Shown here: piece after piece, positions 1 to 64,000 of the stretch
How the letters are laid out: each line of letters opens with the position of its first letter
Position numbering within the stretch: the first letter of the stretch is position 1
Origin: an uncultured Leptolyngbyaceae cyanobacterium
GTDB taxonomy: Bacteria; Cyanobacteriota; Cyanobacteriia; Leptolyngbyales; Leptolyngbyaceae
Direction of reading: 5' to 3'
Length of the DNA stretch: 64,000 nucleotides
Assembly: GCA_938023035.1 (NCBI GenBank)
Contig: CALIDI010000033.1
Coordinates: 62,001-126,000, forward strand
The notes under the pieces: generated by a model
Seen by the model: only the letters and a program-made list of their open reading frames with translations
Told to the model about the DNA's origin: nothing
Database searches by the model: none
Position numbers and translations under genes: made by a program

Positions 1-270
1 CATGTTGAGCGCTTTAGCCTTTCCCATAATTGGAAGCTGGTACACCAGTGGCTAGGAGCCGATTTAGATCAAAACCTGGGCTTGTCAGGGCAGCAATGGC
101 AAGCGTTTTATCAAATGCTAACGCTGGAGCAGCGACGTCTGGTGGAGTTGAAGCGATCGCAGGCCAGCGATGAGGTGATTCTGCGCGAGCTTAAGCTAAC
201 ACCCAAAAAACTCCAAAAACGCTGGGAACAGTTGCTCGACATGGCCCGACAAGTTCGTAACCAAAACTAA
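1..270 (+). CDS. C-terminal end of an unidentified protein (cut by window edge)
   Basis: The frame is open from the first base and ends at TAA 268-270, so 89 residues of a longer protein are visible and the true start lies outside. The last ~45 residues are strongly charged and look helical (LEQRRLVELKR followed by LKLTPKKLQKRWEQLL). That pattern resembles a sigma-region-4 or helix-turn-helix tail, but no family is recognised. A TTG at 82 is in frame but is only internal. Confidence 0.6.
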   Translation, partial: HVERFSLSHNWKLVHQWLGADLDQNLGLSGQQWQAFYQMLTLEQRRLVELKRSQASDEVILRELKLTPKKLQKRWEQLLDMARQVRNQN

Positions 271-308
271 AGCCGTTATCAAAAAGAGCCTTTTACCAAC
301 AGGGAAAT

Positions 309-328
309 AACCGGATTAGAATCCGGTT
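309..328 (+). terminator. Hairpin after the first gene
   Basis: AACCGGAT at 309-316 is exactly complementary to ATCCGGTT at 321-328 with a 4-nt loop. It lies 39 bp after the stop of the upstream gene. There is no T-run, so it may aid termination or RNA stability rather than be a classical intrinsic terminator. Confidence 0.35.
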
Positions 329-346
329 CTAATGGATTCTAATGGA
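327..346. repeat. 10-bp tandem duplication
   Basis: TTCTAATGGA occurs twice head to tail, at 327-336 and 337-346, overlapping the right arm of the hairpin. It is one of a dozen such two-copy duplications in the window. Confidence 0.8.
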
Positions 347-949
347 TACGCACTGTTATCAGGCCCTGAAGCGATAGGCTAAGTTTAGAAGTTGCATAGC
401 GTTGTTTCAATAGATTTGACTAATCTCGTCGCGGTTTTAACCGCCGGATACGTTTCAAATGCCCTCTAACTCGATGGATACCTGTAGCAATGCAAGCAGT
501 CAAAACCATACTTGCCTAGGTATCAATTTCTTGGGCGATATAAACTCAGTTCAAGACGAAATGCAGAGACGAGTCCTCTGGCTATCAGCAAAATCCCACT
601 TTTTAATCAACTGTCTTGAAACATTTGCATAGTGTTGTGTCTGGTGACTATAGTCCAGTCACAGCACCATTAAAAAATCCAATAGAAACCTTAAATAATA
701 CTGATAGCGCCATCGAAAGCCGCTAGAATAATTGGCGGAAATCTACTTCTGGGCTTTCTTGCTCCTGGGTGTCTTCTTTGATGATGAGCAACTGCTGTGC
801 GCCAATAGTCTTTACGGACAGGGTTGAGCAGAGTCTGAAGCGAGTCTCAGAAGGCTGACCAGCAGATGTTTTTGTGGTTCGCGATTTCATTTTTTGTCTA
901 CAACTGATACGCCTTTGTCACAACTATCAACTATAAGGAGTCTATCAAA

Positions 950-1087
950 ATGTCAGATTTGAATCGGGGAATTATGAAGTTTGAAGGAGCCGATAGTACA
1001 GTTGCTATTTCAATTTCGGCTGTTTTGATTTTAGGTAGCATTGTGGCCCTGGTGATTTGGGCATTAAGCGCTGCTTACGCAATCTAG
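950..1087 (+). CDS. Small single-span membrane protein, 45 residues
   Basis: ATG 950 lies about 10 bp after a good AAGGAG site, and the frame stops at TAG 1085-1087. The protein begins MSDLNRGIMKFEGADS, followed by a hydrophobic stretch at about residues 18-44 rich in I, L, V and A. It therefore has a short polar N-terminus and one membrane span near the C-terminus. Proteins of this size and shape in cyanobacteria are often accessory subunits of thylakoid complexes. I cannot assign it to a named subunit, so that role is only an inference. It stands alone, with long non-coding flanks and a hairpin downstream. Confidence 0.65.
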   Translation: MSDLNRGIMKFEGADSTVAISISAVLILGSIVALVIWALSAAYAI

Positions 1088-1103
1088 TCATCTAATAGCC
1101 AAG

Positions 1104-1143
1104 AACCTTTTCCCAATGCCTGACAGTCTGGGCATGAAGGGTT
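1104..1143 (+). terminator. Imperfect hairpin after the small membrane protein gene
   Basis: The arm at 1104-1120 (AACCTTTTCCCAATGCC) pairs imperfectly with 1130-1143 (GGGCATGAAGGGTT) around a 9-nt loop, 17 bp after the stop codon. There is no T-tract. It probably protects or terminates the short transcript. Confidence 0.4.
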
Positions 1144-1332
1144 AACTAGGCGATCAGCCAGGAATCTTTCCCAGCAAAATACCGTGATACATAGGTGAGC
1201 CTAAGTTAAGCGCACCTACCTAAATCGCTAAGGCAAAGCGACTCGTCCCTTAACCATTTTCAAGTTTTCTATTTTCAATCACCAGAGCAAGGCTTACTGT
1301 AGGTATGCCCTTTCGTTTTGGTTGATACAGGT

Positions 1333-1749
1333 ATGGAGCTTGAGTTTATTCCCGTAGAAGATTTTTACTTTGCGCTGACTTTAACCGTGCGTCCCCTGCT
1401 TGACCTTGATCAGCCTGGGTTAGCCGGCTATGTTCAGCATCAGCTGTCTCAACGGTATGGGCAGCCTTCTACAGTTGCAGCGGCCAGCCAAAACACTTAC
1501 AACTACGTGTTTAGGGTCAACGGAGTGGACAATAGCCCCTCTCCGCAGCTAATTCTATCTATAGCTGATTGGCAAAATAATTTGCGGATCAGCAGCGACT
1601 ATGGCTGGAGCCTCGATAAAGACCGTAAGCCCATTCGTACAGCCCGGTTTTCTGAGAGAGCCACCTTTGCTAAGCAAGTAATTGCCTACATTCAGCCGTG
1701 GCTAAGTCTACCGATCAACCTAGCAGAACACTTGGCTGAAAACGATTGA
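1333..1749 (+). CDS. Unrecognised soluble protein, about 138 residues
   Basis: The frame can be extended to a TTG at 1318, but ATG 1333 (MELEFIPVEDFYF) is the more natural start. No signal peptide or membrane span is visible. The sequence has a mix of helix- and strand-like segments (for example PQLILSIADWQNNLRIS) and ends LAEHLAEND. I do not recognise the family. It stands alone on the + strand and converges on the RRM gene. Codon use looks like that of its neighbours, with no sign of recent transfer. Confidence 0.6.
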   Translation: MELEFIPVEDFYFALTLTVRPLLDLDQPGLAGYVQHQLSQRYGQPSTVAAASQNTYNYVFRVNGVDNSPSPQLILSIADWQNNLRISSDYGWSLDKDRKPIRTARFSERATFAKQVIAYIQPWLSLPINLAEHLAEND

Positions 1750-1885
1750 GAATGGAATTGAAAGTTGTCTTACACAAATGAATAAGCTTCAAAAGCCGAT
1801 GCTACCCAAGGAGCTTGACTGGACAAACGCTACCCACGTCAGGTGATGGACTATTCGGAGCATCCGATCAGTTGCCCCTAGTGAC

Positions 1886-1909
1886 AACCTAATAACCAAC
1901 CTAATAACT
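1886..1909. repeat. 12-bp tandem duplication, 11 of 12 identical
   Basis: AACCTAATAACC at 1886-1897 is followed directly by AACCTAATAACT at 1898-1909 in the convergent intergenic space. Confidence 0.7.
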
Positions 1910-1936
1910 TCAAGTAGGCTTACCAGAATTGCAACC

Positions 1937-1959
1937 GCTGCCAGCAAAGGTCTGGCAGC
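1937..1959. terminator. Hairpin between two convergent genes
   Basis: GCTGCCAG (1937-1944) and CTGGCAGC (1952-1959) form a perfect 8-bp stem with a 7-nt loop. It lies between the 3' ends of the 1333-1749 gene and the opposing RRM gene, so it could serve both. No T-run follows on either strand. Confidence 0.4.
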
Positions 1960-2060
1960 AAGCTAAACAAGGTAAATGACTGCTAAGACGAAGGAATGGT
2001 GAAAACCGCAGAGTCTCAAAGTCAACTCGTCGCCGTTGATGTAAGCGATCAGTCGGGTAT

Positions 2061-2519
2061 CTACGGATTTGTTGTCTGGGCCGCCAATAGTTGCTTCAGC
2101 TTTTCTAACTCCTGTGCCCAACGGGGGTCAGGTTGCACGCTTTCATCCGAGGGGCTGGAAGAAGGTTTACGGCCACCTTTGTTGTTACCATTGCCCTTAC
2201 GACGGGCAGTCGCTGCTACTGGAGCCTCGCTACTGCGCTCAGCAGTGTCCTCTGCGCCGTCTTCTTTCTCCTTCTTACGCGGTTGAGCACGCTCAACCTT
2301 AAGGTTGCTCTCCTTCAGCAAAAAGCCGTTAAAACGCTCAATGACTTCATCAGCCTGCTCCTCACTTTTCACAGTAACGAAGCCAAAACCTCGACATTTA
2401 TTGGTTTTGCGGTCAGTAATAATCTTGGTAGAGACAGGGCTGACTTCTGAGAAAACAGCCTCTAACTCTTGCCGATTGAGTTCTTCAGGTAAATTGCCAA
2501 TGTAAAGACGAACGGACAT
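2061..2519 (-). CDS. RRM RNA-binding protein with long C-terminal tail (Rbp3-like)
   Basis: A single RNA-recognition motif fills residues 1-80. RNP2 is LYIGNL at residues 5-10 and RNP1 is KCRGFGFV near 41-48. The tail from about residue 82 to 152 is charged and low in complexity (KKEKEDG, RRKGNGNNKGGRK) and ends in a short helix (WAQELEKLKQLLAA). The 152-residue length and long tail match the cyanobacterial Rbp3 type (Synechocystis Slr0193), which is linked to placing photosystem mRNAs at thylakoids. The short Gly-rich type is represented separately at 36040. The start is fixed by GGAGG 10 bases upstream. That GGAGG lies inside a small inverted repeat. Confidence 0.85.
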   Translation of the reverse strand: MSVRLYIGNLPEELNRQELEAVFSEVSPVSTKIITDRKTNKCRGFGFVTVKSEEQADEVIERFNGFLLKESNLKVERAQPRKKEKEDGAEDTAERSSEAPVAATARRKGNGNNKGGRKPSSSPSDESVQPDPRWAQELEKLKQLLAAQTTNP

Positions 2520-2523
2520 GAAA

Positions 2524-2534
2524 GGAGTACCTCC
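2524..2534 (-). promoter_or_regulatory. Ribosome binding site inside a small inverted repeat
   Basis: Read on the minus strand, GGAGGTACTCC precedes the ATG. GGAG can pair with CTCC across a 3-nt loop, covering most of the Shine-Dalgarno sequence. A 4-bp stem is weak, so any regulatory effect is speculative. Confidence 0.3.
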
Positions 2535-3033
2535 AGACTGGATGAGCTAGCTCACAGATGAATTGACAGGCATTGGCTCAAACGAAACATAACAAGCCCC
2601 GAACCTACTAAAGTGACGAAGCACTATTGCTAGATTGCCAATTTCCCATGGGGTGTTGCCAAAAATCTTTTTCCAATGGCTTGCTGTTAAACGGCTTGGT
2701 TTAACTACTACACTTGAGCAACCCAGACAGAGGGTAGCTAAAAGTCGGATCATTAGCAAGAAGGGAAACAAATGGACTTTTCTGTAGATGTTTTACTAAT
2801 TTTTGATGCCATCCACTAAGGTATCATGCGAAGCGATGCCTCAACGAACCAAAGCCAGAATTCTTGCCAGGTTAGTGACTAGTCAGGAAAAGGCCGGTGA
2901 TAGGTAAAGATCCGAGATCACTTCCTCAGATTCCTGTAAGCTTTAACGCAAGTAACCTCAATTGATCATGTAAAGAAATGTAACATTAAGTCTCTCAGGA
3001 AGCAAGGCAAAATGCCCTATTCCACCTTATTTA
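2535..3033. other. Intergenic region upstream of the RRM gene, about 500 bp
   Basis: This space lies between the 3' end of trpE and the 5' end of the RRM gene, both on the minus strand, and presumably holds the RRM promoter and leader. A minus-strand open frame starting with TTG at 2771 has no ribosome site or recognisable content, and I do not call it. The left edge of a 13-bp duplication at the trpE stop lies at 3031. Confidence 0.4.
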
Positions 3034-3055
3034 TTACTGAGGATTATTACTGAGG
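3031..3055. repeat. 13-bp tandem duplication across the trpE stop codon
   Basis: TTATTACTGAGGA (3031-3043) is followed by TTATTACTGAGG (3044-3055). It covers the last codons and stop of trpE, so the C-terminal residues of TrpE have probably been altered by the duplication. Confidence 0.8.
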
Positions 3056-4590
3056 CAACGGATAGCTTCCAGCATTCCTCTGGCTTTGTTTAAGGTTTCT
3101 TCATATTCCTGCTCTGCTACCGAATCTGCTACTAGTCCTGCGCCGGCTTGGACGCTAACGGTGTGCTTGCCGTTGCCCTGGTGACGAACCACCATTGTGC
3201 GAATGGCGATCGCTGTATTCAACTGCCCTTCAAAGTCGTAGTAGCCGTAGGCTCCGGAATAAGGCCCTCGGCGGCAGGGTTCCAGTTCATGAATGATCTC
3301 CATCGCCCGAATTTTGGGTGCCCCACTGACCGTGCCAGCGGGAAAGCAGGCCTTTAAGAGATCCCAGGCAGTTTTATTAGGAGCAAGGCGGCCAATCACA
3401 TTACTAACGATGTGCATGACGTGGGAGTAACGCTCAATCAGCATGAGGTCATCGACCTGAACGCTTCCTGGTTCGCACACTCGCCCCAAGTCGTTGCGGC
3501 CCAAGTCTACCAACATGACATGTTCAGCCCGTTCTTTGGGATCCTGAAGTAAGTCTTGAGCCAGGGCCTCGTCTTCTTGAGGCGTTTGGCCGCGGCGACG
3601 GGTACCAGCGATCGGGCGAACGGTTGCTGTGTAGCTTTGATTTGTAGGGTTGCGGTCGGCTTTGACCATAACTTCAGGGCTGGAACCAATAATTTGCCAA
3701 TCGCCAAAGTGAAAATAGGCCATGTAGGGCGAAGGGTTGATCAGTCGCAGAGACCGGTATAGGGCAAAGGGGTCGCCTGCATACTCTGTCGAAAGTCTTT
3801 GAGAGATCACCACCTGAAAAATATCACCTGCCTGGATATACGCCTTTGCCTGCTCGACATGAGCGCAGAACTCTGCCCGGGTCAGGTTGCTGGTGAAGGG
3901 AATGGGTGCGGCTACCGTTGCTGTTGGAGGATTCCATTCAATTAGGCGGGCCTGCTCAGACAAGGGCGATCGCAGCTTGTTTACCAGATGGCGGACACGA
4001 TCGCAGGCTTGCTGGTAGATGGTGGGCAAATCCATACCTGGGGTGCGCAAGTCAGCATAGGCCACGACCCAAATCTTGCGTTTTACCTGATCGAAAATCA
4101 ATAGGTTATCGACTTGTAGCCATAAGCCATCAGGCAGATCGGTCTCTGTTGCTGGGTAAACCGGTACCCGTGGCTCGATCCAGCGAATGAGTTCATAGCC
4201 CCAGAAACCAAACAAGCCGCCGATACCGGGCGGTAATTGGGGCAGTTGCAGGGGTTGATAGGCGGCCAAACAGGCGTCAAGCGCCGCAAAGGGATCGCCC
4301 TCAAATACTTGAGTAGTACCGTCCCGGTAGGTCTGCACTGTGCGATCACCCCGTGCCTCTAAAATCCACAGGGGGTCACAACCCAATAGGCTATAGCGCC
4401 CAATTTTTTCACCCCCTTCTACCGACTCCAGTAAGAAACTGTAGGGCTGGCCAGCACAAACGCGATACCAGGCAGATACGGGTGTATCGAGATCTGCCAC
4501 CCATTCTTGAAAAATTGGGACAAAGTTTTTTTGGACGCTTAGAGCATCTTGGGCCAGAGCTTCAAATTGGGAGAAGTCAGGAAAAATCAT
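3034..4590 (-). CDS. trpE: Anthranilate synthase component I
   Basis: TrpE makes anthranilate from chorismate and ammonia, the first committed step of tryptophan synthesis. The ATG giving MIFPDFSQFEALA at 4590 is chosen over an in-frame TTG at 4623, for a 518-residue protein. The LLES motif near the N-terminus is the tryptophan feedback site and separates TrpE from PabB. The chorismate-binding part carries PSPYMAYFHFG, IGSSPEVMV, TVRPIAGTRRRG and AGTVSGAPKIRAMEII. No trpG or other trp gene adjoins it, which is normal for cyanobacteria where trp genes are dispersed. No leader-peptide attenuator was seen. A 13-bp duplication sits at its 3' end. Confidence 0.95.
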   Translation of the reverse strand: MIFPDFSQFEALAQDALSVQKNFVPIFQEWVADLDTPVSAWYRVCAGQPYSFLLESVEGGEKIGRYSLLGCDPLWILEARGDRTVQTYRDGTTQVFEGDPFAALDACLAAYQPLQLPQLPPGIGGLFGFWGYELIRWIEPRVPVYPATETDLPDGLWLQVDNLLIFDQVKRKIWVVAYADLRTPGMDLPTIYQQACDRVRHLVNKLRSPLSEQARLIEWNPPTATVAAPIPFTSNLTRAEFCAHVEQAKAYIQAGDIFQVVISQRLSTEYAGDPFALYRSLRLINPSPYMAYFHFGDWQIIGSSPEVMVKADRNPTNQSYTATVRPIAGTRRRGQTPQEDEALAQDLLQDPKERAEHVMLVDLGRNDLGRVCEPGSVQVDDLMLIERYSHVMHIVSNVIGRLAPNKTAWDLLKACFPAGTVSGAPKIRAMEIIHELEPCRRGPYSGAYGYYDFEGQLNTAIAIRTMVVRHQGNGKHTVSVQAGAGLVADSVAEQEYEETLNKARGMLEAIRCLSNNPQ

Positions 4591-4746
4591 AGGGAGCAAT
4601 GCCAGAGGTTGCGCAAGAGCCAATCTTATCGCAGCTTAACCGAAGCATCGAGAAATTTTCTACCCATCTTTCCCGCCCTAGAATAACGGATTGAGTCACG
4701 GGCTAGCCTGCGACTGAGAACTAGCCCTCCTGCCCCTTAGCAATCC

Positions 4747-4860
4747 GGATTCTATCACCTGAAATCCGACCACTGAGGCCAAGAGAACACAGAGCCAGAT
4801 CTCGGTGCCCTTCGTGTCTCTGGGGTAAAGCGCTCAGGTTTTCAGTCCGTTGAATTCATG
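4747..4860 (+). repeat. Dispersed ~110-bp repeat, copy A
   Basis: From GGATTCTATCACCTGAAA to CAGTCCGTTGAATTCATG this segment matches the reverse complement of 24942-25048 along its whole length. The best-conserved blocks are the two ends and a central CGTGTCTCTG core. It does not encode a recognisable protein. Confidence 0.75.
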
Positions 4861-4876
4861 GGGTGAATTCATGGGG
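4852..4876. repeat. 13-bp tandem duplication
   Basis: GAATTCATGGGGT (4852-4864) is repeated directly as GAATTCATGGGG (4865-4876), overlapping the right end of the ~110-bp repeat. Confidence 0.8.
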
Positions 4877-5011
4877 CTAAAGACAGAACCCCAAGCGACT
4901 CCCTGATGAGCCGGATGCTGAGTATGTTTGTATCCGTTTTACCGCTTGATTTATCGGTATTCCCTAATTGAGGGTTGCCTATGGCTCAATCTGCCCGGGG
5001 TTTCTAAGAAA

Positions 5012-5323
5012 TCAGTTATCCAGCCGGCCATTAATTTTGGCGTTGAGGCCATAGACTTCACGACGACCGACCAGCGGCACCAAGGTTACTTCCTTTTCAT
5101 CTCCTGGCTCAAACCTGACGGCAGTCCCCGCTGGAATGTCAAGCCGCCAGCCCCTAGCCGCTGCTCGATCAAAGGCCAGGGCAGCATTGACTTCATAAAA
5201 ATGGAAGTGAGAACCTACCTGAATTGGGCGATCGCCTGTGTTGGCAACCGTTAACGTGGTTGTCGGACGGCCTGCATTGAGTTCAATTTCACCCTCATCA
5301 ATCAGCAATTCTCCAGGAATCAT
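5012..5323 (-). CDS. ureB: Urease subunit beta
   Basis: This is the beta subunit of nickel urease, which hydrolyses urea to ammonia and carbonate. The 103-residue product starts [18 protein letters not shown] and contains the family blocks [26 protein letters not shown] and [17 protein letters not shown] 5323 is preceded by GAGGAGAAA; the frame continues to 5416 upstream, but that extension is not urease-like. It stands alone without ureA, ureC or accessory genes, as in Synechocystis where the urease genes are scattered. Structural and nickel-insertion partners must therefore lie elsewhere. Confidence 0.95.
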
Positions 5324-5612
5324 CTTTTTCTCCTCTCCCATAGGGGTTCTAGATTTGTTGAATTTTAGCCCGTTCGAGTTTCTGCATTCTTGGTGATCAA
5401 TAACACTCATGCTCAAGAAAATCTAGCCCTCTAGGGTGCTTTGGGAATCAAAAAAGTGGCGCAAGCTACCTTTTGTGCTGCTGGCATGGGAGCGTTCATC
5501 GGCCTGTTTGGCGATGACCGTTTTGAATAAGCGACCTTTTGGCATAGCGTTTATCGCTGATCGCAAATTCGCTACACTGAAGGAGCTTCTGACGTAACCA
5601 GAGGATAGAGTA

Positions 5613-6388
5613 ATGGTTGATCAATTGTTGATCTCCGATGAAGTGATTCCTCCTGATGCGAGTCAGCTCGTCACTGAAGACGATACCCCTGTGGATAATT
5701 TTGCTTCTGAAAAACAACAACGGTTGTTGGTCGGTTCTCTTTACAGTGCTTTGTCAGGGCAGCCTTTCTTAGCCGCTGCGAATGTAGGCATCTACCATAC
5801 GACTAGTCAGCCAGCTATCGTTCCAGATGTTTTTGTAAGCTTCGATGTGCAAGTGCCCGATAATTGGTGGGAAAAACAGCATCGGTGTTATCTAGTCTGG
5901 AACTTTGGAAACCCCCTGAAATTGTGATTGAGATTGTCTCTAATTCAGTGGGTGGTGAACTCGCAGAAAAATATCAGATTTATGAACATATGCGGGTCAG
6001 CTACTACGTGGTTTATGACCCGAACCAACAACTGAGCGATCGCCCTTTGCGCATTTACGAGTTACGGGGACAACGCTATGGGGAACTAGAGGAACCCTGG
6101 CTCGACCCGTTAGGATTGGGGCTAACCCTGTGGCGTGGAACCTTTGAGGAGCGACAGGATGTGTGGCTGCGCTGGTGCGATCGCTGGGGGGCACTCCTGC
6201 TCACAGGCGATGAGCAGGCGGGTCAGGAGCGGCAACGGGCTGAACAAGAACGGCAACGGGCGGAGCGAGCCGAGCACATTCAACGAGCGGTGATCGCTCA
6301 GTTGTTGAGCATGGGAATGGCTCCCGAACAGGTGGCAGAAACCCTTGGTTTATCCTCTCAAGACATCGAATCAATCGCCCAACCATAG
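5613..6388 (+). pseudogene. Uma2 family (DUF820) endonuclease-like protein, frame broken at about 5910
   Basis: The first part (5613-5927) carries the typical start of a Uma2 protein, with QPAIVPDVFVSFDVQVPDNWW and CYLVWNFG. The rest (KPPEIVIEIVSN, EKYQIYEHMRVSYYVVYDP, then LRIYEL) continues in the -1 frame to 6388. Together they give one normal-length protein of about 258 residues with a charged ERQRAEQERQRAE coiled tail. The break lies in GGAAACCCCCTGAA: adding one A restores GKPPE. The same spot is an A AAC CCC heptamer in phase, so -1 slippage is possible. Uma2 proteins have a restriction-endonuclease-like fold and are highly multiplied in cyanobacteria; their cellular role is unclear. 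Confidence 0.8.
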
Positions 6389-6790
6389 ACACCGATGGCA
6401 CACAGAGTGAGGTCGCTTTCTAGGGGTGCAACCCTAGTAAACTCAGGCATCAGTCTGGTTACCCTCCCCCCCTTTCTTGAATGCCCATTAGGGCTATATC
6501 CCTCTTCCACTCTGAAAGAGGGGCTTCGAGTCGTCTCCCTTGATGGAGAAGGCAATGGGGAGTGAGGGGGCGAGTCCAGAAATTTCTGCCATTCATTACT
6601 AGGGTTGATGCATCTGGGCAGGGTAGTCGATTCCGCCCATCCTCATTCATCCCATTTGGGGTTTGCGATTTTGGAGGGTAGAAGCCTGACAGCGCCAAGT
6701 GTTCAGCCAGATATTTGTTGTATCCGTGTTGCAATCAGTTTTACAACCGCATGACCCGATAAGCTCACCTGTATCACCTGTAGGAAGGTT
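6389..6790. other. Intergenic region with a dispersed repeat, about 400 bp
   Basis: The space between the 3' ends of the convergent Uma2 and sir genes contains a copy of the GAATGCC repeat family (6446-6515). Short open frames on the minus strand derive from that repeat and are not genes. Confidence 0.5.
6446..6515 (+). repeat. Dispersed repeat with GAATGCCCATTAGGG core, copy 1
   Basis: CAGTCTGGTTACCCTC, then CCCTTTCTTGAATGCC and GGGCTATATCCCT, reappear nearly unchanged at 41886-41940 and, more diverged and inverted, at 31090-31145. It is intergenic in all three cases. Confidence 0.75.
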
Positions 6791-8728
6791 TCAGGACTGG
6801 GCAACCTGCTCCAGATAATTTGCGATCGCCCCATGCACCAGTTGACTCACCGAGACACCCTGGGTTTGGGCCAGTTGTTGTAACTGGGCGTAGATTTCTG
6901 GGTGAATCGTCACCCGGTGACGCCCATCCTTTTTAGCCACTTTTTCAGTAGAGTTGGTTTGCAACGAAGCGGGGTCGTAGGTTGCAGCAAAGTGATGAAG
7001 TGCCTCTAAACCGACGCGATCGCAAAAATCGCCAAAGCTTTCGGCGGGCTTGCGACTTTGTTTGAAGTAAACAAACAGTGGCTCAAAGGTCGTTTCTAGC
7101 TCGCTGATCGGCATTTTCTCTAGATAGACTTGAGAAAGGCGCGTTTGGTTTGGGGCTGCTCCCAACCAAACCTGATACTGATCGGGGCCATTCCCTACCA
7201 GCCCTACCTCCGCCAGGTAAGGGCGGGCACAGCCATTAGGACAACCCGTCATCCGAAAAATCAGCGACTCGTCTGGCAACCCAACTTTGACTAGAAGCGT
7301 CCGAAGTCGTTCCAGAATGGGGCCAATCACTCGCTCAGACTCTGCATTTGCCAATCCGCAGGTTGGTAACGCCGGGCAAGCCATCGAGTAACGTTCTAGC
7401 CGATCAATTTCAGTCTCGCGCCGGATGCCGTGGCGGGCTAGGATTTGCTGAATCTCTACCTCATTTGCTGGGTCAATGTCGTAGAGTAATACGTTTTGGC
7501 TAGGGGTGATCAGCATTGGCAGGCGGTAGGTTTCAATAATCTGCTTCAGGGCTGTTTTTAAGCGGAAATCCCCTGCATCTTTAATGCGCCCAGTGTGGAT
7601 ATTAATCCCCAGGAATCGCTTCCCATCTCCCTGATCATGCCAGCCGAGAAAGTCAAGATATTGCCACTCTGGTAATGGCTTAAATGGCTGGAAGGGTTTG
7701 CCCAGATAGTGTTCGGCTTGACTTCGGAACCGCTCTACCCCCCAGTCTTCAATCAGATATTTAAGGCGGGCATGGCGACGATCGCTGCGATCGCCGTAGT
7801 CACGTTGGGTGGCAACGATCGCCTTTACCGCATCATAGACATCGGCCTTATCGACATAGCCAATTGGGTCGGCCAGCCGTGGAAAGGTTTCACTTTTACC
7901 GTGGGTGCGTCCCAACCCACCTCCCGCCAGGATATTAAAGCCCTCCAATGCTCCTTGCGCATCCGTCATCACCACTAGGGTTAGATCCTGGGAATATAAA
8001 TCCACTGAGTTATCCCCTGGCACTGTAACACAGGCTTTAAACTTACGCGGCATGTAGTGAGCGCCGTAAATCGGCTCTTCACTGTTGTGAATAATCGTGC
8101 CTGTTCCGTTGCGTTGCCGGGCCGCAATCACCTCTGGGTGCTCTTCCCCTGTAACAAACTTTTCACCATCCAGCCAGATTTCGTAATAGGCCCCGGTCTG
8201 AGGTGTCAGCAGATCGGCAATGCGGTTGGCATAATCTTGCGCGTAAATGTAGGCTGGGCGATCGCGGTAAGGGGCCGGTGGAGCCATGACATTGCGGTTA
8301 AGGTCACCACAGGCTCCTAAGGTAGAACCCATACTTTTCACAATGGCCGCGATTGTTGCCTTCAAGTTCTTTTTCAGCACCCCATGCAGTTGAAAACCCT
8401 GGCGCGTGGTGGCCCGCAGCGTACCATTTCCATAGGTATCCGCCAGCCGATCCAACGTTAGATAAAGCTCTGGAGGAATAAACCCGCCAGGGCTACGGGT
8501 TCGCAGCATCATGCTGTAGTCCTTCTCTTGCCCCCGCACCCGATTATCGCGGTTGTCTTGTTGATAGGAGCCATGAAACTTGAGGATTTGAACAGCATCC
8601 TCGCTGAAGTGATTGGTATCAAGGGCTAATTCGGTCGCAAGTGGCTCACGCAAAAAGTGACTGCGTTCTTTAATGCCTTCCACTTTAGAGGGCTTACGGA
8701 CAGCAGGCTGAGTCGGAGTAGTAACCAT
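6791..8728 (-). CDS. sir: Ferredoxin-sulfite reductase with a C-terminal ribbon-helix-helix-like tail
   Basis: The enzyme reduces sulfite to sulfide with six electrons from ferredoxin, for assimilation into cysteine. The 645-residue protein has both nitrite/sulfite reductase repeats (substrate loop [12 protein letters not shown] near 105-116) and the siroheme-4Fe4S ligands Cys451, Cys457, Cys496 and Cys500 ([10 protein letters not shown] and [11 protein letters not shown]). Residues 602-643 ([14 protein letters not shown] then [17 protein letters not shown]) form an extra tail that looks like a ribbon-helix-helix DNA-binding unit, beyond the catalytic domain. ATG 8728 gives [10 protein letters not shown]. 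It is monocistronic here. Confidence 0.95.
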
Positions 8729-9201
8729 TGGAATCGGCTAGAAAAATGAAGGGCAGTTAAATAAATTGTGACCAGCAATTAAAGAACCCTTTGGTGATCG
8801 CCCTAAAAACTCTGGGATCACAAAAAGATTTGCCGGTAACTCGGTCGGAATTACGAGGAATCTCATTTTACCACCGGACTCCTGGAGCAGACCAAATTCT
8901 CAAGGAACTCTGAAGAAGTTGACAAGAAATGCTGCTAGGAAAAGCCGTGCTTAAAGCAGACAGCAATTCTCGATATGAGGATAATTCTCGTCTAGATGGT
9001 TGAAGTTAGCCATCTGCAATGGCTCGAACCGGCATTCTGGGGTGCAGGTAATTGAGTCAGAGGAGCATCCGTAGACACTGAATTAGTATAAGTGCTTCAA
9101 AATAAGAACTGCTGTAAAGCAGAAGCACGGATCGAATCCAAAATGCCAAATCTCCCTGACTTCTTCCTTTCTCTACTCTCTCTATCTGCCTCCGTCAGCT
9201 C
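8729..9201. other. Intergenic region upstream of sir, about 470 bp
   Basis: It should hold the promoter of sir (right to left). I see no gene, repeat or riboswitch in it. Confidence 0.4.
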
Positions 9202-10062
9202 CTAATTATTCTCTTCTATACCATTCATGGCTCTTAAAATTGCCTGTTGACTCACATTCTGATAAAGCGATTTGAGATATTCCATCGCTGTCTGAATGGA
9301 TGTCTGAGTTTCAGCCGCACTCAGAGGCGGCACTGGCTTCATAGGAATTGGGCCTAACACATCTAAGACCGTCTCACTACTGGGCGAAGGCGCAATCACG
9401 ACGAGAGAGGGTTCGAGCTGTTGAGTGTAGTGCCAGAACCGTTCTAGGGTCAGATCTGGAGTTGTAGACACGGGAACATCCATCTCAGCAGGATTGACCG
9501 GGGGGGCTACCTCTGCCTCTGTCTCTGTTTTGCTGCGCATCTGTCGCAGGGCTTCGATAATCTGCTCTTTGCTGCGTCCCCGTAATTGAAACAGCACAAA
9601 GGGATCTTCGCTGAAGCGATCGCCCAAGCGATAATAAACTGCGCCAATGTGTTTACAGGGATTGGCCGGATCTGGGCAGGAGCACCGACTGCGAATATCA
9701 AACTTGGTGAAGGGAAAGAGACTTAAACCATTACTCGTAAAAACTTCTTCAATGTTTTGGGGCATTTCGCCAGCTAACAACTTCGCGGAGAAAATGGCCC
9801 GTTCCGCCATCGACTCCACAACATAGCCCCATTGCTCATCACTAAAAGGTTCCAGAGAAATCGACACCTTATAGGGTTCGGGAGCCGTGCCTTGTACCAG
9901 GGCCACCACCTTTGCCCCCTTAAATTCTAGGCTGAGGACGTTCCCTTCCCGCGCATAGACGCGCGCGCGGGCTAGCCTGCGCGCATAACCAAAGGATTCG
10001 AGCACATCGATCCAGCGCTGTGCCCACCATTCACGGCTGGGTTGGCTATAGGCATCGGCCAT
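9202..10062 (-). CDS. SWIM zinc-finger protein
   Basis: ATG 10062 (MADAYSQPSREWWAQRW) is preceded by AAAGGAG at a normal distance and is preferred to a GTG 18 bp upstream. This gives 286 residues. The SWIM finger CSCPDPANPCKHIGAVYY (CxC, then CxH) lies near residue 148, after a mixed alpha/beta N-terminal part. SWIM domains bind DNA or proteins and in bacteria often neighbour SNF2-type helicases. No such helicase is nearby, so the partner and exact role are unknown. The C-terminal ~110 residues are Pro- and Glu-rich, ending in a helical segment. Confidence 0.8.
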   Translation of the reverse strand: MADAYSQPSREWWAQRWIDVLESFGYARRLARARVYAREGNVLSLEFKGAKVVALVQGTAPEPYKVSISLEPFSDEQWGYVVESMAERAIFSAKLLAGEMPQNIEEVFTSNGLSLFPFTKFDIRSRCSCPDPANPCKHIGAVYYRLGDRFSEDPFVLFQLRGRSKEQIIEALRQMRSKTETEAEVAPPVNPAEMDVPVSTTPDLTLERFWHYTQQLEPSLVVIAPSPSSETVLDVLGPIPMKPVPPLSAAETQTSIQTAMEYLKSLYQNVSQQAILRAMNGIEENN

Positions 10063-10575
10063 TGGCAACTCCTTTAGCACAAGCAGACAATCGTTTCTAT
10101 TCTACCGTGGTAGCCCTATGGCTGGGGTTTATCCAAAACTGTTGCGAAAGTCAGGGCTGCAAGAGTTGGAATCCAAGACTCTGAGGCTGAGCTTGCAGCG
10201 ATCGAAGATTGGAAAACGCTCAACAGAAGCCCGGTTGTTAGACGATAGCCCTGTTGAAATCTTAAGGTAGGTTGCTGAGTGTCTTGGGGTATCGAACTGG
10301 TGCAAGAGTACGTACAGTCGTTAGGTTGAAATTTTAAGGTAGGTTGCTGAGTGTCTTTGGGGGGCAGGGGGTGTGGGGGCCTTAGTCAAGGTTTTGCCTT
10401 GTACCCTCCCTTAAGTCGGTCGCTAGGGCGATCAAACAACGACTCAGCCATTCCGACTACACCGACAACTGCGATAGATTGAAGACGGCTCATCTTTTCA
10501 ACCGATTTCGACCATCCCAACTCTAAATCGTTTGACTGAGCGCAGCCAAAGTCTAGAATTTTTCAAATCTGTGCC
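10063..10575. other. Intergenic region between divergent genes, about 510 bp
   Basis: It lies between the divergent SWIM and HAD genes, so it carries promoters for both. It contains a 33-bp direct repeat with 72-bp period (10253-10357) and a G-rich run near 10358-10378. No gene is supported. Confidence 0.5.
10253..10357. repeat. 33-bp direct repeat, 72 bp apart, 32 of 33 identical
   Basis: The unit begins GTTGAAATCTTAAGGTAGG and ends GTTGCTGAGTGTCTT. It occupies 10253-10285 and 10325-10357, differing by one base (C or T). The 39 bp between them are unrelated. It may be a segmental duplication or a paired protein-binding site. Confidence 0.8.
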
Positions 10576-11199
10576 ATGCCAACCTCAATCGAGCCGATGC
10601 CGCCCTATGCCGCTCTCATTTTTGACTGTGATGGCACTGTTGCGGATACTTTACCCCTCCACTACCAATCCTGGGCAGATACTGCCCGCACTTATGGCAT
10701 TGAGTTAACGTCTGAGTGGTATTACCAAAGGGCTGGGCTTTCTTCCCTGGAAATGGTGAAGGTGCTCAACGAAACCTTTAACTGCCAGCTCGATCTTGAG
10801 CAGGTCAAAGCGGAAAAACATCGTCGCTATCAGACGTTTCTGCATCTAGTGCAACCGATTGCGCCGGTTACCCAAATTGTTGAACAGCACCGGGGTAAAG
10901 TGCCGCTGGCGATCGCCTCTGGGGGAAGCCGCGCCATGGTTGAAGCAACCCTGACCCAGCTTGAGTTAATCCACTGCTTTGAGGTAATTTTGACCATTGA
11001 AAATGTCGCTGAGGGTAAGCCTGCCCCCGATTTGTTTTTATTGGCCGCGCAAGCTCTGGGAGTTTTGCCGAAAGATTGCATTGTCTACGAAGATAGCGCG
11101 GTTGGGTTAGAGGCGGCCCGCCTAGCGGGGATGCGCGCTATTGACGTGAGACCCGTGTGGCGACCGCCCTGTTCCCAGGCCAATGGCATCCAGCGCTAA
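10576..11199 (+). CDS. HAD-family phosphatase, beta-phosphoglucomutase-like
   Basis: The haloacid dehalogenase fold is clear. Motif I is FDCDGTVADT (nucleophile Asp17, acid Asp19), motif II IASGGSR, then the conserved Lys in EGKPAPD, and motif IV YEDSAVGLEAA. A four-helix cap lies between motifs I and II, as in YqaB/PGMB-type enzymes that act on sugar phosphates. The 207-residue length fits. The substrate cannot be read from sequence. ATG 10576 is used; a second ATG seven codons in is also possible. Confidence 0.85.
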   Translation: MPTSIEPMPPYAALIFDCDGTVADTLPLHYQSWADTARTYGIELTSEWYYQRAGLSSLEMVKVLNETFNCQLDLEQVKAEKHRRYQTFLHLVQPIAPVTQIVEQHRGKVPLAIASGGSRAMVEATLTQLELIHCFEVILTIENVAEGKPAPDLFLLAAQALGVLPKDCIVYEDSAVGLEAARLAGMRAIDVRPVWRPPCSQANGIQR

Positions 11200-11366
11200 T
11201 CTCCAAGCCATTGCCCTCAGAGTCATGCCCTGATGCTGTGTGTCTTTTTTGGTGAGCTTCAGGTGATCAAATTTTCAGCCCTTCTATGAACCGTTGACCA
11301 CTATGCCAGAGGTGGTAGTGTCTATTGACACCAGCATCTCCTGAAGAGCTACGCTAAAACTAAACC

Positions 11367-12158
11367 ATGCTGTTTCTTTCAAAGCTGGTTCCCCTTTTCT
11401 TTTACCCTCTGGGTCTGGCCTGTTGGCTGTTGCTGGTGGCCTTGGTCATGCTATGGCGCAGGCGGCCCCGGTTGGCTGGCATCCCTGTAGGGTTGGCTTT
11501 AGTACTGTTGCTAACGGCCAGCAATGGTTGGGTTACTGAGGGGCTGGTGCGATCTCTAGAGATGCGGCATCTACCCGCCACAGAGTTGCCTAGCGCCGAT
11601 GCCATCGTCGTGTTGGGGGGATGTACACGCCCTGCCTTTGTGCCCCGCCCCTGGGTTGATTTGAGCGAGGAGGGCGATCGCGTGCTCCATGGTATTCGCC
11701 TCTATCAACAAGGTAAAGCCCCCAAACTAATTTTGAGTGGCGGTAGAATAGAGTGGCATGGGGGTGGCCCCGCCGAATCAGAGGATATGGCTGCTATCGC
11801 TACAGCCTTTGGCGTGCCAGCAATGGCAATCTTGCAAGACCCGACTTCGCTGAATACCTATGAGAACGCTGTGAATGTCAAGCAGATTCTAGACCAGCAA
11901 GGAATGCAGCGGATTCTGTTGGTCACCTCGGCTCTGCACATGCCGCGATCGCTCCAAATCTTCCAAAAGCAAGGAATCGATGCAATTCCGGCTCCTACAG
12001 ACTTTCTGTATACCCAGGATGAACGGCAGTTCCTCAGTCGTACTCCCCAGGTAACGATTCTAAACAGTCTGCCAGAGGCTGAGCGACTGCGCATTTTTAC
12101 CCGTGCCTTGAAGGAGTATTTAGGGCTGTGGATTTATCGCCTGAGGGGTTGGGCCTAG
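11367..12158 (+). CDS. YdcF/ElyC-type (DUF218) membrane-anchored protein
   Basis: Two hydrophobic segments lie in the first 60 residues (LFLSKLVPLFFYPLGLACWL and LALVLLLTASN). The DUF218 domain follows from about residue 80, with DAIVVLGG, APKLILSGG, the NTYENA signature and ILLVTSALHMPRS. The 263-residue length is typical. ElyC and SanA relatives in enterobacteria affect cell-envelope integrity and handling of the undecaprenyl carrier. An envelope role here is an inference, supported by the lipase, GH3 and RodZ-like genes downstream. Confidence 0.85.
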   Translation: MLFLSKLVPLFFYPLGLACWLLLVALVMLWRRRPRLAGIPVGLALVLLLTASNGWVTEGLVRSLEMRHLPATELPSADAIVVLGGCTRPAFVPRPWVDLSEEGDRVLHGIRLYQQGKAPKLILSGGRIEWHGGGPAESEDMAAIATAFGVPAMAILQDPTSLNTYENAVNVKQILDQQGMQRILLVTSALHMPRSLQIFQKQGIDAIPAPTDFLYTQDERQFLSRTPQVTILNSLPEAERLRIFTRALKEYLGLWIYRLRGWA

Positions 12159-12201
12159 GTTGACACTGACGCTCGAACCAAGTCTAATCTCATTGCTCTA
12201 T

Positions 12202-12231
12202 TTGCTTGATTATGGGTTGCTTGATTATGGG
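12202..12231. repeat. Perfect 15-bp tandem duplication before the lipase gene
   Basis: TTGCTTGATTATGGG occupies 12202-12216 and again 12217-12231, just upstream of the chosen ATG at 12239. It creates extra in-frame start-like codons, which makes the start ambiguous. Confidence 0.9.
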
Positions 12232-12238
12232 TTTACCT

Positions 12239-12925
12239 ATGACCGACCGACTATCCATCCAACTGAACCCAACAATGCCCCTGACGACACGTAACCCAGT
12301 TTTACTTATCCACGGCATCTGGGATACAGGTGCGATTTTTGCTCAGATGGCCCATCACCTCACCCAGAGGGGTTGGTCGGTGCACACCATTGACTTGGTA
12401 CCCAATAATGGCGACGCTCCCCTGGAACACCTAGCTGAGCAGGTTCATCAGTTTGCCCGTCACACCTTTGGCAGCCAGCCTTTTGATCTGGTGGGTTTTA
12501 GTATGGGTGGTATTGTCGGACGCTATTACGTTCAGCGGCTCGAAGGAATTAACCAAGTACAGCGCCTAGTGACCCTCTCTTCTCCCCACAATGGCACGTT
12601 CACGGCCCATGGCTATTTCCGCCCTGCGGGGGAGCAAATGCGAATTAACAGTCCCTTCCTCCAAGATTTAAACCGTGACTTACATCAATTGCAGCAAATA
12701 GACTTTACCTCGATTTGGACTCCCCTAGATACGATGATTCTGCCTGCCAGCAGTTCGGTGCTGCCAATCGGGCGACTGATCAAGCTATGGATCCCCCTGC
12801 ATGCCTGGATGGTTTCTGATAGGCGCGGAATTGAAACAGTAGAGCGGGTACTAGCACGACCCTACCGAGGTCAAGAGCAGTCAGGTTATGTCTCAAACCC
12901 CAATGCTTTGAGGGCGATCGCCTGA
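12239..12925 (+). CDS. Alpha/beta hydrolase, lipase-like
   Basis: The fold and triad are readable: oxyanion HG in LLIHGIWD, nucleophile Ser88 in GFSMGG, acid Asp164 in TPLDTMILP and His188 in PLHAWMVSD. SSPHNGT after the nucleophile is typical of bacterial triacylglycerol lipases and esterases. ATG 12239 (MTDRLSIQLN) gives 228 residues. Upstream in-frame ATGs at 12212 and 12227 fall inside a 15-bp tandem duplication. No secretion signal is visible, so it is probably cytoplasmic or membrane-associated. Its last 40 bp overlap the 3' end of the opposing GH3 gene. Confidence 0.85.
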   Translation: MTDRLSIQLNPTMPLTTRNPVLLIHGIWDTGAIFAQMAHHLTQRGWSVHTIDLVPNNGDAPLEHLAEQVHQFARHTFGSQPFDLVGFSMGGIVGRYYVQRLEGINQVQRLVTLSSPHNGTFTAHGYFRPAGEQMRINSPFLQDLNRDLHQLQQIDFTSIWTPLDTMILPASSSVLPIGRLIKLWIPLHAWMVSDRRGIETVERVLARPYRGQEQSGYVSNPNALRAIA

Positions 12926-14520
12926 GCCTGGGGCATTTGTCCATAGCTAAACACATAGGGCAAGTCAGCGGGCAATTCAGGGAGAAATTGCTCTAGCACA
13001 TAGGGGCTACCATAAACTACTAAAGCCTGGAGCTGATCCGATTGCAGTAAAAAGTTCAACCAGACTTGAATCGTGTGAGCTAGACCGGCACTGCCACGAA
13101 AAGGGTTGCCCCGGACAAAAAGTTGTAAGAGGGTGGGAGACCAGTGCTGAGCATCCACCATATTAAAGGGAAAGGCCGGGGAGCAGTGATCTACCCGTTG
13201 CAGTTGGTAGCCCTTTTGCTGGGGTAGGGCGATCGCCGGACTATTGTGTTTGAGATAATCACAATCGGTTGCCTGGTCTAACAGTATTAGGTTGCGGCAG
13301 TTTTCACGCCATTTCCTATAGTTTAGGCGCGAGTGTTGGGGTTGATAAACTCGCAGAGCACTGTGCACAATATTGCCTACTAGGGCGCGGCTGGCTGGCT
13401 GTGTTAACGCCGCCACAAATCGGGCAGGTTCCAGACTATGGGGCACCTGCTCCCAGCTATGGGAAAAATTCGCTTTGAGTGAGGGGGTAACCACTCGGTG
13501 TTTGGCCCGCCAGATCCGCTCGACCGAAGCGTGAATGCGCTCAGGGGCGACCCGGCCCGCTGCTACAGCATTACCAATTGCCATGATTGCCCCCTCTGGG
13601 TCACAGGGCATAAGCAAAATATCAGCACCGGCCTCAACGGCCAAAACGGGCGCTTCGTTGGCTCCATAATGATGGGCGATCGCCCCCATGACCAACGCAT
13701 CTGTCACAATCAGGCCCGTGAACCCTAAGTGCTGCCGCAATTCCTCTGTTAGAATCCGGCGGGATAAGGTCGCTGGGAATTGCTGGTCAAGGGCGGGGAT
13801 TTGCAGGTGGGCGCTCATGACCGCATCGACACCCGCCGCGATCGCCGCCTTAAAAGGGAGAAACTCGACGGTTCGCAACCGTTCCCGATCATGGGGAAGG
13901 GTCGGGAGATCTAAATGCGAGTCGATCGCCGTATCGCCATGACCAGGAAAGTGCTTTGCAGCCGTTAACACCGGGTATTGCTGTACACCGCGAATAAAGG
14001 CCGTTGTTAACTGGCTCACCAGGATTGGAGATTCTCCAAAAGCACGAACATTGATAACCGGGTTATTAGGATTGTTATTGATATCCACAACAGGGGCTAA
14101 CACCCAATTCAAGCCAATGGCTTCTGCCTCTTGGGCGATCGTTGCCCCCATCTGCTCCGCATACTGGGTTGCCCGTGCCGTATCAGTCTGGGCAATTTCA
14201 GCCAGCGCCATCGGCGGTGGAAACCAAGTGGCCCCACTAAACCGCTGCCCAACCCCCTCTTCTACGTCTGCGGCCAGCAACAGCGGAATGGCTGCCCACT
14301 CCTGCAATTGCTGACTACGCAGGGCGAGTTCTGCTGCACTGCCTCCCACTAAAATCACCCCGCCAACCCCCAAGTCTGTAACCCAATGCTGCAGAGTGGC
14401 AGTTGGTGGTTCCCAGGCGGGATATTGGATTTGATGATCAAACAAAAAGCCAGACGCCCTTACCACTACCATCTGGGCGATCTGTTGAGTGAGTGACAGG
14501 CTATCAATATCTGGCATCAT
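12886..14520 (-). CDS. Glycoside hydrolase family 3, beta-N-acetylhexosaminidase-like
   Basis: The signature KHFPGHGDTAIDSHLDLP contains the Lys-His pair and the Asp-x-His loop typical of NagZ-type GH3 enzymes, which cleave GlcNAc from muropeptides or other glycans. AAGVDAVMSAHLQIPALD and GLIVTDALVMGAI follow, with the nucleophile Asp in the latter. At 544 residues it is longer than one-domain NagZ (~340) and has an extra C-terminal domain ending VFSYGQMPQAQAIALKALG. ATG 14520 (MMPDIDSLSLTQQIAQMVV) is used. It lies 87 bp after the RodZ-like gene on the same strand, a likely operon. Confidence 0.9.
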   Translation of the reverse strand: MMPDIDSLSLTQQIAQMVVVRASGFLFDHQIQYPAWEPPTATLQHWVTDLGVGGVILVGGSAAELALRSQQLQEWAAIPLLLAADVEEGVGQRFSGATWFPPPMALAEIAQTDTARATQYAEQMGATIAQEAEAIGLNWVLAPVVDINNNPNNPVINVRAFGESPILVSQLTTAFIRGVQQYPVLTAAKHFPGHGDTAIDSHLDLPTLPHDRERLRTVEFLPFKAAIAAGVDAVMSAHLQIPALDQQFPATLSRRILTEELRQHLGFTGLIVTDALVMGAIAHHYGANEAPVLAVEAGADILLMPCDPEGAIMAIGNAVAAGRVAPERIHASVERIWRAKHRVVTPSLKANFSHSWEQVPHSLEPARFVAALTQPASRALVGNIVHSALRVYQPQHSRLNYRKWRENCRNLILLDQATDCDYLKHNSPAIALPQQKGYQLQRVDHCSPAFPFNMVDAQHWSPTLLQLFVRGNPFRGSAGLAHTIQVWLNFLLQSDQLQALVVYGSPYVLEQFLPELPADLPYVFSYGQMPQAQAIALKALGFET

Positions 14521-14607
14521 GAGCGTTCGGTAGATTAGGACACACGGTCTAGGGTACCGATAACTGGATGAATTTCCCAGAGGGCGCATCCCATCTTTGC
14601 GGATTGC

Positions 14608-15642
14608 TTAGCGTTGCCGTTCCGGGGGGGCAATATTAGCTGGCCGGCGCATTGCCTCTGCTGTTTCAGGAGTAGCCCGTTTGGCAGTTTCTCCTGCAAT
14701 GGGTGCAACAACAACGGCTGGCTGTTCTGTTGGGGTTTCACTCACAGGGCGCGTACTCATCCGATAGGAAACCCAACTCATTCCCCCAGCTAGTAATGCC
14801 GCATAGCCGACATAGAAGTAAGCCGGGTGGACATGAATCCCTCCTGTCTTGGTTTGGGGTTTTTGCCAGCTTGGCAGCAAGGTTTGGGTGATATCTAGCT
14901 GGGGCAAAGAGCGCGCCAGTTCTTTGCCATCTAGCCCTACCAGATCCCCAATCTGGCGAATAAACCCCTGCACATAGATGGCTTCTGGTAGGCGCTCTAG
15001 GTGTCCATGTTCCAATGCTTCAAGCTGGTGCATGGGAATTTGGGTGCGGAGATGGATCGAATCTAAGGAAATCGATTTTGCCACCCGACATTGGTGCAAC
15101 TGCTGGCCAATGTGTCGCACTTGAGCCTCCCAGGCCTGGCGACTGGCTAAGGCTGCTTTTTCTCGCTTGCTCAAACGCTTACTGGCTTCCATGGGTTTAG
15201 TTACCACCGGCTTGGTTGCAGCGCCGAGAGTTGTCACTGTTGCCGGCGCTTGGTGTCTGGATGCGGCAGGCGTTGGGGGGGCAGGGGGGGCATCTGGGTT
15301 TGGCCGGGGTGAGGCTGGAGCCGCGGCCACTGCTTCGGTAATTGGCGCAGATCTGGGGGCAGCGGGCTTCATCTGAACCGTCACGGTAGCAGGATTTGTC
15401 ATAAGATTTCGTGCCGTCGTCCGAATCGCCTCGCGGACGATCGCCTGCATCATCCGTTGAATTCGATGGCCTAAATCAGTCGGTAATGTTTGTAAGTTAC
15501 CAACAATGCGCTGATACAAGTCACTGTGGCAAAATTCTGCTTCGATTTGATTGAGGATTGCTTGAAAGTCCTCATTGGCAGTTGTTTGAGGCAAAAAGCG
15601 ATTGCCTGGCTTTACTTCAGTTAATGTATAGGTCACGCTCAC
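14608..15642 (-). CDS. RodZ-like helix-turn-helix membrane protein
   Basis: An N-terminal part of ~85 residues is followed by a Pro/Ala-rich linker. A RodZ-type HTH comes next at about 175-240 (GQQLHQCRVAKSISLDSIHL then IPMHQLEALEHG and LPEAIYVQGFIRQI). A single membrane span lies near residue 270 (YFYVGYAALLAGGMSWVSY), with a short disordered C-terminus. RodZ links MreB filaments to the elongation machinery in rods. The N-terminal extension before the HTH is not part of canonical RodZ. Position upstream of a peptidoglycan-type GH3 gene on the same strand supports a cell-wall role. Confidence 0.75.
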   Translation of the reverse strand: MSVTYTLTEVKPGNRFLPQTTANEDFQAILNQIEAEFCHSDLYQRIVGNLQTLPTDLGHRIQRMMQAIVREAIRTTARNLMTNPATVTVQMKPAAPRSAPITEAVAAAPASPRPNPDAPPAPPTPAASRHQAPATVTTLGAATKPVVTKPMEASKRLSKREKAALASRQAWEAQVRHIGQQLHQCRVAKSISLDSIHLRTQIPMHQLEALEHGHLERLPEAIYVQGFIRQIGDLVGLDGKELARSLPQLDITQTLLPSWQKPQTKTGGIHVHPAYFYVGYAALLAGGMSWVSYRMSTRPVSETPTEQPAVVVAPIAGETAKRATPETAEAMRRPANIAPPERQR

Positions 15643-16484
15643 AATCCTCTTGCGAATGAATCTAGAAAATAAAGCCCAGTCAGCTTAAGGGCAAATCAAC
15701 AGTTCACACCTGTTCAGTCAAGGTCGCTGATGAACAGCCGCCCGCTCATCTGAATTCAGCATCAGGATGGCAGCGGCCTACTCTGCTGAACAGTCATTCG
15801 CAAAAGGTTACTTAACATCCGGACGATCTTTCAACAGCACGCTCAATTGTATTCAGCCCAACCTGCAAGTAGCCAAAACTTCAAAATTTGGCGGTTTGCG
15901 TAGAATAACTAGAGATCCTGGGCACTCTATAGAAAAATTTGAATCCATGTTTTGCCTTCTCGATAGGCGTTAACCTGGTAATCCTTGTTTGGGTAAGCGT
16001 ATAGGTTGTTGAGGGTTGCTATTTTGCAAGGCAGTAGGCAACGCACAGCGACTCCTCAAGGTAGAAAATCCACCGATCAAACTGCCAATCTTTAACTGCC
16101 GGGCGAGTCCGTGCATTTCTGCTGGTGTTAATCGAACTAGTGCTGATGGGGTGAAACCCGATAAGGCACCCGCAAAGTGGATTTGTCAATTGGGGGGCTT
16201 CCTCAAAGCCAATCTGCTCCTAACGGTTTATCAGGCTCTAACCTCAAGATGCCGATGTTGAAGAAAGTCAGGTGCTCCAAGCCTATTTTTGATCGCGATC
16301 AGGGTCAGAGCGTTGATTATTTGAAGAATGGCTGGGGGGCATTCAATGAAAAAAGCATGCTTGGATAGGAGAAAATGCTCTACCAATGGGCTACGCCAAC
16401 ACCAAATCTGCTGAGCAGTAGAATCCTCAGCAGAGGGGCGAAACGCTCAAATCCTCCTGATTTCAGATAACCGGAAACCCACTT
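15643..16484. other. Intergenic region between divergent genes, about 840 bp
   Basis: This is one of the longest gene-free stretches here. It separates the RodZ-like and phosphatase genes, which diverge. Several 60-80 codon open frames exist on the + strand, but none has a ribosome site or recognisable composition. I see no repeat or RNA gene. A structured RNA cannot be excluded by eye. Confidence 0.4.
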
Positions 16485-18317
16485 ATGCTTGAAGCTGTGC
16501 TTAAAACCTTAATTGAGCAAGGATTTTTACCCTTATTCAACAGCCGCCGGGCAGTGTTACAGGCTTTGGTGTGGATGGGGTTGTGCTTTTGTTTTGCCAG
16601 AATTGGCTTAGCATTAGCGGCCATTAATGGTAATGCGTCACCCTTTTGGCCCGCTGCTGGAGTTGGGTTGGTGGGTGTTTTGCTGGGTGGCTACCACTTT
16701 GCGGTTGGTTTTTGGTTGGGTAGCTTTCTCTCAGAACTTACCACCCATCCTCTGACATTCACCAATACGGTCGTTGGAGCCTGTTTAGCACTCGGTAATT
16801 GCCTCGGTGTAGTACTGGCAGCCAGTTGGATGCGTCGTTCGGTGGGGGCGCGATCGCCCCTTGAGCGAGTCAGTGATATTTTTCGGTTTGTCCTCATTGC
16901 TGTAGTACTTAGCCCAGCTATTGATGCCAGTGTTAGTTCTCTGTCCCTATCCCTGTCAGGCAAAACCCCCTGGGCTATTTTTACAACCCTCTGGTCTACC
17001 TGGTGGATTTCAACGGCGATCGGAGTGCTCGTTTTTGCGCCTCTACTCTTGGCCTGGGCTAGAAGTGCAAGTTCCCTAAGGCAACTCCTAGCGCAGCGCT
17101 GGCTCGAAGCGATGGTACTAATTTTCTTAGTCGTGGTGGTGAGCCAGATTAGTTTCGGGGGGGGCTATCCTATCATCTATATGCTGATTCCCCTCTTAGT
17201 GTGGGCCGCCTTTCGTTTTGGCTCGGCGGGAACAACCCTCTTGGTTGTGGTGGTGTCGATTCTTTCCCTGGTGGGTACTATTCGGGGGTTTGGGCCGTTT
17301 ATTCGAGAGTCGCGTTTAGAATCATTACTGCTTTCTCAGTCATTTGTGGGAGTCGTATCCTTGACCTGTCTGGTGCTACTGGCAGTTATTCATGAAAACC
17401 AGCAAGGGAATGCCCGTTTAAAGCTAGCCAATGACCAGTTGCAACAGGCTCAAATCGCCATACAAGAAGTGAATGAGCAACTAGAAGTCAAAGTTGCTGA
17501 ACGAACCGCTGAGCTGGCGATCGCCAATGAGGAAATCACAGCGCTCAACCACCGACTTAAAGCCGAAAACCTGCGCATGAGCGCCGAGTTAGAAATTAGT
17601 CGCCAACTCCAGCAGATGATCTTACCCAAAGAGCATGAATTGGCAAAAGTTGCCGATCTAGATATTGCAGGTTTTATGGAGCCAGCCACGGAAGTCGGCG
17701 GTGACTACTATGACATCTTGACCCAAAACGGCAGCGTTAAGATTGGTATTGGCGATGTAACAGGTCACGGCCTAGAAAGCAGTGTAATTATGCTGATGGT
17801 ACAGATGGCTGTAAGAACGTTATTGGCCAATGGGGAGACAAATCCTAAGAAATTTTTGATGTCAATCAACCAGGCAATTTACGCGAACGTTCAGCGGATG
17901 AATCTGCAAAAGAACCTGACACTTTCCTTGTTAGATTATGAAGACGGCTACCTCAAGCTGAGTGGTCAACATGAAAATGTCATCCTGATTCGAGCCAATG
18001 GAGAAGTCAGAAAAATTGATACAGAAGAGCTGGGATTTCCCATTGGTTTGATTGACGATATCAGTGGAATGGTTGATCAGATTCAGATACCAATTGATTC
18101 AGGGGATGTCATCGTTCTCTATACAGATGGCATCACAGAAGCTGAAAATCAGCACCGCGAGTTGTATGGATTAGAGAAACTATGTCAAGTTGTCCAGCAA
18201 CATAGCCATGGCTCAGCTAAAGAAATTCAGCGGGCAGTAATTCAGGATGTTCAACGTCATATCGGGCACCACAAAGTTTATGATGACATTACGCTGGTGG
18301 TATTAAAGCGAAAATAG
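16485..18317 (+). CDS. MASE1 membrane sensor fused to SpoIIE-type PP2C phosphatase
   Basis: Residues ~20-310 are a MASE1 sensor with about eight membrane spans (MGLCFCFARIGLALAAINGN, FWPAAGVGLVGVLLGGYHF and later helices). A coiled coil follows (LKLANDQLQQAQIAIQEVNE) to about 370, then a RsbU/SpoIIE phosphatase to the end. The metal ligands of the phosphatase are visible in EVGGDYYD, IGDVTGHGLE and VLYTDGITEAE. Such proteins dephosphorylate anti-sigma-antagonist (STAS) proteins in partner-switching pathways or act on other Ser/Thr phosphoproteins. No STAS or anti-sigma gene is adjacent. ATG 16485 starts MLEAVLKTLIEQGF. Confidence 0.9.
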   Translation: MLEAVLKTLIEQGFLPLFNSRRAVLQALVWMGLCFCFARIGLALAAINGNASPFWPAAGVGLVGVLLGGYHFAVGFWLGSFLSELTTHPLTFTNTVVGACLALGNCLGVVLAASWMRRSVGARSPLERVSDIFRFVLIAVVLSPAIDASVSSLSLSLSGKTPWAIFTTLWSTWWISTAIGVLVFAPLLLAWARSASSLRQLLAQRWLEAMVLIFLVVVVSQISFGGGYPIIYMLIPLLVWAAFRFGSAGTTLLVVVVSILSLVGTIRGFGPFIRESRLESLLLSQSFVGVVSLTCLVLLAVIHENQQGNARLKLANDQLQQAQIAIQEVNEQLEVKVAERTAELAIANEEITALNHRLKAENLRMSAELEISRQLQQMILPKEHELAKVADLDIAGFMEPATEVGGDYYDILTQNGSVKIGIGDVTGHGLESSVIMLMVQMAVRTLLANGETNPKKFLMSINQAIYANVQRMNLQKNLTLSLLDYEDGYLKLSGQHENVILIRANGEVRKIDTEELGFPIGLIDDISGMVDQIQIPIDSGDVIVLYTDGITEAENQHRELYGLEKLCQVVQQHSHGSAKEIQRAVIQDVQRHIGHHKVYDDITLVVLKRK

Positions 18318-18526
18318 AGGGATGTTTCTCTAAATCGCTGACCGCTGGCCAGGGCCATGTCATTAATGGGTCTTTCTAGGACTGTAGGAAAGTCAGAGAT
18401 CGCAGCGAGATCGTAGGTTTTGCTCAAAATCCCAACCAAAAACGCTAATCTGGTAAAGAATGCTGTCTATCTTTAGGTTGAAGGCAGCTACACTCAATTG
18501 CTGTAACTTCTCTTACCAGTCTTCCT

Positions 18527-20002
18527 ATGTTTGAAGCCCTTAGCGATCGCCTCGAGTCTGCCTGGAAAAAACTGCGTGGGCAAGACAAAATCACCGAATC
18601 CAATATTAAGGACGCGGTGCGGGAGGTGCGACGCGCGCTATTAGAAGCCGATGTCAACCTGCAAGTGGTCAAAGAGTTTGTTGCCGAGGTTGAGCAGCGG
18701 GCCTTGGGCGTCGAAGTAGTGGCTGGAGTTCGCCCTGATCAGCAATTCATTGAAGTGGTGCACAATGCCTTAGTAGAGGTGATGGGAGGAGATAATGCCC
18801 CTCTGGCCGAGGCAGAAACGGCACCCACGATCATTCTGATGGCGGGCCTCCAGGGAACAGGGAAAACAACTGCCACGGCAAAATTAGCGCTCCACCTGCG
18901 CAAAGAAAACCGCAGTACACTGCTGGTGGCAACGGATATTTACCGCCCGGCTGCTATTGATCAGCTTATTACCCTAGGTAAACAGATCAATGTACCCGTG
19001 TTTGAGCTAGGCAGCGATGCCGACCCGGTGGAGATTGCGCGTCAAGGGGTGGCAAAAGCAAAGGAAGAGGGAATTAACACTGTCATTATCGACACAGCCG
19101 GGCGACTCCAGATTGATCAGGGGATGATGGCTGAGTTAGCTCAAATCAAGCAAACCATTCAGCCCCATGAGGTTTTGCTAGTCGTCGATGCTATGACGGG
19201 GCAGGAGGCTGCTAACTTAACGCGCACCTTTCATGAACAAATTGGGATTACGGGAGCCATTCTCACCAAGATGGATGGGGATACCCGTGGTGGGGCGGCC
19301 CTTTCGGTACGCCAAATTTCTGGGCAACCAATTAAATTTATTGGGGTGGGTGAAAAGGTCGAAGCACTGCAACCCTTCTATCCTGATCGGATGGCCTCGC
19401 GCATTTTGGGGATGGGGGATGTGCTGACCCTGGTGGAGAAAGCTCGGGAAGAGGTGGATATTGCCGAAGCTGAGAAAATGCAGGAGAAAATTCTCTCTGC
19501 CAAGTTTGACTTCACCGACTTTCTGAAACAAATGCGCCTGCTCAAAAATATGGGTTCCCTGGGCGGCATTATGAAATTGATTCCTGGGATGAATAAAATC
19601 TCTCAGGAACAGTTGGATAAGGGCGAAACCGAATTAAAGCGGGTTGAGTCGATGATTAACTCGATGACCGTTGAAGAGCGCAAAAACCCGGAGTTGCTGT
19701 CGGGTTCTCCTAGTCGTCGTCGCCGCATTGCGAAAGGGTCAGGGCATTCAGAGCGAGATGTCAGCGATCTGGTCAGCAAGTTTCAGAAAATGCGCAATAT
19801 GATGCAACAAATGGGCAAGGGCGGCTTTCCTGGCATGGGCATGCCGGGGATGGGCATGCCGGGGATGGGTGGTGGTATGCCAGGTATGGGCCTGCCGGGG
19901 ATGGGCGGCTCTCAGCCGGGTTGGCGCGGCTATAGTGGTGGGGCAAACCCAGCGAAGAAGAAGAAAAAGGAGAAGAAGAAAAAGGGGTTTGGTACCCTAT
20001 GA
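18527..20002 (+). CDS. ffh: Signal recognition particle protein Ffh
   Basis: Ffh is the GTPase of the signal recognition particle, which targets membrane proteins (including thylakoid proteins) to the translocon. The N domain is followed by the G domain with GLQGTGKTT (107-115), DTAGRLQID, TKMDGDTRGGAAL and the GVGEK closing loop. The M domain contains the hydrophobic LLKNMGSLGGIMKLIPGM and the RNA-binding SPSRRRRIAKGSG. The C-terminus is a Met/Gly-rich repeat (MPGMGMPGMGGGMPGMG) and a poly-Lys tail (KKKKKEKKKKGFGTL). Length is 491 residues. The 4.5S RNA gene was not found here. Confidence 0.97.
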   Translation: MFEALSDRLESAWKKLRGQDKITESNIKDAVREVRRALLEADVNLQVVKEFVAEVEQRALGVEVVAGVRPDQQFIEVVHNALVEVMGGDNAPLAEAETAPTIILMAGLQGTGKTTATAKLALHLRKENRSTLLVATDIYRPAAIDQLITLGKQINVPVFELGSDADPVEIARQGVAKAKEEGINTVIIDTAGRLQIDQGMMAELAQIKQTIQPHEVLLVVDAMTGQEAANLTRTFHEQIGITGAILTKMDGDTRGGAALSVRQISGQPIKFIGVGEKVEALQPFYPDRMASRILGMGDVLTLVEKAREEVDIAEAEKMQEKILSAKFDFTDFLKQMRLLKNMGSLGGIMKLIPGMNKISQEQLDKGETELKRVESMINSMTVEERKNPELLSGSPSRRRRIAKGSGHSERDVSDLVSKFQKMRNMMQQMGKGGFPGMGMPGMGMPGMGGGMPGMGLPGMGGSQPGWRGYSGGANPAKKKKKEKKKKGFGTL

Positions 20003-20119
20003 CCGTCTTCTGCTGAGGCACTTTCTTGAGTGAGAATGGGGGGCGACTGTCAACCAAACTTGGGTGTGCGATCGCGCCAGGCTTGTCTATAATCAACGCC
20101 ATTGCGCCCCCCTTTGAGT

Positions 20120-21604
20120 ATGAGTTTTATCTCTCCTACCTACGCCCTGTTTTTGCTCAGTGTGATCTTGCTGTACTGGTTGGTGCAGTCTATTTGGCTC
20201 CGCCTGTGGGTATTGCTGGCTGCCAGCATTGTGTTTTATACAACCCAGCAGCCCTATTATGTGCCCCTGCTCGTGGCTAGCACCTGGATCAATTATCAGC
20301 TTGGGCGAGCGATCGCCCTGCCAGCCGATTGGCGCGATGATAACTGGCCAGTTGCTGAGCGAGGGTGGCAACGGCGACGATGGTTTTTACTCTGGCTAGG
20401 GATTGGGCTGAATCTGCTCTTGTTATTGGGGTTTAAGTATGTCCCCTTCTTGGCTACCGTCTTGGCCGATTTGCTGGGCTGGGAAGCCCTGCCTCAGCAG
20501 GTAACCCGTCTCAACATTCTGGTACCCCTGGGGATTAGTTTTTTTAGTTTTGAGTGCATTGCGTATCTTATCGATGTCTACCGTGGATCGCCTGCCTCTC
20601 AGGAGTTTCTGCGGTTTTCGGCCTACAAGCTATTTTTCCCAAAATTAATCAATGGGCCGATTACCCGCTACGCCCCGCTGATCAGCCAGATGCAAGGCCA
20701 ACAACTAGCCATGGGCGATCGCCTGGCGGAGGGGTTGTGGCTACTTGCCTGGGGTGCAACTAAAAAGGGACTATTGGCTGATAACCTGGCGACCCCTGTT
20801 AACCTCATCTTTGAAAATGCGATTCGGGCCGGCAGTGGGGATTTGTGGCTGGCAACCATTGCCTATGGCTTCCAAATTTATCTCGATTTCAGCGGCTATG
20901 TTGACATGGCGCGGGGAAGTGCATTACTGCTGGGGTTTGAGTTGCCCCTTAATTTTGATTTTCCCTATTTCAGTACCAGCATTGCCGACTTCTGGCGACG
21001 CTGGCACATCACTCTAGGCGACTGGTTGCGCAACTACCTTTACTTTCCCTTGGGGGGTTCGCGGCAGGGGTTAGCCCGCACCTGCTTGAATTTATTGATT
21101 GTGATGGCGATCGCCGGAGCCTGGCATGGAGCGGCCTGGGGCTTTATCGTTTGGGGTCTTCTCCATGGGTTGGGGCTAGCCGTTCATCGCCTCACCGATG
21201 CGCTCTCCCAGCGGTTAGTTTGGCTGCGGGCGTTTTGGCAGAGTCCACCCGGCGTTATCTTAGCCTGGGTGCTGACCCAGGTAGTTGTGTTTAGCACCTG
21301 GGTCTTTTTCCGGCTGCCCAACTTAAATGACTCGCTCTTGGTCGTGCGACGACTCGGCGGCCAGACTGCTGATGCCCAGTTTGGCCAGAAGGTTTATGTC
21401 GAGTCCTTAGGGTTTAGCCCCTTTCAACTGGGGGTGCTACTTTGGGCACTGGCCGTGTGGATGGGGGCAACCTATACCTTTGAGCGGGTGCTAAAGCTCC
21501 AACTGCGCTGGTACGTTAAGCTACTACTGGTACCCGTTTGTTTATATGGTGTGTGGATATTGGCTCCCGAAGGAGCCTTACCCTACATTTACTTTGATTT
21601 TTAG
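20120..21604 (+). CDS. MBOAT-family O-acyltransferase (AlgI-like)
   Basis: This is a polytopic membrane protein of 494 residues with the AlgI/DltB block FPKLINGPITRYAPLISQM, IADFWRRWHITLGDWLRNYLYFPLGGSR and the catalytic His336 in AGAWHGAAWGF. MBOAT enzymes of this group move acetyl or similar groups across the membrane onto exopolysaccharides or cell-wall polymers. A DHHW-type partner (AlgJ/AlgX) usually accompanies them, but none is here. ATG 20120 (MSFISPTYALFLL) is preferred over the TTG 18 bp upstream. It follows ffh by about 120 bp and ends 20 bp from the opposing glyA. Confidence 0.9.
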   Translation: MSFISPTYALFLLSVILLYWLVQSIWLRLWVLLAASIVFYTTQQPYYVPLLVASTWINYQLGRAIALPADWRDDNWPVAERGWQRRRWFLLWLGIGLNLLLLLGFKYVPFLATVLADLLGWEALPQQVTRLNILVPLGISFFSFECIAYLIDVYRGSPASQEFLRFSAYKLFFPKLINGPITRYAPLISQMQGQQLAMGDRLAEGLWLLAWGATKKGLLADNLATPVNLIFENAIRAGSGDLWLATIAYGFQIYLDFSGYVDMARGSALLLGFELPLNFDFPYFSTSIADFWRRWHITLGDWLRNYLYFPLGGSRQGLARTCLNLLIVMAIAGAWHGAAWGFIVWGLLHGLGLAVHRLTDALSQRLVWLRAFWQSPPGVILAWVLTQVVVFSTWVFFRLPNLNDSLLVVRRLGGQTADAQFGQKVYVESLGFSPFQLGVLLWALAVWMGATYTFERVLKLQLRWYVKLLLVPVCLYGVWILAPEGALPYIYFDF

Positions 21605-21624
21605 GAGTGCAGGCGGTGCAGCTA

Positions 21625-22908
21625 TCAGGCGATTGCGGGTACCGGAATGCTCAAGTGAGGATACAGGGGATACCGTTGACAGAGTGTAGCTACCCGATTG
21701 CGACAATCCTGGGCGACTGTTTCGTCTTCTGGATTCAGCAGGCGATCGGCAATAATGTTACCAATCTCAGTGAATTCAGCCGTGCCCATTCCACGCGTCG
21801 TCATTGCTGGAGAACCCAACCGCAAACCACTCGTCACAAAGGGTGACTCAGGGTCAAAGGGAACTGTATTTTTGTTTGCCGTAATGTTGACCCCACTCAC
21901 CAATTGGTCAGCCAGCTTACCCGTCATGCCAATCGAGCGTAAGTCTACCAGCATCAGGTGATTGTCCGTACCTCCAGAAACCAGCTTAAAGCCACGGGCC
22001 TGGAGTTGGGCAGCTAGAGCACGGGCATTCTCAATTACTTGGCCAGCGTAGACTTTGAACTCTGGCTTGAGGGCTTCGCCAAAGGCCACGGCCTTCGCCG
22101 CAATAACATGCTCCAGCGGGCCACCTTGGGAGCCAGGGAAAACGGCTTTATCTAGCTTTTTGCCAAGATCAGCATCGCGAGTCATGATCAAACCACCCCG
22201 TGGGCCGCGCAAGGTTTTGTGGGTGGTGGTGGTGACAACATCACAGTAGGGTAACGGATTGGGGTGATGCCCGGTGGCTACTAACCCGGCAATGTGGGCA
22301 ATGTCTGCTAGCAGATAGGCCCCAACAGCGTCGGCAATTTCCCGAAACCGATCAAACCGGATCACCCGAGAATAGGCGGAATAGCCGCAGATCAAGAGCT
22401 TGGGCCGATGTTGTTTGGCTAACTCTAGAATGGCATCGTAGTTGAGTTCTTCGGTTTCTGGATCAACCCCGTAATGCTGCACTTTGAACCACTTACCTGA
22501 TACGTTAACGGGAGATCCATGGGTGAGATGCCCCCCATGAGCCAAATCCATACCCATAATGGTGTCGCCAGGTTCCAGCAGGGTAAGAAAGACGGCAAAG
22601 TTGGCTTGAGCACCAGAATGGGGTTGAACATTGGCATGGGCTGCGCCAAATAGCTGCTTTACCCGATCAATGGCCAGTTGTTCTGCCCGATCAATCCATT
22701 CACAACCCCCGTAGTAACGCTTGCCGGGCAGCCCCTCGGCGTATTTGTTTGTCAAAACTGACCCCTGAGCTGCCATCACTGCCGCAGAGGTAAAGTTTTC
22801 ACTGGCAATCAGTTCCAGGTGGTCGCGCTGACGCTGAAGCTCGGCGGCAATCATTTCAGCGATCGCTGGATCTGTTTCGGCCAAAAAGTGGAGATCAGTT
22901 CGAGTCAC
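21625..22908 (-). CDS. glyA: Serine hydroxymethyltransferase
   Basis: GlyA interconverts serine and glycine with tetrahydrofolate and supplies one-carbon units. In cyanobacteria it also contributes to photorespiratory metabolism. The 427-residue protein has the PLP lysine Lys231 in [14 protein letters not shown], the substrate loop [22 protein letters not shown], and the [18 protein letters not shown] block with the PLP-binding Asp and His. The N-terminal [10 protein letters not shown] is canonical. It is monocistronic, and no glycine riboswitch was recognised upstream. Confidence 0.97.
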
Positions 22909-23155
22909 AGCACAAACCCCTTATGCTTAGTAGTTCAATCAATCGGTGATTTAGATGTTGACCCATTTCAGGCCAAAGCCTCTGTTTGCCAACGGGCAAG
23001 CCCACGACCTGGAATGGGATAAAGCTTAGACCGGCCAACCCATAGTTGCGACTACGGATCTATTATTCTAGACCGAAGCGGCCAGGAACCACGTCCACTT
23101 GCCTTGGTTTCATCGGGAGTTCGCCTGGGAGACCCGACTGCCTCATTGTCAGGGG

Positions 23156-24682
23156 CTACTGCATACGGTCGATGGTGCGGTATTGAATCGCTTCAGCCAC
23201 ATGGGCCGTTTGCACCACTTCATCGCCCGACAAATCGGCGATTGTACGCGCCACTTTGAGGATGCGATCGCTGGCCCGCACCGATAGACCCAACTTGCGA
23301 ATGGCATTTTCTAGCAGGCTGCGCGTGGCCCCATCCAGTTGACACCAGCGTCGCAGATGTTCGCTCTTCATCTCGGCGTTACAGCGCAGAGGCGTGTTTT
23401 GAAACCGCTGGCAGGCGCGATCGCGGGCTGCCTGAACACGTTGGCGTACCACCTGGGAGGATTCTCCAGTCGGTTGTTGAGTAATTTCTTCTGGCTTGAG
23501 GCGGTTAACCCCGACCTGCAAGTCAATCCGATCCATCAGTGGGCCAGACAGGCGTGCCCAGTATTGCTCGCGGGCGCGGGGAGAGCAGGTACAGGCCTGC
23601 ACTGTATCACCAAAATAGCCACAGGGACAGGGATTGGTACTGGCAACCAGGGTAAACTGGGCCGGAAAGGCAACCGACTGGCGCGTCCGGGAAATCGTCA
23701 CACAGCCATCTTCTAGGGGTTGGCGTAAAAATTCCAACACATCCCGCTTAAACTCGGTTAGCTCATCTAAAAACAGAACGCCTCGATGGGCCAGAGAAAT
23801 TTCTCCTGGTTTAGGGAAACTGCCACCTCCGACCAGGGATGGCCCTGAGGCTGAATGGTGCGGACTCCGAAAGGGCCGGGTTGCAACCAGCCTACCTCGA
23901 TCTTTAAGCAAGCCTGCCACAGAGTGAATTTGGGTCACTTCCAAAGCTTCGGCAAAGCTCAGGGGCGGCAAGATCGAGGGCAGACGACGGGCCAGCATGG
24001 TTTTGCCACTACCCGGTGGGCCAACAAAGATGAGATTATGACCTCCGGCAGCGGCAATCTCTAGAGCGCGGCGGGCATGGGCTTGCCCCTTGACATCCCG
24101 CAAATCCGGTAGGTGGAGTGGTTGCTGCTCTAGTTCTTCAAGGGCATTGACCTGGAGTGGTTGGTGTTGAGCAGGGTTTGTGAGAAAGTCGGCGACTTCA
24201 GAGATGTGCTGAAAGCCATACACTTTCAGGCCAGCGACAACGGCGGCCTCGCGAGCATTATCGGCGGGCACAACAATGCCTGTGATGCCAAGTTGCTTGG
24301 CAGCGGCGGCGATCGCCAATACGCCCGCAACTGGACGCAAGCTACCGTCTAGAGAGAGTTCTCCTAAAAACAGGTAATGCTCCAATCGATCAACACTGAC
24401 CTGCTCAGAAGCGGCCAAAATTCCTACACTAATGGGCAAATCAAAGCTCGGCCCCTCCTTACGCAAATCTGCCGGGGTCAGGTTTACCACAATTCGCCGC
24501 ATAGGGCAGGCAAACCCTGCATTTTTGAGGGCTGTTTTTACCCGTTCTTTTGACTCTTGCACTGCGGTATCCGGCAACCCGACTACAACAATTGCCGGTA
24601 ACCCCCCTGCCACATCCACCTCAACCCCAACCTTCACGGCATCGATCCCTAACAATGATGCACTCCAGACTCTAGCAAGCAT
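23156..24682 (-). CDS. comM: YifB/ComM-type AAA+ Mg-chelatase-like ATPase
   Basis: ATG 24682 (MLARVWSASLLGIDAVKVGV) is the family start; the frame runs on to 24814 but that part is not conserved. The Lon-like fold domain (GLPAIVVVGLPDTAVQESKERV) is followed by the AAA+ module: Walker A VGPPGSGKTMLARRL, Walker B GVLFLDEL, sensor VASTNPCPCGY with its cysteine-rich insert, and arginine-rich RLSGPLMDRIDLQ. ComM is a hexameric helicase that promotes branch migration during natural transformation and is widespread beyond known competent species. Length after trimming is 508 residues. Confidence 0.92.
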   Translation of the reverse strand: MLARVWSASLLGIDAVKVGVEVDVAGGLPAIVVVGLPDTAVQESKERVKTALKNAGFACPMRRIVVNLTPADLRKEGPSFDLPISVGILAASEQVSVDRLEHYLFLGELSLDGSLRPVAGVLAIAAAAKQLGITGIVVPADNAREAAVVAGLKVYGFQHISEVADFLTNPAQHQPLQVNALEELEQQPLHLPDLRDVKGQAHARRALEIAAAGGHNLIFVGPPGSGKTMLARRLPSILPPLSFAEALEVTQIHSVAGLLKDRGRLVATRPFRSPHHSASGPSLVGGGSFPKPGEISLAHRGVLFLDELTEFKRDVLEFLRQPLEDGCVTISRTRQSVAFPAQFTLVASTNPCPCGYFGDTVQACTCSPRAREQYWARLSGPLMDRIDLQVGVNRLKPEEITQQPTGESSQVVRQRVQAARDRACQRFQNTPLRCNAEMKSEHLRRWCQLDGATRSLLENAIRKLGLSVRASDRILKVARTIADLSGDEVVQTAHVAEAIQYRTIDRMQ

Positions 24683-24941
24683 GAGCGACCTAGATAACCT
24701 TTCTGCTGTTAGCATGCCCGCGATCGCTATCCAGAAATTCAACTGGAGAACGCAGCCTAATCCCAACCTTCCCAGCCGATTCAGAGGGCAGGCTTTAACC
24801 TGGCACTTAACCATCCCAGGGCTTAGATGCTTCCTAAGGGGAACCTACTTAGACATATGGATTAATCAAGCTGTAAAACGGATGCAAGCGTACTTAGTAT
24901 CTGGAGCACCAGGGAGTTGCTTTGGGTTTTGTCTTTGGCAT

Positions 24942-25048
24942 CATGAATTCAACGGATTGAAAACTTTAGTGCTCTACCACAGAGACACGGAGGCCACTGA
25001 GAGCTGGCTCTTGTGTTGTCTGCGGTCAGTTTTCAGGTTATAGAATCC
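24942..25048 (-). repeat. Dispersed ~110-bp repeat, copy B (inverted relative to copy A)
   Basis: Its reverse complement aligns end to end with 4747-4860, with identical ends (GGATTCTAT and CCGTTGAATTCATG) and a shared CGTGTCTCTG core. Confidence 0.75.
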
Positions 25049-25107
25049 TCATTTTTTAGGGAGTCTGTTATTTTCCGGTGAGTTCCCTGGTAGACCAAGG
25101 CATAGGT

Positions 25108-25148
25108 CTGTCTGACCTGATCCCTTCGTTTAGCAACGCCAGGTATTA
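25108..25148 (-). repeat. GGCGTTGC repeat family, copy 1
   Basis: Read on the minus strand: ACCTGGCGTTGCTAAACGAA then GGGATCAGG. Related stretches occur at 26692-26722, 31151-31182 and 45743-45778. Confidence 0.5.
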
Positions 25149-25198
25149 AACACAGGAAGCAGGAGCATACAAAAACCCAAGAGGTGTAGTTTTCATCC

Positions 25199-25321
25199 TG
25201 ATCGACTGACAAAAACTGGGCACCAGGCGGTCGAAACCGTTGCGACATCAACGCAGTCGGCCCGCGTTAGCTCTCTACCCTTACCGAAAACCTGCGTAGG
25301 CGGGTTTTGTCAGTCAGCAAG
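25199..25321 (+). repeat. MITE-like element with TGACAAAA terminal inverted repeats, copy 1
   Basis: The left end CTGATCGACTGACAAAAACT mirrors the right end GTTTTGTCAGTCAGCAAG. The inside carries GGTCGAAACCG, CATCAACGCAGTCGGCC and CTCTACCCTTACCG, then hairpin AAAACCTGC-GTAG-GCGGGTTTT, all shared with the copies at 31621 and 45514. This copy lacks the ~40-bp segment just before the right end found in the other two. No transposase is encoded. Confidence 0.8.
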
Positions 25322-25359
25322 AGTTTTCATCTCACCCTCTTCTCTCTGATAATGGCTCC

Positions 25360-26370
25360 ATGCGGATTTTTGTCACAGGCGGAACTGGGTTTGTTGGAGC
25401 CAATTTGGTTCGGCTCTTGCTGCAAGAAGGTTATCAGGTGCGGGTGCTTGTGCGCTCGACGAGTCGCCTGGATAGCCTGCAAGGGCTGGATGTTGATCTT
25501 GTAGAGGGTGATTTAACAGATCCAGATTTGGCGCGATCGCTCCGGGGCTGTCAGGCTCTTTTTCATGTGGCCGCTCACTACTCTCTCTGGCAATCGGCCC
25601 GGCCCCAACTCTACCGCTGCAATGTTGAAGGAACTCGCAATATCCTGTCAGCCGCGCGGCAGGCTGGGGTTGATCGGACTGTCTATACTAGCTCAGTAGC
25701 TGCGATTGGGGTCAATCCTAATGCGGCTCAAACCGACGAAACCTATCAATCCTCCCCTGAACAATTAATTGGCCATTATAAACGCTCAAAATATTGGGCC
25801 GAGCAGGAGGCCATCCGAGCGGCGCAGACCGGTCAAGATATTGTGATTGTGAATCCCACCAGTCCTCTGGGGGCTTGGGATAGCAAACCCACGCCGACAG
25901 GAGACATTGTGCTCCGATTTCTGCGGGGTCAAATGCCTGCCTATGTCAATACGGGCTTAAATTTTGTGGATGTGCGGGATGTCGCTTGGGGGCACTTGCT
26001 GGCGCTCCAGCGGGGTCAAACGGGCGATCGCTACATTTTGGGTCATCAAAACCTCACCCTCCGAGAGCTGCTGCAAAAGCTGGCAGCCATCACAGGCATG
26101 CCGGCACCGCGATACCAAGTTCCCGCCTGGTTGCCTTTGGCGATCGCCTGGGTAGATGAAACCCTATTAGCTCCCCTGGGCAAATCCCCCTCTGTGCCTC
26201 TCGATGGGGTTCGCATGGCCACTCAACGCATGTACTATGATGCCAGCAAGGCCATCCATACCCTAGGGATGCCCCAAACCCCAATTGATGCCGCTTTAAA
26301 GCAAGCGGTTGATTGGTTTGTTCAGCAAGGCTATGCTCAATCTCCTGTTAAGAGCGTTTCAAGGTCATAA
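25360..26370 (+). CDS. hpnA: NAD-dependent epimerase/dehydratase, HpnA-like
   Basis: This is an extended short-chain dehydrogenase of 336 residues. The nucleotide motif is VTGGTGFVGANL at 5-16, the catalytic Ser lies in YTSSVAAIG and the YKRSK motif gives Tyr-x3-Lys. GQDIVIVNPTSPLGAWDSKPTPTG and the overall pattern match the hopanoid-associated sugar epimerase family named HpnA. Its biochemical role in hopanoid synthesis is not settled. No other hpn or shc gene is in the window. ATG 25360 starts MRIFVTGG. Confidence 0.8.
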   Translation: MRIFVTGGTGFVGANLVRLLLQEGYQVRVLVRSTSRLDSLQGLDVDLVEGDLTDPDLARSLRGCQALFHVAAHYSLWQSARPQLYRCNVEGTRNILSAARQAGVDRTVYTSSVAAIGVNPNAAQTDETYQSSPEQLIGHYKRSKYWAEQEAIRAAQTGQDIVIVNPTSPLGAWDSKPTPTGDIVLRFLRGQMPAYVNTGLNFVDVRDVAWGHLLALQRGQTGDRYILGHQNLTLRELLQKLAAITGMPAPRYQVPAWLPLAIAWVDETLLAPLGKSPSVPLDGVRMATQRMYYDASKAIHTLGMPQTPIDAALKQAVDWFVQQGYAQSPVKSVSRS

Positions 26371-26691
26371 GGTACCTGCGGATCAGGGTGTCTCCTTGAA
26401 ATACCGCGCCCTGCCAGTTGCTTCGCAAACCGACGATCATCAACGGGCACCACCTCTCTTATCTGAGCTAGTCAGAACTTGATGTAGACTAAGCATTGAG
26501 TCTTGGCAGAACCCCTTCTAAGCTCCGACCATTAGCAACAAAATCTGCTTAATTACTAGGTTTTGCGACGTTGCTGAATATGCATAGGAGTCACCCAATT
26601 TGCCTGTTCCCCGAGCCGCTCCCCAAGGGGGTGAGAGCACGGTCTCTAGCGCCCTTTTTTCAGCACGAGAAGGGTGGGAGATGAAGGGCAT

Positions 26692-26722
26692 TCATCCTTT
26701 TGTTTCGCAACGCCAGTTTTGC
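26692..26722 (-). repeat. GGCGTTGC repeat family, copy 2
   Basis: Minus-strand reading AACTGGCGTTGCGAAACAAA then AGGATGAATG, aligned to copies at 25108 and 31151. Confidence 0.5.
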
Positions 26723-26743
26723 TAATGTCCATGCAAAAGCTCA

Positions 26744-26771
26744 TTCCTAACTGATCTTTCCTAACTAATCT
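26744..26771. repeat. 14-bp tandem duplication, 13 of 14 identical
   Basis: TTCCTAACTGATCT (26744-26757) is followed by TTCCTAACTAATCT (26758-26771), ending 16 bp before the ferredoxin ATG. Confidence 0.75.
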
Positions 26772-26787
26772 TGATTGGTTCGTTTTT

Positions 26788-27105
26788 ATGTCTAAGGTTT
26801 ATTCCGTCGAAATTTTGCACCAGGGGACGACCCATCACATTCAAGTGGCGGAGGATCGAACCATTTTAGAAGTCGCCAGTGAAGCGGGTCTGGATTTACC
26901 TTCTTCCTGTACTGCTGGAGTCTGCACGACTTGTGCGGCGCAGTTGCTCAGTGGCAGTGTTGAGCAGCCCGATGCAATGGGCCTCAGCCCAGAACTGAGA
27001 GAGCAGGGCTATGCTCTGTTGTGTGTGTCTTATCCCCGGAGTGACCTGAGGGTAGAAACAGAGAAGGAAGAAACGGTCTATCAGCTTCAGTTTGGCCAAT
27101 CCTGA
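26788..27105 (+). CDS. Plant-type 2Fe-2S ferredoxin
   Basis: This is a 105-residue soluble electron carrier of the photosynthetic ferredoxin fold. The cluster ligands are Cys41, Cys46, Cys49 and Cys79 in SSCTAGVCTTCAAQ and ALLCVSYPRSD. The acidic surface and C-terminus (ETEKEETVYQLQFGQS) fit a ferredoxin that docks to reductases. Such ferredoxins accept electrons from photosystem I and feed FNR, sulfite reductase or bilin reductases. Several paralogues normally exist in a genome, so I do not assign the main PetF. It is monocistronic. Confidence 0.93.
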   Translation: MSKVYSVEILHQGTTHHIQVAEDRTILEVASEAGLDLPSSCTAGVCTTCAAQLLSGSVEQPDAMGLSPELREQGYALLCVSYPRSDLRVETEKEETVYQLQFGQS

Positions 27106-27386
27106 AGACTTTTGACGAGTAACGCCTGTGCTCACCTAGGGAGACTTTGTCGGAAAAAGAGGCGCTGGCCTGCGGATAGGTTCCGCTAAAAGCAAGGCGG
27201 CTCAGCCCCTCAAAGGGGATATAGCAGTCCGCACGCAGGTTAGAACGGAGTGGAGGGGTGTAACCTCTCGTGGAGGGGGGCGATTTTCTCATATCCCCCT
27301 TCATCTAGAGGTTTTAACCCGCTTGCGTCGTGCGATAAAGCTTGCTTTTAGGGATAAAGATTTTACAAAAGGGAGGATATTTCCTC

Positions 27387-27584
27387 GTGCTGTTGCAGTT
27401 TGTAACTATTGAAATTGAGCGACCTGCTTCTCCCCAGGCTCTGCACCGGGCTGTTGAGCAAGCTTTGGAAAGGCAGGGAGAACCGTTGCGCTGGGCCATT
27501 ACCAAGGTAAATCCTGCAACCAATCGCCTTTGGATTGAGGCAGTGGTCACAATTTCCTCTGGTGAAAGGGTCAACAAATCTTAG
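27387..27584 (+). CDS. Small protein of unknown function, 65 residues
   Basis: The start is set at GTG 27387 because GGGAGGA lies about 10 bp upstream. The frame extends to a TTG at 27342 but that has no ribosome site. The product is a short alpha/beta protein (LQFVTIEIERPASPQALHRA, then LERQGEPLRWAITKV and LWIEAVVTI). The family is not recognised. It lies just upstream of the Nudix remnant and DUF3326 gene on the same strand. Confidence 0.6.
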   Translation: MLLQFVTIEIERPASPQALHRAVEQALERQGEPLRWAITKVNPATNRLWIEAVVTISSGERVNKS

Positions 27585-27828
27585 GGCGAGTGTCGGTTAT
27601 GGGGCAGATTTGAGTGATTGTGTTGGGCTTGGTGTAATCGAGCGATCGCCTGTTGGTGGCAGAGGGCTATGACATCACCAAGCAGGAATTCTTTGATCGA
27701 GCCTTGGGGGAGGTGTAGAGCTTGGTGAAACGAGCCTGGCCGCTTTGAAGTGAGAGTTTTGGGAAGTGATTCAGGCCGAGTTGGTCGATATCTGCTATCT
27801 CGGTTCTTTGGAAAACCTGTTTACGTTG

Positions 27829-27850
27829 AATGGTGAATTAATGGTGAATC
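27829..27850. repeat. 11-bp tandem duplication inside the Nudix remnant
   Basis: AATGGTGAATT (27829-27839) precedes AATGGTGAATC (27840-27850). Removing one copy rejoins LFTLNGE to SGHEW in one frame. Confidence 0.8.
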
Positions 27851-28027
27851 GGGGCATGAATGGGTGCAACGTTATCGCTGTGATTTTGCCGATTCCTGGT
27901 TTTACCAGCAGGCAATGTTGACGTTTATTGAACCAGAGGATGCTCAGCACCAGCCGATTCAGGTCGCTTGGGTAGAGCTAGACTGGTTTCGCACTGGGGA
28001 GTTACGACTTGTGCCGGAAGCCTGTCT

Positions 28028-28047
28028 GCAATATCTTGCAATATCTT
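28028..28047. repeat. 10-bp tandem duplication at the end of the Nudix remnant
   Basis: GCAATATCTT is repeated exactly at 28028-28037 and 28038-28047, changing the C-terminal frame. Confidence 0.8.
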
Positions 28048-28058
28048 GAGGAGTCTTC

Positions 28059-29132
28059 TTGAAACCGAGTATAAATCGTCCCTTCACGGTTGGCTTAATC
28101 GTACCGACGGGGGTCGGTGCAGCTATCGGTGGCTATGCTGGTGATGCGCTACCAGTAGCCCGGGCGATCGCCGAGGTGGCCGATTGCCTGATCACTCACC
28201 CGAATGTGTTGAATGGGGCACAACTCTACTGGCCGCTCCCGAATGCGCTCTATGTTGAGGGTTACGCGCTCGACCAGTTTGCCCAGGGTGAGTGGGGTCT
28301 GCAACCAGTGCATCAAAACCGCATTACCCTATTGCTCGATCAGGGCATTGAGCCTGATTTACAGTTACGGCAATTGCAAGCAGCAGAGGCGACACGGGCG
28401 ACCCTAGGGCTAACGTTGACTGATTATGTCGTGACCGATGCGCCGTTGGGGGTATGTCTTAAAACTGCCGCTTCGGGTGCGACCTGGGGGACGTTACAAA
28501 ATCCTGACAGCCTTCTGCGAGCGGTTGAACGGGCGATCGCCGAGGCCAAGGCTGAAGCGATCGCGGTGGTAGCTCGTTTTCCAGAAGATTTAGGCACAGC
28601 CACACTGCAAGCCTATCGCCAGGGGTCGGGTGTGGATCCCCTCGCGGGGGCCGAAGCGGTAATCAGCCATCTAGTAGTGCGGCACTTTCGGATTCCCTGC
28701 GCCCATGCACCGGCCCTTCCCCCCCTTCCTCTTGATCCCACCATTTCTCCTCGTTCTGCGGCAGAAGAACTGGGTTATACCTTTCTCCCCTGTGTTTTAG
28801 TGGGGCTGAGTCATGCCCCTCAGTTGGTCATGCCCTCCTCTCTGCCAAAACACCCAACCTCAGTATGGGCCGACCAAGTAGATGCGTTAGTGATTCCAGC
28901 CGATGCCTGCGGCGGCAGTGCTGTGCTCAGCTTTAGTCAAAGGGCAACAAAGATTATTACTGTGCAAGAAAATACAACTACTTTAGCGGTTACCCCCGCC
29001 AGTTTAGGAATTGCAGCGGTCTCTGTCCAATCCTATCTAGAGGCCGTAGGAGTGCTAGTTGCCCAGCGGGCAGGGTTGAATCCCCTGGCCTTAACCTCCC
29101 ATATTGCCGGTTTAGCTCCCATCAAAGCTTGA
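28059..29132 (+). CDS. DUF3326 domain protein
   Basis: This 357-residue soluble protein belongs to the DUF3326 family, found mainly in cyanobacteria and plastid-bearing lineages and without a known function. It starts at TTG 28059 after GAGGAG. Visible blocks are VGLIVPTGVGAAIGGYAGDA, DCLITHPNVLNGAQLYWP, NALYVEGYALDQFA, TDAPLGVCLKTAASGATWG, DPLAGAEAVISH and ALVIPADACGGSAVLSF. Gly- and Asp-rich loops suggest a nucleotide- or substrate-binding enzyme, which is inference only. The decayed Nudix gene lies immediately upstream and a CPBP protease gene 32 bp downstream. Confidence 0.85.
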   Translation: MKPSINRPFTVGLIVPTGVGAAIGGYAGDALPVARAIAEVADCLITHPNVLNGAQLYWPLPNALYVEGYALDQFAQGEWGLQPVHQNRITLLLDQGIEPDLQLRQLQAAEATRATLGLTLTDYVVTDAPLGVCLKTAASGATWGTLQNPDSLLRAVERAIAEAKAEAIAVVARFPEDLGTATLQAYRQGSGVDPLAGAEAVISHLVVRHFRIPCAHAPALPPLPLDPTISPRSAAEELGYTFLPCVLVGLSHAPQLVMPSSLPKHPTSVWADQVDALVIPADACGGSAVLSFSQRATKIITVQENTTTLAVTPASLGIAAVSVQSYLEAVGVLVAQRAGLNPLALTSHIAGLAPIKA

Positions 29133-29164
29133 TAGTATGGATCGGATAGCTAGCGGAAAATCCT

Positions 29165-29776
29165 GTGTCAAAGCGTTTGCCTGAACCTCCTGAATCAGAA
29201 GCCCTCAGCCGTACCCAAATCTTAGTGGCCATGGCAGTGACTGCCATTTTGCTGATGCTGGTGGCGCGAGTTTGGATGGCCATCGGGGCGATCGCCCTGA
29301 TTCCGGTTCGTTTGAATGTCCAATCTATCCTTCAGGGAGTTGGCTTGGGCCTGGGCATCAGTCTCGCTAGCTCCCTTGTCTATCGAGTGTGGGGCACCTA
29401 TCGCCGCAATGCCGACTTTTATTTGAATATGGTACTGAAACCCCTCGAATGGCCAGATATTATCTGGCTGGGCTTGTTACCGGGCATGAGTGAAGAACTG
29501 CTCTTTCGTGGGGTCATGTTACCGGCCTTTGGCTACGATGCCATTGCGATCGTGTTGTCTAGCCTCTGCTTTGGGGTGATGCATTTGAGTAATTGGCAGC
29601 AGTGGGCCTATGTGGCCTGGGCTACGATGGTTGGTAGCCTCTTGGGAGCCAGTGCGCTAATGACCGATAACTTGGCTGTGCCGATTGTGGCCCATATTTT
29701 TACAAACTTGACATCCAGTTTGTTTTGGAAGTGGGGAGAGCAGCGACGGTTAAAGCGCTCGGAATCACGCCGGTAG
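29165..29776 (+). CDS. CPBP-family intramembrane glutamic endopeptidase
   Basis: This is a polytopic membrane protein of 203 residues starting at GTG 29165. The Abi/CPBP catalytic motifs are clear: Glu110-Glu111 with Arg115 in MSEELLFRGVMLP, His140 in FGVMHLSN, and His177 with Asn181 in VAHIFTN. The family includes CAAX prenyl proteases and membrane proteins of unknown substrate. In cyanobacteria and plants some members are needed for thylakoid or stress functions. It follows the DUF3326 gene by 32 bp and is probably cotranscribed with it. Confidence 0.9.
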   Translation: MSKRLPEPPESEALSRTQILVAMAVTAILLMLVARVWMAIGAIALIPVRLNVQSILQGVGLGLGISLASSLVYRVWGTYRRNADFYLNMVLKPLEWPDIIWLGLLPGMSEELLFRGVMLPAFGYDAIAIVLSSLCFGVMHLSNWQQWAYVAWATMVGSLLGASALMTDNLAVPIVAHIFTNLTSSLFWKWGEQRRLKRSESRR

Positions 29777-29807
29777 CTCGGCGTTTACTATCGACGGCTG
29801 TAAAACC

Positions 29808-30935
29808 CTAGCTGATTTCCTGATACGGCTGAGAACAGAGGGCCGCTTTGGCATAGTCTCCGACTGCGTAGTAAGCCACTTTCAAGCTGCCGAGAATTTG
29901 CTGTTCCAGGCGTAAATCATTCATTTGACGGGCGATCGCCAAACGCCTTTCATAGTACTCAATGGCATGAGTATAGTCACCCATGGCATCGTAGGCCACA
30001 CCAATACTGCCGAGAGATTGCTCCTTTGCCCGGTCATCCTGTAAAGCCTCTGCCACTGCCAAACGCTGCTGGCTGTAAAAGATAGCCTGGTCATAATCGC
30101 CTAAGGCGTAACAGGCGTTGCTTAAATTGCGCAAAATTTGTACCTCGGTGCGGCGCTGGCCCAGAGTTTTGGTCAACACAAGGCGCTGTTGATAGTAAGC
30201 AATGGCTCGCGCATAATCTCCCAGCGCATAGCAGGCATTACCAAGGTTTTTGAGGATTTGCTCTTCCACTTGCGTATCTTTAACTTCACGGGCAATCACC
30301 AGGCTTTGCTCTTGATAAGCAATCGCAGCCGTGTAATCGCCCATCGCTTTGTAGGCCAGACCGAGGTTATTGAGGGCGGCCATTTCACTCAGGCGATCGC
30401 CAATTTCCCGCGCAATCAAAAGGCTAGTTTCCTGGGCATTCAGAGCCTTCGATTGTTCACGGAGATGGCGATAAGCATTGCCTAACGTTCCTAAAATGCG
30501 CACCATACTGCGGCGATCTTGCTGCTTCTGGGCAATCGCTAAACCCCGCTGGCAAAAATCAGCAGCCTGTTGATAGTCACGCAAACTATAAAAAATGGCA
30601 CCAATACTTCCCAACGCCTTACCTTCGCCGACCTCGTCCTGAACCTGTTCATACAACCTTAAAGCTTGAAAAAAAACAGCTAGGGCCGCATCCAGTTGAC
30701 CCAGTTGGTAAGATTCACTAGCTTGACTGAGTAAACTAGCGGCTGTGGCTTGAAGCGTTTCTAAATCAGATTGGGCCAGGGTAAGGGGTCGATCATTCAA
30801 GGTTGGAACCTGATGCTCCACAGCAACGGGATCATCACCTGGAACAACAGTCTCACGATGGGGGTTTTGGCTTTCCCCAGATGCGTTGACCGCTGCCAGC
30901 AGATCATCCCTTGGGTATTCAGACCAGTTCCTCAT
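29808..30935 (-). CDS. Tetratricopeptide repeat protein
   Basis: After a polar N-terminal stretch of ~50 residues, the 375-residue protein consists of about seven TPR units of roughly 40 residues. Typical units are LGSIGAIFYSLRDYQQAADF, LNNLGLAYKAMGDYTAAIAY and LGSIGVAYDAMGDYTHAIEY. The GDY and AIAYYEQRLAIAR patterns are those of TPR_12 tandem arrays that bind peptides or other proteins. No catalytic domain, signal peptide or membrane span is seen. The binding partner is unknown. It is convergent with the CPBP gene. Confidence 0.9.
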   Translation of the reverse strand: MRNWSEYPRDDLLAAVNASGESQNPHRETVVPGDDPVAVEHQVPTLNDRPLTLAQSDLETLQATAASLLSQASESYQLGQLDAALAVFFQALRLYEQVQDEVGEGKALGSIGAIFYSLRDYQQAADFCQRGLAIAQKQQDRRSMVRILGTLGNAYRHLREQSKALNAQETSLLIAREIGDRLSEMAALNNLGLAYKAMGDYTAAIAYQEQSLVIAREVKDTQVEEQILKNLGNACYALGDYARAIAYYQQRLVLTKTLGQRRTEVQILRNLSNACYALGDYDQAIFYSQQRLAVAEALQDDRAKEQSLGSIGVAYDAMGDYTHAIEYYERRLAIARQMNDLRLEQQILGSLKVAYYAVGDYAKAALCSQPYQEIS

Positions 30936-31089
30936 AGCTTATTTCCCAAATGTAAAAATAGATTAATAAAGTTTAAGAAGTTTAAGAGGCGGCACGAAAC
31001 GGCCTTTGATGCTTTGAAGTTGTTAGATCTAGATAGGAAATATCCAATCCGCGCTTGCCTAAAGGAAGAGGGAACCGAACCTCTTGCTC

Positions 31090-31145
31090 CCTGCTTCCAT
31101 TGGGAGCAAGGTATTGCTCTGACAGGCATTCAAGAAAGGGAACGG
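31090..31145 (-). repeat. GAATGCC dispersed repeat, diverged copy 3
   Basis: On the minus strand CCCTTTCTTGAATGCCTGTC corresponds to the core at 6470-6500 and 41905-41935. Confidence 0.55.
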
Positions 31146-31150
31146 GGATA

Positions 31151-31182
31151 ATTCATCCCTTTGTCAAGCAACGCTGATTTTC
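31151..31182 (-). repeat. GGCGTTGC repeat family, copy 3
   Basis: Minus-strand AATCAGCGTTGCTTGACAAA then GGGATGAAT, directly followed by the GAATGCC repeat. Confidence 0.5.
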
Positions 31183-31290
31183 TCAAGCGTAGCTGCTAAA
31201 GCAAAGAATTAACTCGGTATTCTCTGCAAGTTCATTCAAATAACTTGGTCGAATCTCCACAAACTTTTCCGTAATAACTCGCGGTTGGCC
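31183..31290 (-). pseudogene. Possible remnant of an unidentified gene
   Basis: One minus-strand frame ends with a protein-like stretch, RVITEKFVEIRPSYLNELAE then NTELILCFSSYA and a stop at 31183. The frame is closed upstream by a TGA and no start is visible. It may be the C-terminus of a lost gene, or chance; I do not recognise it. Confidence 0.25.
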
Positions 31291-31620
31291 GTGTCTTCAA
31301 AGAATTTTGGTTTGAACGCCGCCCTTCTTCCATGGCAACCTGACTGCTTGGGCCTTACAAAAGATTTAAATAGCAAAAGGAGAATGACTGTCCGGGGAAA
31401 CATCCAGAAACAATTGCTGCGGGGTTCTAGCCAAATCGCACGCACCTGTTCAGGGCACAGGCGCAACTTCCCAAAGGATGAAGCAGAGTTTTAGGAGGCG
31501 CTGCGGTGCCAATCTATGATCCGATGCATCATTCCCCGGAGCGCCAAATAACGCCAGTGCAAAACTGGGTTCCCTACTGTCAAAACTTGAGATCTATCCA
31601 GCCTGGGACAAGTTTAATTG

Positions 31621-31780
31621 CTGATTAACTGACAAAACCTAGAGACGGGGCTGTTGAAGCCGCTGCAACATCAACGAAGTCAGCCCCTGACGACTCTCTA
31701 CCCTTACCGCAAATCCGCGTAGGCTGGTTTTGCTTCCGTAGGCGCGACTTCCAGCCGCCAGCGAAAAAGCTTTGACATTA
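31621..31780 (+). repeat. MITE-like element with TGACAAAA ends, copy 2
   Basis: The left end is CTGATTAACTGACAAAACC. Inside are GCTGCAACATCAACGAAGTC and CTCTACCCTTACCG, then GGCGCGACTTCCAGCCGCC. The right end has decayed to AAGCTTTGACATTAACG. It is the most diverged of the three copies. Confidence 0.7.
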
Positions 31781-31831
31781 ACGAGGGTTAATTGTCAGAA
31801 CCGCTTCTTGATAAGGAGATTCATTGCGACG

Positions 31832-32455
31832 TCAGCCCGCTGTGAGCGATCGCTCATCGCCATAAAAGTAATCAACCCGCAATCGACAGAGTTCAGGTTC
31901 TAGTTGAGGGTCATAGGTTCCCTGCCGCTGCTCAATTAACTCCATCCAGGGATAGCTTTGATTACGCCTTTCGAGCCGCTTAACCAGATTTTCAACTCGA
32001 CCAATTGGCTTAGCCGGAACACCGGCAACAATATCGCCTTCTGCCACATCCCGAGTCACAACAGCCCCAGCCGCAACAATTGCATTTGGCCCAATTGTCA
32101 CGTTGGGCAAAACGATAGCATGATAACCAATGTAGACATTATCTCGAATATCGATCTTGCCAACTGAATCTAGTTTTTTGCCATAGGCACGGTTCAACAT
32201 TTGGACACTGCCATCATGACCAATTAAGGCACAGGTCGAAATGCGCACATTGTTGCCAATGCGTGTGTAAGCTGGGTCTGTAATCATAGCTGAGGAAAGA
32301 ATGCTACAGTGCTCTCCAAGCGAGTACAGGGAACCATGCCGACGTAAATACCGGGCATATTCTTCTCCGTTTGGGCTGCAAAGCTTGCAGTAGAGTCCCC
32401 GAAGCCTACCTGTGCGCAGAGCGATCGCCCGAATGAGCTGCTTCAGCATAACCAC
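31832..32455 (-). CDS. Left-handed beta-helix (hexapeptide repeat) acyltransferase
   Basis: The 207-residue protein has hexapeptide repeats from about residue 45 to 145: YTRIGNNVRISTCALIGHDG, KIDIRDNVYIGYHAIVLPNV and TIGPNAIVAAGAVVTRDVAE. It closes with IVAGVPAKPIGRV, the signature of the LacA/CysE/WbbJ class. These trimeric enzymes move acetyl or other acyl groups from CoA to sugars, amino acids or antibiotics. The acceptor here is unknown. No glycosyltransferase cluster adjoins it. ATG 32455 (MVMLKQLIRAIA) is used; the second Met is equally possible. Confidence 0.85.
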   Translation of the reverse strand: MVMLKQLIRAIALRTGRLRGLYCKLCSPNGEEYARYLRRHGSLYSLGEHCSILSSAMITDPAYTRIGNNVRISTCALIGHDGSVQMLNRAYGKKLDSVGKIDIRDNVYIGYHAIVLPNVTIGPNAIVAAGAVVTRDVAEGDIVAGVPAKPIGRVENLVKRLERRNQSYPWMELIEQRQGTYDPQLEPELCRLRVDYFYGDERSLTAG

Positions 32456-32812
32456 TTCCCCGATGCACGTTCCTATGAATTAAATTTAAGGAGATGTTAA
32501 GACTTCTATCCGTAGAGTTTACGGCGGCATCATCAAGTTAATAGAGATATGATGAACGTTGACCCTATGTAAAGTTAATAAAAAGTTAACTTCGTGCTGA
32601 ACGTCACATCATTGCTTCAAGGAATTTCATGGAAAGGCTTGGTTTGCCCCCTCTGACGCAGTAGGATAAATCCAGCCTAAGCCTGAATTTATCTGTAGAT
32701 TGGCTGTTTTCCTTGAGTCGAACTTAGCGTCGAACCGACAGTAAAAGCAGCAGGTTGCAGTGGGTTAGGCTGATTCTTCCATTTCATCAGAATCCGCTTA
32801 AAATCAACCTCT
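32456..32812. other. Intergenic region between divergent genes, about 360 bp
   Basis: It separates the acyltransferase and chlM genes, so promoters of both are expected. It contains an AT-rich stretch with AAAGTTAAT and AAAAAGTTAAC around 32571-32590. No gene is visible. Confidence 0.4.
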
Positions 32813-33490
32813 ATGACCGCAATAGACGACAAGACGATTGTTCGAGAATACTTTAATGCTACTGGGTTTGATCGCTGGCGCAAGATTTATGGCGATGGCG
32901 ATGTGAATCAGGTGCAGTTAGATATTCGTACCGGCCATCAGCAAACGGTTGATCAGGTGTTGACTTGGCTCAAAGCCGATGGCTCCTTACAGGATTTAAC
33001 CATTTGCGATGCAGGGTGCGGGGTGGGCAGCCTCAGTATCCCCCTGGCGCAACTGGGGGCAAAAGTCTTTGCTAGCGACATCTCTGAAAAGATGGTAGGC
33101 GAAGCCAAAGAGCGAGCTGCTGATTTGGGGCTGCCTCATCTGACCTTTGCTGTGCAGGATTTAGAGTCCCTATCGGGTCGTTACCATACCGTCGTATGCC
33201 TGGATGTGTTAATTCACTACCCGCAGGCAAAAGCGGCGGAAATGCTTCAGCACTTAAGCTCCCTGGCAGAGTCTCGCTTAATTGTGAGCTTTGCCCCCAA
33301 GACACTGGCCTATAGCCTATTAAAAAAAGTGGGTGAGTTTTTTCCCGGTTCTAGTAAAACGACCCGTGCCTATCTCCATAGTGAGGCAGAGGTTGTTGCG
33401 ATTCTAAAGCAGCAGGGCTGGGCTGTGCAGCGTCATGCCATGACTAAAACACGCTTTTACTTTTCACGATTGTTGGAAGCAACCCGCTAA
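32813..33490 (+). CDS. chlM: Magnesium-protoporphyrin IX methyltransferase
   Basis: ChlM methylates the 13-propionate of Mg-protoporphyrin IX with S-adenosylmethionine, the second step of the chlorophyll branch, at the thylakoid or envelope membrane. The 225-residue protein starts MTAIDDKTIVREYFNATGF, the conserved N-terminus of the family. It has the SAM motif ICDAGCGVGSLSIPLAQLGA with acidic VFASDIS, plus CLDVLIHYPQ and the C-terminal MTKTRFYFSRLLEA. The gene stands alone but shares the region with bciB, which acts later in the same pathway. Confidence 0.95.
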   Translation: MTAIDDKTIVREYFNATGFDRWRKIYGDGDVNQVQLDIRTGHQQTVDQVLTWLKADGSLQDLTICDAGCGVGSLSIPLAQLGAKVFASDISEKMVGEAKERAADLGLPHLTFAVQDLESLSGRYHTVVCLDVLIHYPQAKAAEMLQHLSSLAESRLIVSFAPKTLAYSLLKKVGEFFPGSSKTTRAYLHSEAEVVAILKQQGWAVQRHAMTKTRFYFSRLLEATR

Positions 33491-33526
33491 CGCAAGCTAA
33501 GATCCCAGGCAGGAGGCATTGCGATT

Positions 33527-34008
33527 ATGGCAGCAATGAATCGATGGGCTGGGCATTTATTTTTACAGGGCCGATATTGTTTTTGGTCGGGCTGATGATT
33601 ACGCTCACATCAACGGGGGCAATGACATCTGTCATGCCAGAGCGGCGAGCAGGCGGTTTGCAAACGTTGCCTGTGGGGTTGGCCCTGGTTGCTACAGGAA
33701 TTGGTCTGACGGCGGTTGGAGCACGACAGGAGCAACGCCGTCGAGAACAACGGCAGCGGCAAAAGGAGCGCGATCGCCTTTATCGCATTTTTCTGCAACT
33801 TCTGAAAGAGCATGAGGGCAACCTGACTGTTTTGCAGTTTGCGGTGGCCACAGAGTTAGATATTTATGCGGCTAGAGCTTATTTGGATGAGCAGGCAAAA
33901 GCTTTAAATGCAGCCTATAACATTACCCAAGAAGGTAAGTTTTCTTATTATTTCGATCTTGAAGGTGCCAGTTTAGAGGCTCTTCCATCTGGAGACCAGT
34001 GGGGATAA
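33527..34008 (+). pseudogene. Two-span membrane protein with winged-helix-like domain; 5' frame shifted by a 5-bp duplication
   Basis: AGGAGG at 33511-33516 sits at ideal distance from ATG 33527, but that frame (MAAMNRWAG) stops after 23 codons. TGGGC is duplicated at 33545-33554. Removing one copy gives MAAMNRWAFIFTGPILF in frame with the rest. A second ATG at 33544 reads the downstream frame directly and could yield a 154-residue protein by reinitiation, so the gene may still work. The protein has two membrane spans, a charged linker (RREQRQRQKERDRLYRI) and a domain with GNLTVLQFAVATELD, ARAYLDEQAKALNA and EGKFSYYFDLEG. The same domain occurs in the next gene, a tandem paralogue. Confidence 0.65.
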
Positions 34009-34053
34009 GTTGGATCTATCTAAGTAGAGAATGGGATTTGGCCAAGCCACACC

Positions 34054-34707
34054 ATGAAGCTAGCCACAAAGATTATTGCAGGAATTTTATTAGGGGTTGG
34101 CATCCCTGTTAGTTTACTAACAACGGCAAATCTAGTAGCTAGTTCTAATCGCAGGCAGCAGTTAGGCGCAATTACGGCTCTGGTAATGGTTGGATTACCA
34201 GCAACGGCAGCCGGTGGGGGGTTATTGCTTCAGGCAATCCAACAACGACTGCAAACCGAGCAGCGTCTCCGTGAACAGTTTTTTCATCTGCTGCGGAAAG
34301 GAAATGGAGAATTAACCGTGCTCAAGTTTGCCATGGAAACTGGACTGGATGGAGACATGGCACGAGCTTATCTGGATGAGCGGGCGAAAGAATTTAATGC
34401 GACCTTCCATGTGACGGAAGAAGGCAAGTTTTCCTATTATTTTGACCTGGGAGTAGCGTCGGCATTGTCGTGTGCCGAGGGGCATCAGGTTTATGATGTG
34501 GTTATTACCGAGGTCGTGCCAGGCAATCAGCGGCTTCTGGTCAAAACCCTGCAAGAACTGCTGCAAAGCGATTGGCAAACGGCAAAGAGCCTGATGCAGC
34601 AAGCATTGCCAATTAAGGTACAGCAGGGGGTTGACTTAACCACAGCAACGACCTACCGCGATCGCCTAGAGCAAGTTGGCGCGAAGGTAATCATCATTCT
34701 TCAGTAG
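34054..34707 (+). CDS. Membrane protein with winged-helix-like and ribosomal L7/L12 C-terminal-like domains
   Basis: Two membrane spans (residues ~5-28 and 38-60) lead to a linker (QQRLQTEQRLREQFFHLLRK). Next is the domain shared with the gene upstream: GELTVLKFAMETGLD, MARAYLDERAKEFNA, EGKFSYYFDLG. Residues 145-216 then resemble the C-terminal domain of ribosomal protein L7/L12: YDVVITEVVPGNQRLLVKTL, then LLQSDWQTAKSLMQQALPIK and RLEQVGAKVIIIL. In L12 that domain docks translation factors on the ribosome. Its meaning in a membrane protein is unknown. The gene starts 45 bp after its paralogue and 2 bp separate it from the DUF423 gene. Confidence 0.75.
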   Translation: MKLATKIIAGILLGVGIPVSLLTTANLVASSNRRQQLGAITALVMVGLPATAAGGGLLLQAIQQRLQTEQRLREQFFHLLRKGNGELTVLKFAMETGLDGDMARAYLDERAKEFNATFHVTEEGKFSYYFDLGVASALSCAEGHQVYDVVITEVVPGNQRLLVKTLQELLQSDWQTAKSLMQQALPIKVQQGVDLTTATTYRDRLEQVGAKVIIILQ

Positions 34708-34709
34708 GG

Positions 34710-35096
34710 ATGCAGCAAATGGTTCGGACTTTTTGGGCAATCGCAGCGATTTCTGGCGGTTTATCTGTAGCGGCAGGAGCCTTTGCTGCCCACGCGCTCA
34801 AAGCGAAACTCTCTACCGCGGCGATCGCCATTTTTGAGACCGGTGCCCGCTATCAGATGTACCATGCCCTGGCTTTGCTCTTGGTGGCCCTGTTTTTGAG
34901 CCAGGTGGAGCATTCCCCCTACCTAACGATGGCTGGCTTTGCTTTTATTCTAGGAACACTCCTGTTTTCAGGTAGCCTTTATGCCCTGAGTTTGTCGGGG
35001 ACAAAGTGGCTGGGAGCCATTACCCCCCTAGGGGGAGGGATCTTATTATGCGGTTGGCTGTGTTTAGCGATCGCTGCCTGGAGTGTCAAGCAATGA
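34710..35096 (+). CDS. DUF423 (YgdD-type) small membrane protein
   Basis: The 128-residue protein has four membrane spans and the family motifs GGLSVAAGAFAAHALKAKLS, ETGARYQMYHALALLLVA and a Gly-rich LGAITPLGGGILLCGWL. The family is widespread and of unknown function. ATG 34710 follows the previous stop by 2 bp. Its own stop overlaps the ATG of rsmG (ATGA at 35093-35096), so translation is probably coupled through 34054-35899. Confidence 0.9.
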   Translation: MQQMVRTFWAIAAISGGLSVAAGAFAAHALKAKLSTAAIAIFETGARYQMYHALALLLVALFLSQVEHSPYLTMAGFAFILGTLLFSGSLYALSLSGTKWLGAITPLGGGILLCGWLCLAIAAWSVKQ

Positions 35097-35899
35097 AACC
35101 TAAGCTCCCCCCTAAAGTCGCTGCCAAACCCGGTGATCGCCCCTTCGATTGGCCAACCATTGCCGCCCCAGACCTCCCTGACCTCACAGAGATCTGGCAA
35201 CAGACTCTCCAGTGGCGGCCCAATGCCAGGCAACGCCAGCAGTTTCAACAGCTTTATGCCGCCGTACTAGCTGGCAATCAACGGTTAAATCTCACTCGGA
35301 TTACCGAACCTACTGAATTTTGGGAAAAGCACCTGTGGGATTCTCTTTATGGAATTCAACCTTATCTTGCGGCACCCACTCAGCCGGCCACCTTTTCAGT
35401 GATTGACATTGGCAGTGGTGCTGGGTTTCCGGGGGTGCCTGTGGCGATCGCCCATCCTGACTGGCAAGTAACCCTCCTGGAGGCCACCCATAAAAAGGGA
35501 AAATTTTTGCAGTACTTGGTCACCCTCCTGGGGCTGGATCTCATCTGCCCAGTCGTGGAACGAGCAGAAGTTTTGGGGCAAGCTCCCAACGCGCGGGGTC
35601 ACTATGATTTGGCCTTGATTCGGGCGGTAGCCCCTACCGCCGTTTGCGCTGAATACACGTTGCCCCTCCTGAAACCGGGGGGGATGGCGATCCTCTATCG
35701 CGGGCAGTTGACGGAGGCAGAAGCCAAAACCCTGGAACCAGTTGTCATCCAGCTTGGGGGCACCATTGAAACGGTAAAAACCGGTAAAACTCCGCTCACA
35801 GGCGGCGATCGCCACTGTCTCTACTTGCGTAAGATTGGTCAAACACCTGACCAGTTTCCCCGTGCTGTTGGTATTCCGACACACAACCCTTTATGTTAA
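35093..35899 (+). CDS. rsmG: 16S rRNA (guanine-N7) methyltransferase RsmG
   Basis: RsmG (GidB) methylates G527 of 16S rRNA (E. coli numbering) with SAM. ATG 35093 (MKPKLPPKVAAKPGDRPF) is the start; the frame extends upstream inside the DUF423 gene but is not conserved there. The core has QRLNLTRI, FWEKHLWDSL, the SAM motif VIDIGSGAGFPGVPVAIAHP, LLEATHKKGKFLQYL and DLALIRAVAP. The 268-residue length includes an N-terminal extension. A hairpin overlaps its stop codon. Confidence 0.95.
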   Translation: MKPKLPPKVAAKPGDRPFDWPTIAAPDLPDLTEIWQQTLQWRPNARQRQQFQQLYAAVLAGNQRLNLTRITEPTEFWEKHLWDSLYGIQPYLAAPTQPATFSVIDIGSGAGFPGVPVAIAHPDWQVTLLEATHKKGKFLQYLVTLLGLDLICPVVERAEVLGQAPNARGHYDLALIRAVAPTAVCAEYTLPLLKPGGMAILYRGQLTEAEAKTLEPVVIQLGGTIETVKTGKTPLTGGDRHCLYLRKIGQTPDQFPRAVGIPTHNPLC

Positions 35900-35904
35900 G
35901 GGTT
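35885..35904 (+). terminator. Hairpin at the rsmG stop
   Basis: AACCCTT (35885-35891) pairs perfectly with AAGGGTT (35898-35904) around a 6-nt loop, followed by TCTGG. The poor T-run makes it a modest terminator candidate. Confidence 0.4.
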
Positions 35905-36039
35905 TCTGGTGTTTATCAATCAATTCTGCGCTAGGATTGTACCGAACGAGATTTCATATTCGGTGTTAAGTTGGGCTTTCATTCGATTGACAAGGCAACT
36001 CCCCGATTGATTCTCAGCTTTTTTCTCACGGAGTAGTTC

Positions 36040-36351
36040 ATGTCAATTTACATTGGAAATTTGCCCTACCAGGCAACCGAAGATGCTGTCAGTGAAATTT
36101 TTGCCGAATATGGCACTGTTAAGCGGGTGCAATTGCCGACGGATCGGGAAACAGGCCGTCGTCGTGGCTTTGGCTTTATCGAAATGGATTCAGATGCCGA
36201 AGAAGACGCTGCCATTGAAGCCCTTGATGGTGCTGAATGGATGGGGCGCGACCTGAAGGTGAATAAGGCACGTCCCCGCGAAGATCGCTCGGCATCCGGT
36301 GGCTGGAGTGGTGGCAACAATCGTCAACAACGGGGCGATCGCCGCTACTAA
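36040..36351 (+). CDS. RRM RNA-binding protein with Gly-rich tail (RbpA type)
   Basis: A single RRM (residues 1-80) has RNP2 IYIGNL and RNP1 RRGFGFIEM, then a short Gly/Arg/Asn tail (GGWSGGNNRQQRGDRRY). The 103-residue form next to rpsU is the classical cyanobacterial cold-induced RbpA arrangement. These proteins bind AU-rich RNA and influence mRNA stability or location, especially in the cold. A ~140-bp leader region precedes it, and an 11-bp-stem hairpin separates it from rpsU. Confidence 0.93.
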   Translation: MSIYIGNLPYQATEDAVSEIFAEYGTVKRVQLPTDRETGRRRGFGFIEMDSDAEEDAAIEALDGAEWMGRDLKVNKARPREDRSASGGWSGGNNRQQRGDRRY

Positions 36352-36377
36352 CCCACCCAAGTATTCGGTTGAACTTC

Positions 36378-36420
36378 AGGGCTTCGAGTCGCATGCTGAT
36401 TTTGCTCTGCTCGAAGCCCT
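36378..36420 (+). terminator. 11-bp stem hairpin between rbp and rpsU
   Basis: AGGGCTTCGAG (36378-36388) and CTCGAAGCCCT (36410-36420) are perfectly complementary with a 21-nt loop, followed by TTCG. Its place inside a conserved gene pair suggests partial termination or an mRNA-stability element that sets the rbp to rpsU ratio. Confidence 0.6.
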
Positions 36421-36552
36421 TTCGTCCGCAGTCAGAGTTGCTAGGATTCTTAACAGAGTTGTAGGGTTGGATGGTAAAAGATTTGTCTCCCAATTCTTTC
36501 AGGAGATTTTTGTGTAGGAGACACCGTTAGTGGACTTGAAAGAGGGTATGAG

Positions 36553-36738
36553 ATGGCACAAGTGATTTTGGGTGAAAATGAAGGGATCGAGTCAGCTCTG
36601 CGACGCTTTAAGCGGCAGGTGTCAAAAGCCGATATTTTTGCCGACATGAAGAAAAAGCGGCATTTTGAAACGCCTCTACAGAAGGCAAAGCGTAAAGCCT
36701 TGGCGAAGAGAAAACGGTGGTCTCGTTCTGGTTCCTAG
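36553..36738 (+). CDS. rpsU: 30S ribosomal protein S21
   Basis: The 61-residue basic protein reads [19 protein letters not shown], then [20 protein letters not shown] and a lysine/arginine-rich C-terminus ([15 protein letters not shown]), as in S21. It helps mRNA recognition by the 30S subunit. Pairing with an rbp gene upstream is typical of cyanobacteria and links it to cold-responsive expression. Confidence 0.97.
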
Positions 36739-36835
36739 CAGTTGCCGAGCAGCCATCGATTCATCTCAACTGACTCCCGCCTAGTGGTGAAGATAGGGCA
36801 AAGTCTCTTGCCCTTTAACAGTCTTTCGCAACGCT

Positions 36836-37231
36836 TCAGTCAATCACAGCAATACACTCAATTTCTACCAGCACATCTTTCGGTAGCCGTGCCACCTCTA
36901 CACAGGCACGGGCCGGTGCCGTTGCATCAGTAAAATACTGGGCATACACCCTATTCATTGCGGCGAAGTCATTCATATCTTTGAGAAAGACGCAGGTTTT
37001 GACCACATTCTCAAAACCTGCCCCAGCCGCTTCTAAAACTGCCTTAAGGTTATTCATTACCTGTTCGGTTTGTTTAGCTACATCGCCAACCCCTACAACT
37101 TGGCCCGTTGCGGGGTCAAGGGCAATTTGCCCCGCTAAGAAAAGCATCTGCCCTGTCGCTGCGATCGCCTGGTTATAAGGCCCTACGGGAGCAGGAGCCG
37201 AATCTGTACGAATAACTCTGCGGGATACCAT
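36836..37231 (-). CDS. ridA: RidA family reactive-imine deaminase
   Basis: RidA hydrolyses reactive 2-aminoacrylate and other imines formed by PLP enzymes. The 131-residue protein has [32 protein letters not shown], and [20 protein letters not shown]. The active-site Arg lies in [20 protein letters not shown]. Length and start ([19 protein letters not shown]) are standard. It lies upstream of bciB in reading direction, but the 70-bp order on the minus strand is bciB first, then ridA, so cotranscription is possible. Confidence 0.95.
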
Positions 37232-37300
37232 AGGATATTTGTACGTGCTGTTTGCAAAGGGTGAATAATTTGGCTGCAGTGAACTCCTAGCTAGCGCTGT

Positions 37301-38494
37301 CTAATCGGGAAGTTTATACTGCTCAACAATCCGTTGAGCGTAATCAGGAACATGAGCTGCTAGTTTTTCTGGATAGTTGCGTTTGACGTAGAGATAGTTG
37401 CGGGTAAAGTGAGAATCAATCGAGAAGCGGGCATATTCCAGACCACGAGGCCCGATCTGATCAATCACGACACCCATAAGCCGGGCTGCCCACATTGGAA
37501 TCGTTACCCCCTGATCGTAGGCCGAAATTCCCTGTTGCACGGCTGCCCGGCGATCGCCCTGGGAGGTCACCGATTGCGTGGTAATTTGCTCTCGCACCGT
37601 TTCCAGCATTTCTGCCCCGCGCTGGTTGCGCACCACAATCCATTGCCAGCCAAAGGGTGCACCCATATAGCCCACCACCAAATCAGCCAGGGAATTCACA
37701 TAATCAAAGCAACTCATGCAAGAGGGCGCAAACACGTCCTTTAATTGGTTTGTCTTCAGCCCAAAAAAGGGAACCGTTTCTGTAGAACCATCGGAATGCT
37801 TAAAATGCACCCGAAAATCTTGCATAAACTCATAGTGCACCACAGTATCGGGCGATCGGCTGGTAGTTTCAAGAAACTTTTGCAAACCCGCACGGGTGAC
37901 ATTATCCACACAGGGGGTGCCTAGCACATAAAGTTTCTCCAAGCCCAACTGCTGCTCCACTGCGCGCAAAGCCTGAATCTGGCAACCCACACCAATCACC
38001 AGCAACCGCTTCATCCCTGATTGTTCTACCTGCTCCAGCACCGATAAATTTGGCGAAAGAGTGGGCTTATTCACTCGTGCCGCTAAAATCTCCTCTGGAG
38101 TGCGAGCGATCACTGGCTTGGGTTGAAAGCGGTCTTCGGGCGTATTTTGCACACAAACCACCCCTTCAACCATGCCGCGATTCAGCAACTCGATCGCGAT
38201 CGTGCTAACAATCCCTGTCCATTGGGCACCCGGAAGCGGCTCCCGCTTCTGGGCCGCCATCATTTCCTGATATACCCCAAAGTAGCAATCATCCGAGTGC
38301 TCTAAATTGCGACAGCGTCCATGGGTTTGAGTTTCTAATTCAGCAACCTGCTGATTGATAAAAGCACAGGCTTCTTTGACATAGTGAATGTAATAGGTGT
38401 CACAGAGGCCACATTCGCTGCACAGTTCTTTTGCCGGGCGGCGGCTCGTTGATTTAAGGGCCTTTGCTTTTTTATGGGGGGCCAGAGTCATCAC
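37301..38494 (-). CDS. bciB: Ferredoxin-dependent 3,8-divinyl chlorophyllide reductase (BciB type)
   Basis: BciB reduces the 8-vinyl group of divinyl chlorophyllide to ethyl, giving monovinyl chlorophyll, with electrons from ferredoxin. The 397-residue protein belongs to the F420-hydrogenase beta-subunit family and matches the cyanobacterial Slr1923 type in length and sequence pattern. Iron-sulfur ligands are in KELCSECGLCDTYYIHY with Cys25, Cys28, Cys31 and Cys43, and in APSCMSCFDYVNSLADL. Flavin-binding family blocks RLLVIGVGCQIQALR and VLGTPCVDN are present. A paralogous 7-hydroxymethyl chlorophyll reductase function is the main alternative. Confidence 0.88.
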   Translation of the reverse strand: MMTLAPHKKAKALKSTSRRPAKELCSECGLCDTYYIHYVKEACAFINQQVAELETQTHGRCRNLEHSDDCYFGVYQEMMAAQKREPLPGAQWTGIVSTIAIELLNRGMVEGVVCVQNTPEDRFQPKPVIARTPEEILAARVNKPTLSPNLSVLEQVEQSGMKRLLVIGVGCQIQALRAVEQQLGLEKLYVLGTPCVDNVTRAGLQKFLETTSRSPDTVVHYEFMQDFRVHFKHSDGSTETVPFFGLKTNQLKDVFAPSCMSCFDYVNSLADLVVGYMGAPFGWQWIVVRNQRGAEMLETVREQITTQSVTSQGDRRAAVQQGISAYDQGVTIPMWAARLMGVVIDQIGPRGLEYARFSIDSHFTRNYLYVKRNYPEKLAAHVPDYAQRIVEQYKLPD

Positions 38495-39027
38495 AAAAAA
38501 TGATTGCTAGGTTGACCTGATCTAGTTGATCGATACGATCACAATACCGGAAGCTGGGCTCAAGGGGGTAGAGGGAGTCCCCTTCAATATTTCTCAACAA
38601 CGGATCTGTTACCTTTTATTGCTTCAGCCTGAATCGGCTTTCAGAGGCTTGATCAAGTCTGAAATGCTTCTGCGTCCACTGCGGACACGAGCTTCAAAGC
38701 ATTTTCAGCAGGGGGTACGCCTCTATAGGGTAGGCAATTTGATGATGCCCGCTCGAGCCGACAAACGTGAACAAGCCTACACCTCGCTTTTACTATACCG
38801 ACTGTCACGATAGCATCCTGAGTTCAGTGCCTGGCCAAAGATAGTTTCCGTGACAGTTCCTGATTGGCGACTGAATCAGCCACTTGACTTAGCTATTTGC
38901 CGCCTTAAAGCGGATGCTTTTTCTAGCAATGGTAAAATGACTGATATTGAAATGGCTCTTGTTAGTTTGATTTGATCTAGGGGAATTCTTAGATCTAAAT
39001 TTTATCTTCGGGATTGAGCGACTTTTT
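38495..39027. other. Intergenic region between divergent genes, about 530 bp
   Basis: It separates bciB and the phytochrome kinase, which diverge, and should hold both promoters. A + strand frame from a TTG at 38526 has no ribosome site or familiar content and is not called. No repeat was recognised. Confidence 0.4.
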
Positions 39028-41880
39028 ATGACATCACCGCCAACAGTTCCTTCACCGCCAACTCAAGAAGCGCTGCTTCATCAGATTGCGAACAGGGTGC
39101 GTCAGTCTCTTGAGCTTGAGACGATCCTCAGTACAACGACCGCAGAAGTACGTGCCTACCTGGGAACTGATCGCGTCAAAATTTATCAGTTTCAGCCCGA
39201 TGGCCATGGCATTGTGGTAGCAGAGGCGCTCCAAGCAGAATGTTTACCGTCTTTGCTGGGCTTACATTTCCCAGCAGATGATATTCCCCGCTATGCTCGC
39301 GAGCTTTTTGTCCGTGCCCGCCAACGGTCGGTGGTGGATATGGGTCGCCATGAGATCGGCATCAGCCCTCTGCTTTGTCCAGAAAAAGGGGAGCGTTTGG
39401 AAGATCCCGATTTACGTTATCGGCCCGTCGACCCTTGTCACCAGGAATATCTGACAGCGATGGGGGTCAAATCCTCTGTTGTGGTGCCAATTGTGTTAGA
39501 AGGTGAAGCCGCTAGAGCCTATCACCCACCCTCTCTGGGGAAATCTAATCAGCTTTGGGGCTTGCTCGTGTCTCATCATTCTGAGCCTCGGACGGTTACA
39601 GAAGCCGAGTTGCAGTTTATCCAGGCAGTGGTCGATCAGATGGCGATCGCTATTTCCCAGTCAGTATTGCTAGAGCAGGTGCGATCGCAGAACCGTCAAG
39701 AAGCAAACATTAACCAAGTGACAGCACGCCTGCAAACCTCGCCGATGGTCGATTGGCGCGATGTGATTGAACTCGCTGCTGACACACTCAATGCCAGTGG
39801 GCGGCTCTACCTGTGTGCCGACACCCACTTCTCCAGAGAAATTTACACCTGCGGCGAGCAGCCCACTCTCATCGGGCCATCTCAAGATCGATCCATTGAA
39901 GAAAATTTACTCTGGCAGAAATATCTGTACTCCGTTCTAGAACCGTCACCTGATGAAACCGGGTATCGGCCCTGGTCGATTGAGTGGATGCGTGCAGTCT
40001 ATGACTTGGCTGAACCAGCCACCAGCCTTCAACCTACCGATTCTGCTTGGAGCATCAACGATATTTACCAAGACCCCCTATTCCGTACCCTTGCACCATT
40101 TTTTGACGGTACTAAAATCCGCAGCGCTTTAGTGATTCCCCTAAGACATGGCAATCAGGTAATTGGCTGCTTAACCTTCTTTCGTGGCGAAGTCGATGTC
40201 GAAGTACAGTGGGCCGGATATCACAACCCCGACACACGCCAACTGATGCCGCGCCAATCCTTTGCGGTATGGAAGCAGATCAAAAAAGGGCAAGCTCAGG
40301 GATGGACGGATTCAGAAATTAGGTACGCCCAAGCTTTAGGCGAGCGGGTTGCTGCAACGGCTAAACAATACCGGCTGTATCAGCAGGTGCAATCCCTCAA
40401 TGCTGGTCTAGAGCGCCAAGTCAAAGACCGGACAGAAGCATTACAACAACAATCTAAACAACTCCAGCACTCTAATGCAGAACTCGAGCAAGTTGTTAAA
40501 CGACAAATGACCCTGTCGCGCATCGTTGCTAAAATGCGCGAATCCCTCGAGATTGATACCATTTTTCAAATTGCCACCGAAGAACTCGGCAAAGTGCTAG
40601 AGGCTGAGCGGGTTGCCATTTATCGCTTTGCTGAAGACTGGGGAGGAGCCTTTGTCAGTAACTATGAATCAGTCGTCCCTCAATGGCAGGGTGTCGGCGA
40701 GTTGGGGGGCAATACCGTTTGGAATGATACCTATTTGCAGGAGACCCAGGGCGGACGGTACCGCACGGGAGAGAGTTCCGTTGTCAATGATATTTATGAA
40801 GCGGGTTATACCCAGTGCCATGTTGACATTCTAGAGCAGTGTCAGGTTAAGGCCTTTATGATCTTCCCCATTTTTGTAGGACAACAGTTATGGGGCCTGT
40901 TGGGGGTTTACCAACACTCCGCGGCCCGGCAATGGAAGCCTGCTGAAATCGATTTTGTCAAACATGTTGCTGCCCAACTGGGCGTTGCCTTACAACATGC
41001 AGAACTACTAGCCCAGACGCAACAACAGGCAGAACAACTCAAGCAAACTTTGGATGACCTAAAACGAACCCAGGTACAACTCTTTCACAGTGAGAAAATG
41101 TCTAGCCTGGGGCGGCTGGTGGCGGGTATTGCCCATGAGGTCAATAACCCAATCAGCTTTATTAGTGGCAATCTGGTTCATATTCAGGAATACATCCAAA
41201 CCTTATTTGAGGTGATTCGAGCCTATCAGCACCATTTACCAACTCCCGTACCCGAGTTGCAGCAACTGTTAGAAGAGCGAGACTTTGCCTATCTAGAGGA
41301 AGACCTTCCGAAACTTTGTGCCTCCATGAAAATGGGAACCACGCGAATTCAGGAAATTGTGCAATCTCTGCGCAACTTTTCGCGGGTGGATGAGGCGGCT
41401 ATCAAGTCTGTCGATCTGCATCAAGGGTTAGAGAGTACGCTGCTGATTTTGCAGCACCGGGTGAAATCAGTGGTTGGTCAACCAATTGAGATTCAAAAAC
41501 ATTATCAAGAATTGCCTGCTGTGTGTTGCCATGCAGGGCAGATTAACCAGGTGTTTATGAACTTAATTAGCAATGCGATTGATGAGTTAGAAGTTGCACC
41601 AGATGGTGTTCAGCCAAAACAGATTACTATCGCCACTAGCCTAATCGATACCGATTGGGTTGGGATCTCGATCAAAGACACGGGCCGAGGCATTTCTGAG
41701 GAGGTGCAAGCAAAGCTCTTTGATCCGTTCTTTACCACTAAGCCTGTGGGTAAGGGTACAGGTTTGGGGCTTTTTATAAGTTATCAAATTGTGCAGAAAC
41801 ATGGCGGGCAGCTCACTTGCCATTCTCAACCTGGGCAAGGAACTGAATTTATGATTAAGTTGCCTGTCCGAATAGACTAA
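39028..41880 (+). CDS. Cph2-like phytochrome / cyanobacteriochrome hybrid histidine kinase
   Basis: This 950-residue cytoplasmic photoreceptor kinase has several parts. GAF1 (about 18-215) is phytochrome-like, with [14 protein letters not shown] and the bilin Cys137 in [17 protein letters not shown]-like domain (240-450) carries the tongue PRxSF at 408-412. A coiled coil follows, then GAF3 (495-660), a cyanobacteriochrome of the red/green type with [14 protein letters not shown] and Cys597-His598 in [12 protein letters not shown]. The kinase has His703 in [16 protein letters not shown]-box [11 protein letters not shown]1 IKDTGRGI and G2 GKGTGLGLF. With no PAS domain, the first part is a knotless (Cph2) module. 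No response regulator adjoins it, so the output partner is elsewhere. Promoter and bilin genes are not visible nearby. Confidence 0.88.
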
Positions 41881-41885
41881 GGTGT

Positions 41886-41950
41886 CAGTCTGGTTACCCT
41901 CACCCCTTTCTCGAATGCCCGTTAGGGCTATATCCCTAGAGGGAAAGGGA
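41886..41950 (+). repeat. GAATGCC dispersed repeat, copy 2
   Basis: CAGTCTGGTTACCCTCACCC then TTTCTCGAATGCCCGTTAGG and GCTATATCCCT match 6446-6515 almost base for base. It starts 5 bp after the kinase stop codon. Confidence 0.75.
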
Positions 41951-42039
41951 TTGCAGGTGAGGGCCAAAGCTAGCAGCTTGGCGAGGGCTTTCAGCCGTTT
42001 CACAGAGTTTCATAAAACGATCAGAAGGAGAGCTTGTCA

Positions 42040-42150
42040 CCTTTACAGGCCCTCATCCCCCAGCGCCTTCTCCCAACCTAGGCGAAGGGGAGCCGAGCCA
42101 TCTCAAAGGCTCTCTCTATTTGGGAGAGGGATTTAGGGTGCGGGCTAAAG
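42040..42150. repeat. Imperfect palindromic intergenic repeat
   Basis: The left arm GGCCCTCATCCCCCAGCGCC then TTCTCCCAA is mirrored by the right arm GGGAGAGGGATTTAGGGTGC then GGGC. AGGGGAGCC and GGCTCTCTCT form an inner stem. Such CCCTCATCCCC / GGGAGAGGG elements are common between cyanobacterial genes. Confidence 0.65.
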
Positions 42151-42263
42151 TGACATGCACCCGCTCCGCAGGATTGTTTCTAAGGAAGGATCTTAAGTCA
42201 GGTTCAGCCCAAAACCGGCCATTTCTTCATCGCCAAAACGACCGGTTTAGCCTCAGGCATGAT

Positions 42264-42602
42264 CTAGTTACGACTGTTTGTTACTTCTTCGCAGTGCATT
42301 CGATATACAGGATTGTCTAACCCTAGTTCATTCATTACGGAGCGGGTATGCAGAATGCGATCAGCGATCGAAAGAGCATCGCTAAGAACCCCAAATAGGG
42401 AAACCTCGGCTTCTACTTTACAAATTTCGCGATGTAATTGTTCTTCTCTTTCCCCCTCAGCCATGTCTAACTGGCTGATGAGCTGGCTCCGCTCTACTTC
42501 ATAGTGGGAATGGGTATCTTTAAAGTATTCGTGCAACTGGTTTACAAGTGAAGCAACGGACTGGTGATCTACGAGAAACTTGGGGTTTTTGCTATTGTTC
42601 AT
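42264..42602 (-). CDS. Unrecognised small soluble protein, 112 residues
   Basis: ATG 42602 starts MNNSKNPKFLVDHQSVASLV. The protein is almost entirely helical, with heptad-like charged stretches (YEVERSQLISQLDMAEGERE then EQLHREICKVEAEVSLFGVL), suggesting a coiled coil. It ends NPVYRMHCEEVTNSRN. I do not recognise the family. It converges on the phytochrome kinase. The run of acidic and basic residues with no membrane span points to a cytoplasmic oligomer or adaptor. Confidence 0.6.
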   Translation of the reverse strand: MNNSKNPKFLVDHQSVASLVNQLHEYFKDTHSHYEVERSQLISQLDMAEGEREEQLHREICKVEAEVSLFGVLSDALSIADRILHTRSVMNELGLDNPVYRMHCEEVTNSRN

Positions 42603-42796
42603 GTCGTCTGATTCAATTCAAAATGAGTGGTCTCAGTGTTTTGATCTAAGCTGCTCTGACTCAGCCTAAGGATACAAACCCTAGGCGTCAAGAGTTCGAG
42701 GAAAAACTTGAGAAAAACCTGCCCAATTGCAGCGCTTTGAATTGGTTTGAAATCTTTATTTACAGGATGCTTTACAGGCTGTATCCCAATTTTGCC

Positions 42797-42958
42797 TTAA
42801 GTTGCGATTTCCTGATTTATTTCCATTAACGAATCTGCATTGGCGCCTATCGATGCAGCGTGACTAGTGGTTTTTCCTTCTGTTTCAGGGGTTGATGCTG
42901 AAAGACCCTGGGGAGACTTGCAGAGTTCTGGTGGTTCTGGGTCGTTTGTGGGTTTCAT
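42797..42958 (-). CDS. Possible 53-residue polar peptide
   Basis: ATG 42958 opens a frame MKPTNDPEPPELCKSPQGL ending NADSLMEINQEIAT at 42797. It is rich in Pro, Ser, Glu and Ala, with no domain. The ribosome site is weak and its start lies 55 bp from the divergent glycosyltransferase. It may be a small gene or chance. Confidence 0.25.
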   Translation of the reverse strand: MKPTNDPEPPELCKSPQGLSASTPETEGKTTSHAASIGANADSLMEINQEIAT

Positions 42959-43013
42959 CGTCCATCTTTCTGTGTTGTACTGAATGGTGAATAGGAAGGG
43001 TTGGGAGGTCAGC

Positions 43014-44024
43014 ATGAGCCAGCTTGGGATTGTAGCCATTGGTCGTAATGAGGGCGATCGCCTGCGGCAATGTTTAGAGTCAGTGGCTGGAAAGGCCACA
43101 ACCATTGTGTATGTGGACTCTGGCTCGACAGATGGCAGTGTTGTTTTGGCTCAATCTCTGGGGGTGAGCGTTGTTGAGTTGGACTTGAGTACCCCGTTTA
43201 CAGCCGCGCGGGCGCGAAATGCTGGCTTTGCCCGTTTGCTAGAGCTAAACTCTGGTGTGGACTATGTGCAGTTTGTTGATGGTGACTGTGAAATTGTCGA
43301 GGGTTGGCTAGAAGCCGCTCAACAGGTACTTGATCGCCAACCTGAGGTGGTGGTTGTCTGTGGGCGACGACGAGAGCGTTATTCGCAGGCCTCGATTTAC
43401 AACCGGCTATGTGATCTGGAGTGGGATACCCCAGTCGGCGAAGCAAAAGCCTGTGGCGGGGATGCCATGATGCGAGTCAAGGCAGTCAAGCAGGTGGGGG
43501 GATATAACCCTAGCTTAATTGCTGGCGAGGAGCCAGAGTTGTGTGTGCGTCTGCGGCAGCAAGGAGGGAAGATTTTGCGGATTGATGCAGAAATGACTCT
43601 CCATGATGCGGCAATGACCCGATTTAGCCAGTGGTGGAAGCGCACGCAGCGGGCCGGACATGCCTATGCTGAAGGGGCCTTTTTACATGGCGCACCCCCT
43701 GAGCGCCATTGGGTCAAGGAAAGCCGCAGTATTTGGTTGTGGGGCTTGGGGATACCCGCGATCGCTCTTGTAGGCGCGGGATTGACCCAGGGCTGGAGCC
43801 TGCTTCTGTTTCTGGGTTATCCTCTGATGACCTTCAAAATTGCCCGCTCAAGCCAAGCTATGGGGCGCTCAGCTAAGGATAGTTGGCTATATGCAACTGC
43901 CTGTGTGATCGGTAAATTTGCTAACGCTCAAGGGCAACTTCAGTTTTATTGGAATCGCCTGCGTGGGCAACGCTCTCAACTCATTGAATATAACGCAGCC
44001 AATCCACAAAAACCGGCAACCTGA
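43014..44024 (+). CDS. Glycosyltransferase family 2
   Basis: ATG 43014 (MSQLGIVAIGRNEGDRL) follows GGAGGT by 7 bp and is chosen over a TTG 30 bp upstream. The 336-residue GT-A enzyme shows nucleotide-binding IVYVDSGSTDGS (32-42), the metal-binding Asp-Gly-Asp at 89-91 in FVDGDCE, and GEEPELCVRLRQQGGKI as the acceptor/base region. The C-terminal part has hydrophobic segments (IWLWGLGIPAIALVGAGL, LLLFLGYPLMTFKIA), suggesting membrane association. Donor and acceptor sugars are unknown. No polysaccharide cluster surrounds it. Confidence 0.88.
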   Translation: MSQLGIVAIGRNEGDRLRQCLESVAGKATTIVYVDSGSTDGSVVLAQSLGVSVVELDLSTPFTAARARNAGFARLLELNSGVDYVQFVDGDCEIVEGWLEAAQQVLDRQPEVVVVCGRRRERYSQASIYNRLCDLEWDTPVGEAKACGGDAMMRVKAVKQVGGYNPSLIAGEEPELCVRLRQQGGKILRIDAEMTLHDAAMTRFSQWWKRTQRAGHAYAEGAFLHGAPPERHWVKESRSIWLWGLGIPAIALVGAGLTQGWSLLLFLGYPLMTFKIARSSQAMGRSAKDSWLYATACVIGKFANAQGQLQFYWNRLRGQRSQLIEYNAANPQKPAT

Positions 44025-44096
44025 GCAATTCGGATCATCCAACTGGGGCATTCCTGCGGGAGTGTCCTATCCTTAAAGAAAGACCGAGGAAAAGAC

Positions 44097-45332
44097 ATGC
44101 AGTCTGGCTGGCGAATTGGCTCGCTTTTTGGCATTCCCCTTTACATTGACCCTTCGTGGTTTTTGATACTGCTGCTGGTCGCTTTTCCCAGAGGTGCCGT
44201 TTGGCAACAGCAGTATCCGGCTTGGGGAGCAGAAGTAGCCTATATCGCTGGTGTTACGATGGCGTTGCTGCTGTTTGCTTCTGTGCTGTTGCATGAGTTG
44301 GGGCATAGCTTAGTCGCTCGTGCTCAAGGCATTAAGGTCAATTCCATCACTCTGTTTTTGTTCGGAGGAGTGGCTTCGATTGAGCAGGAATCTAAAACTC
44401 CTGGTCAAGCCTTTCAAGTAGCGATCGCGGGGCCTACGGTCAGTTTTCTCCTGTTTTTGCTCTTGAGCTTATTGGAGAATGCTCTTCCAGGAACCGCCTC
44501 ACCACCAGAGGGTAACCCCTTGATAGTGCTCGCCCATGATCTGGCCATCCTCAATTTGGTATTAGCGGCCTTTAACCTGCTGCCTGGCTTACCCCTGGAC
44601 GGGGGGCAAATTCTCAAAGCCCTGGTTTGGAAAATCACTGGAAGTCGATTTAGGGGCATCCATTGGGCCGCAAGGGCTGGCCGCACCCTGGGTTGGATTG
44701 CAATCCTCTTTGGCGGGCTACAGGTGGTTTCGGGTAATTTGAGTGGCCTTTGGATTGCCTTGCTTGGCAGTTTCGGCTTGCGTAATGCCAATAATTACGA
44801 TCGCGTTACGGCCTTGCAAGAAACCCTCTTAAAACTCAAAGCAGGTGAGGCCATGACCAGGGAGTTCCGCGTTGTGGATGCACGCATGAGCTTGCGTCAG
44901 TTTGCCGATGAGTATTTACTGAATACCGTTGCGCCGCCAGCCCTTTATGCAGCTTCTGAGGGGCGTTATCGGGGATTAGTGCTGCCCGAAGCCCTGCAAC
45001 AAGTCGAACGCAGCCTTTGGGAAACAGAAACGCTCCAGCTCATCACCCAACCCTTAGGGGAGATTCCAGTGGTCGAAGAAGTGACTCCCCTAGTGGATGT
45101 CATTGCTTTGCTGGAAAATAAAGGGCTGCGACGGGTAACAGTGCTCTCTCCAGCAGGAGCTGTTTCTGGCGTGATTGATCGCGGCGACATCGTTCAGGTA
45201 ATTGCGACGAAGATGGCGCTCCCAATCTCTGCTGAAGTGATTCGCCAGATTAAAGAAGAAGGGACTTATCCGCCTGGTTTTAACATCTTAGCGATCGCGC
45301 AATCGGCGAAAGAAGCCGAAGGAAGTCAGTGA
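44097..45332 (+). CDS. Site-2 protease family (M50) with CBS domains
   Basis: This intramembrane metalloprotease has zinc ligands His66 and His70 with Glu67 in LLHELGHSLVARA and Asp168 in NLLPGLPLDGGQ. Six or so spans lie in the first 225 residues. Two CBS motifs follow to about 390 (GEAMTREFRVVDARMSLRQF and LRRVTVLSPAGAVSGVIDRG). The 411-residue layout is that of SpoIVFB-like rhomboid-independent S2P enzymes with CBS regulation, which sense nucleotides or energy status. Targets in cyanobacteria include membrane-anchored anti-sigma factors or small regulators; the target here is unknown. It lies about 70 bp after the glycosyltransferase. Confidence 0.92.
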   Translation: MQSGWRIGSLFGIPLYIDPSWFLILLLVAFPRGAVWQQQYPAWGAEVAYIAGVTMALLLFASVLLHELGHSLVARAQGIKVNSITLFLFGGVASIEQESKTPGQAFQVAIAGPTVSFLLFLLLSLLENALPGTASPPEGNPLIVLAHDLAILNLVLAAFNLLPGLPLDGGQILKALVWKITGSRFRGIHWAARAGRTLGWIAILFGGLQVVSGNLSGLWIALLGSFGLRNANNYDRVTALQETLLKLKAGEAMTREFRVVDARMSLRQFADEYLLNTVAPPALYAASEGRYRGLVLPEALQQVERSLWETETLQLITQPLGEIPVVEEVTPLVDVIALLENKGLRRVTVLSPAGAVSGVIDRGDIVQVIATKMALPISAEVIRQIKEEGTYPPGFNILAIAQSAKEAEGSQ

Positions 45333-45513
45333 TAGAGTTATCGCTGGTTCATTGCCGGTTCTGAATTGTAATACCGATTTTTTATTCTTAGGATTGAGGA
45401 TGCAAGAACCTATAAAACTCATCCTAAAAACACAAAGTAAACTCTTAGTGCGCTCAGTATCTTATGGTTGGGTTCCAGAATGACATCATTAAATCCGCAC
45501 TTAACCCACAGTG

Positions 45514-45681
45514 CCTGATTGAATGACAAAAACTGGGCTCCGGGCGGTCGAAACCGCTGCGACATCAACGCAGTCGGCCTGCGCTGACTCTCTACCCTTA
45601 CCGAAAACCTGCGTAGGCAGGTTTTGCCTCTGTAGGCGCGGCTTCGAGCCGCCAGCACAAAAAGTTTTGTCAGTCAGCAAG
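45514..45681 (+). repeat. MITE-like element with TGACAAAA ends, copy 3 (most complete)
   Basis: The left end is CTGATTGAATGACAAAAACT and the right end AGTTTTGTCAGTCAGCAAG, an inverted repeat. Internal parts are GGTCGAAACCGCTGCGACAT, the hairpin AAAACCTGC-GTAG-GCAGGTTTT (perfect 9-bp stem) and GGCGCGGCTTCGAGCCGCC, a second hairpin. Aligned copies lie at 25199 and 31621. Confidence 0.85.
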
Positions 45682-45742
45682 CCCACAGTGCTAAATTTGG
45701 ACAGAAATCACTATCGCCCTCACTCTGTGGGAGACCGAATAG

Positions 45743-45778
45743 GCCCTTATTCCTGCGTTCAGCAACGCCTACATTCCT
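45743..45778 (-). repeat. GGCGTTGC repeat family, copy 4
   Basis: Minus-strand AATGTAGGCGTTGCTGAACG then CAGGAATAAGG, 62 bp beyond the MITE-like element. Confidence 0.5.
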
Positions 45779-45783
45779 TAGCG

Positions 45784-46533
45784 TTAAATAAACCCCTCCT
45801 GCTCCAACTCTGCAATCATCTGCAAGCCGCGGGTATCTCCCAGTTTCAAAATAGCAGAACGGCTATCTTCCCGTACTCCCAGGTCTTCGTCACCGATAAA
45901 GGTTTCTAGAAGGGCATCTACAGCCGTTGCATACACTACATTCGAGGGTAACTCTCGACAGAGTTGCCCAATTGCCCAGGCACAATTGCTACGCACAGCC
46001 GCGATCGCATCCTGGCGTAGTGCTTCAATCAGCGGCGGTAACGCGGCAATCACCGATTCATAGCCAACTTCTGCCATCTGGGCTAGAGAACTGGCAGCCC
46101 ACAACCGCACGGCTGAAATATCCGTTCTTAGGGCTTCTAGAAGAATAGGGAGGGCACGGCGATCGCGACAATTGCCCAAAGCCCAAATCACTCCCTTCCG
46201 GACATAGCCGTTAAAATCAGTTTGATAGCGAGCAATCAGCGGCTCCACAGCGACCGGGCTAGGATTACGCCCCAGAGCATAGGCGGCACTCACCCGAATC
46301 AAAGGACAGGTTTCATCCAATAAGCGAATAAGCGCAGGAATTGCCCGCGCTTCTTGCAGTTCACAAAATGCCCGGGCTGCCAGCATCCGCTGGTTTGGGT
46401 CAGAGGCTTCCAGCAAACACAACATCTCCTCTGGATCGGGCTTTGGCTCAGTTGCCGCAGTCGCCATCGAATCCAAAGGACTTTCTAATTCTGCCTCTAC
46501 ATCTAGGAGAGTTAATTCATCGTCATCATACAT
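45784..46533 (-). CDS. HEAT-repeat protein
   Basis: After an acidic N-terminal stretch (MYDDDELTLLDVEAELESPL), the 249-residue protein consists of five or six HEAT/PBS-lyase-type repeats. Examples are ARAIPALIRLLDETCPLIRV, SAAYALGRNPSPVAVEPLIA, RRALPILLEALRTDISAVRL and SNCAWAIGQL. In cyanobacteria such repeats occur in phycobilin lyases (CpcE/CpcF) and NblB but also in many scaffold proteins. The lack of phycobilisome genes nearby leaves the role open. It converges with the S2P gene. Confidence 0.85.
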   Translation of the reverse strand: MYDDDELTLLDVEAELESPLDSMATAATEPKPDPEEMLCLLEASDPNQRMLAARAFCELQEARAIPALIRLLDETCPLIRVSAAYALGRNPSPVAVEPLIARYQTDFNGYVRKGVIWALGNCRDRRALPILLEALRTDISAVRLWAASSLAQMAEVGYESVIAALPPLIEALRQDAIAAVRSNCAWAIGQLCRELPSNVVYATAVDALLETFIGDEDLGVREDSRSAILKLGDTRGLQMIAELEQEGFI

Positions 46534-46720
46534 ATTGTCACTTTACAGTACGAGGTGAATTTCCCCACAGATTCCTTACAAAGACTAGCGAACGAAAAAT
46601 CGGCCATTGGGATTAGGGCTGAACTGGAGGGAATGAACGATGGAGCCTGCACGGATTTTGAGACAATAGGAAGAGTGCTTAAGTCAACTCAGACAATCTC
46701 TCTCTTAGTCAAAACTAACC

Positions 46721-47923
46721 ATGCCTGATTCCGAAGCGATTAGCACGGCAGTTGCTCGCCTCTATAATACCTACCCATTTCCGCCGGAACCTTTGCTCGA
46801 ACAGCCGCCACCAGGGTATAACTGGCGTTGGCACTGGTCAGCAGCCCATCAATTTTGTACCGGTCAAAAGCCGACTCGACAGGATATTCGCATTCTCGAT
46901 GCCGGTTGCGGCACGGGGGTAGGTACCGAGTATCTGGTGCATCTCAATCCTGCTGCCAAAGTCATTGGCATTGACTTGAGTGAGGGCGCTTTGGCCGTTG
47001 CACGGGAGCGCTGTCAAAAATCCGGGGCAACTGGTGCTGAGTTTCAACAGCTCAGTTTGTTTGATGTGGAGCAACTTCCGGGGGAGTTTGAGCTGATTAA
47101 TTGCGTTGGGGTGCTGCACCATACGCCCGATCCGATTCAGGGGATTCGAGCGCTGGCCAAGAAATTAGCCCCTGGTGGCTTACTCCATGTTTTTGTTTAT
47201 GGCGAGTTGGGACGTTGGGAAATTAAGCTGATGCAGGAAGCGATCGCGCTGCTGCAAGGGGATCAGCGGGGCGATTATCGCGATGGTGTCGCTGTTGGCC
47301 GACAACTATTTGCCGCCTTGCCAGAAGGTAACCGTTTGCGCAAACGGGAAGAAGAGCGCTGGTCTTGGGAAAATCAACGGGACGCCTGCTTTGCCGATAT
47401 GTACGTCCATCCCCAGGAAATTGACTACAACAGTTTCACAGTGTTTGAGTTGATCGACGCTTCCGGGTTGGAATTTCTGGGATTTTCTAACCCCCAGGTG
47501 TGGCAGTTGGAGCGGTTAATTGGGCAATCGGCTGAACTAATCGAACGGGCTAAAACATTGAGCGATCGCCAGCGCTATCGGTTGATTGAATTGCTCGATC
47601 CCCAAGCCATTACCCATTACGAGTTTTTCCTAGGACGTCCTCCCCTATCCCGGCAAGATTGGGCCTCTGACACGGATTTGTTGGCGGCTATTCCAGAGCC
47701 AAGTCCCTGTTTGGAAGGATGGCAAAGCAGTCCCCAGTTTTTTGGCCCTGATTACCAAATTGTTAACCTTGATCAGGCCGAATGGCAATTTTTACTGGCC
47801 TGCAACCAATCTCCCCCCTACAAAACTGTGGAGCAGATTCTTCAGCAGGTGGACGTTACCTTGGCTGCGGTGCGATCGTTACAACGCCAACAACTGCTGC
47901 TATTGACCCCAGCCAATTCCTAA
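46721..47923 (+). CDS. Class I SAM-dependent methyltransferase
   Basis: The 400-residue protein has the Rossmann SAM fold: motif I ILDAGCGTGVGTEYLVHLNP, acidic end of strand 2 VIGIDLSEGALAVARER, motif II CVGVLHHTPDPIQG, motif III LAPGGLLHVFVYGELGR. An N-terminal YNTYPFPPEPL motif occurs in a group of bacterial methyltransferases of unknown substrate. The C-terminal ~130 residues (LDQAEWQFLLACNQSPPYKT) may be a winged-helix-like tail. It stands alone. Confidence 0.85.
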   Translation: MPDSEAISTAVARLYNTYPFPPEPLLEQPPPGYNWRWHWSAAHQFCTGQKPTRQDIRILDAGCGTGVGTEYLVHLNPAAKVIGIDLSEGALAVARERCQKSGATGAEFQQLSLFDVEQLPGEFELINCVGVLHHTPDPIQGIRALAKKLAPGGLLHVFVYGELGRWEIKLMQEAIALLQGDQRGDYRDGVAVGRQLFAALPEGNRLRKREEERWSWENQRDACFADMYVHPQEIDYNSFTVFELIDASGLEFLGFSNPQVWQLERLIGQSAELIERAKTLSDRQRYRLIELLDPQAITHYEFFLGRPPLSRQDWASDTDLLAAIPEPSPCLEGWQSSPQFFGPDYQIVNLDQAEWQFLLACNQSPPYKTVEQILQQVDVTLAAVRSLQRQQLLLLTPANS

Positions 47924-47976
47924 TGAATCACGGCTTGCCAACAGGCAGTTTACCCGCTTGCCAGTGCGCATCTTTC

Positions 47977-48018
47977 TTTCTACTCATCTCAAAGCACTTT
48001 CTACCTACCTCAAAGCAG
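47977..48018. repeat. 21-bp imperfect tandem duplication (17 of 21)
   Basis: Units at 47977-47997 and 47998-48018 share TTTCTAC and CTCAAAGCA blocks. It lies in the leader region of the secreted-protein gene. Confidence 0.55.
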
Positions 48019-48148
48019 AGGAAGGAACGCTCAACAGACGATACACTACCTCTAGATACACAGCAATGTTCTACGGTCTAGACAAGAACTGCGAAACCGA
48101 TGCAGACGTGAGGTTCATCAACGGAAACAGAGAATTAAGAGGTGCAGG

Positions 48149-48784
48149 ATGAGTTTAGCGCAATTGGAGCGGCTACGGGTGCGACCATTTCCTGGGCTGC
48201 GCGTTCAGATAGGGTTCCTTCATGGGTTTGCTGGTCTATGTTGTCTGGGATTGATGATGGGAATTAGCGCTCCAGCCGCGATCGCCGTTCCAAGGCAGTT
48301 TGCTTCGACCGTTGAGGCCGTGGGCGAACAGCAACCCTATAGTGCCTTGGTGCGATCCGCCGAAGTTCAGGCTCAGCGAGTTTTAGAAACTGCCTTTGCC
48401 CGCGACTCGGGTTTAACAGAGGCAACGGTGACGATTTTAGGACGGCGAAATAATCAGGAAGTGCCACTCATCGTCGCAACGGTCTCTCGTGCCAACTGGC
48501 GGCGATCACCCGATGTTCGCGCTTGGGCAAGATACGCAGGCTATTCTGCCAAGGTTTTGCTAGGTTATGTGCAACCAGCATCCCCCAACCTCCCTGTTGC
48601 GCCTCCTGCAGCAACCACTCCTGCTGCGCCTCCTACCGTTCCTGGCAGTACAACTATTGTGTCCCCGATTCCCGTTGCACCGACTCAGGCTCCTCCGGTA
48701 AATTCTCCATCCCCTGCGACGTCTGAACCCATCAGCCCCGCTCCCCAATCAATTGAAGACGATCCTGGATTTCGGGATGACTGA
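48149..48784 (+). CDS. Probable secreted or periplasmic protein with Pro/Ala-rich tail
   Basis: The 211-residue protein has a positively charged N-terminus (LERLRVRPFPGLRVQIGFLH), then a hydrophobic core (AGLCCLGLMMGISAPAAIA) and a possible cleavage near residue 47. A small folded part follows (AEVQAQRVLETAFARDSGLT, VTILGRRNNQEVPLIVATVS, WARYAGYSAKVLLGY). The last ~70 residues are Pro-, Ala-, Thr- and Ser-rich (PAATTPAAPPTVPGST), likely disordered and possibly wall-spanning. The family is not recognised. Confidence 0.6.
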   Translation: MSLAQLERLRVRPFPGLRVQIGFLHGFAGLCCLGLMMGISAPAAIAVPRQFASTVEAVGEQQPYSALVRSAEVQAQRVLETAFARDSGLTEATVTILGRRNNQEVPLIVATVSRANWRRSPDVRAWARYAGYSAKVLLGYVQPASPNLPVAPPAATTPAAPPTVPGSTTIVSPIPVAPTQAPPVNSPSPATSEPISPAPQSIEDDPGFRDD

Positions 48785-49034
48785 TGTACCGTGATGATTG
48801 TAGTGCGCTGTCAAGCGACGACTTTAAAGCAAGGAACTGACTTATCACAAGTGCTTGAGCGCCCAAGCGTTGACCATCAACTCTACCTCCTAGCAAGGAT
48901 AGTAGGGATCTCGATGCAATTAAATCAAAGCTGATTTCGGGAGTGAAATCGATGCTGCTGGGAGCACAGTCCCTAGTTTTCCCTTTTTACAGTTCATTAA
49001 GAATGCTTACTTACCGGGCATTTGGTAAGTTCAG

Positions 49035-49108
49035 GGCGAACGATGGGACTCGAACCCACGAATGGCGGAACCACAATCCGCTGCCTTAACCACTTGGCTA
49101 CGCTCGCC
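49035..49108 (-). tRNA. tRNA-His (GTG)
   Basis: On the minus strand the 74-nt sequence folds as a full cloverleaf. The 8-bp acceptor stem includes the extra G-1 paired with C73, the hallmark of tRNA-His. The D arm is GCCAAGTGGTTAAGGC, the anticodon arm GCGGA-TTGTGGT-TCCGC with anticodon GTG, and the T arm GTGGGTTCGAGTCCCAT. CCA is not encoded. Confidence 0.95.
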
Positions 49109-49155
49109 ATTGCATTATGTATATTAGCATTTTCACGCGCAATTGATCGATTCTC

Positions 49156-51745
49156 TTGTGCCCATGGGAGGATGAGGGCCGGGAAAAAAAGCCAGCGGAA
49201 CCAATTAAACTGAAGCTAGCCCTACATCGAAATCCTGGGTACGCTGTGCAACTCACACAAGAGCAGCAGGCAATTGTCAACCACGATAGCGGCGTGGCGC
49301 GAGTATTTGCTGTCGCCAGTGCTGGCAAAACCACCGCGTGCATCGCATTCATCGTCTGGTCAAGGAACGGATATTTTTCCCAGATCGAATCCTGGCTTCT
49401 TCTTTTAGTCGCAACACGGTCAGCAACTTAGAAGCGGCTCTAGGGCAGTGGCCAGAGTGCTGCGCTGTTAAGACTCAAACTTTGCACAGTCTGGGTCATC
49501 GTGTCATTCGGCAGGCCTGGCAACGGGGCTACTTGCGCTTGCCGGAAGTGCCTCTAGAGCCAGGGGATGTGGATGGGCGTTTGTATCAGATGGCTTTGCG
49601 AGAAGTGCGGCAGCGACAACTGCCCTTTAGGGATAAATTAGAAACCCTGGATCAGGAGGATTTCCTCACTTATGTCAGTGTTTGCTCAGTGTTTGCAAAG
49701 GTAAGCTGCACTATGCTGACCTAAATAGCATTCATTTTCCGGTAGAGGCTCCTCATCCCACTATTGCCCAACAAGCGAAGCCACCCACCAATCCAGAGCT
49801 AGGCTGGTATCTTGACCTTTACCAAGTTTTTGAAGAAATTCGCGATCGCACCGCCTGGATTAGCTTTGACGATATGCTCATGACCGGCTGGCAGTTGCTA
49901 GTGCAGCACCCGGATTTGCTAGCCGACCTGCAAGGGCAATTTGACTGTGTGCTAATGGACGAGTTCCAAGATGTTAATCGGGCCCAGTTCGGTATTCTTG
50001 ATTTGCTGACCCGTCCCCATCGTAATTACATGGTAATAGGTGATGATGACCAGACTATCTATGAATGGCGCGGTGCAGAAGTCCGGTTTATGCTTGAAGC
50101 CTTTGATCGGTATCAACCAATCAATTACCAAATCACCGATAACTTTCGCTGTCAGGCAACGCAGATCACCCTAGCAAATGCAGTGATTCGCCACAATCGG
50201 CAGCGGTATCCTAAACAACTCAACCTGACCCAAGGGTTTGGTGGGGGTACCTACATTCACTTTGCCAGCACTCCTGAACATCTGGGAGAGGCTGTTGTCC
50301 AGCAGGTAAAAGTGGCCTTAAAGCAAGGGGTACCATCCGTTGATATTGCCATTCTGGTAAGGATTTATGCTCAAACTCCCTATATCGAACAGTACTTAAT
50401 TGAGGCTAACATTCCCTATTGGGGGGCTGATTTAGTTCCATTTTATCGGCGCTCTGAGACGCTGAATTTTTTGGCCTTTGCCCATTTGGCTGTACTAGAG
50501 CTGGCATGGGAGCCAGCGATGACCAACTTTGATCATTGGGCTGCTACCTGGGAAATAGCCTGGAATCAAGCCAAGTTAGTCGCTCCCTTGCGCTATCTCA
50601 GCAAAGAAAGCAAAGATCATCTGCGATCGCAAGTGCTCAACCGGCAAACCAATCTGAGCAGTGCCCTTCGGTTGATGGTCAGCGATGCAATCCAGCCCCG
50701 GTTACCCCGGCATCTAGCGGCATTTGCCCAGTGGTTAGCAACAGCAGCGCAACAGACAACAACCCAAAGCGCTTTAGAAAAGTTGGATGGCTCTATTCGC
50801 TACCGGGACGCACTGCGGCGACGCAGTGGTAATCGGGAAACCAGACAGGGTAAAGTCGCTGGGGTCGATGCCATGATTCACTATGCCCACAATAAGGGGA
50901 CGCTGGCTGCTTTTCTAGATCATTTAACTCAGTTGCAACAACAGGCCGAGCAACATCGGCAAAATCCAGATCAGTGTGTATGCCTGACCAGTATTCATCA
51001 GGCCAAAGGGTTGGAGTGGCCGGTGGTGCTACTCCCCGGCTGTAACGAGGGCACCTTTCCCTTAGGAGAGGCGTTGACTCCTGCCGAATTGGAGGAAGAG
51101 CGCCGTCTCTTATATGTCGCAATCACCCGGACAAAACAAACTTTACATCTGTTTCAACTCAAAGATGTGCCATCTTCCCAGTTTCTACGAGCAGCCTCGG
51201 CGATCGCGACGCTAGAGCAAACCCAACAACTGCAAGCCTATCTAGAAACCGACCCCGCCACTTGGCAGGCTCAAACAGCCCTCCAAATCGTGAAGTTAAT
51301 CCAAACGCTTGGCTTGGGGCGCTATTTTCAACACTGGTGGCAGTCTGCGAGAGAGCACAAAATCAAGATCGCTACGACCCTTTACCAATTCTTATCGGCA
51401 GCTCAGCACCATCAGCTTTTAGAAGCACTTCAAATAGAAGCTAGCCAGTTACACCAATGGAAGGCGATTGCTCACCAACTTAGTGGGTCTTGCACCGACC
51501 TGTCATCCTGTTTTAATGCAGATTGTTTGAGTGTAGACTTCCCTGGGTTAGAAGCCCTAAAAAGGCCGCTGAGCTTCTATCAATCCCCAAAGAGCATCAA
51601 ACCCAATCTAGTTGGCTGTCTGAATCCGGGCGATTGGGTTGAGCATGATCAGTTTGGTCAGGTAAGGGTGATTGCGATTGAAATCAAACAACCCCATCGG
51701 GAAGAAATCGCGGTGGTCAATTTTGACCAAAGGGTGCAAAAGTGA
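49156..51745 (+). pseudogene. UvrD/Rep-type ATP-dependent helicase, broken by two frameshifts
   Basis: A superfamily 1 helicase is readable across three frames. VQLTQEQQAIVNH and Walker A ASAGKTTA lie in the first frame (to ~49335). HRIHRLVKERIFFPDRILAS to DFLTYVSVC lies in the second (to ~49685). From GKLHYADLNSIHF onward it is in the third. Downstream motifs are intact: DEFQDVNRAQF, GDDDQTIYEWRGA, TSIHQAKGLEWPVVLLPG and LYVAITRTKQTL. The first break is a loss of about 4 bp at ~49337 (HRIH is otherwise preceded by MV in relatives). The second is an 11-bp tandem duplication. The start is uncertain (TTG 49156 or GTG 49240). Sequencing error cannot explain an exact duplication easily, so this is probably a recent pseudogene. 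Confidence 0.85.
49675..49696. repeat. 11-bp tandem duplication that breaks the helicase frame
   Basis: TCAGTGTTTGC is repeated exactly at 49675-49685 and 49686-49696. Deleting one copy joins TYVSVC to KGKLHYADLN in frame. Confidence 0.9.
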
Positions 51746-51774
51746 TCGCTAATCAGGGTGTGCTTTTGCACCCT
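51731..51774 (+). terminator. 12-bp stem hairpin over the helicase stop codon
   Basis: AGGGTGCAAAAG (51731-51742) pairs perfectly with CTTTTGCACCCT (51763-51774) over a 20-nt loop. The left arm encodes the last helicase codons. No T-run follows. Confidence 0.55.
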
Positions 51775-51885
51775 CCGACAGGTTTTATCAACGGTTCAAC
51801 TGGCTCCGAAGAATAAGTAAATTTTTAGAGACGACTACTCTCAATTCGTTCGAACCTGACTGATGTAAGCTTGGGTGACTCAAAC

Positions 51886-52341
51886 TCAAGACGTTGGAGC
51901 TGCCATCTGTCGCAGGTGTCGCACCAAAGCCCGTAACCCCAGATAATAGCTTTCTGCCCCAAACCCGCTAATCTGACCAACAGCAACGGGCGCAATGTAA
52001 GAGTGGTGGCGAAAGGCTTCCCGCCGGTAAATATTGCTGAGATGAACTTCGACGGTAGGAATACCGACTGCCGCGATCGCATCTCGAAGTGCCACACTGG
52101 TGTGAGTATAAGCTCCAGGATTCATTAAGATACCGTCATGAACCCCCCAGGCAGCGTGAATAGCATCAACCAAGACACCTTCATGATTGGATTGTTGAGC
52201 TAATAAACGGACTCCAAGAGACGCTGCTTCAACGACTAACTGAGCATTAATCTGTTCCAGAGTCACGGCTCCATAAATACCAGGCTCCCTTTTCCCCAAT
52301 AGGTTTAAATTAGATCCATGAAGTACCAAAATGCTTGACAT
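51886..52341 (-). CDS. aroQ: 3-dehydroquinate dehydratase, type II
   Basis: AroQ removes water from 3-dehydroquinate in the shikimate pathway. ATG 52341 ([20 protein letters not shown]) gives the usual 151 residues; the frame extends to 52404 without conservation. Conserved parts are the Tyr23 lid in [39 protein letters not shown], and the His in [20 protein letters not shown]. It is downstream of a 44-residue gene and cinA on the same strand, with gaps too long to assume one operon. Confidence 0.96.
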
Positions 52342-52632
52342 AGAGGAGTAAAAACCACAAGCAAAACCAGCAAAAACAACTGCCAGATCGCCAAAGATAA
52401 CCAAACCAACTAATGCCTACCGAACACCCCGATAGGCGCAAGTCACCCACCACTTAAAAATTTGCTTAAACCTTAATGACGGCAACGACGGCTTCAGAGC
52501 ACTGGACAACAGGGCCACCTTCCTGCTTCAGATGACTAAGCTGCTACTTTGACCAAGCAAAGCAGCCAAAGCCTTCCTGTTTACAGCTCAGGTTGCTCGT
52601 CAATCAGCCAAAATTCAAACTCAGCATCAACT
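52342..52632. other. Intergenic region between aroQ and the 44-residue gene, about 290 bp
   Basis: No gene, repeat or clear hairpin recognised. Confidence 0.35.
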
Positions 52633-52767
52633 TTAGCGCCGCGGTGGATCATTCACCGGAATTGGAATCAACTCTGCCTCTGGTTCTGGCTCTGGCCCTA
52701 GTAGCGCCTCAATCAAGCGTCTTGCCCATTCCCGAACCTTTTCCAGCAAGTTATCAAGGTAATCCAT
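52633..52767 (-). CDS. Conserved-looking 44-residue protein
   Basis: ATG 52767 is preceded on the minus strand by AAGGAG about 11 bp upstream, and the frame ends at TAA 52633. The product is an amphipathic helix (MDYLDNLLEKVREWARRLIE), then a Pro/Glu stretch (GPEPEPEAELIPIPVN) and a basic end (DPPRR). The organised layout and good ribosome site support a real gene. I do not recognise the family. An amphipathic helix with a short acidic tail would suit a membrane-surface or adaptor peptide, which is inference. It lies between cinA and aroQ, in the same direction. Confidence 0.6.
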   Translation of the reverse strand: MDYLDNLLEKVREWARRLIEALLGPEPEPEAELIPIPVNDPPRR

Positions 52768-52978
52768 TAAAGCTGTAACTCCTTCTCGCGAGTCCTACTC
52801 CGCCTGAAGCATTGCCAGGCGTTTACTAAGCAGTCACTTGTGATAACAACTATTCTACCCAGGTTGGCCCGGAACAAGCTACTCACTGCAAATAAATAAT
52901 GAGTAGACCGAAACCAGTAGAAGCATTATCTAGATACTAATCAACCGAACTAGAGGAATAAAGACAACCCCTATTAAC

Positions 52979-54250
52979 TTAATAATAGTTATTATGCGTT
53001 ACATCTAGCAACATTCTTCTCAGGTGATCCAAGGCTGTATTTGCACTCAACCGACGCACCCACTCTCGACCCCGCTGCCCGCCAAAGCGATGTTCAAAGG
53101 CAAAGACGCCTCTGCTGTTAGCGAGACCAATATAAACTAACCCTACCGGCTTCTGGTTGCTGCCTCCTTCTGGGCCAGCAATTCCGGTGATGCTTAAACC
53201 CCAGGTGGTTTCCAGGCGATCGCGCACCCCTGCGGCCATTTGCTCTGCCACAAGTGCGCTCACGGCTCCTTGCTCGGCTAAAGCGCTGGTTTCAACGCCC
53301 AACAACTTCACCTTCACCGCATTGGCGTAAGCGATCACACCTCCTGAAAAATAGGCAGAACTGCCGGGTGTATCTGTTAATAAAGCGCCTAAGCCACCAC
53401 CCGTACAGGATTCTGCCACGGCCAGGGTGCCCTGGGTTTGTTGTAGTAGCTGGCCGACAACGGATGCAAGCGTGTCTTCATCCGTGCCATAACAGTCTTG
53501 CCCACCGATGGTGCGTAACTCTTGCTCTACCGGCTGAATTAATGCCTGGGCGGTCGCTTCTGAATCAGCCAATGCCGCAATTCTCAATTTCACTTCACCA
53601 TGGTTAGCGTAGGGGGCCACGGTTGGATTTTGCTGAGCAAAAAAATGATTCACTTTTTCTGCGAGGGCTGATTCAGAAATTCCCCAAAACTTCAGAGTTC
53701 GACTAAACAGGGTTTGCTGTACCCATCCGGCTTGCTTTAGATAGGGAACAGCCACATCGCGCCACATCAGCCGCATCTCCGCAGGAACACCCGGAAAGGT
53801 AAGCAGGGTTAAATCAGGGCGTGGTTGCCAGATGATACCAGGGGCACTACCCGCTGCATTGGTTAATACGCTTGCTCCATCAGGAAGCCACGCTTGTTTA
53901 AGATTATTCTCGGTCATGGGCCGACCCCGTTGAGCAAATTTGCGCATCATGTCAGCGATAATCTCTGGGTGCTCTACCAACTCAACCCCAAAGCACTGAG
54001 CCAGAGTGGCATGGGTCAGATCATCGGGGGTAGGGCCTAAGCCTCCCGTGAATAGGAGCAATTGCGATCGCTCGGCAGCAATGGCGACTGCTTTTTGAAT
54101 ACGCTCCGGGTTATCTCCCACAACGGTTTGATAGTAATGAGCAATCCCCAACTTGGCCAACTCCTTGGCTAAGAACTGGGCATTACTATTTAAGATGTCT
54201 CCCAGGAGTAATTCTGTGCCGATACAGATAATCTCAGCTGCTTTCGCCAT
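52979..54250 (-). CDS. cinA: CinA-like protein (MoCF-like domain plus nicotinamide-nucleotide amidase-like domain)
   Basis: ATG 54250 (MAKAAEIICIGTELLLGDIL) is used rather than a TTG 12 bp upstream, giving 423 residues. The N-terminal molybdopterin-binding-like domain has FTGGLGPTPDDLTHATLAQ, ENNLKQAWLPDGASVL and PGIIWQPRP. The C-terminal CinA domain has VAESCTGGGLGALLTDTPGS, FSGGVIAYANAVKVKLLGV and SITGIAGPEGGS, which form the NMN-deamidase site. The two-domain form is linked to NMN salvage and, in some bacteria, competence. With comM it gives two competence-associated genes in the window. Confidence 0.95.
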   Translation of the reverse strand: MAKAAEIICIGTELLLGDILNSNAQFLAKELAKLGIAHYYQTVVGDNPERIQKAVAIAAERSQLLLFTGGLGPTPDDLTHATLAQCFGVELVEHPEIIADMMRKFAQRGRPMTENNLKQAWLPDGASVLTNAAGSAPGIIWQPRPDLTLLTFPGVPAEMRLMWRDVAVPYLKQAGWVQQTLFSRTLKFWGISESALAEKVNHFFAQQNPTVAPYANHGEVKLRIAALADSEATAQALIQPVEQELRTIGGQDCYGTDEDTLASVVGQLLQQTQGTLAVAESCTGGGLGALLTDTPGSSAYFSGGVIAYANAVKVKLLGVETSALAEQGAVSALVAEQMAAGVRDRLETTWGLSITGIAGPEGGSNQKPVGLVYIGLANSRGVFAFEHRFGGQRGREWVRRLSANTALDHLRRMLLDVTHNNYY

Positions 54251-54447
54251 GCTGGCAACCAACCTATCGCTTTATGAATGCTAAACTGCCTGTCACTGCC
54301 TGACTCAGGCTCTAATCCAAGAGGGCAGAGGCGAAAAGGAAATAGAAATCAAGATGTCATTAGAGGCTCTACATGAGACATTGCCCCTAGCCCTTGATGA
54401 GTTGCTGTACATTCGTAAACTCAGGTCACGAACCCATCTACTCCTGG

Positions 54448-55491
54448 CTAAGACTGCTTTGCTATTTTCCAGACTTGCCAGCCAGTATAAGTTAATAATA
54501 AAGTGGCTGCGATCGCATAACCAAACCCACTTGGCATCCCTGAAAAAGCAAGAGCCAAAGTTCCAGCCCAGAGGGTGAGACAGTAGATAAATAGCACCGC
54601 CAACCGATGAGACAAACCCGCTTGCAACAAGCGGTGATGGAGATGACGTTTATCTGCCTTAAAAGGAGACTTACCATGACGAAGTCGATCCACAATCACA
54701 GCAGACATATCCAAAATTGGCACGGCCAAGATCAAAAATACAACCGCGGCTGTCGTCACTCCTTTCACTAGACCAATAATGCCAACACCAGCTAGGGTAA
54801 AGCCAATAAAGTAAGCCCCCCCATCCCCCATAAAGATTTGAGCCGGATTGAAGTTATAGCGCAGAAAACCCAGCGAACCACCCGCCAGAGAAGCCGCAAT
54901 CAATGCTGCTGCCGGTTGATTCATGAATAGACAAACAATTAGCATGACTACTGCCGCAATGCCAGAAACACCAGCGGCTAGACCATCTAGGCCATCAATC
55001 CAATTAATGGCGTTGGCCATGCCAACGAGCCAAACCACAGTGATCAAGATACTTAGGCCATCGGGCAAATTAACAATGCCTAAAAACGGAATCTTGAGAA
55101 ACTCAATTTGCACTCCCGCCTGCCAAGCCAGAATCGAAACAAAAATCTGGGCAAATAGTCGAGTAAACGGAGACAAGTTGTACAGGTCATCCGTCAAACC
55201 AATCAAAAAGAAAGCCAGGCCCCCAATTGTGACACCCCAAATTTCATACTCTTTCTGGCGCGGCAGTTGGGCAAAGCCCCCTGTCCACCAAACGACCAGC
55301 AGCGCAACAACGACTCCTAAAAAGATGGCAACGCCACCCAGACGCACCATTGGGTGCTGGTGAACTTTGCGCTCACCGGGTTTATCAACGCGACCGCTTT
55401 TTAAGCCGATCTGCTTCACGGTCGGAGTTACCCCAACGACTACTAGGGCAGAAACCAGAAAAGCAATGAGATGATAGAGCTGTTGAGGCAT
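54448..55491 (-). CDS. WecA/TagO-type glycosyl-1-phosphate transferase
   Basis: This is a membrane enzyme of the MraY/WecA family moving a sugar-1-phosphate (often GlcNAc-1-P) to undecaprenyl phosphate, starting glycan assembly. ATG 55491 (MPQQLYHLIAFLVSALVVV) is used; a TTG lies 27 bp upstream. About ten spans carry MVRLGGVAIFLG, LIGLTDDLYNL, NAINWIDGLDGLAAGVSGIA, FMGDGGAYFIGF and the C-terminal DKRHLHHRLLQAGLSHR. The HxHHR motif points to WecA/TagO rather than MraY. Length is 347 residues. Confidence 0.9.
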   Translation of the reverse strand: MPQQLYHLIAFLVSALVVVGVTPTVKQIGLKSGRVDKPGERKVHQHPMVRLGGVAIFLGVVVALLVVWWTGGFAQLPRQKEYEIWGVTIGGLAFFLIGLTDDLYNLSPFTRLFAQIFVSILAWQAGVQIEFLKIPFLGIVNLPDGLSILITVVWLVGMANAINWIDGLDGLAAGVSGIAAVVMLIVCLFMNQPAAALIAASLAGGSLGFLRYNFNPAQIFMGDGGAYFIGFTLAGVGIIGLVKGVTTAAVVFLILAVPILDMSAVIVDRLRHGKSPFKADKRHLHHRLLQAGLSHRLAVLFIYCLTLWAGTLALAFSGMPSGFGYAIAATLLLTYTGWQVWKIAKQS

Positions 55492-56037
55492 CTGGTCTTG
55501 CAAAATTAGGGACAACAATCAGCCAGAGTCTACTATATTTCAGTTCTGAATTGGCAACGAATTGTAAAATATACTGGTCTTTTCTTGATTTAAGCCTAAG
55601 GAATGTTAAGTCTCTTCGCTGACGAGTGAGATACTCCCAATGTTTTACAACTAAAACAGCCTGTCGTCGGAATTTTTTTCAGCCACGCTGCCACTTTTAT
55701 CGCAAAAAAAGGGATCGGCAGCCCGTAGCCAGGGCAAGTTTGCTTCAGCGTGGGCTGTCGGGCATTCGCTGGAAGCTGTCGAGAGGGTGTTGGCGCTTGG
55801 GCTAGAAAGGGTCTCTAACAGGTGCATGTGGGCACATAACCAGCTGTCTAAAGTGGTTATCCCCCACAGCATTCTTAAAAAATCAACTGAAATATGACGT
55901 TTCGGTTTTGAAGCTCTACACTAAAGCGAGAGCGCTGCATTTGCATTCAACTTAGGTGATGTAGCGGTGCTAACAGTAGAAGCGGGTATCACCTGCACGA
56001 CCAAACCTCACACACAACGGAAACACAAGGGGAAGTC
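55492..56037. other. Intergenic region upstream of vipp1, about 550 bp
   Basis: It separates the divergent transferase and vipp1 genes. A minus-strand frame 55651-55872 is Cys/Ser-rich without a ribosome site and is not called. No repeat was recognised. Confidence 0.4.
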
Positions 56038-56811
56038 ATGGGACTTTTTGACCGGGTTCGCCGATTGGCGGCAGCAAACATCAACGATCTGATCAGTAAG
56101 GCCGAAGATCCAGAAAAAATTCTGGAGCAGACCATTATCGAGATGCAAGAAGACTTGGTGCAGTTGCGGCAAGCTGTTGCTAGCGCGATCGCCAGTCAAA
56201 AACGCACTCAGCAGCAATATAACCAGGCTCAGTCGGAGGCCAATTCCTGGCAGCAACGGGCTCAATTGGCCCTTCAAAAGGGTGACGAAAATCTGGCCCG
56301 CGAAGCCTTGATGCGGAAGAAGGGGTACATTGATAACTCGAATGTGTTGAAGACCCAGCTCGACCAGCAAACGGCAATGGTCGAGAGCCTGAAGAGTAAC
56401 CTAATTAAGCTAGAGAGCAAGATTTCAGAGGCGAAGACCAAGAAAGATATGCTCAAGGCTCGTGCCCAGGCGGCCAAAGCGAACGAGCAACTGCAAGGGA
56501 TGGTTAGCAGGGTTGGCAACACGGGCGCAGCTGCCGCTTTTGAACGCATGGAAGAGAAAGTGCTGCAAATGGAGGCGCGATCGCAAGCGGCGGCTGAGCT
56601 AGCCGGGGCAGACTTAGAAAGTAAGTTTGCGGCCCTTGAGTCTGGCAGTGATGTCGATGATGAACTCGCTGCAATGAAGGCTCAACTCCTAGGAGGGGCC
56701 AGTCAAACGACTCGATTGTCGGGTACTCAAGCCACTGTCAGCGCATTGCCCACTGATGCAGCGGTCGATGCTGAGTTAGAGTCTTTGAAAACTCAGCTTG
56801 ATCAACTCTAG
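56038..56811 (+). CDS. vipp1: Vipp1 / IM30 (PspA family) membrane-remodelling protein
   Basis: This ESCRT-III-like protein assembles rings and rods on membranes and is needed for thylakoid formation and maintenance. The 257-residue protein starts MGLFDRVRRLAAANINDLIS, the amphipathic helix 0. Long helices follow (EDPEKILEQTIIEMQEDLVQ, ALMRKKGYIDNSNVLKTQLD). After the PspA core (~220) an extra C-terminal helix (DAAVDAELESLKTQLDQL) identifies Vipp1 rather than plain PspA. It is monocistronic. Confidence 0.95.
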   Translation: MGLFDRVRRLAAANINDLISKAEDPEKILEQTIIEMQEDLVQLRQAVASAIASQKRTQQQYNQAQSEANSWQQRAQLALQKGDENLAREALMRKKGYIDNSNVLKTQLDQQTAMVESLKSNLIKLESKISEAKTKKDMLKARAQAAKANEQLQGMVSRVGNTGAAAAFERMEEKVLQMEARSQAAAELAGADLESKFAALESGSDVDDELAAMKAQLLGGASQTTRLSGTQATVSALPTDAAVDAELESLKTQLDQL

Positions 56812-57053
56812 GGTAATTTGCAACAGCAACCTTGGGGTGTCTTGCTTGCTCTGGGTGCAGGTTGAAGTAGGGTGCGCAACGCGAGACTCAAAACCTGATT
56901 CCCCCTCAAGAAAAAGTTCCCCTTTTAGATTCCATGTTCTGTAGCCTCAGTTTTCTGCAAAATGGTTTGCGATTGCGCGGCCAAGCACGTCAGAATGGCT
57001 GAGGCTATCTCTTTTACGGTCACAGTTAGCCTAGCTAAGGTGGCGTGTGGGAG

Positions 57054-57077
57054 TACGCCCCTTATGTTTGGGGCGTA
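57054..57077. terminator. Perfect 8-bp hairpin upstream of thioredoxin
   Basis: TACGCCCC (57054-57061) pairs with GGGGCGTA (57070-57077) around an 8-nt loop, 240 bp after the vipp1 stop and 85 bp before the thioredoxin ATG. With no T-run it may be a terminator or leader structure. Confidence 0.4.
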
Positions 57078-57127
57078 GCCCTCAGGCTTTCTCCCTGGCT
57101 CAGCTGGCCTCAGTCAATAGCATCGCT

Positions 57128-57153
57128 ATATTGCTTCACGATATTGCTTCACG
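57128..57153. repeat. Perfect 13-bp tandem duplication in the thioredoxin leader
   Basis: ATATTGCTTCACG occurs at 57128-57140 and 57141-57153, ending 9 bp before the start codon, so it overlaps the ribosome-binding region and may alter its spacing. Confidence 0.9.
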
Positions 57154-57162
57154 GGAAAGGTT

Positions 57163-57489
57163 ATGAGTAGTGTGCGCGTTATCCAGGATCCGGAGTTTAA
57201 TACCGAAGTTCTCACTGCGGATCAGCCCGTTATGGTCTATTTTTGGGCAGCGTGGTGTGGACCTTGCCGGTTAATGTCACCGATTATCGATGGGTTAGCC
57301 AGCGAGTATGGCGATCGCCTCAAGGTCGTCAAGATGGAAGTTGACCCCAACCCCAATGCAGTAGCTCACTGCAAGGTAGAAGGGGTACCTGCTTTTCGCC
57401 TGTTTAAGGCTGGGGAAGTGTTAGAGGCTGCGGAGGGAGCAATGCCCAAGCAAAAATTAGAGGCCATGCTCAACGCCTACTTAGGGTGA
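57163..57489 (+). CDS. Thioredoxin, TrxB-like
   Basis: This small disulfide reductase has the active site Cys32 and Cys35 in WAAWCGPCRLM and cis-Pro76 in VEGVPAFRLF. The pattern VYFWAAWCGPCRL then VDPNPNAVAHCKVEGVPA matches the cyanobacterial TrxB type (Synechocystis Slr0233) better than the main TrxA, from my recollection of those sequences. Length is 108 residues. Its stop is 6 bp before the aminotransferase start, so the two are surely cotranscribed. Confidence 0.9.
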   Translation: MSSVRVIQDPEFNTEVLTADQPVMVYFWAAWCGPCRLMSPIIDGLASEYGDRLKVVKMEVDPNPNAVAHCKVEGVPAFRLFKAGEVLEAAEGAMPKQKLEAMLNAYLG

Positions 57490-57495
57490 TGGGAC

Positions 57496-58689
57496 ATGTC
57501 TTTTTCCTATGCTAATCGACTCGTACACCTCAGCGCCAATGTCTTTGCTGATATGGATCAAGCCAAGGCGCGGGCGCAAAGAGCCGGGCAGGAGATTATT
57601 GATCTCTCCCTTGGGTCATCTGATCTGCCGACCCAAGCCTTTGTCATTGAGGCGATCGCCCAATCTCTCCAGGATCCGACAACCCATGGTTACCTGCTGC
57701 ACCATGGCACCAGAGCCTTTCGTCAGGCGGCGGCTGAATGGTACACCCACCGCTATGAAGTCGCCGTTGACCCAGAGACGGAGGTGCTACCCCTGATTGG
57801 CTCCCAGGAGGGTACAGCCCTGTTACCTTTGGCGATACTCAACCCCGGAGATTTTGCCCTGCTACTGGATCCAGGCTATCCTTCCCATGCTGGGGGAGTT
57901 TATCTCGCGGGGGGACAGGTTTACCCCCTGCGGCTGCTTGCAGAAACCAGGTTTTTGCCGGATTTAACCACCATTCCTTCAGCAGTGCTGGCGCAATCTC
58001 GATTGCTGGTGTTGAGCTATCCCCACAATCCCACGACGGCTATGGGTGACCTGGCGTTTTTTCAGGAAGCAGTTGCCTTTTGTGACCGCCATAATCTGAT
58101 TCTGGCCCATGACTTTCCCTATGCGGATCTAGTCTTTACTGAGGGGATGCGCACTTCCTCGGTTGCCCGGCCCCCCTCAGTTCTTCAGGCAGACCCCCAG
58201 AAACAGCGGTCAATTGAGTTTTTTACGCTGTCAAAGTCCTATAACATGGGCGGTTTCCGGGTTGGCTATGCCATTGGTAATGCTGAACTGGTGCGTGCTC
58301 TAAAGCAAATTCGAAATGTGGTGAATTTTAACCAGTACCTTGGTATTTTGCAGGGGGCGATCGCAGCCCTCACCGGCCCCCAAGAGCCAGTGCAGCAGGT
58401 CGTTGCTACCTTTCAGGCGCGGCGCGATGCGTTCGTGCCTGCCCTGCACCAGATCGGCTGGTCAGTTCCCTTACCGGCAGCCACCATGTATGTGTGGGCA
58501 CCACTACCAGAGCGTTGGAGCCATGACTCCATTGGCTTTTGCATGCAATTAGTGGAACAAACTGGAGTTGCGGCTGCTCCTGGAGCTGGGTTTGGTAAAG
58601 GTGGCGAAGGCTATGTGCGTTTTGCCCTGGTGCAGGAACCGGCAATTCTCCAAAAGGCCGTTGAGCGAATTGCCACTTTTTTGCACTGA
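57496..58689 (+). CDS. PLP-dependent class I/II aminotransferase, LL-DAP aminotransferase-like
   Basis: This is a fold-type I enzyme of 397 residues. The internal PLP Lys is in FFTLSKSYNMGGFRVGYAIG. Other motifs are DLSLGSSDLPT, HGYLLHHGTRAFRQAAAEWY, GSQEGTALLPLAILNPGD, LSYPHNPTTA and AHDFPYADLVF. The pattern is that of the LL-diaminopimelate / aspartate aminotransferase group. Exact substrates cannot be told, and cyanobacteria usually have another DapL. The tight link to thioredoxin (6-bp gap) suggests redox-linked amino-acid metabolism, an inference. Confidence 0.85.
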   Translation: MSFSYANRLVHLSANVFADMDQAKARAQRAGQEIIDLSLGSSDLPTQAFVIEAIAQSLQDPTTHGYLLHHGTRAFRQAAAEWYTHRYEVAVDPETEVLPLIGSQEGTALLPLAILNPGDFALLLDPGYPSHAGGVYLAGGQVYPLRLLAETRFLPDLTTIPSAVLAQSRLLVLSYPHNPTTAMGDLAFFQEAVAFCDRHNLILAHDFPYADLVFTEGMRTSSVARPPSVLQADPQKQRSIEFFTLSKSYNMGGFRVGYAIGNAELVRALKQIRNVVNFNQYLGILQGAIAALTGPQEPVQQVVATFQARRDAFVPALHQIGWSVPLPAATMYVWAPLPERWSHDSIGFCMQLVEQTGVAAAPGAGFGKGGEGYVRFALVQEPAILQKAVERIATFLH

Positions 58690-58804
58690 GAAGTGGCAAT
58701 CCCATCACCCCGTAGGGCGCATCGCCAAGGCAAGTTGATCAAGGCGACTGCCCGTTCCAATTTCAAATCAGAATCTATACCTACAGCAATCGCTTTCAAC
58801 TCCA

Positions 58805-59425
58805 ATGCAGGTTGATCAAGACTGTTTACTGAGCGGTACTGAGGCGCTGATTAGGCTAACCTTACCCGATGCTGATCTGCTTTTCTACCCTAGCTTTTTA
58901 GCACCCCAGGAGTGCGATCGCCAACTCGCAGAAATCACTCAAACTACTTGCTGGCGGCAGGATTGGATCACCGTGGGTGGGCAATCGCGGCCTCAGCCCC
59001 GGCTGACGGCCTGGTATGGCGATCCAGGCAAAACCTATGCCTACTCTGGCATTACGATGATTGCTACCACTTGGACGCCCCCTTTGTGGACACTCAAGAC
59101 AAGGGTAGAAGCCCTCTCGCCAGTAAAATTCAATAGTGTGTTGCTAAACCTGTATCGCAATGGCAGCGACAGTATGGGCTGGCACAGTGATGATGAGCCA
59201 GAACTGGGGCCCAATCCTGTGATTGGCTCCCTTAGTCTGGGAGGAACCCGGCGCTTTAGGTTGCGCCACCGATTTGAGAAAAACCTGACCTATCAAATCG
59301 AGCTAACCTCTGGCAGTTTTTTACTGATGGGAGGAAGAACCCAACATTATTGGCAACATCAGGTGCCAAAAACAAAGCGTTTCGTTGAGCCGCGCCTTAA
59401 CCTGACTTTTCGGGTCATTCGTTGA
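58805..59425 (+). CDS. alkB: AlkB-like Fe(II)/2-oxoglutarate dioxygenase
   Basis: The enzyme removes alkyl groups from DNA or RNA bases by oxidation. The 206-residue protein has iron ligands His127, Asp129 and His185 (GWHSDDEP and WQHQVPKT) and the 2-oxoglutarate Arg in EPRLNLTFR. It has the ALKBH2/3-type layout, with PRLTAWYGDPGKTYAYSGI and FNSVLLNLYRNGSDSMGWHS. It is followed after 42 bp by an MnmD-like gene and may share its transcript. Confidence 0.92.
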   Translation: MQVDQDCLLSGTEALIRLTLPDADLLFYPSFLAPQECDRQLAEITQTTCWRQDWITVGGQSRPQPRLTAWYGDPGKTYAYSGITMIATTWTPPLWTLKTRVEALSPVKFNSVLLNLYRNGSDSMGWHSDDEPELGPNPVIGSLSLGGTRRFRLRHRFEKNLTYQIELTSGSFLLMGGRTQHYWQHQVPKTKRFVEPRLNLTFRVIR

Positions 59426-59467
59426 GGGTAATGGCTCTAACCCGGTCTCTGCAAGCAAACCCTTTCC

Positions 59468-60370
59468 ATGGCATCCCCATCTTTCCCAGACCCATCGGTT
59501 CAATGGATTCCCCAGGCAACAGCAGATGGTTCCTTTACCTTCTTTTCAAAGACCTATGGTGAAGCCTTTCACAGTACCCAGGGGGCAAAGACCGAAGCAA
59601 TACAAAAGTTTGCTGTAGCTACTGATCTGGCTAGCCGGGCAACATTGGGGCATTTGCGCCTGCTTGATATTTGTTATGGCCTAGGCTATAACACTGCGGC
59701 TGCGCTGGAAACCATTTGGGCAGTCAATCCTGACTGCGAGATTGAAATTTATGGCCTGGAACTGGACCCTACTGTGCCCCGTGCCGCGATCGCCCCAGCT
59801 TTAATCGAACGGTGGTCACCCCCTGTACAACTGGTATTACAGGCAATCGCCCAGCAGCATTGCTATCAAGCCAAAGCTTTATCAGCAACGCTGCTACTGG
59901 GAGACGCCCGCCAAACGATTCAGCAACTCATTGCCCAGGGCTGGCAAGCGGATGCAATTTTCTTTGACCCGTTTTCACCGCGACGGTGTCCTCAGCTTTG
60001 GACGGTCGAATTTTTTAGCCATGTAGCCCGCTGCCTTGCCCCTACCGGAAAGCTCGCAACATACTCGCGCGCAGCAGCCGTGAGAGCTGCTATGCAGGCA
60101 GCAGGCTTCGTGATTGGGACAATTCCCCTAGTGGGTACCCACTTACCCCACGAATGGTCTCAGGGAACTGTTGCCGCCTTTGAGGCAGCGGCGATCGCCC
60201 CGCTCTCACCAATGGAGCAAGAGCATCTGCACACCCGGGCTGCAATCCCTTATCGGGATCCCACCCTGGCCGATACCGCCGAGGTAATTCTAGCCAGACA
60301 TCAGCAAGAGCAGCAATCCTCCCAACGCGAATCTACTTCAAGTTGGCGTCGCCGCTGGGGCATTGACTAA
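59468..60370 (+). CDS. MnmD-like tRNA-modification methyltransferase (DUF752)
   Basis: The family includes the methyltransferase part of MnmC, which finishes 5-methylaminomethyl-2-thiouridine at tRNA position 34. Family features are the N-terminal TFFSKTYGEAFHSTQGAKTE, the SAM motif RLLDICYGLGYNTAAAL, and IFFDPFSPRRCPQLWTVEFF. It ends in a Ser/Arg-rich tail (SSQRESTSSWRRRWGID). The 300-residue protein lacks the FAD oxidase part of MnmC, as in plant and cyanobacterial single-domain MnmD. Substrate is inferred from family only. Confidence 0.85.
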   Translation: MASPSFPDPSVQWIPQATADGSFTFFSKTYGEAFHSTQGAKTEAIQKFAVATDLASRATLGHLRLLDICYGLGYNTAAALETIWAVNPDCEIEIYGLELDPTVPRAAIAPALIERWSPPVQLVLQAIAQQHCYQAKALSATLLLGDARQTIQQLIAQGWQADAIFFDPFSPRRCPQLWTVEFFSHVARCLAPTGKLATYSRAAAVRAAMQAAGFVIGTIPLVGTHLPHEWSQGTVAAFEAAAIAPLSPMEQEHLHTRAAIPYRDPTLADTAEVILARHQQEQQSSQRESTSSWRRRWGID

Positions 60371-60394
60371 AGCCTGACAGGTTGCCACCTGGGT

Positions 60395-63040
60395 TCAAGT
60401 AGCAGCCTTGCGCACTAAAATCACTGTACAATTACAACCGCGGGCAATCGCTTCTGGAATATTGCCGTGGATCGCCTGTTGTAATAGCCCCTCTCGACTT
60501 GCCCCTAGCAACACCACATCACACTGATTGTTATGGGCTAGTTCAATCACCGCATCAGCCACAAAGGGAGAACAGACCGGCAGAATGGTAGCAGGTAGGT
60601 GAAGCGATGCTTGCAAAATGGCGGCATCTGCCTTGAGTAGAGTCAAATCATGGCTGTCTTTAGAAGGCGAAAAAACCTGACACAGGGAAATATGGGGTGA
60701 TTGACTAAGAGAAACCAAGGCAGGCAGCAGATCCAGCGCATACCGAGAGTTTGGCCCACCAGCAATGGGCACCAGCCAGCGATTGAGCTTGAGAAATTGC
60801 AGGGTTGTTTGCACTGATCGCTGGGCGGGGGAGTCTCCCGCAATGGCCGCGAGATTTTGCCCCAGCTTCACTAAAACCACATCACAGGGAGCCTGACGAA
60901 TCAGGGTGTCCACCACATCGCCAAAAATTCGATCCGGCGTCGAAGTACTGCCCTTCCAACCCATCAGTAAGAGGTCAATATGGCGCTCTTTAATCGTATC
61001 TAACACTCCCTGCTCTACTGTATGAGCAACCCGAATCTGGGTATGCAACGGCACGTTCCAGTCTTCTGCCTGACGATTGACATGCCTCAATAGCCGCTGA
61101 CTGCGAGTCATGTTGACGGTTGTTTCTGCCGGGGGGCAATGCCGGGGCACAGGGATAATTTGCAAGCATTCAATTTCATAATGGCGTTCCTGGGCGATCG
61201 CCACTGCTAGCCGCATCAGCGCATCCATCGTCTGGGGGTTACTAATAGGCACAAGCAATCGCCCCTGTCCGCGGGCGGGCGATCGCGTTTGATAGACCAT
61301 ATAGGAGGGTTCTGGACGAGGGCCTAGGGCCTCAGCTTCCCCCCGCAGTTGCTCAGCTTCAGCTCGCAAAATATCACTGCGGGTAATGATGCCAACAATT
61401 CGTCGTTGCTCTACCACTGGCAAGCGTGACACCCGATAACGGGACAAGAGATGCAACACCTGACTGAGTGAAGCATTGGGCTGTACCGTAATCGGGCGGG
61501 CGGTCATAATTTGCTCTAGGGTTGCGGTCGCAGCAAGTTGCTGCTGGCTGGCTCGCTCTAAATCGGATTGGGTAACAATACCGACCAACTTGCCCTCAGT
61601 CAAAACGGGAAAGCCGCGATGGTGCGATCGCCCAAAGGCTTGTTTGACCTCATCCAACGTCATTGTGCTAGCAAGCGTCTCCACTTTTGTTTGCATCACA
61701 TCAGCAGCCGTCAGTCTGGCCCAGAGACCATCCTGAGAAGCAGCCTGCCCCAGATAAATGCCACGCATTTCCAGCAACCGGGTATAGAGAGAGGCCGGTG
61801 CAATTTGTTCAGCCACCAGATATGCCGTGACAGAAGCCACCATCAACGGCAGCACCAATTCAAACCGGGTAGTGAGTTCAAAAACAATCACAATCGCTGT
61901 TACGGGTACCTTGGCCACAGCACTAAAGAAAGCCCCCATGCCAGCCAAAGCATAGGTAGTCGGCACCACTCCAACCAGTGTCTGTGCCACTAACCCAACG
62001 AAATGGCCCAACGCTGCTCCCAAAATCAGACTGGGGATAAACAAACCCCCCGGAGCCTCAACCGCACAGGCAATTAGGGTCAAGCCAAACTGAACGAAAA
62101 AAGCCAACCCGGTTAGTTGCCAAGTCGCATCCCCGCTCGTGAGAAAGACTTGCAGCCGCATCGGGTCACGAAAAACCACCGGCAGCATCGCAGCGACTAG
62201 CCCCGTCATTAACCCCGCTCCCCCAAACTTGATGCTCAAGGGTAGGCGGAGATGCTGCTGAGTCCAACGCACTGAGCCTAGCACTGCCTGGTTAAACAAG
62301 GCTGCAAATACCCCGGCTAAAATGCCTAATATCAGAAAAATTGGAATTTCCTGAGGAACAAATGTGGTTGCAACAGACGCATCAATCCCTAGTTTCAAGT
62401 TGGGGCCAGCTAACAAGTGGGAAATGACGCCCCCCGTAAACGAGGCAAGAATGGCGGTTCCTAGGGTGAGGCTGGAAACATCTTGCAGAAGTTCCTCAAT
62501 CACAAACATCACCCCTGCAATCGGAGCGTCAAACCCAGCGGCCAACCCAGCCGCTGCTCCAGCGGCAATCAATTGGCGTTGATGATCGGGGGAAGCCGGT
62601 ACCCAACGACTCATCTGTGCAGCCAGAGCCGCTCCAATCTGCACCGTTGGCCCCTGCCGACCCTGGACAAACCCACTACTAAGAATCACCATCGTCGTGA
62701 TCAGCTTAACGATCGCGACCCGTAAGTTCAGCGCAATCGGCACATATCCCAGCGCCGCTTTCACCTGCGGAATGCCACTCCCGGTCGCCTCCACAGCAAC
62801 ATGCTGAATCAGGCTACCGGCGATCGCTCCCCCCGCAGCCCCCAGCAGGGGGAGTAAAATATAGATCGGCAAAGGTAGCGCTTCCTGTAAGCGCCAATTG
62901 CCCAGCAAGATCACTCCCTGCTTTAGTAAAACGGCGGCTAAAGCTGCAACGAGACCAATCACAACCGCCTCTAAGATGGCTAAGCGCTTAGGACTCAGCA
63001 GCAACCGCAGGGATTGGAAAAGATCAGCCAGTTGGATCAT
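60395..63040 (-). CDS. ClC-family chloride transporter fused to CBS pair and two USP domains
   Basis: Residues 15-420 form the ClC membrane domain. Anion-selectivity loops are GSGIPQVKAAL (Ser88), GRQGPTVQIGAA (127-138) and GGLFIPSLILG (331-341). The internal Glu equivalent to the proton glutamate is present in DAPIAGVMFVIEELL (Glu182-Glu183). The external gate residue, Glu in most ClC proteins (GREGP), is Gln129 here, encoded by CAG. A CBS pair follows (about 445-560), then two universal-stress-type domains (590-725 and 750-880), which bind nucleotides. At 881 residues this is much longer than plain ClC (~470). Its start overlaps the stop of the ppsA-like gene by four bases. Confidence 0.92.
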   Translation of the reverse strand: MIQLADLFQSLRLLLSPKRLAILEAVVIGLVAALAAVLLKQGVILLGNWRLQEALPLPIYILLPLLGAAGGAIAGSLIQHVAVEATGSGIPQVKAALGYVPIALNLRVAIVKLITTMVILSSGFVQGRQGPTVQIGAALAAQMSRWVPASPDHQRQLIAAGAAAGLAAGFDAPIAGVMFVIEELLQDVSSLTLGTAILASFTGGVISHLLAGPNLKLGIDASVATTFVPQEIPIFLILGILAGVFAALFNQAVLGSVRWTQQHLRLPLSIKFGGAGLMTGLVAAMLPVVFRDPMRLQVFLTSGDATWQLTGLAFFVQFGLTLIACAVEAPGGLFIPSLILGAALGHFVGLVAQTLVGVVPTTYALAGMGAFFSAVAKVPVTAIVIVFELTTRFELVLPLMVASVTAYLVAEQIAPASLYTRLLEMRGIYLGQAASQDGLWARLTAADVMQTKVETLASTMTLDEVKQAFGRSHHRGFPVLTEGKLVGIVTQSDLERASQQQLAATATLEQIMTARPITVQPNASLSQVLHLLSRYRVSRLPVVEQRRIVGIITRSDILRAEAEQLRGEAEALGPRPEPSYMVYQTRSPARGQGRLLVPISNPQTMDALMRLAVAIAQERHYEIECLQIIPVPRHCPPAETTVNMTRSQRLLRHVNRQAEDWNVPLHTQIRVAHTVEQGVLDTIKERHIDLLLMGWKGSTSTPDRIFGDVVDTLIRQAPCDVVLVKLGQNLAAIAGDSPAQRSVQTTLQFLKLNRWLVPIAGGPNSRYALDLLPALVSLSQSPHISLCQVFSPSKDSHDLTLLKADAAILQASLHLPATILPVCSPFVADAVIELAHNNQCDVVLLGASREGLLQQAIHGNIPEAIARGCNCTVILVRKAAT

Positions 63041-64000
63041 TTCTGAGTTGGCAGACTAACGGCTTGCTCTGCTTGCGCAATCGCCTGCTGAGTTGCAGCC
63101 AGCGCTCCGGGTTCTACAGAAATGCTCGTCACCCCCCACTGAATCAGGTGCTCAATCATCTGGGGATAGTGGGCCGTTACCTGACCGCAAATGGAACAGG
63201 GAATACCCAGTTGAGTGGCCGTTTGAGCCAACTGGGCAATCGCCCGCCGCACCGCAGAATGGCATTCGTTGTAGGCGGCAGAAAATTCTGGCTGATCGCG
63301 ATCAACCCCTAACAACAACTGGGTCAAATCATTTGTGCCAATCGAGATCCCTTGCACCCCCGCCTCAACAAAATCTGGTAACAGAAAGATTACAGAGGGC
63401 ACTTCTGCCATAATCCAGACCTGAAAATCAGGATTTTGCAATAACCCTGATTGGCCAATGATCCGATGGCAACATTGAAACTCTTCCACCGTGCGCACAA
63501 AAGGCAGCAGCAAGCGTAGATTGGTATACCCCGCCTGTTGCACCTGCATCAAAGCCCTGAGCTGCAACTGCAACAGCTCAGGTTGGTTTTGATAACGCCA
63601 GGTACCCCGCTTTCCCAGCATTGGGTTAACTTCTACCACAGGACTGCCCTGTAACCCTTGAAATTCATAGCTGCGCAGATCCATACACCGATAAAACACT
63701 GGACGCGGAGTCATCGCTGCCGCAAATACCTGGATCCGATTTGCCAGCCTCTCTGCCAGTTGCTGCTGTTGCCCTTGTCGCAGCCATTCATCTGGATGCT
63801 GCCCGTCTAGCACCGATAAGGCCAATAGCTCAGAACGCAGTAGTCCAACACCTGCAATCGGCAATTGGGCCAATTGCGGCAACGATTCTGGCTGGCTCAA
63901 GTTCACCATCAGCTGGGTCTGCAACCCAGCAGTTGAGGGAAACGGCAGGTGTGTCGGAGCAGGTGATACCGAAATCGCCGCCGCACGCAACAGTGAAACA
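63037..64000 (-). CDS. C-terminal part of a phosphoenolpyruvate synthase-like enzyme (cut by window edge)
   Basis: About 320 residues of the PEP-binding TIM-barrel domain are visible. They include GVGLLRSELLAL, RCMDLRSYEFQGLQG followed by NPMLGKRGTWRY, AEVPSVIFLLPDF, GISIGTNDLTQLLLGVDRD and the active-site Cys in CSICGQVTAHYP. The frame is open to the window edge, so the start and phosphohistidine domain lie outside. PpsA makes PEP from pyruvate and ATP. The end overlaps the ClC gene start as ATGA (63037-63040), which implies translational coupling of the two. Confidence 0.88.
   Translation of the reverse strand, partial: VSLLRAAAISVSPAPTHLPFPSTAGLQTQLMVNLSQPESLPQLAQLPIAGVGLLRSELLALSVLDGQHPDEWLRQGQQQQLAERLANRIQVFAAAMTPRPVFYRCMDLRSYEFQGLQGSPVVEVNPMLGKRGTWRYQNQPELLQLQLRALMQVQQAGYTNLRLLLPFVRTVEEFQCCHRIIGQSGLLQNPDFQVWIMAEVPSVIFLLPDFVEAGVQGISIGTNDLTQLLLGVDRDQPEFSAAYNECHSAVRRAIAQLAQTATQLGIPCSICGQVTAHYPQMIEHLIQWGVTSISVEPGALAATQQAIAQAEQAVSLPTQK

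Follow-up and report, generated by a model that had tools for sequence, protein, structure and literature searches.

Cyanobacterial CLC-CBS-USP proteins with glutamine or arginine at the external gate: a candidate passive chloride pathway

Introduction

What does a CLC-fold protein do when the external gating glutamate, a hallmark of the exchangers, is naturally replaced by glutamine? This question is raised by a gene in the window analyzed here, by which we mean the whole 64,000-nucleotide stretch of DNA from an uncultured Leptolyngbyaceae cyanobacterium. The exchanger-versus-channel question in CLCs has so far been addressed mostly with point mutants, and we find that one of these, the famous laboratory mutation E148Q of CLC-ec1, is the commonest natural state among the sequences read of a cyanobacterial subfamily. 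E148Q conducts chloride downhill at about 300/s, vs 2200/s for the wild type, and according to excerpts of PMC7253180 shows no H+ pumping above control, which bears out the statement in a preliminary description of this locus that a neutral gate in E. coli ClC ends proton coupling. ClC-4 and ClC-5 likewise lose coupling when their gate Glu is replaced (PMC4188032, in part). Loss of the gate Glu is already known from the CLC-K channels (bovine CLC-K, human CLC-Ka and CLC-Kb), which naturally carry Val instead (PMC4188032, in part); natural Gln and Arg gates are apparently unreported in the open-access library that we searched.

Results

The clc gene lies on the minus strand and occupies exactly 60395..63040 as an intact reading frame of 881 aa, with the following features.

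60395..63040, minus strand: clc gene (CLC + CBS + CBS + USP + USP, 881 aa, Gln gate; ORF with ATG start, Pfam)
61814..62836, minus strand: Voltage_CLC domain, residues 69-409 (Pfam, 8.3e-82)
62777..62779, minus strand: Ser88, equivalent to S107 of the central anion site, replaced by Gly in Arg-gate proteins (alignment)
62759..62761, minus strand: Lys94, equivalent to E113, the partner of the internal Glu in CLC-ec1 (alignment column; role of E113 from PMC7253180, in part)
62654..62656, minus strand: Gln129 codon CAG, equivalent to CLC-ec1 E148, the external gate (alignment)
62534..62536, minus strand: Gly169, equivalent to A189, the residue varying with gate state (alignment)
62492..62494, minus strand: Glu183, equivalent to E203, the internal Glu (alignment)
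61784..61786, minus strand: Tyr419, equivalent to Y445 (alignment)
61361..61705, minus strand: CBS pair, about residues 446-560 (Pfam, two stretches, best 508-560; start of the first CBS estimated from AlphaFold2 secondary structure)
60869..61264, minus strand: USP domain 1, residues 593-724 (Pfam)
60410..60781, minus strand: USP domain 2, about residues 754-877 (Pfam, two Usp stretches; limits estimated from AlphaFold2 secondary structure)
63037..64000, minus strand: 3' portion of the upstream gene, which encodes an 809-aa PEP-synthase-like protein (stop and clc start share 4 bases)

The protein scores 275.6 bits against PF00654 (gathering score, 24.8) and contains all of the CLC anion-site motifs, GSGIP at 87-91, GRQGP at 127-131, GLFIP at 332-336 and SLYT at 417-420, while missing the NCBIfam ClcA equivalog cut-off (237.8 bits vs 350). 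An AlphaFold2 model of the full 881-aa chain (mean pLDDT 89.4, pTM 0.67) finds full-length CLCs, CLC-7, CLC-3 and CLC-2, as its top PDB folds in Foldseek, and among the matches listed CLC-ec1 entries reach a TM-score of up to 0.88 by target length at about 30% identity. It is the sole PF00654 match in its source genome, a 62-contig draft that is 95.9% complete, and the Gln form is thus the only CLC detected there. Nucleotide-binding USP domains carry a G-2x-G-9x-G-(S/T) motif; USP1 here reads G694-WK-G697-9x-G707, followed by Asp where the motif expects Ser or Thr, and W695 has a conservation of 1.00 (rounded) over 165 rows. The overlapping PEP-synthase-like gene was dismissed as an operon partner, as tblastn (1e-15) finds no match to it beside clc in the other loci searched, with upstream flanks of about 0.9-5 kb.

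Gln129 (codon CAG, 62656-62654) aligns ungapped with CLC-ec1 E148, in agreement with its earlier assignment to the external gate, and the best PDB sequence match of the protein (phmmer) is 1OTU, which is itself the E148Q mutant of CLC-ec1 (PMC7253180, in part). Ser107, Glu202, Glu203 and Tyr445 of CLC-ec1 are identical in the window protein (Ser88, Glu182, Glu183 and Tyr419), so the internal Glu is retained, as had been described.

The Gln gate does not stem from a sequencing error and is not peculiar to this genome. CAG is one base from GAG and the source genome is a draft, and the preliminary description had allowed for a sequencing error; against this, a 75% identical genus-mate from a separate public assembly (L032, DVDV01000079.1) has Gln at the same position, as do 130 of 177 proteins of the subfamily, with CAG and CAA both in use. 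Gene decay fares no better, with frames of at least 800 aa in 120/130 Gln, 29/30 Glu and 17/17 Arg rows, and we regard either explanation as practically negligible.

We then read the gate in relatives. Each of the 42 genomes in this family (f1, own included) has a match to the protein, the best E-value per genome being at most 3.8e-83 and some of the matches being fragments only, and the CLC domain is matched in 303 of 388 genomes of the class at E ≤ 1e-60. Sequences came from those class genomes, 80 of which were searched again, 17 named loci and two Nostoc plasmids; genomes were chosen from the 303 matches rather than drawn at random, and all proportions refer to the fetched rows only. Removal of duplicate matches reduced 230 to 198 distinct CLC sequences. 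The subfamily set (n = 177, own included) comprises 176 at ≥44% identity plus L216 (39.8%, Arg, 865 aa), the 22 rows below 44% identity, L216 excepted, being dropped from the count. Of these 177 CLC-CBS-USP proteins, 130 have a Gln gate, 30 a Glu gate and 17 an Arg gate, distributed over 24, 9 and 7 family codes, respectively. Gln is therefore the commonest of three states and is not fixed in the subfamily, which was the check proposed earlier, and the 24 family codes rule out a form confined to the source lineage. Among named organisms, Gln is found for example in Leptolyngbya sp. FACHB-36 and Pantanalinema sp. GBBB05, and Glu in Tildeniella nuda and Stenomitos rutilans. The codons are CAG (72) and CAA (58) for Gln, GAA (18) and GAG (12) for Glu, and all six for Arg, and because synonymous codons are all in use we take the gate residue to be under selection.

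The remaining 21 CLC rows all have Glu at the gate and are single-domain ClcA-like, GPEGPSVE-type, Melainabacteria, Obscuribacterales, Lactococcus and Vibrio outgroups; the four rows of family f2 (L221-L224), which lies within the 303, are single-domain, Glu-gate CLCs. A search for the Gln codon pattern returned 0/249 genomes in the phylum of a Vibrio, a weak result given that the matching Glu control recovers only 9/50 there, and 0/119 in the phylum of a Lactococcus with a pattern known to miss many CLCs.

The site most associated with Gln vs Glu, the gate aside, is residue 169 (CLC-ec1 A189). Gln rows (n = 130) mostly have Gly there (116), the others having Ala (13) or Ser (1); Glu rows (n = 30) have Ala (19) or Ser (11) and never Gly; Arg rows (n = 17) have Gly (16) or Ser (1); and the outgroup rows have Ala (7/7). 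Independent pairs go the same way in 3.8 of 4 cases and the opposite way in 0 (p = 0.125), an underpowered comparison since four pairs cannot reach significance. The 13 Gln rows with Ala, like the Glu rows, run against this co-variation. In simulations of CLC-ec1, a protonated, E148Q-like gate is held by the A189 backbone or, via water, by D54 (PMC7274781, in part). D54 corresponds to Lys40 of the window protein in the PDB alignment. A TVQ/TIQ difference that had looked gate-linked was discarded, with Val in 15 and Ile in 14 of the 30 Glu rows.

The internal Glu persists in 126/130 of the Gln rows, 26/30 of the Glu rows and 17/17 of the Arg rows. CLC channels typically lack this residue, and its retention in the Gln rows is an observation against uncoupling. 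The retained Glu deserves less weight than it was given earlier, as it is kept in the three classes alike and the equivalent of its partner E113 is Lys in 128/130 Gln, 30/30 Glu and 17/17 Arg rows (175/177). Because this partner is Lys, retention of the internal Glu is, as read from the alignment, no evidence of a proton path, and a Glu-Lys pair would account for its conservation without any proton role. Among the 25 sites with the strongest separation of Gln and Glu rows, none is mostly acidic in the Gln class. Other pore residues of the Gln class are well conserved: Ser in 128/130, the Phe190 equivalent in 130/130, the Phe357 equivalent in 123/124 and Tyr in 121/123. The Phe357 equivalent is lost in 14/29 Glu-gate rows, of which a passive-pathway reading gives no account.

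The history of the gate was reconstructed on two trees, one from FastTree on 186 rows with the gate and S107 columns removed and one from IQ-TREE on 119 rows thinned by identity with the gate, S107 and A189 columns removed. At least nine gate changes are needed on the IQ-TREE tree (shuffled mean 41.8), and the FastTree tree likewise requires nine; on the well-supported IQ-TREE branches alone, four changes are forced for Gln and four for Glu. Arg forms a single clade with support of 100/99 (IQ-TREE, 119 rows). Glu rows are nested within Gln clades, with genus g18 and G014 inside the Leptolyngbyaceae clade (IQ-TREE), and G214, a Glu protein within a Gln clade, has a Gln sister, G273, from the same genus. 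An AU test rejects an origin of Gln in one change from Glu that would leave all Glu rows together (30 Glu vs 89 rows, log-likelihood 294 lower, p = 0.0008). Under a three-state Markov model, both the base of the subfamily and the lineage leading to the Arg clade have Gln, and change is fastest from Gln to Glu; Gln would then be ancestral in the subfamily, a provisional placement because basal branching is weakly supported. The recurrence of Gln-Glu changes suggests that these two states may be closer functionally than CLC-ec1 implies.

The Arg-gate clade has the motif GRRAP, GRRGP or GRRSP, with Gly at the central Ser (S107) in 17/17, Thr172 in 17/17, Arg186 in 17/17, and Gly194 replaced by Glu (15) or Gln (2). 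We know of no described CLC member with a tethered cation at the gate, all having an acidic or neutral residue there, and an Arg, as in these 17 relatives, cannot carry the Glu mechanism, an observation on the side of uncoupling. Carriers include Synechocystis sp. PCC 7338, Cyanobacterium aponinum PCC 10605, Euhalothece natronophila Z-M001 and Picosynechococcus sp. PCC 7003. The Arg codon pattern occurs in 27/292 genomes of the source phylum, all within the seven Arg families; it misses three sampled genomes with Arg known by alignment (G178, G184, G310), and its reversed control has no match among the 292 genomes. The Arg protein is the sole PF00654 match in 8/12 Arg-gate genomes tested, and an AlphaFold2 model of the PCC 7338 protein has a mean pLDDT of 86.0 and a pTM of 0.65.

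The gene adjoining the Arg-gate gene in PCC 7338 is an ORF of 81 aa with Cys27, Trp36, Cys55, Trp65 and Cys81. These Cys/Trp features are those published for NirP1, which binds nitrite reductase and whose transcript overlaps sll1864 in PCC 6803 (PMC10907346, in part). Because this adjoining ORF has the NirP1 features, the Arg-gate gene of PCC 7338, the strain in which Arg was read, is by gene neighborhood the sll1864 orthologue. Published work counts Sll1864 among the candidate chloride exporters in Synechocystis, with its mRNA transiently up after salt shock (PMC8670252, in part) and raised under ammonium (PMC10094980, in part). The second CLC of PCC 7338 matches Sll0855 (3ND0, E = 3.5e-271).

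Discussion

We consider it rather likely that the window protein is a CLC-fold transporter that has lost the gate carboxylate and operates as a proton-uncoupled, downhill and slow Cl− uniporter under CBS/USP control; more broadly, the cyanobacterial CLCs with Gln or Arg gates probably let chloride through passively. The neutral Gln side chain would occupy the place of the protonated Glu at the gate, and with no carboxylate competing with Cl− for the external site, Cl− could move downhill without H+ exchange. The Gln proteins are expected to be uncoupled from protons because CLC-ec1 E148Q and the gate mutants of ClC-4 and ClC-5 are, and since the Ser of the central site and the Tyr of the inner constriction stay in place, a slow uniporter like CLC-ec1 E148Q is expected rather than a high-conductance channel. 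We infer uncoupling and slow turnover, in other words, from CLC-ec1 and other CLCs. A negative membrane potential would make net Cl− flow mostly outward, which would fit the export role that others have proposed for Sll1864, and the CBS pair and two USP domains may set activity by nucleotide or stress state; we infer both the direction of flux and this control. Nucleotide control by these domains is plausible, as the CBS domains of mammalian CLCs sense adenine nucleotides (PMC7271328, in part).

Three other readings make different use of the same observations. The protein could still be a Cl−/H+ exchanger in which the proton bypasses the Gln gate by way of another residue, fed by the internal Glu. 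Retention of the internal Glu in most rows of every class would suit such a mechanism, as would the evolutionary interchange of Glu and Gln forms, and proton paths in CLCs are evidently flexible, in that CLC-ec1 without a titratable internal Glu (E203A) still pumps protons, with degraded coupling (PMC7253180, in part). Yet the neutral gate mutants of the exchangers cited are uncoupled in the published excerpts, the internal Glu faces Lys94 and not a Glu, the Gln class offers no conspicuous acidic replacement, and the Arg-gate clade retains the internal Glu too, and we think a surviving exchanger unlikely. A chloride sensor or regulator, whose pore binds an anion and signals via the CBS and USP domains instead of transporting, would explain why each subunit carries four regulatory domains; it would also tolerate the slow turnover expected without a gate carboxylate and the absence of the anion-coordinating Ser from every Arg row. 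The Gln-class pore residues nevertheless remain conserved, and this is the only CLC detected here and in two-thirds (8/12) of the Arg-gate genomes tested, so that a pure sensor would leave these cells with no CLC transporter; this reading strikes us as similarly improbable.

A change of substrate, for example to nitrate, bicarbonate or another anion, is most attractive for the Arg clade, where the classical selectivity Ser is lost with the Arg gate in all 17 rows along with the appearance of Arg186, Thr172 and Glu/Gln194. The Synechocystis gene adjoins nirP1, whose product binds nitrite reductase (PMC10907346, in part), and its mRNA responds to both salt shock and ammonium (PMC8670252, PMC10094980, in part). 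Backbone amides, however, dominate selectivity in CLC-0 and bCLC-k, with Ser mattering variably (PMC9726985, in part), and the Gln class, to which the window protein belongs, almost always keeps the Ser (128/130); as an explanation of the gate changes we hold a new substrate to be quite unlikely.

With regard to physiology, a proton-coupled mechanism is not to be assumed for the candidate chloride exporter Sll1864. Evolution has returned the gate to Glu several times, and one clade has reached a charge-reversed Arg with changes at S107 and A189. That clade may conduct by uniport with altered selectivity, or act as an anion sensor. More tentatively, and with rather less confidence than we place in uniport by the Gln form, Glu, Gln and Arg could be viewed as a natural gate series, in which the Arg clade (Ser lost; Sll1864 and Picosynechococcus among its members) exports anions without protons, or senses them, under CBS/USP control, often as the cell's only CLC; if so, it would stand beside exchangers and Glu-gated channels as a third functional class of CLC. 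Matched Glu/Gln pairs within genus g114 and within the family Leptolyngbyaceae make coupling and gating testable in natural backgrounds.

Known CLCs share some of these features and differ in others. CLC-ec1 (ClcA) E148Q, 1OTU, has in common with the window protein the CLC fold, the Gln gate and the equivalents of Ser107, Tyr445 and Glu203, but it is a laboratory mutant without CBS/USP domains, and its E113 is Glu where the window protein has Lys94. CLC-K channels are eukaryotic, have a CBS pair without USP domains and work with barttin; their gate is aliphatic, whereas that of the cyanobacterial subfamily is Gln or Arg with the internal Glu kept. In fluoride CLCs (CLC-F) the central-site Ser is replaced by Asn, a hallmark absent from the window protein, which has Ser88 there. 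The window protein lacks the external Glu (it has Gln129) of the exchangers, which couple 2 Cl− to 1 H+, and has their internal Glu, which is not strictly required, and with Glu183 kept it also lacks the channel-typical replacement of that residue. Sll0855 of Synechocystis (3ND0) is also a cyanobacterial CLC, and its orthologue shares a genome with an Arg-gate copy, but it is single-domain, has a Glu gate (FEGP) and scores above the NCBIfam ClcA cut-off.

Many of the same genomes contain a further CLC with the motifs GPEGPSVE ... FALEV, which, as we read these motifs, is AtCLCe-like. In AtCLCe the gating Glu is present and Ser takes the place of the proton Glu (PMC4746265, in part); its motifs fit this paralogue, for which reason AtCLCe was rejected as a plant counterpart of the CLC-CBS-USP subfamily. 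The AtCLCe-like rows show the opposite loss, with the gate Glu kept and the internal Glu absent in 7/7.

Residues that vary with gate class

We find that the pore Phe at alignment position 334 (F357 of CLC-ec1) is lost in 14 of 29 aligned Glu-gate CLC-CBS-USP proteins, replaced by Leu in 11, Ser in two and Thr in one, but is conserved elsewhere, with 123 of 124 Gln-gate proteins retaining it. Position 194, which lies 11 residues past the internal Glu, is Gly in 128/130 Gln-gate proteins, and the Arg-gate proteins have gained Glu (15) or Gln (2) here.

A distinct Glu-gate clade (loci L189, L190, L115, L119, L132, L144, L117 and L186) carries GSGMS or GSGMT in place of the anion-site motif GSGIP. 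Among its members are genes carried by the plasmids pAzo01 of Nostoc azollae and pC052_A of Nostoc sp. C052, and two genomes (G028 and G030) encode this Glu-gate form alongside a Gln copy.

In a separate cyanobacterial CLC type marked by GPEGPSVE (loci L155–L157, L228–L230 and L036), the gate Glu is retained and the internal-Glu position is Val or Leu; this type and the Gln class, which retains the internal Glu, keep opposite halves of the pair.

Neighbouring genes

The clc gene of the window overlaps the gene upstream of it, and the Arg-gate clc gene of Synechocystis sp. PCC 7338 (locus L254) immediately adjoins nirP1 in convergent orientation:

Window 63037–63040, 4-base overlap (ATGA) where a PEP-synthase-like gene (809 aa) stops and clc starts
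L254 1007–1252, nirP1, convergent with clc
L254 1253–3940, Arg-gate clc gene, convergent with nirP1

The pairing of clc with the PEP-synthase-like gene was not found at the other loci searched, with flanks of about 0.9–5 kb.
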